DNA of 39,306 nucleotides from Clostridia bacterium (GTDB lineage: Bacteria > Bacillota > Clostridia > RGIG6154). The stretch is from contig JAFQRW010000007.1 of assembly GCA_017409875.1 (NCBI GenBank), positions 1 through 39,306 of the forward strand, in the 5' to 3' direction. Numbering within the stretch: the stretch's first letter is position 1; every line of letters begins with the position of its first letter. Shown here in pieces: positions 1 to 39,306 of the stretch. The position numbers and the translations under genes were made by a program. The notes under the pieces are model-generated. The model had not been told where the DNA came from, ran no database searches, and was given only the letters and a program-made list of their open reading frames with translations.

Positions 1-130
1 CGGGACCCATTTATGGGTAGTAAGTAAAAGTTGCATGGCTGGCAGGCCAATAAAAAAGCGCACTTGTGCGCAGCCAGTAGTGGGTAGGGCTATGCCCGAA
101 AATGAAATACCACCCGCTATGCGGGTGGAT
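1..130. repeat. Cluster of short GC-rich palindromes
   Basis: The non-coding 171 bases downstream of the ECF operon hold four short perfect inverted repeats: ACCCAT/ATGGGT (5-18, 2-base loop), GCGCAC/GTGCGC (58-71), GGGC/GCCC with loop TAT (87-97), and CCACCCGC/GCGGGTGG, also with loop TAT (110-128). TGGCTG (36-41) can also pair with CAGCCA (71-76), enclosing the second hairpin. The base composition is more GC-rich than the flanking genes. I see no open reading frame that looks real here. Part of this is the operon terminator, described separately. Confidence 0.6.
52..71 (-). terminator. Terminator of the corrinoid-uptake operon
   Basis: Read on the minus strand, the hairpin GCGCAC/GTGCGC (58-71) is followed directly by six T residues (52-57). 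It lies about 100 bases past the stop codon of the ECF fusion gene and fits a rho-independent terminator. The stronger hairpin at 110-128 has only a weakly T-rich tail on this strand and may be an upstream contributor. Confidence 0.6.
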
Positions 131-171
131 ATTTATTGTGTCTGCGGAGAAATTCGAACCCGAGGGAGAGG

Positions 172-2829
172 CTATCTTTCAATCAATCCGTATTTGAATT
201 TAATTCTTTCAAGCTTGTCTATCATAGGCTCGGATATGAACCAAAGGAAAAAGGCGGTTGAAAGTCCATGAATTAAATCAAATGGTACGCCTCTGATATA
301 AGCATAGATTAACATTGCTTTTGTGGGACTTGCCTGATACATTATTACGGATGCAGGGTTCATAATTCCGCCGTATATCACAAGTGTTGCAATAAATCCG
401 AAGATGCAAAGAGATGCTTTTGTTTTACGAAGAAATCCCTTTTTGAAAAATATCCCTGCGATAAAGCCGATAATGCCAAAAGCAAACATCTGCCACGGTG
501 TCCACGGACCTTGTCCAAAGAAAAAGTTTGAAACAAATCCGCTGACTGCACCTACCAAAAATCCCGTTTCTCCGCCAAAAGTTACGCCTGCAATAATTAC
601 AAGTGCAACAACGGGCTTGAACTGCGGAAGCATAAAGAATGCAGCCTTGCCTGCAACAGCAATAGCACATAGTACACTTATCACAATAAGCTCTCTTGCT
701 TTTGGCTTTCTTTGCTCAAAGATCATACAAAATGGTATCATAGTTTCGAGTATGATGAGTAAACTTATAAAATAATACTTTCTGTAACCTAAGAAGAAAA
801 CACCGACATAAATAGTAAGTGGTATTAAGAGCAGTATCAAAAATGTTGCCATAAGAGTTCGCTTTGTCAGTTTTCTGTCTGACTTTGGAACTTGCACTAT
901 TTTTATTTCAATGTCTTTTTGGGGAAAGAAGTTAAAACAAGCACCAAACAATGCTATTATCATAGCTATCTGATAAACGACGGTTTTTGAAAAACTTGTT
1001 AATATATTTATATCTGTTTTAAGCGGCAGATACATTAAAACAAAAAGCAAAGTTAATATACTGCCCCAAACAATTCTTGAGGGAGTAAGTTTTTTTTCTT
1101 TTTGTAGCTTGCTTTCCTTTTCAATCTTACGCCAATCAACAGTTCTTGATGTTTTTTCTCTCTTTTTTATACTGCCGCCACAAGCAAGGATAATATCTTC
1201 TGCTAAAACTGCATCAGAAAGGCAAGTTCTTGCCATACGGTTTGCGGATGTGGTATAGAAATTCTTACCTTTGAAAAACTCTCTCGGTGTGTCAACCGAT
1301 GTAATGTTTCCGTCAAAAACAAGAGCGCATCTGTCGGCGTGCTTTGCGCAAAATTCTATATCGTGAGATACCATAATAATTGTTACGCCGTTTGCTTTTA
1401 AATCCAGAAGAATATCTGCAAATTCTTCTTTAAAATGCGCATCCATTCCTTTTGTTGGTTCGTCAAGAAGAAGTATTTCAGGCTCCATAAGAAGTATTTT
1501 GGCAAGAGCTGCACGTTGCTGTTCACCGCCTGACAAATCGTAAGGGTGGCTTTCTAAAATATTTTCTATTCTGCAAAGTGCAGATATATTTTGTACTTTT
1601 TTTTCTTTTTCTGCCTCAGAGAGTTTCTTGCCAGAAAGTATTTCCATTAAATCAAGATAAACTGTTTTCTTTACAAACACACTCTGCGGATTTTGGGGAA
1701 GAACACCGAGAAGTCCGTCATACAAATTTTTGATTTTAGAAATACTCCGTCCTTTAATCTTTACATCTCCTCTGTACGGAGTGTTAAGACCTGATATAAG
1801 TGAAAGTGCAGTTGTCTTTCCGGTGCCGTTACCGCCAACCAAACAAAAGAGTTCGCCTTTGCTTACACTTATGTTTAATCCTTTCACTACATCAGGCAAA
1901 TCCTTTTTGTATCTGAACCATACATCTTTAATTTCAATAACGGTATCGGTATTTTCTTTTAAGTCATCACCGGGAATGACATTGGGATTCAAAATGTTTT
2001 CCTTTGAATATTCTTTTAGCCATATTCTGCCCTCACGAACTGTCAGAGGGCAAGGCAAAGCATTTACCACTTCACCGTGAACTCTCATAGGGGTTGGGAG
2101 CGCCTTATACATATCGTGATTTTGTGCCTTCAAAATTTTACCGACTTCTTTTGGGGTTTCATCGGCAATAATTTTTCCGTCATCCATAACAATAACTCTG
2201 TCTGCCATTGGAAAAGCATCTTCTAAACGATGCTCGGTGAGAATAATGGTCACCCCAAGCTCACGATTTATTTTTTCGAGAGTTTTAAAAAACTCGCCTG
2301 CGGCGATTGGATCAAGCTGACTTGTCGGCTCGTCCAATATAAGAACAGACGGCTGCATAGCCATAACAGACGCAAGATTTAACAACTGTTTTTGACCGCC
2401 CGAAAGCTCTGTTACATTTTTATAAAACCATGTCTGGATGCCAAAAAAAGATGCCATTTCGGATACTTTAATTCTTATTTCGGATTGTTTGTATCCAAGG
2501 CTCTCTAAACCAAATGCAAGCTCGTGCCATACCTTGTCGGTTACAATCTGATTGTCAGGATTTTGCATTACAAATCCAATGTCCGATGCTTGCTGCCTTA
2601 AATCATAGTCTGAAAGGGGTTTGTCATTAAAATAAATAGTTCCCTTTTTTTCTCCAAATGGTGAAAGTGATGATTTCAAAAGTCTTAAAAGCGTAGTCTT
2701 TCCGCAACCTGATTTACCGCAAAGTAAAACGAACTCACCTTGATTTACTATAAGGTTTATATCTTCAAGTGCTTGGTCGCATCTGTTCGGATAACTAAAA
2801 CTCAAATTTTTGATGCTTATGCTTTCCAT
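172..2829 (-). CDS. Fused ECF transporter: two ATPases plus membrane (S-like) domain
   Basis: An 885-residue fusion of parts that are usually separate. Residues 1-245 and 296-525 are ABC ATPase domains: Walker A at about 38-46 (GKSGCGKTT) and 332-340 (GGNGTGKTT), signatures LSGGQKQ (142) and LSGGEQQR (432), Walker B LILDEPT and LLLDEPT. These correspond to EcfA and EcfA'. From residue 585 the protein is membranous: about four helices to 705, then a segment (712-870) with Gly-rich helices around GGETGFLVGA that resembles an ECF substrate-binding S component. The start is set at 2829, where GGGGGGTGAG precedes the ATG; it overlaps the ecfT stop by 13 bases, so the two are probably translationally coupled. 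As the last gene of a cobalamin-riboswitch operon, its substrate is inferred to be a corrinoid. The S-component assignment is moderate; the ATPase assignment is secure. Confidence 0.85.
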   Translation of the reverse strand: MESISIKNLSFSYPNRCDQALEDINLIVNQGEFVLLCGKSGCGKTTLLRLLKSSLSPFGEKKGTIYFNDKPLSDYDLRQQASDIGFVMQNPDNQIVTDKVWHELAFGLESLGYKQSEIRIKVSEMASFFGIQTWFYKNVTELSGGQKQLLNLASVMAMQPSVLILDEPTSQLDPIAAGEFFKTLEKINRELGVTIILTEHRLEDAFPMADRVIVMDDGKIIADETPKEVGKILKAQNHDMYKALPTPMRVHGEVVNALPCPLTVREGRIWLKEYSKENILNPNVIPGDDLKENTDTVIEIKDVWFRYKKDLPDVVKGLNISVSKGELFCLVGGNGTGKTTALSLISGLNTPYRGDVKIKGRSISKIKNLYDGLLGVLPQNPQSVFVKKTVYLDLMEILSGKKLSEAEKEKKVQNISALCRIENILESHPYDLSGGEQQRAALAKILLMEPEILLLDEPTKGMDAHFKEEFADILLDLKANGVTIIMVSHDIEFCAKHADRCALVFDGNITSVDTPREFFKGKNFYTTSANRMARTCLSDAVLAEDIILACGGSIKKREKTSRTVDWRKIEKESKLQKEKKLTPSRIVWGSILTLLFVLMYLPLKTDINILTSFSKTVVYQIAMIIALFGACFNFFPQKDIEIKIVQVPKSDRKLTKRTLMATFLILLLIPLTIYVGVFFLGYRKYYFISLLIILETMIPFCMIFEQRKPKARELIVISVLCAIAVAGKAAFFMLPQFKPVVALVIIAGVTFGGETGFLVGAVSGFVSNFFFGQGPWTPWQMFAFGIIGFIAGIFFKKGFLRKTKASLCIFGFIATLVIYGGIMNPASVIMYQASPTKAMLIYAYIRGVPFDLIHGLSTAFFLWFISEPMIDKLERIKFKYGLIER

Positions 2830-3689
2830 TTTCTCACCCCCCACAACTCAATTATTATTGGATATATACAAACAAGAAGATATGCTGCGAATACGCTTAT
2901 ACTAAATAGTGAAATCTCTGCCGGCTTTATAGCAGGGAAATAGCGAAAATACATTCCTGAGCACAAGTTTCCGACAAGTGTATATAGCCCTGACATCAAA
3001 ATGGCTAAAAGTGCTTTTTTATCTCTCTTATCAAAAGTAAATATTGAAAAGTGCGTTCTTCCTGGGATTCCGTATCCACGGGATTTCATACTGTCGGCTG
3101 TTTCGATTGCATTTTCTAAAGACCAGGTTGTCATAATAGAAAGGATATTAAGACCACTCTTTGCTCGTTTTATAATACTTCCGTTACTTATATCTTTTCC
3201 CATACACCTTTGGGCGTTTGTTACCACTTTTAACTGTGCCGAAAACCTTGGAACAAACCGAAGCGTCATAGAGATTACAAGCGACACCCCCGGAATGATT
3301 TTCCCGAACAGGCAGATAAACTTATCACTTGTCATTATTTCGTTATAGCACGAAAACCAGCAGATAACGCTGACAATCATAACAGCCGCCGCAAGCCCGT
3401 AAACAATCGATTCAAGAGTAACAGGATTGTCATTTGGCAGATAAAAGAGTATTGTTACGCCTTCGTGATTAAAGGCAGGGTTTATAAGTGCCATTGTGAT
3501 AATCATTGGCAGCATATATATTAAGTTGTTTTTTATTGCCTTTTTGCCTTTTAGCATCACCGAGTATGCAAAACTGCATAGCAGCGATATTAAAAGACAC
3601 ACAGGATGCATAAAAAGGCAAGAAAACCCGATAACAAATATAAAATATATGAAATTAACAAGCGGATGAAAATTTTTAAATTCCGACAT
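2817..3689 (-). CDS. ecfT: ECF transporter transmembrane protein EcfT
   Basis: About 290 residues, the usual size for EcfT, the membrane scaffold that couples the two ATPases to the substrate-binding subunit. It has several hydrophobic helices near the N-terminus and at the C-terminus. The cytosolic coupling region carries the family's two short Arg motifs, here A-x-x-SRG-like stretches around SMKSRGYGIPGR and the helix containing AKSGLNILSIM. I place the start at 3689 (MSEFKNF), where GGGAGAT lies six bases upstream; that start is inside the end of the preceding DUF4430 gene (14-base overlap), implying translational coupling. The longer upstream frame has no ribosome binding site. It sits between the surface binding proteins and the fused ATPase/S protein, completing an ECF module. 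Confidence 0.85.
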   Translation of the reverse strand: MSEFKNFHPLVNFIYFIFVIGFSCLFMHPVCLLISLLCSFAYSVMLKGKKAIKNNLIYMLPMIITMALINPAFNHEGVTILFYLPNDNPVTLESIVYGLAAAVMIVSVICWFSCYNEIMTSDKFICLFGKIIPGVSLVISMTLRFVPRFSAQLKVVTNAQRCMGKDISNGSIIKRAKSGLNILSIMTTWSLENAIETADSMKSRGYGIPGRTHFSIFTFDKRDKKALLAILMSGLYTLVGNLCSGMYFRYFPAIKPAEISLFSISVFAAYLLVCIYPIIIELWGVRKWKA

Positions 3690-4350
3690 AACTATCTCCC
3701 AAGTCTTTTCCCATATTGCATGTATATGAGATTTCAATGCAGTCTCCGGGTTTAAGCTCATATAATGAGCAACCTGCGCTCGGACTAACTCCGTTTACTT
3801 TATACAACCACCCTGAAAGCTCTCCGCAATCAAATTCATAAAGGTTTGCGATTCCCTTAATATATGCACTTTCATAAATTGGGGTTATCTCAAATTCAAA
3901 ATGAATTTTATTTTGCTTTGTTTCTCTTAAGACAACGTTAAAAACACTTTCTCCATCATAAAAAACTACATCTTTTTTGGAATAGATAATCCCGTTTGCA
4001 GGAACAATGCTCCTTTTTTCTTCTTTCATCATACTAAGGTTATTAAGAATTGTATCACATCTTATGCTAAGTGTGCAAGTTAGATTTTCATTTTCTTTGG
4101 TTGCTTTTTCTGCACTTTCAGGCAAAACATCTGTCGTGGGTGGCAAAAGCTCTGTAGAAGCTTCATCAGTTTTTTTGTTTATCTCAATATTTTGAGATAA
4201 ATCATTATTGTCAGAACTTGTTTCCTGATTTAAAGTGTCCGCTTTTTGTACAGGCAATTTTGCAATATCCGGAGCAGAAACCATTTCCCAGACAAACACA
4301 CTTAAAAGCACTAAGATAACACAAATTAAAGCAATTACTTTGTTTTTCAT
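3676..4350 (-). CDS. Membrane-anchored transcobalamin C-terminal-like (DUF4430) protein
   Basis: 224 residues. Residues 6-24 form a signal anchor, followed by a Ser/Thr/Glu/Asn-rich linker of about 70 residues, then a DUF4430-type domain (about 92-220). The domain shows an opening beta strand (CTLSIRCDTIL), the GES-V repeat-like strand, the hallmark SGWLYKVNG, and the closing L-PGD-IE-SYT strand. In vertebrate intrinsic factor and transcobalamin, this fold is the C-terminal domain that closes over cobalamin. The gene lies 5 bases after the SLH-anchored protein with the same domain and overlaps ecfT. I infer that it sits on the outer face of the membrane and passes corrinoid to the ECF transporter. 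Binding of cobalamin is inference; the domain assignment is good. Confidence 0.75.
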   Translation of the reverse strand: MKNKVIALICVILVLLSVFVWEMVSAPDIAKLPVQKADTLNQETSSDNNDLSQNIEINKKTDEASTELLPPTTDVLPESAEKATKENENLTCTLSIRCDTILNNLSMMKEEKRSIVPANGIIYSKKDVVFYDGESVFNVVLRETKQNKIHFEFEITPIYESAYIKGIANLYEFDCGELSGWLYKVNGVSPSAGCSLYELKPGDCIEISYTCNMGKDLGDSYVGI

Positions 4351-4355
4351 TTTAT

Positions 4356-6566
4356 CTATATAAGCTTTGAAATTACCAGCATACTGTAAATAAGCTGTGC
4401 AATTTCACCACGGCATACCTTAATTGACGGCTGGATTTTAAGGTCATCTTCCCAAAGATTGTTTTTATAGCAAAATGCAAGAGCGTCAGTTGCCCATTTA
4501 GAAGATGTTGTATAATCAGAAAATCCTGACAAAATATTGCGATAGTTTGTTATTTTTGTATCAAGACCGCAAAGCGATGCTGCACGAAAAGCCATAACAG
4601 CAGCCTCTTCTTTTGTGATAAGTCCATCGGGGTTAAATTCTTTGTCAGACACTCCCTTTATAATGCCGTATGCATACGCAGTATTTACATAATCAAAAAA
4701 CCATTCATCTGATGATATATCTGTAAATATTTTTCCGTCTTTAATAGGCAGACACAAGCCGTTTACAATTATTGTTGCAAATTCTGCTCTGGTCATAAGT
4801 CCGTCAGGCTCAAATTTTATATTGTCTTTTCCACTAATAATTCCTCTTTGAGCAAGAGCTTCAATGGCAGATTGATTTTTGTGTCCTTTAACGTCAGCAA
4901 AAGTTTTTGATTTGTCTGTAATTTCACGCTTTTTAATGTCGGGATTTTTGTTTTCTAAGCCCCACTGTTGTTCGCTTTTGTTGGAACTTCCCGTGGATGA
5001 AGGGGAGTAGCTTTGAGAGGTTCTTTCTAAAGTATAATCATCTGTATAAAACCAAACAATAGTTTGATTGTTGGAAAGATATGTTTGATCGCTTCCTTTG
5101 TCAGAAAATGCACCGTCTACAGTAAACATCCACCCTGAATTACTTCCGTGATCGAACTCTTTTATGTTGTTTATTGACGATATGTAGCCGTTGTTTTCGA
5201 CATAAGCTGTATTGTTAGAATTAAGTGCAGTAGTTAGTGCCTTTAAAACACTCTGGCCTTTTTTAATTGTAACAGTTTTGCTTACCAAAGGCTTATATAA
5301 ATCCGAATTGTGCCTGTAGGTGAAAGAGTTTTGACATTCACTTTCATTATGAACCATAACTTTTACTTTTACATTTATGTTGTTATCAGAACCTCCAAAG
5401 TGTTGCTTTGGAGACAAAGTAACAGAAACTGTTTTTGGGATATGATTTTGAGCTTCTTCAGGCGAAATTATAACAATTCCGCTGTTAGATTGGTATACTG
5501 CATGCGAAACAGAATAATTATATGTTCCTGCAGGCAGGTGGTATTTAAATGAATCTACTTGTGATACACCTTCTATATTTACCACAGCATCAGCAGGCGT
5601 TACATCAAAAGTGACAGGGGCATATTCCGCCAATGAGGCATGGGCCTCGTTATACGGATTATCAGCAAAATCATAAATTCTTGTGCCATCTGTAAGTAAT
5701 GTAGACAAAAGTCCTCTAAAGCCTTGCTCGGTTGAAAAAGAATTATAACTTGGCTCAAAACCGTCGTTATTTTCAGTTGCCACCGACATAAGTCCGTCAA
5801 ACAAGTCTTTGCCGTTGTTTGTTATACTTGTTGAATCAATACCTAGCGCAGAAAATGCTGCCATTGCAAGTCCGTGAGATGCTGCGTTGCTGATAAGTCC
5901 TGTTTCATCCTGAAACGCAGTAATAATAGGAATAGTTTCGTCAACAGCAGCTTTAACCAAAGCGTTTGAATTATAATATGGCGCCAAGGATAGCAGCATA
6001 GGGGTTGCAGCATCAGTTCCCCACGTTGTGCTTTGCCATGCAGCTTTTGTTTCAAGAGCTGTTGAAATCAAATAATCCATCTGTTGGTTTGTTGCATAGT
6101 CTGTGCCTTGCTGCAATGCTAAAATAACATAAGGTAGTGTGTACTCATTTGTAACAGATGCATCTTTGCTGTCTACCAGAGTGGTAAGCTTGTTTACTAC
6201 ATCAATTTTAGTAAGGTTGGCGGTGTTGACATTTTTGGCATCATACCCCAATGCTCTTAAAGCAATAATTGATTTTGCAAGAGCCGAAGGAGTTGTTGCA
6301 GCATCTGCTTCAGCAATTATTTTGTCAAGACAGTCTTGCTTTATAACAGGTGTAATCATACTCTTGTGATATACTTGCTCATACACCGTCATATCAGACA
6401 CAAACCACATCATGTTGGAATCATTAACGAGATTTTCACCTGAATACTTTTGGGCAATGTTGTGAATAATTCCTTCTTGAATTTCAGCAGCGCTTATCGG
6501 ACATAAACAACAGCCTAAAATAAGCATTACGCTTAAAATGATTGATAGAATTCTTTTTGTTTGCAT
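4356..6566 (-). CDS. SLH-anchored intrinsic-factor/transcobalamin-like surface protein
   Basis: 736 residues, exported. Order of parts: signal peptide (1-27; processing near SAAE, though a Cys at 19 could also suggest a lipoprotein); an all-helical region (about 30-315) with repeats like prenyltransferase/squalene-cyclase alpha/alpha barrels (for example the GLISNAASHGLAMAAF stretch at 223); a PEGA-like beta segment (318-388, with LPAGTYNYSV); a DUF4430 domain (396-512, hallmark SGWMFTVDG at 477); a Ser-rich linker; and three SLH repeats (555-605, 614-664, 681-732) that bind secondary cell-wall polymer. Helical barrel followed by this C-terminal domain is the arrangement of vertebrate intrinsic factor and transcobalamin. 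It is the first gene after a cobalamin riboswitch and terminator, with the ATG preceded by AAAGGAG. Inferred role: capture of corrinoids at the cell surface. Confidence 0.75.
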   Translation of the reverse strand: MQTKRILSIILSVMLILGCCLCPISAAEIQEGIIHNIAQKYSGENLVNDSNMMWFVSDMTVYEQVYHKSMITPVIKQDCLDKIIAEADAATTPSALAKSIIALRALGYDAKNVNTANLTKIDVVNKLTTLVDSKDASVTNEYTLPYVILALQQGTDYATNQQMDYLISTALETKAAWQSTTWGTDAATPMLLSLAPYYNSNALVKAAVDETIPIITAFQDETGLISNAASHGLAMAAFSALGIDSTSITNNGKDLFDGLMSVATENNDGFEPSYNSFSTEQGFRGLLSTLLTDGTRIYDFADNPYNEAHASLAEYAPVTFDVTPADAVVNIEGVSQVDSFKYHLPAGTYNYSVSHAVYQSNSGIVIISPEEAQNHIPKTVSVTLSPKQHFGGSDNNINVKVKVMVHNESECQNSFTYRHNSDLYKPLVSKTVTIKKGQSVLKALTTALNSNNTAYVENNGYISSINNIKEFDHGSNSGWMFTVDGAFSDKGSDQTYLSNNQTIVWFYTDDYTLERTSQSYSPSSTGSSNKSEQQWGLENKNPDIKKREITDKSKTFADVKGHKNQSAIEALAQRGIISGKDNIKFEPDGLMTRAEFATIIVNGLCLPIKDGKIFTDISSDEWFFDYVNTAYAYGIIKGVSDKEFNPDGLITKEEAAVMAFRAASLCGLDTKITNYRNILSGFSDYTTSSKWATDALAFCYKNNLWEDDLKIQPSIKVCRGEIAQLIYSMLVISKLI

Positions 6567-6600
6567 TTTTTCTTTCTCCTTTTCTTGTTTGCCGCAAACA

Positions 6601-6640
6601 AAAAAACTGCGGCAAATTTTTTATAAAAATTTACCACAGC
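6601..6640 (-). terminator. Riboswitch-controlled terminator
   Basis: On the minus strand CTGTGGTAAATTTTT pairs with the arm ending in AAATTTGCCGCAG (6607-6640) and is followed by TTTTTT (6601-6606). It lies between the cobalamin aptamer and the first gene, so it fits the expression platform of a transcription-attenuating riboswitch. The 3' arm TTGCCGC can alternatively pair with GCGGCAA (complement at 6590-6596) just downstream, which would disrupt the terminator. Confidence 0.75.
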
Positions 6641-6764
6641 TGAGTTTTCCTGTGACCAATCACAATTCAGATGAGAAAATCAGACAAACTCCGACGGATG
6701 CACTAAAAAAGCAAGCCTAAAATACCTCACGTGAAAAAGCTACCCCTATGCAAATGAGCACTTA

Positions 6765-6985
6765 CGGAATAACATCAAAGCAGGTCTTGTGACTTACACC
6801 ATATAGACAGATTCGTCCGCATTTTTATATCCTGCCTTCTCAGTTTCCCAATGACTATCTTTCGATAACGGACATAAAAACTTTGATGCACACACCGACA
6901 GTTCTCGCAGGGGATTCTCACCCCATTCCCTTTCCACCGATTATGCCTTGCTTAAGAGCTTTTGCGACATAATCAACACTTTGTG
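6765..6985 (-). promoter_or_regulatory. Cobalamin (adenosylcobalamin) riboswitch aptamer
   Basis: The minus strand carries the conserved cobalamin-riboswitch core. A GGTGGAAAGGGAA segment is followed by GGGGTGAGAATCCCC (about 6908-6932), and the B12-box-like GTCACAAGACCTGC lies near 6780-6794. Flanking GCATCAAAG and CTTTGATG can pair across the aptamer. It precedes a terminator and a transport operon. Boundaries are approximate. Effector identity is established for the family; the exact corrinoid preference cannot be read here. Confidence 0.9.
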
Positions 6986-7010
6986 TGAATGTATTAAATT
7001 TTACTTTTTA

Positions 7011-7039
7011 ATTTTAACATATATCTACCAAAAAATCAA
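7011..7039 (-). promoter_or_regulatory. Probable sigma-A promoter of the cobalamin operon
   Basis: On the minus strand TTGATT (7034-7039) and TAAAAT (7011-7016) are separated by 17 bases, just upstream of the riboswitch aptamer. Confidence 0.6.
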
Positions 7040-7078
7040 TGTACAAAACAATTATTCATAAAAATTCACATAAAAGTA

Positions 7079-7107
7079 TTGACTTTATCGCTCTAAAGTG
7101 ATAATAT
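7079..7107 (+). promoter_or_regulatory. Sigma-A promoter of the T-box/symporter unit
   Basis: TTGACT (7079-7084) and TAATAT (7102-7107), 17-base spacer, immediately upstream of the T-box leader and divergent from the cobalamin operon promoter. Confidence 0.7.
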
Positions 7108-7113
7108 AAATGT

Positions 7114-7396
7114 ATATTAAATGCGTTTGAGCAGGAACAAGTAAGTTTGGAAGGAACCTTTGAGAGAGTTGCCGGATGGTGCGAGGCAATGGGGATATCC
7201 ATACCGAATACATCTTGCGAGCAGTGCACCGAACAAAGTTTAGTTTTAAGTAGGCTGCAACGGGAGTTCCCGTTATAGAACTAAGGTATGTAAGTACCTG
7301 ATAAGGCTGCTACCGTGAGATAGCGGCGAACTGAGGTGGTACCACGGGATAAGTTATCTCGTCCTCTGTATCTAATAAAGATGCAGAGGATTTTTT
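7114..7396 (+). promoter_or_regulatory. T-box leader, probable tyrosine specifier (UAC)
   Basis: The T-box sequence GAGGTGGTACCACGGG lies at 7333-7348 and is followed by a terminator: TCCTCTGTATCT (7362-7373) pairs with AGATGCAGAGGA (7379-7390), then six T. Stem I has the typical distal part (TTGCC, GGATGGTGCGA, GGCAA). The specifier loop is bounded by CAAG/CTTG helices; the codon in the position used in the known glyQS leader, followed by A, is TAC at 7209-7211. This predicts sensing of uncharged tRNA-Tyr, so the gene is transcribed when tyrosine is scarce. The T-box call is firm; the specifier is read by analogy. Confidence 0.9.
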
Positions 7397-7432
7397 GTTT
7401 TTACTTTGCATTAGTAAAAGGAGGAAAACAAA

Positions 7433-8959
7433 ATGACAAACGCACAACTTTACACAATCATTGCACTTTGTATTTATGGATTTATAATGGCTTTGATTGG
7501 TTGTATAAGTTACGGAAAATCAAAAACACTTGACAAGTTTCTTATCGGCGGTAGAAATATCGGCGCATGGGCAACTGCATTTGCTTATGGTACTACATAT
7601 TTTTCAGCAGTAGTGTTTGTAGGTTATGCTGGGCAACATGGTTGGAACATTGGTCTTGGGAGTATTTGGATTGGCATAGGGAACACTATTTTAGGTTGCC
7701 TTCTTTCGTGGCTGTTGTTTGCAAACAGAACAAGAAAGATGACAAAAAAACTTGGCGCAAAAACAATGCCTGATTATTTTGAAAAGCGTTACTCTTCAAA
7801 AGGTATGAAGATTCTTGCAGCAGTTATAATCTTTGTATTCTTGGTTCCTTATTCGGCAGCTGTATACAAAGGGCTTGGGTCTTTGTTTAGTGCAGTATTC
7901 CCCGGAGTTGAAACATGGGTATGGATGCTTATCATTGCTTGTCTTACAGCGATATATCTTGTTGCAGGCGGATATGTTGCAACAGCATATACAGACCTTA
8001 TTCAGGGAATCATCATGATTGTTGGTGTTATATGCCTTGTTGTGGTAGTTTTAGGACACGATGCAGTTGGCGGACTTTCAGGTCTTGTAACAAATCTTGC
8101 AGCTATATCGGGCGATGGAAAGCAACTTGCAAATATTTTTGGTGGTTCATCTTTTAAATTCCTTTGCTTTAACATTATGCTCACAAGCTTCGGCACATGG
8201 GGACTTCCGCAAATGATTGGTAAGTTCTATGCAATCAAAGATACAGCGGCAATTAAGCGTGGCACAATTATTTCTACTATCTTTTGTATTGTTATTGGCT
8301 GTGGTGCATATCTTATCGGCTCAACATCAAGACTTGTTTTAGGCGGCGTTCTTCCTGAAGGCGGTGTTGACTCTGTAATTCCCACACTTCTTATGGAAGT
8401 TTTAGGGGGAGGAACACTTGGAATTATCCTTTTGGCTATTATTATGATTCTACTTCTTTCAGCATCAATGTCAACTTTAGGGGCAGTTGTTTTAACTTCT
8501 GCTTCAGCTGTTGCGGTTGACCTTATCCCTGCTGTAAGGAAAAAGAAAACAAATCAGGAAACACAGATGCTTCTTACAAGAATTCTTTGTCTTGTATTTG
8601 TTGCTTGTTCGTTTATTTTTGCAATACAAAAAATCGCAATCATTGTAAGTCTTATGTCATTTTCCTGGGGAGTTGTATCCGGTTGCTTTATCGGACCTTA
8701 CATTTGGGGACTTTTCTCAAAAAAGATTACAAAAATCGGTGCTTACGCAGGTATATTATCAGGACTTTTAACTGTGGGCATTTCAACACTGGTTATAACA
8801 ATAAATTCCGGATTTGCAGATGCAGCTGCAAAATCTCCTGAAATGGGGGTTGCTGCAATGGCAGTTTCTCTTATTGTTGTGCCTGTTTTAAGTGCATTTA
8901 CAAAGAACAAAGACAGCAAAAAAGTAGAAAAAATCTTTGCTTGCTACAATGAGGAATAA
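7433..8959 (+). CDS. Sodium:solute symporter (SSS family), probable tyrosine/amino-acid importer
   Basis: 508 residues with about 13 hydrophobic helices, the size and pattern of the SSS/PutP family. Family-like stretches include FLIGGRNIGAWATAFAYGTT near residue 35 and the Gly-rich, Ser-rich helix LLSASMSTLGAVVLTSAS around 340, in the region that binds Na+ in this fold. The start ATG follows AAAGGAGG by 7 bases. It is alone between its own T-box leader and a bidirectional terminator. The T-box specifier suggests tyrosine as substrate, which motif reading of the protein cannot confirm; SSS members also carry proline, pantothenate, sugars and others. It would use the Na+ gradient, consistent with the Na+-type ATP synthase nearby. 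Confidence 0.85.
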   Translation: MTNAQLYTIIALCIYGFIMALIGCISYGKSKTLDKFLIGGRNIGAWATAFAYGTTYFSAVVFVGYAGQHGWNIGLGSIWIGIGNTILGCLLSWLLFANRTRKMTKKLGAKTMPDYFEKRYSSKGMKILAAVIIFVFLVPYSAAVYKGLGSLFSAVFPGVETWVWMLIIACLTAIYLVAGGYVATAYTDLIQGIIMIVGVICLVVVVLGHDAVGGLSGLVTNLAAISGDGKQLANIFGGSSFKFLCFNIMLTSFGTWGLPQMIGKFYAIKDTAAIKRGTIISTIFCIVIGCGAYLIGSTSRLVLGGVLPEGGVDSVIPTLLMEVLGGGTLGIILLAIIMILLLSASMSTLGAVVLTSASAVAVDLIPAVRKKKTNQETQMLLTRILCLVFVACSFIFAIQKIAIIVSLMSFSWGVVSGCFIGPYIWGLFSKKITKIGAYAGILSGLLTVGISTLVITINSGFADAAAKSPEMGVAAMAVSLIVVPVLSAFTKNKDSKKVEKIFACYNEE

Positions 8960-8966
8960 TATAAAC

Positions 8967-9004
8967 AAAAAGGAGGCAGAACCAACCGTTCTGCCTCCTT
9001 TTTT
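8967..9004. terminator. Bidirectional terminator
   Basis: AAAAAGGAGGCAGAAC and GTTCTGCCTCCTTTTT form a near-perfect stem with a 5-base loop. It has T-runs on both strands, so it can end the symporter transcript and the convergent acyl-CoA ligase operon. Confidence 0.9.
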
Positions 9005-9046
9005 ATGTCGTTAACTTAACAACCAAGCTTTACAAAAGACAAACAA

Positions 9047-11506
9047 CTATTTTTTAAGTCCCAAAATCTCTGTAGATTCATCACGCATTTTATACTTTAA
9101 GATTTTGCCTGCTGCATTCATTGGAAATTCATTTACAAACAAGAAATATCTGGGAACCTTGTGGCGGGCAATAGATGCATTACCAAATTCACGCATTTCA
9201 TTTTCGTCTGATGTTTCACCTTTATGCAATATAATCCACGCGCAACATTCTTCGCCATATCTTTCATCGGGAACGCCGACTACCTGAACATCACGCACTT
9301 TGGGATTTGTTAAATAAAATTCCTCAATTTCGCGTGGGTAAAGGTTTTCGCCGCCACGAATAATCATATCTTTAAGTCTTCCGGTTACTTTATAGTATCC
9401 GTCCGGAGTACGGCAACAAATATCACCTGAATGAAGCCATCCGTCTGCGTCGATTGCCTGAGCGGTTGCCTCAGGCATTTTATAGTAACCCTTCATGATA
9501 TTAAACCCACGTGCAACAAATTCGCCGCTTTCACCATCAGGTAATTCTTCACCTGTTTCAGGGTCAATAACCTTACATTCAACACCCGGGAAAGGACTTC
9601 CAACCGTCTCAACACGATGGTCAATATCTTCGTTTACTTCACCCATGGTACATCCGGGGGAAGCTTCTGTCTGACCATAAACAGAAATGATTTCACGCAT
9701 ATTCATTTCATCTGCCGCGCGGCGCATCAAGTCGGCAGGGCAGTTAGCTCCAGCCATAATACCTGTTCTCATATACGAAAAATCTGTTTTTGCAAAGTCA
9801 GGATGATTAAACATCGCAATAAACATTGTGGGAACTCCGTTAAAACAAGTTATATGCTCATCGTTAACGCATGCAAGCGATGACTTTGGCGAAAAGTATG
9901 GTATAGGACAAAGTGTTCCGCCGTGAGTCATCGTTGATGTCATTGAAAGAACCATGCCAAAGCAATGGAACATAGGAACCTGAATCATCATACGGTCTGC
10001 TGTTGACAGGTCCATTCTGTCACCGATAGTTTTTCCGTTATTTACAATATTGCGATGAGTAAGCATAACACCTTTAGGGAAACCCGTTGTACCTGATGTG
10101 TATTGCATATTACAAACATCATCAGGCTTAACCAATGATGCACGTCTTCTTACTTCTTCACGTGGAACGAGCGATGAACGTGAAAGCATTTGTTCCCAGG
10201 TAAGACAGCCTTCCATTGAAAATCCTACCGTTACAACATTTCTGAGGAACGGCAGATTTTTAGAATACAGCAGTTTGCCGGGTTCAAGATTTTTAAGTTC
10301 AGGGCAAAGCTCCATAATTATTTCTTTGTAGTTAATGTCCTTACAATACTCAATCATAACGAGGGTATGCGTATCTGATTGTTTTAAAAGATATTCAATT
10401 TCATGAATTTTATAGGCTGTATTAACAGTTACAAGTACAGCGCCTATTTTGGTTGTTGCCCAGAAAGTGATAAACCACTCAGGAACATTTGTTGCCCACA
10501 CAGCAACATGGTCGCCAGCTTTTACACCCATCGAGATAAGAGCTGCTGCACATTCATCAACATCACGCCTGAATTGCTCATAAGTTCTTGTGTAATCGAG
10601 CGTTGGATATTTAAAAGCATACTGGTCAGGATATTTTTCTGCCATTTTATCAAGAACGTCAGAAAATGTGGCATCAATAACATCGTATTTTTTCCACACA
10701 AAAGTTCCTGTTTTTGCTCTGTTATAATACGCACGGTCAAAACTCTTCTTTTCACGTTTGAGTGATGAAATATAGTTAGTAAAATGGGTCAGAACAATAT
10801 CTGCATCATTGATATCTTCATTCCATGCCGCACAGATAAATCCGTCAAAATTAAGAGAAGAAAGAGCATTGATTAAATTTTCTACAGGAAGCTGTCCTTC
10901 GCCAATTAAAACGGTTTTTCCATCCTTCATATCACCAAGACGAACATACTTTATATATGCTCCGAGAGTTTTAATTGTTGTTTCTGCCGTTTCGCCGGCA
11001 CCGAAATAAGTGCCTCTGACATTCCAGGAAGCGCCAATTGCCGCAGATGAGAAAAAGTTAATAATATCAACAACTTTTTCTGTATTGGAAAGATAACCTA
11101 CAGTTTCAAATAGAATTCCTATATCAGCCTTTTCAGCGAGTTTTATCGCATCATAAAGCTTATCTTTTAATATATCAAACGATGTCTCTTCTTCAACACG
11201 CACTATAATGTTTTCAACACCTGAATTTGATGCCATAGTTACATATTTTGAAACAACATCTGCAGTAGTATCATCGCTTTCAATGGGATGAGGCATACGA
11301 AGTGCGGAAATCGCAAGATTTCTGTTTACAAGCTTTCTTTTTGCATCAGCGGTTTGTTCACGTCTCAATATGCTGTCGTGATGCTGACTGCGCATCTTTA
11401 TGGCATCGTATATCTCAAATCCTGCAAATCCGTAATCGTAAGCATAGCGGCACATTTCAAAAAAGGATGCACGGTTTACATTTTTAGTTGAAAATACAAT
11501 CTTCAT
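9047..11506 (-). CDS. Sugar-isomerase-like TIM barrel fused to acyl-CoA ligase
   Basis: 819 residues. Residues 1-250 resemble xylose-isomerase-like TIM barrels (sugar phosphate isomerase/epimerase), with one ligand-type Glu retained in LFETVGY (E134). Other usual metal ligands look replaced: W161 and R164 where D and H are expected, and R189 in YVRLGD. Residues 270-819 form a complete ANL-family AMP-forming ligase: P-loop YTSGTTGFPKG (468-478), YGQTEA (609-614), GWLHSGD (688-694), hinge GRLKDMIIRGGENLYPREIE (708-727) and catalytic Lys in NAAGK (800). It should adenylate a carboxylic acid and form its CoA thioester. The ATG at 11506 has GAGGAGG just upstream and starts one base after the stop of the preceding gene, so the two are co-translated under the leucine T-box. 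The acid substrate is unknown; a branched-chain or leucine-derived acid is a guess from context. Confidence 0.8.
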   Translation of the reverse strand: MKIVFSTKNVNRASFFEMCRYAYDYGFAGFEIYDAIKMRSQHHDSILRREQTADAKRKLVNRNLAISALRMPHPIESDDTTADVVSKYVTMASNSGVENIIVRVEEETSFDILKDKLYDAIKLAEKADIGILFETVGYLSNTEKVVDIINFFSSAAIGASWNVRGTYFGAGETAETTIKTLGAYIKYVRLGDMKDGKTVLIGEGQLPVENLINALSSLNFDGFICAAWNEDINDADIVLTHFTNYISSLKREKKSFDRAYYNRAKTGTFVWKKYDVIDATFSDVLDKMAEKYPDQYAFKYPTLDYTRTYEQFRRDVDECAAALISMGVKAGDHVAVWATNVPEWFITFWATTKIGAVLVTVNTAYKIHEIEYLLKQSDTHTLVMIEYCKDINYKEIIMELCPELKNLEPGKLLYSKNLPFLRNVVTVGFSMEGCLTWEQMLSRSSLVPREEVRRRASLVKPDDVCNMQYTSGTTGFPKGVMLTHRNIVNNGKTIGDRMDLSTADRMMIQVPMFHCFGMVLSMTSTMTHGGTLCPIPYFSPKSSLACVNDEHITCFNGVPTMFIAMFNHPDFAKTDFSYMRTGIMAGANCPADLMRRAADEMNMREIISVYGQTEASPGCTMGEVNEDIDHRVETVGSPFPGVECKVIDPETGEELPDGESGEFVARGFNIMKGYYKMPEATAQAIDADGWLHSGDICCRTPDGYYKVTGRLKDMIIRGGENLYPREIEEFYLTNPKVRDVQVVGVPDERYGEECCAWIILHKGETSDENEMREFGNASIARHKVPRYFLFVNEFPMNAAGKILKYKMRDESTEILGLKK

Positions 11507-11507
11507 T

Positions 11508-12899
11508 TTATGCCTCCTCAAAAACTATCTTGTTAAGAGCATTTATATAAGCTCTGATGCTTGCTGCAACTATGTCTGTAGAAATGCCGTTTCCGGAATA
11601 GAGCTTTCCATTATTACGAAGTCTTACAACAGCAGAACCTAATGCTTCTTTTCCTTCTGTTACTGAATGAACCTGAAAATCATCGAGTTCATAATGATGC
11701 CCTATACATTGCTCAATCGCACGGAATGCTGAATCAACAGGACCGTCGCCTGTGCTTACTCCACATATAATTTCATCGTTGCATCTTAATGTTACCTGAG
11801 ACATAGCATTTGTAAGATTGCTGCTATTGGTAGTGTAACTTTCAAGATGATATGTTGACGGTGCCTGCATAGCAGAGCTTGCAATTAATGCCTCCAGCTC
11901 TTTTGCACCAACTTCACCTTTCTTTTGTAATATCTGCATAAGTGCCTTGTGTACGTTTCCACAATCAGAATCTGAAAGATCGTAACCTAAAACATTGGCA
12001 GCTTGTGCAACCTGAGCGATTGTAGAGTCTGAATCAAGAAGAATTTTCTTCTTTTCACTCACCATATTTTCTGCTTCGTATGCCTGGTGGTTAATAGTTG
12101 CCAGCATATCGTCAATACTTGCATGGATTTTTGTATTATTAAGATTTGTTTCAGCACTAAGCTGTGCAGAGCAAGCATTCATTGCATCTGATATTTCACC
12201 GGTTAAAAGCACATCTTTGCCTGCCATAGCACATTTAAGACCGTCAGCGCCTTCCTTTACTGATGCAATAGCCGAAGCAACACCCATATTTATACGGTCA
12301 GAAACCTGAACATATACCAAAGCGTTTACCGATTCTTTTACCTTTTTTACTAAAGCTGCTATTTCTTCAGGGAGTGATACTCCTGCATCATCACAAATAG
12401 TAATGATGCCTGCACCATTTGCGATAGCTTCTTTAGCAGCGGAAATAAGAAAATCGGCATCTGCACGGGTTGCATCAAGTGCACAAAATTCTACATCGCA
12501 ACAAAGTTGTTTTGCTGCTTTGGTCAATTCGCCGATTTTTAATATCATTTTATCAGCTTTGATGTGATATGTATATTCCATCTGCACAGTAGAAACAGGC
12601 ACCTCAATCTGAAGACGAGGCTTTTTGGCATCTTTAACACATTCATAGGCTGCTGCAACATCTTGCGTGCTAAATCCTACAGGAATAGCTAAAGTAGCAT
12701 TTTGCACATTCTGCGCAATAGTTTTATAAATGATAGTGTCTTCGCGAATATTTTTTATAGGCGGAAGTTCAACTGCATCTGCGCCAAGTTTATCTGCACA
12801 AGCAGCAATAGCCGTTTTTTCACGGAATAGAAGCGCAACTTCACGATCAGCAGAAAGTTTTTTAAGCGTAATGTCAGCAGTGTTGATTTTTTTACTCAT
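11508..12899 (-). CDS. Isopropylmalate-synthase-like protein, catalytic site lost
   Basis: 463 residues. The C-terminal part (350-460) is a well-conserved LeuA dimerisation/allosteric domain: GDGPVDSAFRAIEQ at 384, SVTEGKEALG at 412, GNGISTDIVAASIRAYI at 436; in true isopropylmalate synthases it binds leucine. The N-terminal TIM barrel is recognisable (FCALDATRADADF at 138 matches the family's ExxxR-type strand) but the catalytic motifs are gone: the family's LRDGEQ is KLSADRE (14-20), and the metal-binding HxHND is QVSDR (198-202). It therefore should not catalyse the Claisen condensation. The frame is intact and controlled by a leucine T-box. The start at 12899 (MSKK) follows GAGAGGAG. Possible roles: leucine-binding regulator or partner of the downstream ligase, or a new activity. 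The family assignment is strong, the role unknown. Confidence 0.8.
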   Translation of the reverse strand: MSKKINTADITLKKLSADREVALLFREKTAIAACADKLGADAVELPPIKNIREDTIIYKTIAQNVQNATLAIPVGFSTQDVAAAYECVKDAKKPRLQIEVPVSTVQMEYTYHIKADKMILKIGELTKAAKQLCCDVEFCALDATRADADFLISAAKEAIANGAGIITICDDAGVSLPEEIAALVKKVKESVNALVYVQVSDRINMGVASAIASVKEGADGLKCAMAGKDVLLTGEISDAMNACSAQLSAETNLNNTKIHASIDDMLATINHQAYEAENMVSEKKKILLDSDSTIAQVAQAANVLGYDLSDSDCGNVHKALMQILQKKGEVGAKELEALIASSAMQAPSTYHLESYTTNSSNLTNAMSQVTLRCNDEIICGVSTGDGPVDSAFRAIEQCIGHHYELDDFQVHSVTEGKEALGSAVVRLRNNGKLYSGNGISTDIVAASIRAYINALNKIVFEEA

Positions 12900-12949
12900 T
12901 TTGAAAACTCCTCTCAAACTTCAATATATAAAATACGACTTTTAACAAC

Positions 12950-13222
12950 AAAAAAACGTTCCCATCTCTTTGTTGCTTCAAAGAGACGAAAACGCTAAAA
13001 TTTCAATGTTTCCGCGGTACCACTCTTCTTCATCCTTTTTGGATGCACTTTAGATGCAAACACATCTTAACTCTGTAACGGGAGTTCCCGTCTGCCCCTA
13101 CTAAAGTTCACGGCAGCCACTCCGCGGTGAGTTCTGCAAAGCTTTCCCAATGTCTTGCACCATCCGACATCTCTCTAAGGGCGAAAGTTTTTGCATACTA
13201 TTCCGCATCACAGCGTTTGAAA
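12950..13222 (-). promoter_or_regulatory. T-box leader, probable leucine specifier (CUC)
   Basis: On the minus strand AGAGTGGTACCGCGGAA (complement of 13010-13026) is a canonical T-box, followed by a terminator hairpin whose arms include TCTCTTTG and CAAAGAGA, ending in seven T (complement of 12950-12956). Stem I shows the typical GTCGGATGGTGCAAGAC distal part. The specifier loop is closed by GCGG/CCGC below and GCAAA/TTTGC above; within it AGAACTCA places codon CTC at 13131-13129, followed by the usual A. The 5' side carries the AGTA element. This predicts sensing of uncharged tRNA-Leu, matching the isopropylmalate-synthase-like gene downstream. Confidence 0.92.
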
Positions 13223-13230
13223 TTAAAAAA

Positions 13231-13259
13231 ATTATAACATAATTATTTTTTTCTGTCAA
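13231..13259 (-). promoter_or_regulatory. Sigma-A promoter of the leucine T-box operon
   Basis: On the minus strand a perfect TTGACA (13254-13259) and a perfect TATAAT (13231-13236) are separated by 17 bases. Confidence 0.85.
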
Positions 13260-13297
13260 CACTTTTTTGTGCTTTTTAAAAAAGTTCTTGATGCTTA

Positions 13298-13326
13298 TTG
13301 CAATTTCTGGAAAAATGAGATATAAT
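13298..13326 (+). promoter_or_regulatory. Probable sigma-A promoter of the atp operon
   Basis: TTGCAA (13298-13303), 17 bases, TATAAT (13321-13326), about 50 bases before atpI and divergent from the leucine T-box promoter. Confidence 0.7.
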
Positions 13327-13376
13327 ATCCTCTATATATAACTTGTGTTTAAAAAACATATTTGAGGTAAATAATA

Positions 13377-13754
13377 ATGAAAAAAATAGATAATGTGGTT
13401 TTAAAAGAGACTGGTTATATTGCATCTGTTACTGTTATTTTAAGTGTGCTTATGCAAGTCTTATTTGTAATATCAGGCTGGTCGTATACCCATCTTTTGG
13501 GTAATATATTAGGTGCATTTGCTACAGTGGCAAATTTTTTTATAATGGGTATTACAGTGCAAAAAGCCGTTTTAAAAGAAGAAAGTGAAGCAAAAAAACT
13601 TATAAAGTTTTCACAGTCAGCAAGACTGTTTGGGCTGTTTGTTATTGCACTTATCGGGCATTTAGTGCCGTTTTTTGATTTGTTGGCTGTGATAATCCCA
13701 ATGCTTTTCCCAAGGATTGCGATAATGATAAGGCCGTTTATTATAAAAGATTAG
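13377..13754 (+). CDS. atpI: ATP synthase subunit I-like protein
   Basis: 125 residues with four hydrophobic helices (about 12-32, 36-56, 77-95, 98-118), the form of AtpI, the small poorly conserved membrane protein that opens many bacterial atp operons. In several species it helps assemble the c-ring, notably in Na+-coupled enzymes, and may help load Mg2+ or Ca2+. Sequence similarity is weak, as is normal for this family; the call rests on size, topology and position 18 bases upstream of atpB. It follows the operon promoter directly with the GAGGTAAATAATA ribosome binding site region. Confidence 0.65.
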   Translation: MKKIDNVVLKETGYIASVTVILSVLMQVLFVISGWSYTHLLGNILGAFATVANFFIMGITVQKAVLKEESEAKKLIKFSQSARLFGLFVIALIGHLVPFFDLLAVIIPMLFPRIAIMIRPFIIKD

Positions 13755-13772
13755 TTAAAGAGGTGATATTTT

Positions 13773-14663
13773 TTGGCAAATACAAACCGACGGTTTAAAT
13801 TTGTTGACATTTTTTATATAGTTATGATGATTGTGCCTCTTGTGGTTGGAGTTATTATTCAGGTGCTTACAAAGCCTTTGGCAGAGGGAATCACTTTAAC
13901 GGGTGCTCGTATATTTTATACAGTGCCTATGCCCATTCAGGACTTAGTTATTACAGAAGCTCAGATAAACTCTGCACTGGTTATTGTAACAATACTTTTT
14001 TTCTGCCTTTATATGACTCACGGAATAGGCGAACATATAAAGCTTAAACGCCAGCATTTTGCAGAGCTTATTGTTGAAAAAGTTGACGGACTTGTTTCAG
14101 AAAATATGGGCGAATATTTTAACGGATATTCTCCGTTTATAATTGCAATACTTGCTCTTTCGGCGTGTTCGAGCTTAGTGTCACTGCTTGGTATGTTCCC
14201 GCCCACGTCAGACCTTAATGTTGTAGGCGGATGGGCAATACTTGTTTTTATTCTTATAACTTATTATAAGATGAAGTGTGGGCCTCTTTACTATTTAAAA
14301 GGCTTTACAGAGCCTATACCGCTTCTGGCACCAATTAATTTTATCAGTGAGTTTGCCACACCTGTTTCGATGAGTTTCCGTCACTACGGAAATATACTTT
14401 CAGGAACTGTGATATCTACTCTTATTGCAGCAGGACTTTCCGGACTTTCAGCTATGATTTTTAAGTTTCTGCCGGGATTTTTGTCGCAAATTCCTTTCTT
14501 GCAGGTAGGACTTCCTGCAGTGCTTTCGATATATTTTGATGTATTCAGCGGTTGCTTGCAGGCGTTTATATTTGCTATGCTTACAATGATGAATATTTCG
14601 GGCGGATTCCCGATAGATGAGTACGAAAAAAGAAAATTAAAAAAACTTGCAATAAACAAATAA
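13773..14663 (+). CDS. atpB: F0F1 ATP synthase subunit a
   Basis: 296 residues, multi-helix membrane protein of the F0 stator that provides the ion half-channels against the c-ring. The essential Arg of the fourth/fifth helix is present in the stretch SMSFRHYGNILSG, which matches the family's R-x-x-GN signature. The N-terminus is somewhat long and has an extra periplasmic-type segment between the first two helices. Translation starts at a TTG at 13773, ten bases after GAGGTG; no ATG is available nearby. It is the second gene of a complete atp operon. Confidence 0.93.
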   Translation: MANTNRRFKFVDIFYIVMMIVPLVVGVIIQVLTKPLAEGITLTGARIFYTVPMPIQDLVITEAQINSALVIVTILFFCLYMTHGIGEHIKLKRQHFAELIVEKVDGLVSENMGEYFNGYSPFIIAILALSACSSLVSLLGMFPPTSDLNVVGGWAILVFILITYYKMKCGPLYYLKGFTEPIPLLAPINFISEFATPVSMSFRHYGNILSGTVISTLIAAGLSGLSAMIFKFLPGFLSQIPFLQVGLPAVLSIYFDVFSGCLQAFIFAMLTMMNISGGFPIDEYEKRKLKKLAINK

Positions 14664-14680
14664 TTTTAATGGAGGAATAA

Positions 14681-14971
<291 letters not shown>

Positions 14972-14998
14972 TATTGTTTTATACAAGGAGTAAAAGAT

Positions 14999-15511
14999 AT
15001 GCAAACATTAGATATTATTTCAATTAACATCTGGCAGATGCTTATATCTTTGGCAAATCTTGTTATATTGTTCTTAATTGTAAAAAAGTTTCTATATAAT
15101 CCGGTTAAGAAAATGCTTGAAAAACGCCAGCAAACTATTGACACAAAGTATAGCGAAGCAGAGCAAGCTAAAAACAAGGCACTGTCAGATAAACAAAGCT
15201 ATGAAGAAAAGCTGCTCAGCGCAAAACAAGAGGCTGACAGCTTAATTCAGTCTGCGGTTGATATTGCACGTTCAAGAGAAAATACAATTTTGCTTGATGC
15301 AAAGCAAAAGGCTGACGGAATCTTGCGTCAGGCACAGCAAAATGCCGAACTTGAAACCAAAAAGGCAGAAAAAGCAATAAAAGATGAGATTGTAAAAGTA
15401 AGTACTCTTATTGCCGGCAAAATGTTAGAACGTGAGGTAAATGAAAAAGACCATAAGCAGATAATTGATTCCTTTATTGAAGAAATAGGTGAAGAAAATG
15501 AAGGAAACTAA
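14999..15511 (+). CDS. atpF: F0F1 ATP synthase subunit b
   Basis: 170 residues. One N-terminal transmembrane helix (about 11-30) followed by a long charged helix rich in Lys, Glu, Ala and Gln, the dimeric peripheral stalk that joins subunit a to delta and alpha. The family's conserved Pro after the membrane helix is present (YNPVKKMLEKRQ). It begins 27 bases after atpE with AAGGAG upstream, and its end overlaps the start of atpH by 14 bases. Length and pattern are ordinary for the family. Confidence 0.93.
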   Translation: MQTLDIISINIWQMLISLANLVILFLIVKKFLYNPVKKMLEKRQQTIDTKYSEAEQAKNKALSDKQSYEEKLLSAKQEADSLIQSAVDIARSRENTILLDAKQKADGILRQAQQNAELETKKAEKAIKDEIVKVSTLIAGKMLEREVNEKDHKQIIDSFIEEIGEENEGN

Positions 15512-16025
15512 TATAGAATACGCACAGGCGCTTTTTGCAATAGCAAAAGAAAACAACAGCATTTTGGAGTACTCTGAGTGCTTGAAAGAAATCTCAGATA
15601 TTGTGGAAGAAAATGCTGAGTATACCGAGTTTTTGGATTCGCCTGCTATACCGCTTTTAAAAAGATTAGATGCAGTTGACGAGGCATTTAAAGATAAAAT
15701 GCCGGAGCATATTGTCTCTTTTTTAAAGGTGCTTATTAATAACGGGAGAATAAGAGCGCTTAAAGAGTGTATTGAAGAATTTATGAAACTTGAAATGCTT
15801 GAATCAAATGCTCTTAACGTTTGCGTTTATTCGAGTGTGCCTCTGAGTGAAGAGCAAAAGGAAAAGCTGATAAAAAAACTTGAAAACAAGTATAAAAAAA
15901 CAGTTGATGCTACATTTTCAGAGGACAAATCCCTTATAAGCGGAATAAAGATAGTAATAGAAGATGAGGTTTTGGACGGAAGTATAAAAAAACGTCTTAA
16001 AAACTTGAAGGAAGTGATAAAATAA
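15498..16025 (+). CDS. atpH: F0F1 ATP synthase subunit delta
   Basis: 175 residues, the OSCP/delta subunit that links the peripheral stalk to the top of the F1 head. Features: N-terminal helical bundle opening with [11 protein letters not shown], and the C-terminal conserved strand-turn [23 protein letters not shown] cut across residues 146-170. I chose ATG 15498, six bases after AGGTG, over a GTG at 15489 that would lie inside the ribosome binding site. It overlaps atpF by 14 bases and atpA by one base, so translation is likely coupled. Confidence 0.92.
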
Positions 16026-17515
16026 TGAACAATCCGGCTGAAATCAGTAATATTATTAAATCCCAGATAGAAAACTACAATTTAAGTGTTCAGATGGAAG
16101 AAACAGGAACAGTTATTCTTGTAGGTGACGGAATTGCACGCGTTTATGGGCTTAAAAACTGTATGGCAAATGAGCTTTTGGAGTTTGACGGCGGAAGTTT
16201 TGGCGTTGCACAGAACTTAGAAGAAGAAACTGTATCTGTTGCCATTTTGTCAAATAATAACGATATCAGAGAGGGTGCAGTTGTAAGAAGAACAGGAAAG
16301 GTTTTATCTGTTCCGGTAGGAAAAAATCTGCTTGGCAGAGTTGTTAATGCACTTGGTGAGCCTATTGACGGCAAAGGCCCGATTGAATATGATAAGATGC
16401 GTCCTGTTGAATCGGAAGCACCCGGAATTATTGAAAGAGAAAGTGTAAGCGTTCCGCTTCAGACAGGAATTAAAGCTATAGACAGTATGATTCCTATCGG
16501 AAGAGGTCAGCGTGAGCTTATTATCGGAGACCGTCAGACAGGTAAGACTGAAATTGCGATTGATACAATTATCAATCAGAAAAATACAGGTGTAATTTGT
16601 ATTTATGTGGCTATCGGTCAAAAAAACACGTCAGTTGCAAAGCTTGCAAGTGAGCTTGAAAAATATGGCGCTATGGATTATACAATTATTGTTGCTGCAA
16701 CTGCTGCAGAGAGTGCGCCACTTCAGTATATTTCGCCATACAGCGGATGCGCTATGGCAGAGCATTTCCGTGAGATGGGCAAAGATGTGCTTATAATTTA
16801 TGATGATTTAAGTAAGCATGCGGTAGCATACAGAGCACTCTCGCTGCTTATCCGTCGCCCACCGGGCAGAGAAGCTTATCCCGGAGATGTATTTTATCTC
16901 CATTCAAGACTTTTAGAACGTGCAGCGTGTGTTGCAAAGGAATATGGCGGAGGCTCAATTACTGCGCTTCCTATTATCGAAACACAGGCAGGTGACGTTT
17001 CTGCATACATTCCTACTAACGTAATTTCAATTACAGATGGTCAGATTTTCTTGGAAACCGAGCTTTTTCACTCAGGTATTATGCCTGCTATTAACCCCGG
17101 TATTTCAGTTAGCCGTGTAGGTGGTTCAGCACAGCTTAAGGCTATGAAAAAAGTATCAGGTGAGCTTAAACTTTTATATTCACAGTACCGTGAGCTTCAG
17201 TCTTTTGCACAGTTTGGCAGTGACTTAGATGCTGACACAAAGAAAAGACTTGCACTGGGTGCACGAATTGTAGAAGTATTAAAGCAGGGAAGAAATGCAC
17301 CTGTAAGAGTAGGCTGTCAGGTGGCTATTGTTTATGCAGTAATCAAAGGATATCTTGATAATGTAGAAGTATCAGATGTGAGAAAATATGAAGAAAGACT
17401 GTTTTCTATAATTGAAAACAAGTATACTTCGTGGCTTGAAAGAATAGAAAATGGTTTTTATGACGAAGCTGACGAACAAGAACTTATTAAGATCTTAGGG
17501 GAAGTGCAGGTGTGA
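16025..17515 (+). CDS. atpA: F0F1 ATP synthase subunit alpha
   Basis: 496 residues, the non-catalytic nucleotide-binding subunit of the F1 head. Visible features: N-terminal beta barrel with [12 protein letters not shown]-loop [14 protein letters not shown] (about 169-182), the [10 protein letters not shown] segment, and the family signature [17 protein letters not shown] near 358. The length is close to the 500 residues usual for the family. It starts one base inside the atpH stop (TAATG) and is followed three bases later by atpG. Confidence 0.97.
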
Positions 17516-17518
17516 TAA

Positions 17519-18316
17519 ATGGCAAACACTAAGGAACTCAGAGTCAGAATAAAAAGTGTTAATTCTACTCTGCAGCTCACAAAAGCCATGGGACTGGTTG
17601 CGTCATCTAAAATAAGGCGTGCAAACGAAGGAATGTATAAAGCAAGAGAGTACGTTAAATCTCTTGAAAAGTCGGTATCGCTTTTAACCTCATCACCTGA
17701 TTGCTTAAAAAGTCCTTATATGAGACAGGGCGAAACCCAACGCACTAAGATTATAGTTATTGCAGGTGACAGAGGCTTAGCCGGCGGTTATAATGCAAAT
17801 GTGTTCAGGCTTTGTGCCCAGTTTTTAGATGCAGAGTTTATACCAATAGGAAAGCGTGCGTGCGAAAGGTTTTCAAAGCCTGTAGTATCATCTGAAAAAT
17901 ATTATTTTAAAGATGCAAACGATTTGGCTGAAAAGCTTTGTAACGATTTTGTGGAAAACAAGTTTGACAGACTTGGCATTATTTATACAAAATATATATC
18001 GGTTATGTCAGCCGAGCCGCAGATAAAATGGATATTGCCGTTTGAAAAAGGCGATAGCAGTGATGCGACTGTTGTTTTTGAACCTGACCACTTAACTGTT
18101 TTAAACAGTGTTGCCCGTGAGTATGTTGCAGGTATGCTTATTTCTTATATAAGAGAGAGTTTTGCAAGTGAGGTAGCTGCACGCAGAATGGCAATGGACA
18201 GTGCAGGTAAAAATGCTAAACAGATGATAGAGGACTTAAGTCTTGAGTATAATCGTGCAAGACAAGGCGCTATCACTCAGGAAATTACTGAAATTGTTGC
18301 CGGAAGCGGTAACTAA
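17519..18316 (+). CDS. atpG: F0F1 ATP synthase subunit gamma
   Basis: 265 residues, the central shaft that rotates inside the alpha/beta hexamer. The N-terminal helix (ELRVRIKSVNSTLQLTKAM) and the C-terminal helix (ASEVAARRMAMDSAGKNA, then LEYNRARQGAITQEITEI) carry the conserved pattern, with a Rossmann-like middle domain (VIAGDRGLAGGYN). It is about 20 residues shorter than the E. coli protein, mainly in the middle domain, which is common in Clostridia. Confidence 0.96.
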   Translation: MANTKELRVRIKSVNSTLQLTKAMGLVASSKIRRANEGMYKAREYVKSLEKSVSLLTSSPDCLKSPYMRQGETQRTKIIVIAGDRGLAGGYNANVFRLCAQFLDAEFIPIGKRACERFSKPVVSSEKYYFKDANDLAEKLCNDFVENKFDRLGIIYTKYISVMSAEPQIKWILPFEKGDSSDATVVFEPDHLTVLNSVAREYVAGMLISYIRESFASEVAARRMAMDSAGKNAKQMIEDLSLEYNRARQGAITQEITEIVAGSGN

Positions 18317-18320
18317 TTAA

Positions 18321-19732
<1,412 letters not shown>

Positions 19733-19733
<1 letters not shown>

Positions 19734-19996
19734 TGAATACTTTTAAACTTACCGTTTCTTCACCTGATGGAAATAAATTTGAAGGCGATGCTATAAAACT
19801 TGATGTAAGAGGCACAGAGGGTGAGCTTGCAATAATGGCAGGACACATTCCTTTTGTAACATCACTTGTCAAAGCACCGGTTACAATCCTATTAGAAGAC
19901 GATACCGAAAAAAAGGCTTATGCCGACGGAGGGCTTTTAACTGTAGGTACAGACTCGGTTACGCTTTTATCAGGCTCATTTGAATTTGAAGAATAA
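19733..19996 (+). CDS. atpC: F0F1 ATP synthase subunit epsilon, short form
   Basis: 87 residues, covering only the N-terminal beta sandwich of the subunit (opening FKLTVSSPDGNKFEGDA, then EGELAIMAGHIPFVT and the strand YADGGLLTVGTDSVTLL). The usual protein is about 130-140 residues and ends with a two-helix domain that can inhibit ATP hydrolysis and, in some species, bind ATP. That domain is absent: the stop codon comes immediately before a strong terminator, with no remnant downstream. Short epsilon subunits are known in some bacteria. The hydrolysis brake may therefore be missing or supplied another way. Confidence 0.93.
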
Positions 19997-20000
19997 AAAG

Positions 20001-20050
20001 AAAAGGGTATGTAAATGAATTCGAAGAATTTATTTACATACCCTTTTAAA
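20001..20050. terminator. Terminator of the atp operon (bidirectional)
   Basis: AAAAGGGTATGTAAAT (20001-20016) pairs perfectly with ATTTACATACCCTTTT (20032-20047). The flanking A and T runs let it work on both strands, ending the atp operon and the convergent PHP gene. Confidence 0.9.
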
Positions 20051-20128
20051 AATACATACCTGTATTTTTAAGGACTTTACAACCTTTTCTGAGTTTAAAA
20101 GTATATTGTAGGGAATTGGTAAATTATT

Positions 20129-20929
20129 TTAAATATAACATTTTTTAAAGGTGTTGTCATATAGCACATAAACACACTCAAAACCAATGTCGCGAAGCAT
20201 CTTTTTAACTTCCGAAAATTGAAAATCCAATGTTTTAATGTTATGACTGTCGGAAGACAGCATTATTTTTGCGTCTTGTTTTTTTAGTATATACAATAAA
20301 TCTTCATTTGGATACGGAGATTTTCTGTATCCTCTGGCAATAGCGCCGGTGTTTACCTCAAAAATAACGTTGCTTTTTGCTGCTTCATACATATATTTCT
20401 GGGCAATTTTTAAGTACTTAGAGTTGTTTAAAAATATTTGCTCATCAACTTCATCAAATTTTGTTATAAGGTCAAAATGCCCTACAATGTCAGGCTTTCT
20501 TTTGGCAATATAATTACAAAATGACTTATAATAGTTTTCTGCAAGCTTCAGGGGATTGTTATCAAAAAGGTTTAAACATTCTTTAAAATAATCATAGCTA
20601 ATGTCAACCTCATAATACTTGCAATCAATGCAAAAATAGTGTGATGAGCCGATGATATAGTCAAAATCACTTCTGTCTACTGGGGCAAATGCATCTTCTT
20701 CAATTCCGCAGTATATCTGAATTTTATCAGCATACTTTTCTTTAAGACGTGATATTTCATCAATGTATCCTTTGGTGTCCTTCATACAGTATTCTAAGGA
20801 AAACGGGGTATAACCGTGCCCTGAAAAGCCTATTGCATCAAATCCGTTGTCAATAGCATATAAAACAACTTCTTCCGGTGAATTTTGCCCATCGCAAAAA
20901 GTTGTATGTGTATGGTAATTAGTAAGCAT
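20129..20929 (-). CDS. PHP-domain histidinol-phosphatase-like phosphoesterase
   Basis: 266 residues. Metal-binding motifs of the PHP family are visible: N-terminal NYHTHTTFCDG, GFSGHGYTP, the Glu in CGIEEDAF, the His in GSSHYFCID, GHFDLITKF, and the closing SSDSHNIK. The pattern fits the HisJ/HisK type, which removes phosphate from L-histidinol phosphate in histidine synthesis. No other his-pathway enzyme is adjacent, but a hisZ-like gene lies 1.7 kb upstream on the same strand. ATG at 20929 follows AAAGGAG. A strong hairpin separates it from the anti-sigma gene, so it is probably transcribed on its own. Other PHP phosphatases cannot be excluded. Confidence 0.75.
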   Translation of the reverse strand: MLTNYHTHTTFCDGQNSPEEVVLYAIDNGFDAIGFSGHGYTPFSLEYCMKDTKGYIDEISRLKEKYADKIQIYCGIEEDAFAPVDRSDFDYIIGSSHYFCIDCKYYEVDISYDYFKECLNLFDNNPLKLAENYYKSFCNYIAKRKPDIVGHFDLITKFDEVDEQIFLNNSKYLKIAQKYMYEAAKSNVIFEVNTGAIARGYRKSPYPNEDLLYILKKQDAKIMLSSDSHNIKTLDFQFSEVKKMLRDIGFECVYVLYDNTFKKCYI

Positions 20930-20960
20930 TTTTATATTCTCCTTTTATTTCAGAATACTA

Positions 20961-21008
20961 AAAAAGCAATCCAAGAGAGCAGACTTTTTTAGTCTGCTCT
21001 CTTGGATT
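20961..21008 (-). terminator. Terminator of the hisZ/sigma/anti-sigma unit
   Basis: An 18-base perfect stem (20968-20985 with 20991-21008) with a 5-base loop. On the minus strand it is followed by GCTTTTTT. The stop codon of the anti-sigma gene overlaps its first arm. Confidence 0.93.
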
Positions 21009-21933
21009 ATTCGTTTACAATAGTAACTGTAATCTGATATAGTTGGCTTTCGTCTAAGAGTAAAAAGTTTGATTCAAAAGGAATCTCATTTTCAATTAAT
21101 TTTTGTTCCGCCTGGTATAAAAGATAGAAGTTGTCAGACAAAAGCTCTGTTGCTCTTTCTAAATACTGCGGTAAAACATAGATTTCTGCCATTGTTTCAG
21201 GCACAACCTCTTCATTTAGGTCTACGGCATCGGCAGTATCGGGAGTTAAAGCGGTGCGGGCATAATTTGATGCACCTGAGCCTCCGCCGCCTTGCGAGGC
21301 AGGCACTGTATCGGCATCTTCTAACGCTAAAGCCTGTGGTGTATTTTCCAAAGCCTCATCTGATGCAGGCGATGCCACATCGTGAACAGGTAAAGACTCT
21401 GCAACTTCGACAGGATTGTTTTGCTGCTCTGGCTGATTTTCAGGCTCTGCCTTTCTAGCTTTTTGTGTAAAAGCTTCTTGCTCTGAGGCAGCCTTTTCGG
21501 GCACGTTTTTTTCAACAATCTGAACATCAGACTTTGCCGGAGCAGATAAAGTTTGCTCAGTGTATGTACCTTGTGTTACCGGCTCAGATATATATTTGTT
21601 CTGTTCTAAAAGACCGCTTTTAAGAACAAAGGCAAATATGAACACTGCGGCAACTGAAGTATACACACGATAGTTTTTGTAGAAAGGAATAATTTTTTTC
21701 TTTTCTTTTTCTTCAGTTTCTTTGCGTTTTATAAAATCATTAAACAGATTTTCGGGAACGGGCATAACAGGAGAATTTTCTAATATCTTTTTAGCTTTTA
21801 ACATTATGTCAAGTTTTTGCTTGCAGTGCTCACATTCTGATATGTGTTTTTCTACCAACTCTTTTTCATGCTCTGCAATTTCTCCGTCGCAATACAAACT
21901 GATTAATTCTTGTAGTTTACTGCAATTACTCAT
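21007..21933 (-). CDS. Membrane anti-sigma factor with zinc-finger (zf-HC2) domain
   Basis: 308 residues. The cytoplasmic N-terminus has the HxxxCxxC zinc motif of anti-sigma factors (HISECEHCKQ at about 29-38), then a single membrane helix (about 93-112), then an external region with a low-complexity linker rich in Pro, Glu, Gln and Ala and a GGGGSG stretch (about 120-235) and a small folded C-terminal part. Start at 21933 (MSNCSK) with GGGAGGG upstream. It lies 58 bases after the ECF sigma gene and should hold that sigma factor at the membrane until an outside signal triggers release. The signal and target genes are unknown. The external linker may be a protease-sensitive or wall-spanning segment. 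Confidence 0.85.
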   Translation of the reverse strand: MSNCSKLQELISLYCDGEIAEHEKELVEKHISECEHCKQKLDIMLKAKKILENSPVMPVPENLFNDFIKRKETEEKEKKKIIPFYKNYRVYTSVAAVFIFAFVLKSGLLEQNKYISEPVTQGTYTEQTLSAPAKSDVQIVEKNVPEKAASEQEAFTQKARKAEPENQPEQQNNPVEVAESLPVHDVASPASDEALENTPQALALEDADTVPASQGGGGSGASNYARTALTPDTADAVDLNEEVVPETMAEIYVLPQYLERATELLSDNFYLLYQAEQKLIENEIPFESNFLLLDESQLYQITVTIVNE

Positions 21934-21991
21934 TATTTGCCCTCCCTTCATAGTAATAAAGTTTGTTTTCATCATTTAAGACGACTTAGTT

Positions 21992-22558
21992 TCAAAAAAG
22001 TTCCTTATTTTTTGAAATAATTTCATAAAGTGCATTTCTTGCACGGTTTATCCTTGATTTAACAGTTCCTGTGCTTAGCATTAAAACTTCTGCAATTTCT
22101 TCGTATGAAAGACCGTTAATATCACGAAGCACCAAAATCGCTTTATGGTCTGGTGAAAGTTTGTCCAAAGCCTGATGGACAAGTTTTTTTGTTTCTTCAG
22201 AGTCTATGACTTCTTCAGGTGTAGGAGAATCATCTCTTATATTTTCAATATATGAGTCACCCTCATCATCCATCTGGGCATTTAAAGAAAATACATTGCT
22301 TTTTCTGTATTTTTTAATATAGTCCAGTGCGGTGTTGGTAACAATTCTGTATATCCAGGTAGAAAACTTGGATTTTCCTTCAAAATACTGGATGTTATTA
22401 TAAATTTTAAGCAGTGCTTCCTGCGAGATGTCATAGGCATCGTCAGGGTTTGAACATATTTTAAGAGCAGTGTTGTAAATAACGCTTTGATATTTTAAAA
22501 CAAGCTGCTCAAAGGCTGCCATATCGCCTTGCTTTGCTTTTTCGATTATAATATCCAT
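21992..22558 (-). CDS. ECF-family RNA polymerase sigma factor (SigW/RpoE type)
   Basis: 188 residues. Region 2 (about 10-75) includes DAYDISQEALLKIYNN and the -10 recognition helix FSTWIYRIVTNTALDYIKK; region 4 (about 120-180) has the helix-turn-helix LSYEEIAEVLMLSTGTVKSR. The linker is acidic. ATG at 22558 with AAAGGAGG upstream. It is followed by its probable anti-sigma factor and preceded, without a terminator, by a hisZ-like gene 32 bases away. Likely role: response to envelope stress, the usual job of SigW-type factors; this is inference from the family. Confidence 0.93.
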   Translation of the reverse strand: MDIIIEKAKQGDMAAFEQLVLKYQSVIYNTALKICSNPDDAYDISQEALLKIYNNIQYFEGKSKFSTWIYRIVTNTALDYIKKYRKSNVFSLNAQMDDEGDSYIENIRDDSPTPEEVIDSEETKKLVHQALDKLSPDHKAILVLRDINGLSYEEIAEVLMLSTGTVKSRINRARNALYEIISKNKELF

Positions 22559-22590
22559 TACCGCACCTCCTTTGGATTTTTTAGATGTGA

Positions 22591-23748
22591 TTAGTTGTTA
22601 AGCAATTTGTCGAGCGAGGTTTCACTCATTTCTCCTGTTTTTAAATTACGCATTATAGCAGTTTCTTCGTTTACCCATATTACAATGGTAATTCCTTTTT
22701 CTTCTCCGTATTCTATAGCGTCAATCATTGAAGCACCAGAAACATAATCTTCAACTTTTAAGCCCTGAGCACGAAGACCAAATGAAACCTTATAGGCAAG
22801 CTTTGGAATATCTGATGCAACAACTGCTAATGGTATAAGCTTTGAATCTGTATCTGAATCTGAGTAAATAAGTTCGGTGATTTTGCTTATTTCAAGATAT
22901 CCGCCTACAAGAGGGATGTTTCTGCCAAAGTCTTTTGCTAAAGAGTTGCATCTTCCTCCTGCGCATACTGCAAAGTCTTCGGTTTTGTTAACCGTTCCTT
23001 TGAAAATCATTCCGGTATAATACTCTTCAAAATCTGCAATTCCAAGGTCAACCGAAATATATTTTTCCATATCGTATTCACAAAGAAGTTTATAAATTCT
23101 CTTAATATTTGAGAGTGCATTTTTGGATTCTTCACCTAAAATATCCATATTTATCTCATCATAAATATTAAGGTCACCAAAAAGGGTGGGAATTGATAAT
23201 ATAAGCTTTTTGTAATCAGCACCGATGTTGTTTTTGCCAAGATAATTCTCAAGTTTTTGTGTGTTGTTTTCTGAAATAAGAGATTTTAATTCCAAAACAT
23301 TAAGACTTAAATCTTTGGCAATTCCGCCTATAAAGCCTGCATTTGAAAGACAAATGGTAAATTCCGTCATTCCAATGCCTAAAAGTGAGTTAATCATAAT
23401 AGATATGACTTCAGCGTCGGCTTTGGGACCCGCTTCACCTGCAAGCTCAATGCCCAAAAGTGAAATTTCGCCACAGTCACAGCCCATATATGAACAATTT
23501 TTATACACATTTCCGCCGCAGTACAGCCTTTCAGGCAAAACGCAGTCTTTTAGAGTGGTTGAGAGCTGCTTTGCAACTAAAGTTTTAAGGTCATCTCTAA
23601 TGCTAAGATTGTCTGTGCCTGAAATGGGCAAGTCAATTTCGTTATAACAGTAGCTCTCAAAAATTCCTATAATATTTTTTTCAATGCTTCTTTTTAAAGT
23701 GCATTTACTGCCTTCAAAAACAAGCGGTTCATAGTTAGTATTTTTCAT
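22591..23748 (-). CDS. hisZ: HisZ-like ATP phosphoribosyltransferase regulatory subunit
   Basis: 385 residues, a class II histidyl-tRNA-synthetase paralogue. The N-terminal core has GNVYKN and SLLGIELAGEAGPKADAEVI, matching the motif-2 region of HisZ, with the tRNA-synthetase Arg replaced. YYTGMIFKG (about 240) and CAGGRCNSLAKDFG (about 260) match the HisZ/HisS histidine-pocket and motif-3 regions. In short-HisG organisms HisZ activates HisG, the first step of histidine synthesis. The C-terminal 80 residues look like an anticodon-binding-like domain. No hisG is in the window. It has its own consensus promoter and heads a unit with the ECF sigma pair. Histidyl-tRNA synthetase itself is unlikely given the lost motif-2 Arg. 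Confidence 0.7.
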   Translation of the reverse strand: MKNTNYEPLVFEGSKCTLKRSIEKNIIGIFESYCYNEIDLPISGTDNLSIRDDLKTLVAKQLSTTLKDCVLPERLYCGGNVYKNCSYMGCDCGEISLLGIELAGEAGPKADAEVISIMINSLLGIGMTEFTICLSNAGFIGGIAKDLSLNVLELKSLISENNTQKLENYLGKNNIGADYKKLILSIPTLFGDLNIYDEINMDILGEESKNALSNIKRIYKLLCEYDMEKYISVDLGIADFEEYYTGMIFKGTVNKTEDFAVCAGGRCNSLAKDFGRNIPLVGGYLEISKITELIYSDSDTDSKLIPLAVVASDIPKLAYKVSFGLRAQGLKVEDYVSGASMIDAIEYGEEKGITIVIWVNEETAIMRNLKTGEMSETSLDKLLNN

Positions 23749-23765
23749 AGTACACCTCTTTAAAC

Positions 23766-23794
23766 AGTATACAGATTTTTGGGTGTTTTGTCAA
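23766..23794 (-). promoter_or_regulatory. Sigma-A promoter of the hisZ-sigma unit
   Basis: On the minus strand TTGACA (23789-23794), 17 bases, TATACT (23766-23771), 18 bases before the hisZ start. Confidence 0.85.
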
Positions 23795-23800
23795 CACGGT

Positions 23801-23835
23801 AAAAAATTAAAGCGTACCTTAAAATGGTACGCTTT
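23801..23835 (-). terminator. Terminator of the rpsF-ssb-rpsR operon
   Basis: GCGTACC/GGTACGC (23812-23832, 7-base loop) with flanking A/T pairing. On the minus strand it is followed by TTTAATTTTTT, just after rpsR. Confidence 0.85.
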
Positions 23836-23844
23836 TTTGCTTAA

Positions 23845-24099
23845 TCAATCGCTTGAATAAGGAAGTAATGCAATGTGACGAGCTCTTTTGATAGCTTCTG
23901 TAAGCTGTCTCTGATGCTTTGCACAAGTTCCTGTAATTCTTCTTGGAAGAATTTTTGATCTTTCAGATACAAATCTTCTCAATTTTGCAGTATCTTTATA
24001 GTCGATATGTTCAACTTTATCTGCACAGAACTGACAAACCTTTTTCTTAGGTTTTCTGTTTCTCTGAAACTTTTCTTTGTATTCTTTAACTTCTGACAT
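23845..24099 (-). CDS. rpsR: 30S ribosomal protein S18
   Basis: 84 residues, basic. It contains the S18 core: [31 protein letters not shown] followed by [26 protein letters not shown], here described as residues 21-80. S18 pairs with S6 on the platform of the small subunit. It is the last gene of the conserved rpsF-ssb-rpsR operon, 16 bases after ssb, with GGAGG upstream. Two Cys residues near 19-22 (VCQFC) suggest the zinc-binding form. Confidence 0.97.
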
Positions 24100-24115
24100 T
24101 TTCTACACCTCCGGT

Positions 24116-24556
24116 TTAAAATGGTAAATCGTCGTCATCCGGCGAAATTTCAAAATCGGGACTTTGCGGCATAGTTTGCTGTGGAGCTGGAGCTTCTGCA
24201 GGGGTAGGTGCCTGATAGCTTGTACCCGAATTATCTCTCTTTCCTTCAGCAAAGTAAACTTCATCTGCAACAACTTCTGTTACATAATGTCTTTTGCCTT
24301 CGTTATCGTCCCATGTTCTTGTTTGTATACTGCCACTTAAGGCCATAAGCTGACCTTTGGAAAAATATTTTGCAACAAACTCGGCTGTGGTGCGCCATGC
24401 AACGATATTGATAAAATCCGTCTGGCGCTGCTCGCCTTGGCGGGCATAATTTCTGTCAACTGCAACCGTAAAAGTTGTAACGGCAACATTTGACGGTGTG
24501 TATTTCAGCTCAGGATCTTTGGTTAAGCGACCCATTAAAACAACTTTATTCAGCAT
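24116..24556 (-). CDS. ssb: Single-stranded DNA-binding protein
   Basis: 146 residues. N-terminal OB fold (LNKVVLMGRLTKDPELKY, then TDFINIVAWRTTAEFVAKYFSKG) and a flexible Pro/Gln/Ala-rich tail ending in the acidic tip DDDDLPF, which recruits replication and repair proteins. A tetramer protects single-stranded DNA at forks. The position between rpsF and rpsR is the standard Firmicutes arrangement. Confidence 0.97.
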   Translation of the reverse strand: MLNKVVLMGRLTKDPELKYTPSNVAVTTFTVAVDRNYARQGEQRQTDFINIVAWRTTAEFVAKYFSKGQLMALSGSIQTRTWDDNEGKRHYVTEVVADEVYFAEGKRDNSGTSYQAPTPAEAPAPQQTMPQSPDFEISPDDDDLPF

Positions 24557-24582
24557 TTACACAAACCCTCCGTTTTACAAAA

Positions 24583-24876
24583 TTAGTCTTCCTGCTTGAT
24601 TACGATGTATCTTAAGATACCGTCAGTAATCTTGTACTGTCTTGAAAGCTCTGCAGGGAAGTCCGGCTGAGCAGTAAACTCAACGAGAACATAATAGCCT
24701 TCTGTTAAATCATTGATAGGATAAGCAAGTCTTCTCTTGCCCCAATCGTCAGCTTTAACGATTTCGCCGTTTGCTGAAATTAACGATTTAAACTTTTCAA
24801 CTAAAGCTGTAACCTGTTCTTCGCCTTTAGTTACATCTACGATAAAGATAGTTTCGTATTTGTTAGTTTTAACCAT
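24583..24876 (-). CDS. rpsF: 30S ribosomal protein S6
   Basis: 97 residues. The S6 pattern is clear: NKYETIFIVDV at the N-terminus, the DWGKRRLAYPINDLTEGYYVL strand-turn at about 42-62, and the C-terminal DGILRYIVIK. It binds S18 on the small-subunit platform. First gene of rpsF-ssb-rpsR, with AGGAGGTG upstream and a hairpin leader that may be the site of autoregulation. Confidence 0.97.
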   Translation of the reverse strand: MVKTNKYETIFIVDVTKGEEQVTALVEKFKSLISANGEIVKADDWGKRRLAYPINDLTEGYYVLVEFTAQPDFPAELSRQYKITDGILRYIVIKQED

Positions 24877-24902
24877 TTAAAACACCTCCTTCTGGACTAT
24901 TG

Positions 24903-24923
24903 ACCTATTCTTTCTGAATAGGT
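24903..24923 (-). promoter_or_regulatory. Hairpin in the rpsF leader
   Basis: ACCTATTC and GAATAGGT form an 8-base perfect stem with a 5-base loop in the untranslated leader, shortly before the rpsF ribosome binding site. Many rpsF leaders carry an S6:S18-binding element with a CCG motif. I do not see that motif clearly here, so the autoregulatory role is uncertain. Confidence 0.4.
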
Positions 24924-24943
24924 AAGGATAAAACTGCCTAAAT

Positions 24944-24972
24944 ATTATAATATAAAGTACATTTTTTGTCAA
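24944..24972 (-). promoter_or_regulatory. Sigma-A promoter of rpsF-ssb-rpsR
   Basis: On the minus strand a perfect TTGACA (24967-24972) and a perfect TATAAT (24944-24949), 17-base spacer. Confidence 0.88.
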
Positions 24973-24999
24973 GAATTATTTGAAAATTAATTATAGCTG

Positions 25000-25029
25000 T
25001 TGAAAAACTTGTCAGTTGTGTGGTATACT
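25000..25029 (+). promoter_or_regulatory. Probable sigma-A promoter of the ymdB unit
   Basis: TTGAAA (25000-25005), 18 bases, TATACT (25024-25029), ending 25 bases before the ymdB-like start codon. Confidence 0.65.
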
Positions 25030-25053
25030 AAAAAGCAGAGAGGATTTTTATTT

Positions 25054-25827
25054 ATGAGAATTTTATTTATTGGAGATATTGTAGGTCGCCCGGGAAGGGA
25101 GTATCTTACAAACAACTTAGGAAGAATTAAAAAGGAATATAAAATTGATATGTGCATTGCAAACGGGGAAAATGCATCGCACGGCAAGGGGATTACTTTA
25201 AACAGCGCAAACGAGCTTAATATGTGCGGCGTTGATGTTATAACTCTTGGTAACCACTGGACAGGCAGGGATATGACCACTGTTTTTGATGATTTTAAGT
25301 ATATGGTTCGTCCTGCAAATTTTCCTCAATCGCTCCCTGGTGAGGGAAGTGTGGTTTTTGACGCAGGGAAAGCAAGAGTAGGAGTAATAAATGTTCAGGG
25401 CAGAATTTATTTAGACCCGTTAAATTCACCATTTGAAGCGGCACAAAAAGAAATTAAAAAGATTAAAGATGACTGTGACATTATTTTTGTTGATTTTCAT
25501 GCGGAGGCAACGAGTGAAAAAGCGGCACTTGCTTATTTTTTAGACGGGTGCGTTTGTGCAGTGGTGGGAACTCATACTCATGTTCAAACTGCTGACGAAA
25601 AGATTTTAAAAGGCGGTACAGCTTTTATTTCGGATATCGGAATGACAGGGGTGGAAGATTCCATTTTGGGTGTAAAAAGCGATATCATTGTAAACAGGCT
25701 TGCAAAGCACATAAGCGGAAAATTTGAGCTTGCTGAAGGCGGCGTTCAGTTTAACGCAGTAGTTGTTGAAGCAGACGAAAAAACAGGCAAGGCGATAAGT
25801 ATAGAAAGGATAAATATAAGGGCATGA
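25054..25827 (+). CDS. ymdB: YmdB-like metallophosphoesterase
   Basis: 257 residues, the usual length for the TIGR00282/YmdB family. Dinuclear metal-site motifs are present in order: FIGDIVGRPG (N-terminus), ANGENASHGKG (about 39-49), TLGNHWTGRD (about 65-74), DFHAEATSEK (about 148-157) and VGTHTHVQTADE (about 173-184). The Bacillus subtilis protein cleaves 2',3'-cyclic nucleotides and influences biofilm and motility decisions. I chose ATG 25054, ten bases after AGAGAGG; the longer frame lies upstream of the promoter -10. Its stop overlaps the next gene by 4 bases. Confidence 0.88.
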   Translation: MRILFIGDIVGRPGREYLTNNLGRIKKEYKIDMCIANGENASHGKGITLNSANELNMCGVDVITLGNHWTGRDMTTVFDDFKYMVRPANFPQSLPGEGSVVFDAGKARVGVINVQGRIYLDPLNSPFEAAQKEIKKIKDDCDIIFVDFHAEATSEKAALAYFLDGCVCAVVGTHTHVQTADEKILKGGTAFISDIGMTGVEDSILGVKSDIIVNRLAKHISGKFELAEGGVQFNAVVVEADEKTGKAISIERINIRA

Positions 25828-27284
25828 GAAAACTGTTATGTCTTTTGCTTGCGGCAGGGTTATTATTAGCAGGTTGCGGCAAAAATGATGCGGTAGAGGT
25901 TAATGCAGATTTTGGCGGAACACTTAGTTTGTTTGCTTATGAAGATGACACAATAAACCCGCTTAAAACTAAATATCAGACCAATGCACAGGTATTTAAT
26001 GCTTGTATGCACAGGGGACTTTTAAAAACTAAGCAAAATCTTGAAATAAGCTGCGACTTGGCTGAAAGCTATACCTTTTCACAAGATAAAACTTCTGTTA
26101 CATTTAAGCTTAAAGATATGATATTTTCGGATGGCAGCAGGGTTTTGCCGGATGATGTTATAAATTCTTTAGATACTATAAGACAAAATAAAGAAAGTAT
26201 GTATCATGTGATTTTTAACTTTGTAGAGTCGTATGAAAAAACTAATGACGGAATAACTGTAAAGCTTTATAAGCCAGACAGCGGTGTGCTCTCATATATG
26301 AACTTTCCTGTTGTAAAAGAAGATAACGGCAGTGTGCTTGGTACGGGATATTACAAATTGGCAGAAATACAAAGCGACAGGGTGTTGCTTTCTGCAGTGA
26401 GCAGTTTAGATACAAATTTTGAGACCGTAAGGGTTATGATGTATCCCAAGCAGGATATGGCAGAAAATGCTTTTCTGGGAAACGAAATTGATGTAATTAA
26501 TGCTGATTATTATAGTCTTGCCCGCCTTCAGGCAAAAACGGGAACAAAGCTTACCGAGTATATATCCGACGATTTTGCTTTTGTTGGATTTAACACTAAG
26601 AATGAGATTTTGTCTGACATTAATGTAAGGCGTGCTATTGCATGCCTTATTGATAAAAAATCAATGGCAGAAACATTAATGGCAGGATATGTAAAGCCTG
26701 TAAACTCTCCGTTTAAGCCTGATTCGGTTTATGGGAATTTATATGCAGGAGAGTATGCTCAAAACATTGATTTATTCAAAGAGTATCTTAAAAAATCAGA
26801 CCTTGCCCCTGAGGACCTTTCGTTTAAGATACTTGTAAACCAAGACAGTATAACAAAAACCAAAGTTGCCCAGTACTTAAGTCAAAGATTAGAGTCAGCA
26901 GGAGTCAGCTGTGTAGTCGAACAAACCGATTTTGACATGTATATTAACAAAATCCAAAACGGAGAATATACGCTTTTTGTGGGAGAAACCACAGTTGCAT
27001 TAAATCAGGATTTGAGCTTTTTATCACAAAGCGGGCAAAATGTTTTTGGGTATGAAAATGAGGAGCTGGATAAGCTTTTGGATAAATTTAAGTTTGAGAC
27101 AGATGCCGAATCAAAAAAAGAAACAGCTAAAAACATATCAATGCACTTAGTGGATAATGTGCCTTTTATAAGCCTTTATTACAAAATAAACACCCTTTTG
27201 ACAGACGCAGATATTGAGGGAGATTTTAAACCGATGTATACCAATATTTTATCGGGAATAGAGGCCTTTAAGCTTAAAAAGTAA
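25824..27284 (+). CDS. Family 5 (Opp/Dpp type) extracellular solute-binding lipoprotein
   Basis: 486 residues. The lipobox LLAGC places the lipidated Cys at about 18. The rest matches SBP family 5, which binds peptides, nickel or sugars outside the membrane for ABC importers: FSDGSRVLPDDVINSLDTIRQ (about 95-115), the FNTKNEILSDINVRRAIACLIDK stretch (about 253-275), and a C-terminal FISLYYKIN-type strand. It overlaps ymdB by 4 bases (ATGA). No permease or ATPase genes are adjacent, so it is an orphan binding protein that must use a transporter encoded elsewhere, or act as a sensor. Confidence 0.85.
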   Translation: MRKLLCLLLAAGLLLAGCGKNDAVEVNADFGGTLSLFAYEDDTINPLKTKYQTNAQVFNACMHRGLLKTKQNLEISCDLAESYTFSQDKTSVTFKLKDMIFSDGSRVLPDDVINSLDTIRQNKESMYHVIFNFVESYEKTNDGITVKLYKPDSGVLSYMNFPVVKEDNGSVLGTGYYKLAEIQSDRVLLSAVSSLDTNFETVRVMMYPKQDMAENAFLGNEIDVINADYYSLARLQAKTGTKLTEYISDDFAFVGFNTKNEILSDINVRRAIACLIDKKSMAETLMAGYVKPVNSPFKPDSVYGNLYAGEYAQNIDLFKEYLKKSDLAPEDLSFKILVNQDSITKTKVAQYLSQRLESAGVSCVVEQTDFDMYINKIQNGEYTLFVGETTVALNQDLSFLSQSGQNVFGYENEELDKLLDKFKFETDAESKKETAKNISMHLVDNVPFISLYYKINTLLTDADIEGDFKPMYTNILSGIEAFKLKK

Positions 27285-27294
27285 TTTTTAAAAA

Positions 27295-27348
27295 CCCTCT
27301 TAAATATAATTTAAAAGTGTGAATTATACGTAAGAGGGGGATTTTTTT
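27295..27348 (+). terminator. Terminator-like hairpin overlapping the next gene's start
   Basis: CCCTCTTA (27295-27302) pairs with TAAGAGGG (27331-27338), and inner TATAATT/AATTATA (27305-27311, 27322-27328) extends the stem; seven T follow (27342-27348). The 3' arm GAGGGGG is also the ribosome binding site, and the T-run contains the TTG start, of the downstream gene. Confidence 0.8.
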
Positions 27349-28147
27349 GAAAAAATCGAAATGGCTTGTTTCTTTTTCTGCTTTTGTAATAGCTTCTATC
27401 ATGTGTGTTCAGTTTGCAGAAAAAAATGCACAGCAACAGTTTATGCAGGTGTCAGGCGGTTTTTCGCTTCCCATAAACAACTATATCCTTTTGATGAGAC
27501 AGTGTGATGTTGACGGTGATGGGAAAGATGACAGTATATACGTTTACGGTGAAAAAAAGAACGAAGAAGCAGAGTATGCGGAGAAAATAAATCTGGCAGT
27601 TGTATATAAGAAAAACGGATTTGTAAAAAAAACAAATGTTTCATGGCTTAAAGGATTCGTTTCGGATGTTGAAATTGCAGACCTTACAAACAACAAAAAC
27701 AAGGATATTCTTTTAAAGGTTTATACCGACCAGAACAAAAGTGTGCTGTCAGGACTTGTTATAGACTTTGGACACGAAATGCCCAGAAGCATTTTTAACG
27801 AGTTTTCGGGGATTTCGCCTGCCTTTTCGTTTGTAGACGGATTTTTAGTTAACTGCTCCCTCTCAAACGGACAGCAGTTCGCAGTAAATTTAAGAGCCAA
27901 AAAAGATGTTTTAATAAAAAACAAAGTTTTTGATAGCGAGGGAAAATGCCTTTTATCACAAAAAATCTATTCCAAACCTTTTTTTGAGCTTTCTGCCAAA
28001 GACCTCGACGGTGATGGAACAGCGGAACTTATCGGCTGTCAAAGTGTTGTTTTAAGCTTGGATGAAACTGAGCTTTTTAAAATTTATTCGGTCCAAAAAT
28101 ATATAAATAGCGAGTGGTATGCAACAAAAATTGAGGTGAAATATTAA
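27347..28147 (+). CDS. Secreted/anchored protein with DxDGDG loops, function unknown
   Basis: 266 residues; I do not recognise a specific family. Residues 5-24 form a signal peptide or anchor. Two calcium-loop-like motifs, DVDGDGKDD (about 51-59) and DLDGDGTAE (about 222-230), sit in beta-rich sequence resembling FG-GAP/VCBS or integrin-like repeats, so a Ca2+-binding extracellular fold is plausible. The start is TTG at 27347, six bases after GAGGGGG; no ATG precedes the signal peptide. Both the ribosome binding site and the start are within a terminator-like hairpin that follows the solute-binding lipoprotein gene, so expression may depend on readthrough or hairpin melting. Confidence 0.6.
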   Translation: MKKSKWLVSFSAFVIASIMCVQFAEKNAQQQFMQVSGGFSLPINNYILLMRQCDVDGDGKDDSIYVYGEKKNEEAEYAEKINLAVVYKKNGFVKKTNVSWLKGFVSDVEIADLTNNKNKDILLKVYTDQNKSVLSGLVIDFGHEMPRSIFNEFSGISPAFSFVDGFLVNCSLSNGQQFAVNLRAKKDVLIKNKVFDSEGKCLLSQKIYSKPFFELSAKDLDGDGTAELIGCQSVVLSLDETELFKIYSVQKYINSEWYATKIEVKY

Positions 28148-28148
28148 A

Positions 28149-28175
28149 AAAATATCCGAGTTTATCGGATATTTT
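28149..28175. terminator. Bidirectional terminator
   Basis: AATATCCGA/TCGGATATT (28151-28173, loop GTTTA) with A-run before and T-run after. It separates two convergent genes with only 30 bases between them. Confidence 0.85.
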
Positions 28176-28177
28176 TT

Positions 28178-28405
28178 CTATTCATTTTCCCACTCTTTTT
28201 TTTGTTCTTCGGTTAAGGGAATTATTTCTTCCTCTGCATATTTGCTGTCTTTTCCTCCGATGCAATGCAGAAAATATGCACCTTTTTTGGTCACATAAAG
28301 CTTTTCTTCATATCCGCTTTCTTCGCCAAAGCTTCCCACTGCTTTGGAATTTAAAAACTGAGCCGTTTCGGTGTTGTAGGTAACTTTATTAATCACTTTT
28401 TTCAT
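28178..28405 (-). CDS. Small conserved-looking protein, function unknown
   Basis: 75 residues, charged, no signal peptide or membrane helix. The sequence (for example FGEESGYEEKLYVTKKGAYFLH and the tail PLTEEQKKEWENE, residues 25-75 in outline) looks like a compact two-strand plus helix protein of the kind found in many Firmicutes without an assigned role. The start at 28405 has AAAGGAGG upstream, and a TATAAT lies at 28431-28436 on the minus strand, supporting a monocistronic gene. I do not assign a function. Confidence 0.65.
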   Translation of the reverse strand: MKKVINKVTYNTETAQFLNSKAVGSFGEESGYEEKLYVTKKGAYFLHCIGGKDSKYAEEEIIPLTEEQKKEWENE

Positions 28406-28538
28406 AAATTTTAAGACCTCCTTTTTAGATATTATATACTATTGCTAAGTTTTTTAACCGCACTTTTTTGTCGATGTGTAAAATTTATATTAATTTTTGA
28501 AAATATAGCCAAAAACTCTTTTTATTTTTTAAAGTTTA

Positions 28539-28547
28539 TGTTATACT
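28539..28547 (+). promoter_or_regulatory. Extended -10 promoter of secA
   Basis: TGTTATACT (28539-28547) is an extended -10 element (TGnTATAmT); I see no good -35 box. It lies 41 bases before the secA start. The rest of the 183-base gap (28406-28588) holds the divergent -10 of the small gene and AT-rich sequence. Confidence 0.5.
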
Positions 28548-28588
28548 ATAATGTAAGATATTATTGACTAAACAAACGAGGTGATTCT

Positions 28589-31318
28589 ATGGGATTGATT
28601 CAGAATATATTCGGCACTTACAGTTCAAGAGAAATCAAAAGGATTATGCCTATTGTTGATAAAGTTTTGTCTTTAGAAGATGAGTACAAGAAATTAACAG
28701 ATACACAGCTTAAAGCTAAAACTAACGAATTTAAAGAAAGATTTAAAAACGGCGAAAGTTTAGACCAGCTTTTGCCTGAAAGTTTTGCAACAGTAAGGGA
28801 GGCATCTGCCAGAGTTTTGGGTATGCGCCATTTTCCTGTTCAGATTATAGGAGGTATTATTCTTCATCAGGGAAGAATTGCCGAAATGAAAACAGGTGAG
28901 GGAAAAACTTTGGTTTCAACACTCCCTGCCTATCTTAACGCAATTTCGGGTGAGGGTGTTCATATTGTAACAGTAAATGACTATCTTGCAAAGCGTGACA
29001 GCGAATGGATGGGAAAAATTTATACTTTTTTGGGTCTAAGCGTCGGACTTGTTATTCATTCTGTTGACGGTCAGGCAAAAAAAGACGCATATAATGCCGA
29101 TATCACTTATGGTACTAATAACGAGTTTGGATTTGACTATTTAAGAGACAACATGGTTCTTTACAAAGAGGATATGGTACAGCGCAGCCATAATTTTGCG
29201 ATTGTGGACGAGGTGGATTCTATCTTAATTGACGAAGCAAGAACTCCGCTTATTATTTCAGGAATGGGCGATGAATCAACAAAGCTTTATCAGATGGCAG
29301 ATTCTTTTGCAAAAAAACTTACAAAAAAGGTTATAAAAGAAGAAGATAAAAAGGTTTTAGACGAAACTGATGATGCAGATTATATTATAGACGAGAAGGC
29401 AAAGTCTGTTAACTTAACTCCAAGAGGTATTAAAAAGGCTGAAACTGCATTTAACATTGAAAATCTTTCAGACCCTGAAAATATGACAATTTCACATCAT
29501 ATCAATCAGGCACTCCGTGCAAACGGTATTATGAAAGCAGATAAAGACTATATTGTTTCTCCTGACGGCGAAATTTTAATTGTTGATGAATTCACCGGTC
29601 GTATTATGGAGGGCAGACGTTATTCAGACGGTCTTCATCAGGCAATCGAGGCAAAAGAGGGAGTTACGGTTCAGCGTGAGAGCAAGACCTTAGCAACAAT
29701 CACATTCCAGAATTATTTCAGAATGTACAAAAAGCTTTCAGGTATGACAGGTACTGCACTTACAGAAGAAAAGGAATTTCAGGCGATATATAAAATTGAC
29801 GTTGTTGAAATCCCTACAAATAAGCCTTTGGCAAGAATTGATTCAGAAGATATTATATATAAAACTGAAAAGGGTAAATTAGATGCAGTTGTTACGCAGA
29901 TTAAAGAGTGCTATGCAAAAAAACAACCCGTATTGGTAGGTACAGTTACTATTGAAAAGTCAGAGGAGTTATCAGCACTTTTAAAGAAAAACGGCATTCC
30001 TCACAATGTGTTAAACGCAAAGCAACACGAAAAAGAAGCTGAAATTGTAGCGCAGGCAGGCAAAAAAGGAGCAGTTACAATAGCTACCAATATGGCAGGT
30101 CGTGGTACTGATATTATGCTTGGCGGAAACCCTGAGTTTATGGCAAAGAAAGAAATGCGCAAGCAAGGCTTTAGCGAAGAAATGATATCTGAAGCTACAA
30201 GCTACGGCGACACAACAGACCAAGAAATTTTGGCAGCACGCGTGAGATATAAAGAGCTTTATGAAAAATTCAAGGCTGAAATTGCACCTGAGCATGAGGA
30301 AGTAAAAGCCTTAGGCGGACTTTATATAATCGGCACAGAAAGACATGAATCAAGGCGCATTGACAATCAGTTAAGGGGCCGTGCAGGACGTCAGGGTGAC
30401 CCCGGTACTACCAAGTTTTATATTGCAATGGAAGATGATATTATGCGTCTTTTCGGGTCTGACAGATATATTGGCATGGTAGAAAAAATGGGTTTTGCAG
30501 ACGATATGCCATTAGAAGCCAGAATGTTATCCGGCGCAATAGAAACTGCACAAAAGCGTGTTGAGGGCATGAACTTCGACCGAAGAGAAAACGTGCTTAA
30601 ATACGACGATGTTATGAACACCCAAAGAGAACTGATATATAAACAGCGTCGTCAGGTAATTGACGGAACGGATATTACACAAAACATTACCGGAATGATT
30701 GAAAGCTACGTTTCAGATATGGTCGATAGGCACACATCAGGCGGGGAATTTGTTGATGACTGGGATTTGAAAGGTTTAATCAAAGAGGCAGAAAAAGCAT
30801 TTTTGCCTGAGGGAGAAATACACTATACCAAAGACGACTTGCAAAATCTCGAAAAAATTGATTTGGTAGAAGATTTTACTAAGAAAGCTTTTGAGCATTA
30901 CGCAAAAAAAGAAGCTGAGTTTGGGTCTGATGCCATAAGAGAGCTTGAAAGAATTATTATGCTTCGTGTGGTTGACACAAGATGGATGGATCATATTGAC
31001 GAAATGGACCAGTTAAAACAAGGTATATGGCTTCGTTCATACGGGCAAAAAGATCCTGCAATGGAGTACAAGGCAGTAGGTTCTGATATGTTTGATGAAA
31101 TGATTGAAAATATCAAGATTGATGTAGGAAGATATGTGCTTACTGCAAGAATAAATACAAAAAGAGCAGAGGTTGCAAAGCCGGTAGCAGAGTCAAGAGA
31201 GCAAGAACCGGGAGTTAAAAAGAAGGTTATAGCTCAGGCAAAATCAGAAAAAGTTGGAAGAAACGATCCTTGTCCTTGCGGGTCTGGACTTAAATACAAA
31301 AAATGCTGTGGCAAATAA
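28589..31318 (+). CDS. secA: Preprotein translocase ATPase SecA
   Basis: 909 residues, the motor that drives secretory proteins through SecYEG. Visible: Walker [10 protein letters not shown] (about 100-108), VNDYLAKRD, Walker [22 protein letters not shown] (starting about 206, split by the family's invariant order), the [21 protein letters not shown] region, [10 protein letters not shown] (about 500), and the [16 protein letters not shown] stretch. The C-terminus carries the zinc-binding SEC-C motif ([15 protein letters not shown]), which binds SecB-like partners or ribosomes. The start follows GAGGTGATTCT. It heads a run with prfB and prfA and no terminator between. Confidence 0.98.
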
Positions 31319-31354
31319 AGAAAACAAAAATAATTTTATAAAGGTTGTGAATAA

Positions 31355-32468
31355 ATGCTTGAATTTGACGAAATTAAAGCCCGCCTTAATGAAATGAAAG
31401 GCGGAGTAGAAGAACTGAGGGATTCACTTTGACATCGCCGGAACTTTGACAAAAATAAAAGAATTAGAAGAGCAGGCTTCAAAAGAGGACTTTTGGAACG
31501 ATATGGAAAAATCGCAAAAAGTTCTTCAACAGACAAAGCAGTTAAAATCAAAGGTTGAGGAATACCAAAGCCTTTACAATGATTATATAGATGCAGGCGA
31601 TTTAACAGAAATGGCAGACGAAGAACAAGATCTTTCAATGCTTGAAGAAATTAAAGCAAGTGTAAAAGATATTGAAAAACGTCTTGAGGAAATGACTCTT
31701 GAAACTCTTCTTTCAGGTGAATACGATAAAAACAACGCAATTTTGACACTTCATTCAGGTGCAGGCGGAACCGAGTCGCAAGACTGGGCACAGATGCTTT
31801 ACAGAATGTATACAAGATGGGCAGAAAGAAGAGGATTTTCAGTTTCTACCATTGACTTTTTAGACGGTGATGAAGCGGGACTTAAAAGCGTTACCTTTCA
31901 GGTAAATGGTCTTAACGCATACGGGTATGCCAAGTGTGAAAAAGGCGTTCACCGCTTGGTTAGAATTTCACCGTTTGATGCAGCAGGAAGAAGGCATACA
32001 TCTTTTGCCAGCCTTGAGGTAATGCCTGAAATCGAAGATGATACTACTGTTGTTATAAATCCTGATGACCTTAAGGTTGATACTTACCGTGCATCGGGTG
32101 CAGGCGGTCAGCATATTAATAAAACTGATTCTGCTATAAGAATTACCCATATTCCCACAGGAGTTGTTGTTTCATGCCAGAATGAACGTTCTCAGCATAA
32201 AAACAGAGATATGGCAATGAAAATGCTTAAAGCAAAGCTTGCGGAAATTATGGAAAGAGAACAAAAAGAAAAAATTGAGGACTTAAAAGGTGAGCAAAAG
32301 GATATCGGCTGGGGAAGCCAGATACGTTCTTATGTTTTCCATCCTTACAACATGGTTAAAGACCACAGAACAAATTACGAAATGGGAAACATCGGAGCTG
32401 TAATGGACGGCGATATTGACGGGTTTATTAACGAGTACTTAAAACAAAAAGCCACCGATAAGATTTAA
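31355..32468 (+). CDS. prfB: Peptide chain release factor 2, programmed +1 frameshift
   Basis: RF2 ends translation at UGA and UAA. Frame one runs from ATG 31355 through codon CTT (31427-31429) to an in-frame TGA (31430-31432); shifting +1 past T31430 reads GAC and continues to 32468. The slip site CTTTGAC with an upstream AGGG pairing site (31418-31421) is the conserved RF2 autoregulation signal: low RF2 slows reading of UGA and favours the shift. The product is about 370 residues. The second frame has the GGQ motif in [18 protein letters not shown] (about 242) and [18 protein letters not shown]. The RF2 anticodon-like SPF tripeptide is the one in RISPFD (about 203). It is not a pseudogene. 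prfA follows after 22 bases. Confidence 0.96.
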
Positions 32469-32490
32469 TGCCAGCGAAAGGAGATTTAGC

Positions 32491-33561
32491 ATGATTGAAA
32501 AGTTAGAGGCGATATACCAGCGGTTTAAGGAAATTGAAAAAAATATGACCGATCCGAATGTTATATCAGATCAGGAAAAAATGACACAGCTTTATAAAGA
32601 TAATGCCGAGCTTTCTCCAATCGTGGAAAAATATCTTGAATACAAAAAGGCAGATACCGCACTTAAAGAAGCAAATGAGATTTTAGCTACTGAAACTGAT
32701 GCAGAGCTTAAAGAAATGGCAGAGCTTGAGGCACAAGAAGCAAAGGAAAAAATGCCCGCTGTTTTAGAAGAACTTAAAATTATGCTTCTTCCTAAAAATC
32801 CTGATGACGAAAAGAACGTTATTGTTGAAATAAGAGGCGGCGCAGGCGGTGACGAGGCGGCACTTTTTGGCGCAGATTTAATGAGAATGTATACAAGATA
32901 TGCAGAAAGAAACAACTGGAAAACAGAAATGCTGTCTTCAAACATTACAGATATCGGCGGCGTAAAGGAAGTTTCGTTCCTGCTTCAGGGCAAAGGGGCA
33001 TATAGTCGTCTTAAGTTTGAAAGCGGTGTACACAGAGTTCAGAGAATTCCAACCACAGAATCAGGAGGAAGGATTCACACTTCAACAGTTACTGTTGCAG
33101 TGCTTCCTGAAGTTGGAGAGGTTGAAGTTGAAATTAATCAGAATGATTTGAGAATTGATGTGTTCAGGGCAGGAGGCCCTGGCGGGCAGTGCGTTAATAC
33201 AACTGACTCGGCAGTCAGAATTACACATATTCCTACGGGACTTGTAGTTTCATGTCAGGATGAAAAATCTCAACATAAAAACAAGGATAAGGCAATGAAG
33301 ATTTTGCGTTCAAGACTCTTTGATTTAATGTTAGAACAACAAAACAGTGAAATCGCAAGTCAGAGAAAAAGTCAGGTAGGAACAGGCGACAGAAGTGAGA
33401 GAATCAGAACCTATAACTTCCCTCAAGGGAGAGTTACCGACCATAGAATAGGACTTACAATTCACAGATTAGAGGGCGTTTTAGACGGTGATTTAGACGA
33501 AGTAATTGATGCTCTTGTAACTGCAGATCAGGCGGAAAGACTTAAACAGGCAAATGAATAG
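32491..33561 (+). CDS. prfA: Peptide chain release factor 1
   Basis: 356 residues. RF1 recognises UAA and UAG. It contains the GGQ catalytic motif in [20 protein letters not shown] (about 226-245) and the RF1 codon-recognition tripeptide region in [18 protein letters not shown] (PxT, about 183-200). The start follows AAAGGAG. Having prfB and prfA next to each other is unusual; they most often lie in separate operons. The neighbour upstream is prfB and downstream, after 10 bases, a membrane protein gene. Confidence 0.97.
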
Positions 33562-33570
33562 GGGTAAGGT

Positions 33571-34971
33571 ATGACTAAATTTTTCAAATCCAACAAGTAT
33601 GCGTGTGTTTCAGCAGGAATAGCAGCACTTATAATGATAATAACTCTTTTTGTTTTAAGGTTAGGAGTTGCCGATAACGGATATTTAACTGCAAGACTTG
33701 TTTCTATGGGACTGTATGATGCAGAGGGTGCATCGGGAACAGGATTTTATTCTATGCTGTTTGGAATCGGGGATAAAACAATTAGTTTTATGCCGTCTGC
33801 TTTAGTTTATAACATTTTTAAAGCAGTTTTTCCAGTGGATTCAGTAATTCCTGCGCTACTTCCGGCAATGATTTATATGATTTTTGCTGTGTGCGGAGTG
33901 TATATGATAGTAAAAGCACTTACCTGCGATATAAAGTGGAATAACATATTACTTTGTGTTTTTGTTGTACTTATTGTTGCAGAAACAGGTTATGTAACAT
34001 TTTTTAACACGCCTTACGAGTGCGGTGCGGCTATAAGCTATTTTATCCCAATGATGGGCGCACTTTTAATGGCAATCAGATATGAAAAAATAAGATATGC
34101 TGTCATATTTGGCATTTTCGGTGTGCTTTTTGCAGGAACAATGCCTCAAAGCGGTGCAGCTTCAGTGATAATTGCATTGTATTCGGTTTATCTTGCCTTA
34201 AAAAGCAAGGTTAAGCCAAATAAGGCTGTGTTTGCTTTGGTGGGAATTTTGATTTTTGCAAGCTCGATGTTTGGACTTTCAAATATGACTAATGCTGATA
34301 AATACAATAGCGTGTTTTACGGCGTTGCAAGCAGTGAAAATCCGGCATATTCTGCGGTTTTAAGCGACCTTAAAATTATAGGGAAAGATAACCTTGCAGG
34401 GGTTGCATACTTTGAGGCCGAGGCACAGGAATTTATTTCATCACCTGAATTTAATGGCGTTATGAGAAACGTTAATCCTTTTAATGTAACACTTATGTAT
34501 GTAAAAAATCCTGATTTTATGCGCCAGTCGCTAAAATCAGCATGCAATAACTGTGTGTTTATAAAAACTGAGTATCTTGGAAATTATCCTGTATCTTCAG
34601 GAAAGGCAAGTCAGGTAAGCGGATTTTTCTCTTTATACAGTTATGTAAAAAAGGTACTTGTACCTGGAAGTATAATTGCTTTAGCAGTAATGTTTGTTGG
34701 TATGATTTTCTTTTCATTGGATTATAAGAAAAAGTATGCTCTAAGCGCGCAAACAAAAAATGCTTGCGTACTTTGCGTATTTTTAACATTTGCTGCAATA
34801 ATATCGCTTGTAATTCCCGTTTTATATTTTGGAAAGGCACAGCTTGGTTTTAACCTTATAATTTACAATCTGATTTTCGATTCGTTGGTTATCGCTGCAG
34901 TAGTTGGCGGTACGAGACTCCTTGCTGTAAGAAGAAATATTTTAAAAGAAAAGTTTGGTGTAAATCAGTAA
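33571..34971 (+). CDS. Polytopic membrane protein, function unknown
   Basis: 466 residues with about ten hydrophobic helices: one near 9-30, a group between 65 and 240, and three after 360. Between about 250 and 355 lies a soluble, probably outside loop with two Cys (ACNNC) that could form a disulphide. The arrangement recalls glycosyltransferase-C-type or polysaccharide-related membrane enzymes, but I see no defining motif and make no claim. It starts 10 bases after prfA (GGGGTAAGGT upstream) and ends 11 bases before sigH, so it is probably co-transcribed with both. Confidence 0.6.
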   Translation: MTKFFKSNKYACVSAGIAALIMIITLFVLRLGVADNGYLTARLVSMGLYDAEGASGTGFYSMLFGIGDKTISFMPSALVYNIFKAVFPVDSVIPALLPAMIYMIFAVCGVYMIVKALTCDIKWNNILLCVFVVLIVAETGYVTFFNTPYECGAAISYFIPMMGALLMAIRYEKIRYAVIFGIFGVLFAGTMPQSGAASVIIALYSVYLALKSKVKPNKAVFALVGILIFASSMFGLSNMTNADKYNSVFYGVASSENPAYSAVLSDLKIIGKDNLAGVAYFEAEAQEFISSPEFNGVMRNVNPFNVTLMYVKNPDFMRQSLKSACNNCVFIKTEYLGNYPVSSGKASQVSGFFSLYSYVKKVLVPGSIIALAVMFVGMIFFSLDYKKKYALSAQTKNACVLCVFLTFAAIISLVIPVLYFGKAQLGFNLIIYNLIFDSLVIAAVVGGTRLLAVRRNILKEKFGVNQ

Positions 34972-34982
34972 GGAGGATAAAA

Positions 34983-35594
34983 ATGGCAACTGATTATCAG
35001 GCTTTAGACGATGCTTTGTTGGTTAATATGTCTAAAGACGGCGACAGGCGTGCAGCTGATACTTTGATTGAAAGATACAAGAGCTTTGTCAGGGCAAAAA
35101 CCAGAGCTTACTTTTTGGTCGGAGCCGACCGTGACGATATAGTACAAGAGGGTATGATTGGGCTTTTTAAAGCGATAAGAGATTTTTCGTCCGACAAGCA
35201 GGCGTCATTTAAATATTTTGCAGATATTTGTATTACAAGACAAATCATAACTGCAGTGAAAACTGCAACAAGACAAAAACATTCCCCTCTTAATTCATAT
35301 ATTTCATTAAGTAAGCCTGTATACGATGACGAATCCGAAAGAACTTTAATTGAAATGCTGAGCCTTAGGACAAGCTCAAATCCTGAAGATATTATGATTG
35401 ACCGTGAAAACTTAAAGTCTACTGAACAAAGAATAAGAAAGTCTTTAAGCAAATTTGAACTTGAGGTTATGGAGCTTTATATAAGTGGCAAGTCTTATAC
35501 AGAAATTGCAGAAAAACTCGGCAAACAGCCTAAAAGCATAGATAATGCCATACAAAGAGTAAAGAAAAAAATCCAAAAAAATATGGATGAATAG
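34983..35594 (+). CDS. sigH: RNA polymerase sigma-H (Spo0H) family sigma factor
   Basis: 203 residues, the typical SigH size. Region 2 includes DDIVQEGMIGLFKAIRDF and the -10 helix around SFKYFADICITRQIITAVKTA (about 72-92, listed in part); region 4 has the helix-turn-helix SYTEIAEKLGKQPKSIDNAIQR. In Bacillus and Clostridia SigH directs the transition to stationary phase and early sporulation. The start follows AAGGAGG. It sits upstream of spmA/spmB, which fits a sporulating lineage. Confidence 0.9.
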   Translation: MATDYQALDDALLVNMSKDGDRRAADTLIERYKSFVRAKTRAYFLVGADRDDIVQEGMIGLFKAIRDFSSDKQASFKYFADICITRQIITAVKTATRQKHSPLNSYISLSKPVYDDESERTLIEMLSLRTSSNPEDIMIDRENLKSTEQRIRKSLSKFELEVMELYISGKSYTEIAEKLGKQPKSIDNAIQRVKKKIQKNMDE

Positions 35595-35599
35595 CTGTG

Positions 35600-35783
35600 A
35601 TTCGGAAATTTGATTGATGGAAAGTTACACCCGGAATGTGTGAGGAAGTTCCACAAATTACATACTATGTGCCGGAAAACAAAAAAATTATATTGCTAAA
35701 TAGTCGGGATTTTTGTTAGACCGGCTTAAATATATTGGATATTTACACTGATGTAAAAGGTGGCGTTAAGCCACCTTTTTTTG
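35600..35783 (+). ncRNA. Structured intergenic RNA candidate with terminator
   Basis: The 237-base gap between sigH and spmA has no convincing gene but strong pairing potential. TGTG(A)GGA and TCCACA bracket 35639-35655; GCCGG (35671-35675) pairs with CCGGC (35721-35725), and inside it ACAAAAA (35679-35685) with TTTTTGT (35710-35716); a terminator follows, GGTGGC/GCCACC with TTTTTTT (about 35760-35783). It could be the structured 3' end of the sigH transcript, an independent small RNA, or a leader element of spmA. It matches no riboswitch class that I recognise. Confidence 0.4.
35757..35783 (+). terminator. Terminator before spmA
   Basis: GGTGGC/GCCACC with loop GTTAA, then seven T. It probably ends the secA-to-sigH transcription unit. 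Confidence 0.88.
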
Positions 35784-35831
35784 TAATAAAACTGCCTTTT
35801 ACTTTATATTATAAAAAAAGGGGCGGTTTTT

Positions 35832-36410
35832 ATGATGAACTATATCTGGGGAAGTTTGATTGTACTTTCCGTTGTTGTAAGTATTTTTACAGGAAAAGTA
35901 TCAGAGACCTCGACAGCTGCTATGAACAGCGCAAAAGAATGTGTTGAGACGGTGTTGTCAATGGTAGGTGTAATGTGCTTTTGGATGGGATTAATGGAAA
36001 TTGCAAACAGAAGTGGCCTTTTAGATAAGTTTGCACGAATGCTATCACCGGTAATTAAATTTTTGTTCAAAGACGTAAAATCTGAAAAAGCAAAAAAAGC
36101 AATTTCTATGAATATGGCAGCAAATATTTTTGGAATAGGGAATGCTGCCACTCCCTTTGGATTAGCCGCTATGGAAGAAATGGCAAGAGAAAATAAAAAT
36201 AACGGGTTAGCCAGCAATTCTATGTGTATGATGGTGGTTATAAATACAGCATCAATTCAGCTTATACCAACTACGCTTTTAGCATTTAGAAGTGCATATA
36301 ATTCACAAAACCCGTTTGAGGTAGTTCCTGCAATATGGATAACATCAATATGCTCGGTTGTGCTGGGTGTACTTTCTGCTAAAATATTTGAAAAAAGGAG
36401 GAGCGTATAG
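35832..36410 (+). CDS. spmA: Spore maturation protein A
   Basis: 192 residues, a membrane protein of the nucleoside-recognition (Gate) domain family. SpmA-type features: MNYIWGSLIVLSVVVSIFTG at the N-terminus, the ETVLSMVGVMCFWMGLMEIA helix, MNMAANIFGIGNAATPFGL (about 95-113), and a C-terminal helix near KIFEKR. In Bacillus subtilis SpmA and SpmB are needed for spore core dehydration and heat resistance. The ATG at 35832 follows AAGGGGCGG; a second ATG at 35835 would serve equally. It overlaps spmB by one base. Confidence 0.93.
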   Translation: MMNYIWGSLIVLSVVVSIFTGKVSETSTAAMNSAKECVETVLSMVGVMCFWMGLMEIANRSGLLDKFARMLSPVIKFLFKDVKSEKAKKAISMNMAANIFGIGNAATPFGLAAMEEMARENKNNGLASNSMCMMVVINTASIQLIPTTLLAFRSAYNSQNPFEVVPAIWITSICSVVLGVLSAKIFEKRRSV

Positions 36411-36934
36411 TGGAATACTTAAGTATACTTTGCGTTCCTTCAATTATACTAATTGTGATAATAAGTGGCTTTTTAGGAAAAGTTAAGGTGTATGACGCAT
36501 TTATGGATGGAGCAAAAGAGGGCTTGGTTACAGTTTTTAAAATATTTCCCGCACTTGTAGGCTTGATTGTTTCTATTGGTATGCTTCGTGCATCAGGCAC
36601 GCTTGAAATCATCACTAATGTTTTAAAGCCGCTGACTGACTTGATAAATATGCCGTCTGAGGTTGTACCGCTTGCTTTAATGCGTCCGCTTTCAGGAAGC
36701 GGTGCAGTTGCGGTGCTTACAGATATTTTTGAAAACTACGGTACCGACAGCTTTATCGGAAGATGCGCTTCGATAATGATGGGGTCAACAGAAACTACAT
36801 TCTATACAATAGCTATTTACTACGGTGCAGTGGGAATAAATAAGGTTCGGCATACAATAAAATCCGCATTGATTGCGGATTTTACAGGTATGATTTGTGC
36901 AGCGATTTTTACACTTGTTTTTTTTGGTAAATAA
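36410..36934 (+). CDS. spmB: Spore maturation protein B
   Basis: 174 residues, partner of SpmA and of the same Gate-domain family. The helices include SILCVPSIILIVIISGFLG and the conserved PLMRPLSGSGAVA-type stretch (LALMRPLSGSGAVAV, about 96-110), followed by IMMGSTETTFYTIAIYYG. The start is GTG at 36410, overlapping the spmA stop by one base, with AAAGGAGGA upstream. Its stop (36932-36934) directly abuts the stop of the convergent YycH-like gene, with no terminator between. Confidence 0.93.
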   Translation: MEYLSILCVPSIILIVIISGFLGKVKVYDAFMDGAKEGLVTVFKIFPALVGLIVSIGMLRASGTLEIITNVLKPLTDLINMPSEVVPLALMRPLSGSGAVAVLTDIFENYGTDSFIGRCASIMMGSTETTFYTIAIYYGAVGINKVRHTIKSALIADFTGMICAAIFTLVFFGK

Positions 36935-38362
36935 TTATTTTACAGTTATAACCTCTTCTGATTTGTTTGCCTTTGCCTGCCATGACAAAGTCATTGGCAA
37001 GGAAGAGTCATAGTAACCAAAGTACAACTCATCGATAGTGATGTTTTCATTATTACTGCTAAGCTTTGAATAAAGCTCATCTATGAGTTCGAGCGGTTCA
37101 CGCTCTTTTCCGGCATCTAAAAGATAGTAGCTTTTAAGATTAGCCCTTAATGATGTAATGTAGCCGTTTTTAACTTCTACTTCGAGCCCGTGAGTGTCTG
37201 ATGCTATGGGATTTCCTGCAAATACATAATCAAATGTAAAAGTGTACTCGCCATCAGAGTTTTCCAAAAGTGGTGAGCTGATATAAAGTGTGGTGCTTTG
37301 GTCAATGCCGGCATATCTGAGCAGATTGTCAATGATTTTAGCACTTCCTGCAGCAGCTGTTGTTACACTGTTTTCTTCACCAATTTTAATGCCTTTTGAT
37401 GAAACAGACGGTGCGTATTCTATGTATCCGTTGTTTCCTAAAGTCAGCGTAGAATTTGAGTTGACATATAAAACAGTATCGTCTGCCTGGACCAGTTTTC
37501 TTGCTGTATTTAAGTTGAGATTAAATGTCTCTAAAAATTCACCAAGCAAGTCGGAATTTCTCATATCTATATATGTTTTATCAATGACGCTGAGTTTAAC
37601 GCTGTTTAATGGCAACAATATGTAAGAATCAAGAACAATTTTCTGATGATTTTCACCTGCACCTTCAACTCTTTTGTCAAGATTAAGCTCAAATGAATAA
37701 GAAAGGTTAAACTGACTGGCAGAAGATGAAGACGAAAGTATTTGTTCAAAGGAATTAGAATTCATAGGTGCATACATCACAACATGTTTGCCAGAAGAAC
37801 TGTTTCTGAAAAAGATAGGGACAGATGTTGAAGTTGCGGCCTTAAGATTTATGCACATTTTGTCAAAGGTATCCATTATCTCAAAATCGGGAGATTGTCC
37901 GTTTAAAAAAACAGATATTGCCTGAAAACTTACAGGAACTGAATAATCTGCAAAAATTCCTTTAGACATTAACGAATTTTGCCACTCGGTTTCTGAAACT
38001 TCTGACTGACTGCTTTCTGCCAATGCTTTTGAAATAGCAGTATTTATCTGCTTTGTAATTTCTTCGCCTGCAGGTTGGGTGATGTTGTAATTTATTCTGC
38101 TGCCATCATCGTAGGAAAGCATAGCGGTTCTGGGCGCAAAAATGCTTTTTAATGCACCGGTATCATTAATATTTAATGCTTGCTCGTTTTTGTCGGATAA
38201 TTTTGAAAAAAAACGACCAATAAAAGTTTCGGAGTATACAGAAAAGAAATCATAGCCGTCGGGCCACAATTTCTTGTCAAACCATATTAAACCTGTAAGT
38301 ATTATACTGCTGCTAACAAGTACCGCGAGCAACAGTGATTTAATACGCTCTTTGGTAGTCAT
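36935..38362 (-). CDS. YycH-like membrane-anchored regulator
   Basis: 475 residues. One N-terminal membrane helix (about 9-28) and a large external region, with the DKKLWPDGYDFF stretch just after the helix and the DAGKERE-PLELIDELYSKLS C-terminal segment. The layout fits YycH, which with YycI restrains the WalK sensor kinase of the essential wall-homeostasis system. No walR/walK or yycI lies in this window, so the assignment is by form and partial sequence resemblance. It begins 2 bases after the upstream small secreted protein gene and is probably co-transcribed with it. Confidence 0.55.
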   Translation of the reverse strand: MTTKERIKSLLLAVLVSSSIILTGLIWFDKKLWPDGYDFFSVYSETFIGRFFSKLSDKNEQALNINDTGALKSIFAPRTAMLSYDDGSRINYNITQPAGEEITKQINTAISKALAESSQSEVSETEWQNSLMSKGIFADYSVPVSFQAISVFLNGQSPDFEIMDTFDKMCINLKAATSTSVPIFFRNSSSGKHVVMYAPMNSNSFEQILSSSSSASQFNLSYSFELNLDKRVEGAGENHQKIVLDSYILLPLNSVKLSVIDKTYIDMRNSDLLGEFLETFNLNLNTARKLVQADDTVLYVNSNSTLTLGNNGYIEYAPSVSSKGIKIGEENSVTTAAAGSAKIIDNLLRYAGIDQSTTLYISSPLLENSDGEYTFTFDYVFAGNPIASDTHGLEVEVKNGYITSLRANLKSYYLLDAGKEREPLELIDELYSKLSSNNENITIDELYFGYYDSSLPMTLSWQAKANKSEEVITVK

Positions 38363-38364
38363 AA

Positions 38365-38832
38365 TCAGCGACCTTTCACCAATAAGTCCTTTGCAATGTT
38401 AATAGTGTAATCTTTCATCTTGTCAGCAAGGCTGTAACCTAAAACGTTAATTTCTCTTTTTACAATCTGATCAGCACCATTTTTTTCTGCATAAACTATT
38501 ACTTTGTGATAACCTGTTGTAAAATTAACCTTTTTCCAGAAAACACCGGATGCGTTAATTGTAACAGTAACAGGCTGAGAATTTGAAATTATAGGTGTGT
38601 ATGTATCGTTTCCATACATATAAAATGTAATCTTTGTACCTGGAGTACCATATCCACAGAACACAACACCCTTTTGTGTAGTTGAAGTAAAGTATGGCGG
38701 GTTTGTGATAACAACAAGATTAGAAGTTGCAGAAGTGGCGCTTGGAGAAATAGTTGCAGGCGCCGCCGTTACACATATAGGCGCTAAAATGAGCATAATA
38801 GCACATAGTAATATTGACATAAATCTTTTCAT
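38365..38832 (-). CDS. Small secreted beta-rich protein, function unknown
   Basis: 155 residues. A signal peptide (1-23, with cleavage near VTAAPA), a short Ser/Thr/Ala-rich segment, then about 80 residues of alternating beta-type sequence (VVFCGYGTPGTKITFYMYG, VTVTINASGVFWKKVNF, YHKVIVYAEKNG) resembling a bacterial Ig-like domain, and a short helical tail. ATG at 38832 with AAAGGAGG upstream is preferred over the longer frame. It is the first gene of a two-gene unit with the YycH-like gene. No specific function is evident. Confidence 0.65.
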   Translation of the reverse strand: MKRFMSILLCAIMLILAPICVTAAPATISPSATSATSNLVVITNPPYFTSTTQKGVVFCGYGTPGTKITFYMYGNDTYTPIISNSQPVTVTINASGVFWKKVNFTTGYHKVIVYAEKNGADQIVKREINVLGYSLADKMKDYTINIAKDLLVKGR

Positions 38833-39003
38833 TTCCAAGCCTCCTTTTACCAAATATCATATTATCCTATTGATATTATAATATATGATTGTTACAGCAG
38901 TGTTACAGCAGAGTTAAAATCGTCTAACATTTGGAAAATATTATGTGAGCATGCGTATATATAATAGGAAAGAAAAAAATATAAAAAAATTTGAATAAAG
39001 CTA

Positions 39004-39032
39004 TTGACAAAGAAAATAAAAAGTGTTACAAT
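39004..39032 (+). promoter_or_regulatory. rRNA operon promoter P1
   Basis: A perfect TTGACA (39004-39009), 17 bases, TACAAT (39027-39032). The upstream 38940-39003 is A/T-tract rich, as in rRNA UP elements. Confidence 0.8.
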
Positions 39033-39114
39033 ATTGAGGCTGTCGAAAAACGAAGTTTATTGTAAAAACAGCAGACGCAATCAGTAAATTCAATAATTTT
39101 TTTAACAAAAGTTA

Positions 39115-39143
39115 TTGACAAACATACTTGATTGTGTTAAAAT
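39115..39143 (+). promoter_or_regulatory. rRNA operon promoter P2
   Basis: A perfect TTGACA (39115-39120), 17 bases, TAAAAT (39138-39143), 111 bases after P1 in the same direction. Confidence 0.85.
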
Positions 39144-39306
39144 GAAATTCCACCGTCAAACGGTGATTGGACATTGAAAATTATATAGCAACCAGCAAAG
39201 GTTCTCGTAAAATTTTACAAAGCAGTAAAATCAATTAATTTGAGAAGTACAGATTTGAAATGAGCTAAAGCTTGTTTATGAATTCTAAGTTTAAGTTAAC
39301 TCTGAG
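39144..39306 (+). other. Leader of an rRNA operon (16S gene starts at or past the window end)
   Basis: After P2 there is a short hairpin CACCGT/ACGGTG (39151-39165), a TTGAAAATTATATAGCAAC stretch of the type found in pre-rRNA leaders, and no coding frame. The final bases (ACTCTGAG) fit the approach to the 16S 5' end, which in most bacteria continues AGTTTGATC. The 16S gene itself is not visible, so this is an inference from promoter structure and leader. Confidence 0.6.

Follow-up and report, generated by a model that had tools for sequence, protein, structure and literature searches.

A four-gene operon in a Clostridia bacterium (JAFQRW010000007.1) opens with the gene for P0001, which with a probability of about 0.85 is homologous to the animal cobalamin carriers and acts as the outermost receptor in B12 uptake, with corrinoid binding predicted. 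In the AlphaFold2 models of P0001 and of a relative (L008), compared by Foldseek, a toroid is followed by a beta-grasp domain, which is the order found in transcobalamin (TC), haptocorrin (HC), and intrinsic factor (IF). The relationship to the animal proteins is supported as homology of both domains and not as a likeness of layout alone.

The operon, its riboswitch, and the B12 economy of the genome

The window (the whole stretch of DNA analysed, 39,306 nucleotides) carries P0001 as an ORF whose position had been given exactly in the earlier note; the strand, omitted there, is minus. The gene order is P0001, P0002, EcfT, and an EcfA-EcfA'-S fusion. The features of the operon and of P0001 are as follows.

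6762..6997, minus: cobalamin riboswitch aptamer (RF00174; cmscan 39.1 bits, gathering score 31.5)
6605..6641, minus: terminator-like hairpin of 17 pairs with a T run, between the aptamer and the P0001 start codon
4356..6566, minus: P0001, transcobalamin/intrinsic-factor-like wall-anchored protein, 736 aa (ORF, Pfam, model)
6486..6566, minus: P0001 signal peptide, residues 1-27, SAA cleavage motif (read from sequence)
5631..6485, minus: P0001 alpha/alpha toroid, PF01122-like, residues 28-312 (Pfam, model, Foldseek, profile)
5403..5621, minus: P0001 PEGA/Ig-like spacer domain, residues ~316-388 (PEGA matches of relatives, alignment, beta strands of the model)
5031..5384, minus: P0001 DUF4430 / transcobalamin C-terminal beta-grasp domain, residues 395-512 (Pfam core 437-508, Foldseek)
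4359..4910, minus: P0001 SLH region, residues 553-736, wall anchor (two clear repeats, third divergent)
3676..4350, minus: P0002, membrane-anchored DUF4430 protein, 224 aa (starts 5 nt past the end of the P0001 gene)
2817..3761, minus: EcfT (CbiQ-type transmembrane subunit), 314 aa as listed (PF02361, E 5.6e-6)
172..2844, minus: EcfA-EcfA'-S fusion, 890 aa, S component ~605-890, CbrT-like (Pfam; PDB match 6fnp_A)

The claim that P0001 is under a cobalamin riboswitch is borne out. The aptamer scores above the RF00174 cut-off, lies 196 nt upstream of the P0001 start codon, and is the only cobalamin riboswitch in the whole genome. Because such a riboswitch is also found in 19 of the 22 related loci searched, the link between the two is beyond chance. 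The hairpin is located 3' of the aptamer, just before the ribosome site. A terminator-like hairpin in this position suggests transcription attenuation when B12 is bound, and it is the probable expression platform. Elsewhere in the window, a T-box leader (7117-7369, plus strand) is directly 5' of a sodium:solute symporter gene (7433-8959) and diverges from the B12 operon. On the minus strand (9047-11521) a xylose-isomerase-like TIM barrel (PF01261) is fused to an acyl-CoA synthetase (AMP-binding); the fusion, just downstream of a LeuA-like protein (11508-12917), is an unusual combination. The LeuA-like gene is itself under a T-box leader (12979-13220).

P0001 starts with an N-terminal signal peptide, MQTKRILSIILSVMLILGCCLCPISAA, as read from sequence here and in the earlier note, and Pfam finds its DUF4430 domain (PF14478, residues 437-508, E 8.6e-17). 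The SLH family (PF00395, E 3.6e-29) matches in two stretches. Three SLH repeats had been claimed; two of them pass the HMM thresholds, and the divergent third (~675-736) is presumed because relatives have three. The order of signal peptide, toroid, DUF4430, and SLH described earlier stands, except that it leaves out a PEGA/Ig-like domain (~316-388) between the toroid and DUF4430. PEGA matches are found in six of 12 relatives, and the domain is absent from others such as L008. The protein had also been called S-layer-tethered. The SLH anchor is present, but SLH domains usually bind wall polymer, and wall-tethered is therefore the fitting term. The genome has 45 SLH matches, so anchoring to the wall by SLH domains is normal for this organism.

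P0002 carries a DUF4430 domain of its own (Pfam) in addition to a membrane segment at the N terminus, and searched alone it finds no meaningful match in the PDB. Where the sequence of a related locus reaches far enough, a gene of the P0002 type nearly always lies 3' of the carrier gene. The ECF transporter noticed earlier beside P0001 follows in the same operon. EcfT probably has its true start at M25. In the fusion protein, two ECF ATPases and the S component exist on one chain. The best PDB match of the S component is 6fnp_A (E 2.2e-7), followed by another S component, 4hzu_S (0.034). 6FNP is ECF-CbrT of Lactobacillus delbrueckii, which experimentally imports cobalamin and cobinamide (PMC5997447). 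The two systems share a similar S component and the ECF architecture. While both ATPases and the S component are fused here and accompanied by dedicated extracellular DUF4430 partners, CbrT functions without such partners in published assays (PMC5997447).

The genome (1.46 Mb) is 98% complete. It has a MetH-type gene with homocysteine-methyltransferase, pterin-binding, and B12-binding regions (read in L031). Searches of the genome gave no match to CbiD, to BtuR-type or PduO-type adenosyltransferase, or to a FecCD/BtuC-type permease. Judged by gene content, this resembles the gene set of a B12 auxotroph, having a B12-dependent enzyme and none of the synthesis and alternative-uptake genes searched. 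Because these uptake and synthesis families are absent, the P0001 operon is probably the sole B12 import route of the genome. The use of B12 may be limited to methylcobalamin, since a MetH-type gene is present and BtuR and PduO are without match. A third DUF4430 protein is also encoded in the genome (L003, 1498-1941; G000 contig C21:74598-74807). Its gene encodes a small putative lipoprotein and neighbours that of a channel-like membrane protein, with no cobalamin riboswitch nearby.

Probable kinship with the animal B12 carriers

The AlphaFold2 model of P0001 residues 28-515 (mean pLDDT 84, pTM 0.63) shows a helical toroid, where the earlier note had read a barrel-like alpha/alpha region, together with a beta-grasp domain. 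When this model is compared to the PDB by Foldseek, the 15 matches at E<=0.001 all belong to transcobalamin, haptocorrin, or intrinsic factor, with E-values from 1.6e-10 (best) to 1.6e-8. The E-values then jump by about five orders of magnitude. Next, near 1e-3, come 3u7z, which is of the DUF4430 type, and the beta domain of human transcobalamin (5no0/5np4); other toroids are found at 2.3e-3 and weaker. The model of the PEGA-free relative L008 gives the same top 15 carriers (best 3kq4, E 1.1e-11). The comparison with transcobalamin proposed earlier thus places the carriers at the top of all fold matches for both proteins. Identity between P0001 and the animal carriers in the structural alignment is 11-15%. 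Neither model brings the two domains together into the clamp (rmsd of 22-25 A and TM of ~0.3-0.43 over the whole carrier); as single chains modelled without ligand, they do not decide on clamp closure or on the pocket between the domains named in the earlier note. After the beta-grasp helix, where the bacterial SLBB proteins described in 2007 have a beta-hairpin insert, the P0001 model has two short strands (ectodomain 428-431 and 434-438, as strand assignments only).

A single-sequence search of the PDB with P0001 returns significant E-values for SLH proteins alone, and profiles are therefore needed. PF01122, 'Eukaryotic cobalamin-binding protein', matches residues 92-242 of P0001 at 15.1 bits (E 0.011; 15-16 bits across searches) against a curated cut-off of 25. 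Among the profiles suggested for checking the protein, PF14478 is thus matched, PF01122 stays below its cut-off, and prenyltransferase-type profiles (Prenyltrans, SQHop_cyclase) have no Pfam match at E<=1. Relatives give a stronger signal. In 391 genomes of the same class, PF01122 has a match at E<=0.001 in seven and exceeds its cut-off in four. The homologues passing the cut-off are 38-47% identical to P0001 and score up to 51.7-55 bits; the 51.7-bit match sits in a toroid-DUF4430-SLH protein. The toroids of the PF01122-matching genomes are homologous to that of P0001 at E about 1e-70 or better. When a profile of the bacterial family (15 rows of P0001 relatives) is searched against all PDB sequences, it finds human TCN1 (haptocorrin) at E 6e-5, and squalene-hopene cyclases come next at 0.37.

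In the alignment made with this profile, the TNYYQ motif of human TCN1 corresponds to T139-N140-E-Y142-T (TNEYT) of P0001. It is reported that TNYYQ of TCN1 forms hydrogen bonds to the corrin ring (PMC4350170). Good conservation of TNEYT among relatives is limited to the tyrosine. Two other toroid residues, D185 and Q281, do not vary across the P0001 family.

The earlier note had left it between a parallel to the animal carriers and a distant relationship. Real kinship is favoured because fold, family profile, and context (riboswitch, CbrT-like ECF transporter, auxotroph-like gene set) agree, and the PF01122-passing homologues support it as well. P0001 and the animal carriers share the toroid placed before the beta-grasp domain, the best fold match in the PDB, and a detectable similarity of toroid sequence. 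The animal proteins are soluble and endocytosed, whereas P0001 is anchored to the wall, and its PEGA domain has no animal counterpart.

Fused and split forms, and other readings of the operon

Related sequences are found in 78 of the 391 same-class genomes by profile search at E<=1e-15, some of them matching one domain only. Eight relatives (L095, L097-L100, L102-L104) have a wall protein of toroid and SLH that lacks DUF4430 (Pfam); this domain is retained on the membrane protein encoded after the wall toroid-SLH gene. A clamp on a single chain is therefore not essential to the system, and the two halves of the carrier may be joined in a single polypeptide or divided between the wall and the membrane protein. 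On the toroid tree, whose base is poorly resolved, the fused or split state needs three changes, at least two of which are forced by well-supported branches; the split form recurs in at least two places. In L094-L100 the toroid/DUF4430 pair is under a riboswitch and ECF genes are not found beside it, implying that the transporter is elsewhere or different.

The operon of some relatives includes a second toroid-SLH protein, which is missing from the window (L005 4132-5760, L006 10716-12344, L004 3035-4636, L009 10961-12418, L010 4434-6080). Of these, the L005 protein has matches to the squalene-hopene cyclase and Prenyltrans profiles. L096 has a toroid of the Prenyltrans type within the same polypeptide as the first toroid, DUF4430, and SLH.

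Alpha/alpha toroids are widespread, and the toroid of P0001 could be a generic one of the terpene-cyclase/prenyltransferase or complement-TED type, acting as an enzyme or protein-binding module, with the transcobalamin layout reached by convergence. The cyclase matches of the paralogous L005 protein, and of part of L096, point in this direction. For the P0001 family, however, the best-matching toroid family is PF01122, whose cut-off is passed by homologues in four genomes, the family profile prefers haptocorrin to cyclases, Foldseek separates the carriers from other toroids by about five orders, and the riboswitch and CbrT-like transporter share the operon. This makes a generic toroid unlikely. 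A terpene-cyclase toroid in particular was considered for P0001 and rejected, as Prenyltrans gives no match and carriers outrank cyclases in both profile and fold searches. Still more improbable is a role in metal capture, in which cobalt or another metal, rather than an intact corrinoid, would be bound by the DUF4430 and toroid proteins to feed an ECF importer of the CbiMNQO kind. Such a reading would draw on the title of 3u7z, 'putative metal binding protein', and on the assignment of EcfT to the CbiQ 'cobalt transport' family of Pfam. The S component resembles CbrT and not CbiM, however, the fold matches are corrinoid carriers, and without CbiD the import of cobalt for de novo corrin synthesis serves no evident purpose.

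More room is left for another ligand of the same class. What is captured may be another corrinoid or a precursor (cobinamide, pseudocobalamin, or other cobamide), with the set-up of two DUF4430 domains tuned for broad specificity, although this is the less probable choice. The riboswitch family responds to cobalamins generally, which speaks against it. In its favour, ECF-CbrT also imports cobinamide (PMC5997447), and human TCN1 and fish carriers, which bind cobinamide, share a TNYYQ-type motif (PMC4350170), whose T, N, and Y recur at the aligned positions in P0001. With these readings weighed, the preferred one is that P0001 is the homologue of the animal carriers. The corrinoid-capturing role put forward earlier fits its context of riboswitch, CbrT-like ECF transporter, and B12-auxotroph-like genes, the binding of cobalamin being predicted.

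Proposed uptake route and known systems

Capture, clamp closure, hand-over, and specificity are predicted from the observed gene order, domains, riboswitch, and transporter type. At low B12, the riboswitch would permit transcription of the operon. P0001 would be exported, and its SLH domains would retain it in the wall, where its toroid would hold the corrin and the DUF4430 domain of P0001 or of P0002 would close over it. The corrinoid would be handed from P0001 to membrane-anchored P0002 and then to the S component. The S component, EcfT, and the two fused ATPases would import it, mainly supplying the MetH-type methionine synthase. A bolder and quite tentative extension is a B12 relay of transcobalamin halves in two envelope layers. 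Here the toroid in the wall would capture the corrinoid, and the beta-grasp domains of the wall and membrane proteins would exchange over it en route to the ECF pump. The split relatives would then be split transcobalamins, and the single-chain carriers of animals would descend from the fused bacterial form.

Proteins of this kind were predicted by Burroughs, Balaji, Iyer, and Aravind in 2007. In low-GC Gram-positives they described bacterial proteins with a toroid and an SLBB domain as predicted B12 scavengers, encoded beside CbiO/CbiQ genes in operons that often include a second SLBB protein; the hosts usually lack key enzymes of B12 synthesis, and transfer of the bacterial toroid+SLBB form to animals was proposed (PMC1796856). 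P0001 belongs to this kind, and the B12-scavenger idea itself is not new. Like the TC-like SLBB clade of that study, P0001 is a secreted or surface protein with a toroid fused to a transcobalamin-type beta-grasp domain. Its operon has a CbiO-like ATPase, a CbiQ-like permease, and a second SLBB protein (P0002), and its host is without matches to CbiD, BtuR, and PduO-type proteins. Unlike in that description, an SLH anchor, a PEGA spacer, a cobalamin riboswitch, a CbrT-like S component, and split relatives are found here, and these are the additions over 2007; the 2007 text mentions neither riboswitches nor SLH domains (PMC1796856). Beyond the 2007 prediction, no experimental test or demonstrated ligand for a bacterial member was found in the literature, a weak negative with subscription papers mostly outside the search.

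A similar principle is known from BtuG of Bacteroides, a surface-exposed and riboswitch-associated B12 capture protein that feeds a transporter (PMC6143338). BtuG likewise captures B12 at the surface ahead of the transporter, but it is a seven-bladed beta-propeller outer-membrane lipoprotein and is not homologous to P0001. The P0001 operon could show B12 capture at the level of the wall by Gram-positive gut or rumen bacteria, in parallel to BtuG in Bacteroides. It is a compact test case, with one riboswitch, one candidate import route, and a single evident gene for a B12-dependent enzyme, of the MetH (methionine synthase) type. Human B12 nutrition depends centrally on intrinsic factor and transcobalamin, for which a bacterial origin was proposed in 2007. 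The operon would make the bacterial origin of the animal B12 carriers directly testable.

Follow-up and report, generated by a model that had tools for sequence, protein, structure and literature searches.

The window analysed here, a stretch of 39,306 nucleotides from a Clostridia bacterium, carries a gene for a homologue of 2-isopropylmalate synthase (LeuA) which, judged from its residues, is almost certainly inactive as LeuA. On balance, we favour the reading that selection has maintained this dead LeuA as a partner for the adjoining acyl-CoA ligase, in an operon for leucine starvation that would convert isovalerate to leucine under leucine feedback. That the operon makes leucine from isovalerate is probable. 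That the dead LeuA is the leucine-sensing partner of the ligase is argued by analogy, and here we regard the case for and against as evenly balanced. The features concerned, all on the reverse strand, are:

12979..13220 (-), T-box leader with leucine specifier GAA-CUC-ACC (RF00230, 131.5 bits, gathering score 93)
11508..12899 (-), catalytically dead LeuA homologue, ORF from ATG at 12899 to TAA at 11508, 463 aa, no internal stop
12210..12899 (-), degenerate TIM barrel of the HMGL type (residues 1-230) that has lost its metal ligands and kept its fold
11511..11918 (-), LeuA_dimer regulatory domain, residues 328-463 (Pfam 117.1 bits, dN/dS 0.042)
9047..11506 (-), fusion of a TIM barrel with an AMP-forming acyl-CoA ligase, 819 aa, with isovalerate as the presumed substrate
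10712..11506 (-), AP_endonuc_2-type TIM domain of the ligase (Pfam 39.9 bits)
9050..10684 (-), acyl-CoA ligase domain (AMP-binding 321 bits, dN/dS 0.038)

Lost active site and kept regulatory motifs

Pfam recognises an HMGL-like domain (residues 18-227, 94.5 bits) and a LeuA_dimer domain (residues 329-458, 117.1 bits) in the protein. With the six best-scoring NCBIfam leuA models it reaches 150-241 bits where the cut-offs are 517-748, and the closest approach to any LeuA cut-off (241 vs 532) is still below the curated threshold. An earlier note, made from the sequence of the window alone, had claimed an intact frame that has lost LRDGEQ and HxHND, including both metal-binding histidines and the aspartate, and has retained GDGPVD and GxGxSTD in the regulatory domain. 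All of this holds: the 463-aa frame has no internal stop, LRDGEQ and HCHND of real LeuAs align with LKKLSA and QVSDR, and GDGPVD (384-389) and SGNGISTD (435-442) are present. Two further losses, absent from that note, are the deletions of the NGxGERAGN loop and of the SGIHQDG segment.

The losses are common to the whole dead-LeuA family. The metal-ligand aspartate, the first and the second metal-ligand histidine and the histidine of HQDG are each found in 0/95 family members vs 8/8 real LeuA/CimA proteins, and the column of the GERAG glutamate is empty in 95/95 and filled in 8/8, respectively. At the asparagine of GERAGN, the six commonest letters account for 90 of the 95 members and asparagine is not among them. 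L087, a second copy on one contig, was excluded from these residue counts as well as from the dN/dS and co-evolution analyses described below. The catalytic roles of the metal-binding aspartate and histidines and of the GERAGN and HQDG residues are assumed here from LeuA enzymology. The glycine-rich GDGP and GNGxSTD motifs, common to real LeuA, are nearly invariant in the dead LeuAs.

In an AF2 model of the dead LeuA, the barrel (residues 1-230) has pLDDT values mostly near or above 90 and the regulatory domain has low confidence, with block means of about 39-70. The closest solved structure to the model is the LeuA 3ewb (Z 37.0, rmsd 1.5 over 263 residues). A PDB sequence search with the family profile reached LeuA barrels and did not reach a leucine-bound regulatory domain.

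The adjoining ligase and the leucine T-box

The ATG of the ligase gene lies 1 nt past the stop codon of the dead LeuA, and a GGAGG is located within the end of the dead-LeuA gene. The fusion ligase is found directly downstream in 84/84 close dead-LeuA loci (window included, a few duplicates) and in 19/20 loci from the class, the twentieth of which holds a true LeuA; the 19 comprise 15 divergent members (35-47% identical) and four repeat contigs already counted. The best PDB sequence matches of the fusion ligase are fatty-acid and other ligases of low similarity, which is a point against our main reading with its presumed substrate.

A T-box core is present within 330 nt in 79/94 upstream regions; it was not found in the remaining 15, which belong to 11 divergent members and to L043, L050, L074 and L079; this too is counted against our main reading. 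All 79 parsable family leaders have a leucine specifier (77 CTC, 2 CTG), and in a control the same specifier patterns gave TAC for the second T-box of the window. Among nine sources searched with RF00230, L211 and L212 also exceeded the gathering score. A leucine T-box switches genes on in leucine shortage. Taken together, the T-box and the AMP-forming ligase argue for a synthetic direction of the operon.

The fusion ligase also occurs without a dead LeuA in many Clostridia, often under a leucine T-box, and this has to be counted against our main reading, since it means that the pathway as such can do without the dead LeuA. In 20 selected ligase-only neighbourhoods (L229-L248) a dead LeuA was found in none, in ten the ligase is preceded by a T-box core whose specifier, read by eye, is CTC, and in one (L233) VOR genes (for a ketoisovalerate-type 2-oxoacid:ferredoxin oxidoreductase) adjoin. 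At these ligase-only loci the TIM domain keeps its metal-site residues, and the host Clostridia keep a full-length LeuA/CimA.

In the ligase TIM domain of the window clade, alignment shows the presumed metal residues replaced (WDxHH by WNVRG, HxKDS by RLGDM and LEW by AAW). Most divergent members keep them, and therefore the metal loss in the LeuA barrel is the older of the two. Distances in the LeuA barrel and in the TIM domain remain correlated when those in the ligase are controlled for (partial r 0.58, Mantel p 0.001; 69 of the 80 sequences, those near full length), the slow ligase being a poor control for the species tree, and we regard co-evolution of the two domains as suggestive. The same correlation, with its poor species-tree control, and the loss of metal sites in both barrels of the window clade would favour a reading in which the dead LeuA is a structural scaffold that holds the ligase by its fused TIM domain, uses the regulatory domain for dimerisation and senses no leucine. 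We consider this unlikely, though the strongest of the alternatives: a scaffold need not keep GDGP and GNGxSTD, yet these motifs are nearly invariant.

The window contains further regulated genes. A second T-box (7117-7369, +) with the tyrosine specifier UAC precedes a sodium:solute symporter (SSF) ORF (7433-8959, +), and this position suggests a possible role of the symporter in the transport of tyrosine or of an aromatic precursor. A cobalamin riboswitch (6762-6997, -) precedes ORFs 172-6566 (-) for an SLH/DUF4430 protein, a CbiQ-like protein and an ECF-type transporter. These ORFs probably form an operon for the uptake of cobalamin or corrinoids, including a binding protein at the cell surface. 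A HisZ-like protein (22591-23748, -; 158 bits vs a cut-off of 272) adjoins an ECF sigma factor, a zinc-finger anti-sigma candidate and SSB; HisG was not noticed beside it.

Selection and origin of the family

A scan of genome contigs yielded 106 relatives, of which 80 loci with 67-84% identity were kept. They stem from metagenome-assembled Clostridia, Clostridiales or Oscillospiraceae, many of them from the ruminant gut according to the record titles. Median dN/dS over the 80 sequences (pairs with dS < 1.2) is 0.127 for the barrel, 0.135 for the linker and 0.042 for the regulatory domain. Relaxed selection across the whole gene, which the earlier note had named as an outcome speaking against it, is thus not seen, as dN/dS is low throughout and lowest in the regulatory domain; its claim of a selective loss without decay is supported by conservation in many species and by the low dN/dS in every part.

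In a search of the class, 45/391 genomes, spread across many families, match the family profile at 1e-80 or better, the weakest match (G263) being a true LeuA locus. The earlier note had also proposed a phylogeny against true LeuA. When 23 dead LeuAs were placed in one tree with 14 true ones (without the wrong-frame row L260, the long CimA-like rows, the MRDGNQ-type rows and L047), the dead ones formed a single clade on one side of a branch with support 100/99. Their partner ligases are one group inside the fusion-ligase family with weak support (75/62), in a tree without the incomplete sequences L207 and L213 and without L249 and L250, which the motif pattern missed. Since the dead LeuAs are one clade and the partner ligases one group, a single origin of the family appears likely from the sequences. 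A few entries are non-independent: G004 and G034 (the genome of L090) have the same coordinates and L005 is from the same genome, and L217, L218, L219 and L220 are, judged by their length, repeat contigs of L060, L012, L024 and L026.

Among positions conserved in at least 22 of 24 dead LeuAs, those private to the family number 3 of 27 in the barrel (F25, P101 and K114 only) and 17 of 45 in the regulatory domain. This distribution points to a new constraint on the putative sensor part and gives no sign of a new active site. It bears on the possibility that the barrel has acquired a metal-independent activity, for instance on an acyl-CoA or a 2-oxoacid, which would fit the retention of S103, D142, R145 and D170, residues common to real LeuA barrels. 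Such an activity seems quite improbable to us in view of the few private barrel positions, the deleted loops and a barrel dN/dS three times that of the regulatory domain.

Proposed synthesis of leucine from isovalerate, and related systems

The window genome, of 1.46 Mb and 98% complete, encodes two HMGL proteins, the dead LeuA and an oxaloacetate decarboxylase/pyruvate carboxylase-type protein. No genuine LeuA, no LeuC and no IlvC (KARI) were found in it, the sole aconitase-family protein being 762 aa long and not LeuC-sized; KARI is present in 8/35 genome entries searched (one genome twice). The absence of a true leuA from the genome, which the earlier note had listed as half of a case against a sensor, is therefore real. 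We do not count it against the sensor reading: with the metal site, the GERAGN loop, the HQDG segment, leuC and ilvC all missing, the gene could not complete the standard pathway. An active LeuA is rejected on the same site loss together with the missing leuC and ilvC.

The acyl-CoA ligase, VOR and IlvE are all present in the window genome and are linked in relatives. In the window genome, VorB (534.6 bits, cut-off 399) and IlvE (484.4 bits, cut-off 307) are encoded in one operon on a separate contig (C4), apart from the dead LeuA, and no T-box above threshold was found at this operon; both points are counted against our main reading. The genome also carries PFOR-sized and indolepyruvate oxidoreductase genes, the latter adjoining a ligase with a PaaK-type C-terminal domain. 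After the VOR genes (stretch L158) follow an HTH-cupin regulator (5716-6267, -) and a further acyl-CoA ligase (3992-5686, -) that may serve isobutyrate or 2-methylbutyrate. In another stretch (L164, 4743-10072, +) an indolepyruvate oxidoreductase lies between two acyl-CoA ligases, one of them PaaK-like; by a possible parallel route, arylacetates may be turned into aromatic amino acids here.

IlvE and/or VOR genes are located near the dead LeuA at L055, L059, L074, L081, L082 and L086/L087, in the longer stretches L159-L161, and at the class loci L203, L206, L208 (IlvE only), L210, L211 and L212. The dead LeuA, the ligase and IlvE/VOR genes form a same-strand run at L074, L203, L206, L210, L211 and L212. 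At L206 and L212 the dead-LeuA gene is followed in turn by those for the ligase, IlvE, an ATPase, a ferredoxin and VOR, and L074 starts in this order until its contig stops inside the ferredoxin gene. Many other loci are short stretches, in which missing IlvE/VOR genes carry no information.

A full-length LeuA/CimA, defined as a LeuA_dimer protein of at least 501 aa, a length that does not separate LeuA from CimA, is encoded in 20/20 ligase-only genomes vs 13/46 dead-LeuA genomes (7/32 distinct genomes plus 6/14; Fisher p 2.8e-8, a guide only, given the kinship among the genomes and the incompleteness of many of them). In genomes at least 90% complete, the numbers are 18/18 and 7/14. The 13 of 46 genomes that hold a dead LeuA and a full-length LeuA/CimA together are counted against our main reading. 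The full-length protein of G016 looks CimA-like.

From these genes the following course can be proposed. In leucine shortage, uncharged tRNA-Leu would let the operon be read through the T-box, as in known T-boxes. The fusion ligase would activate isovalerate to isovaleryl-CoA, VOR may carboxylate this to 2-ketoisocaproate, and IlvE may aminate the latter to leucine, the direction and substrate of both last steps being presumed. The dead LeuA would bind leucine via its kept domain and restrain the ligase, as HisZ acts for HisG. The leucine-sensor role suggested earlier fits these sequence data and gains strength from the leucine-codon T-box and the ligase partner, both absent from the earlier note. 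More tentatively, a new class of sensor can be envisaged, in which the dead LeuA binds leucine and throttles an isovalerate-CoA ligase, so that T-box control is combined with allosteric control taken over from the replaced pathway. Uptake of leucine by transport is a possible alternative supply.

The opposite direction, a Stickland-type oxidation of leucine to isovalerate, is very improbable in our opinion, as IlvC, LeuA and LeuC are missing and, like T-boxes in general, a leucine T-box turns genes on in shortage of its amino acid. VOR-type enzymes are reversible and the catabolic ones adjoin acyl-CoA-using genes in Clostridia, which would suit catabolism, but the known catabolic VOR clusters, as far as the available part of one report describes them, use kinases or ADP-forming ligases (PMC13285125), whereas the ligase of the window belongs to the AMP-forming family. 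A pseudogene or relic being lost, for which the catalytic loss might be cited, is hardly conceivable and was rejected given the open frame, the synteny, the low dN/dS across 80 sequences and a phylogeny with one old clade spanning many families.

If our preferred reading of a selected ligase partner is correct, it supplies candidate genes for the activation of isovalerate and its control in a lineage without standard branched-chain amino acid synthesis. Allison (1962, 1966; cited in PMC7356843) reportedly described how rumen bacteria form leucine by carboxylation of isovalerate. Isovalerate has been known as a leucine precursor of rumen bacteria since the 1960s, and the genes are what is proposed here; no gene assignment for the pathway, and no paper on an operon of dead LeuA and ligase, was found in the openly licensed literature searched. 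In the parts of the texts available, isovalerate serves as a leucine precursor in the rumen (PMC7356843, PMC10658910). The system of the window resembles this pathway in its predicted product leucine, in the often identical environment (by record titles) and in the presence of VOR and IlvE.

With 2-isopropylmalate synthase LeuA (TIGR00973, PRK00915) the dead LeuA shares the HMGL-like barrel, the LeuA_dimer domain and the best structural matches; it differs in lacking the metal ligands, the GERAGN loop and the HQDG segment (95/95) and in scoring far below the cut-offs. The available part of a study of the leucine T-box regulon gives leuA as a known target (PMC2494555). The leader in the window likewise has a T-box with a leucine specifier, but its targets are a dead LeuA and an acyl-CoA ligase.

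The dead LeuA can finally be compared with HisZ, which is a dead homologue of histidyl-tRNA synthetase descended from HisRS. HisZ is the regulator of HisG, according to the available parts of two reports (PMC10795190, PMC9734150). Both proteins are dead homologues of an enzyme of the same amino acid, are under selection beside a catalytic partner and keep the presumed end-product-binding part. The dead LeuA differs from HisZ in its descent from LeuA and in its partner, an acyl-CoA ligase, and its complex and effector are predictions. If these are true, the dead LeuA would join HisZ as another example of a biosynthetic enzyme that has lost its activity and acts as an end-product sensor.
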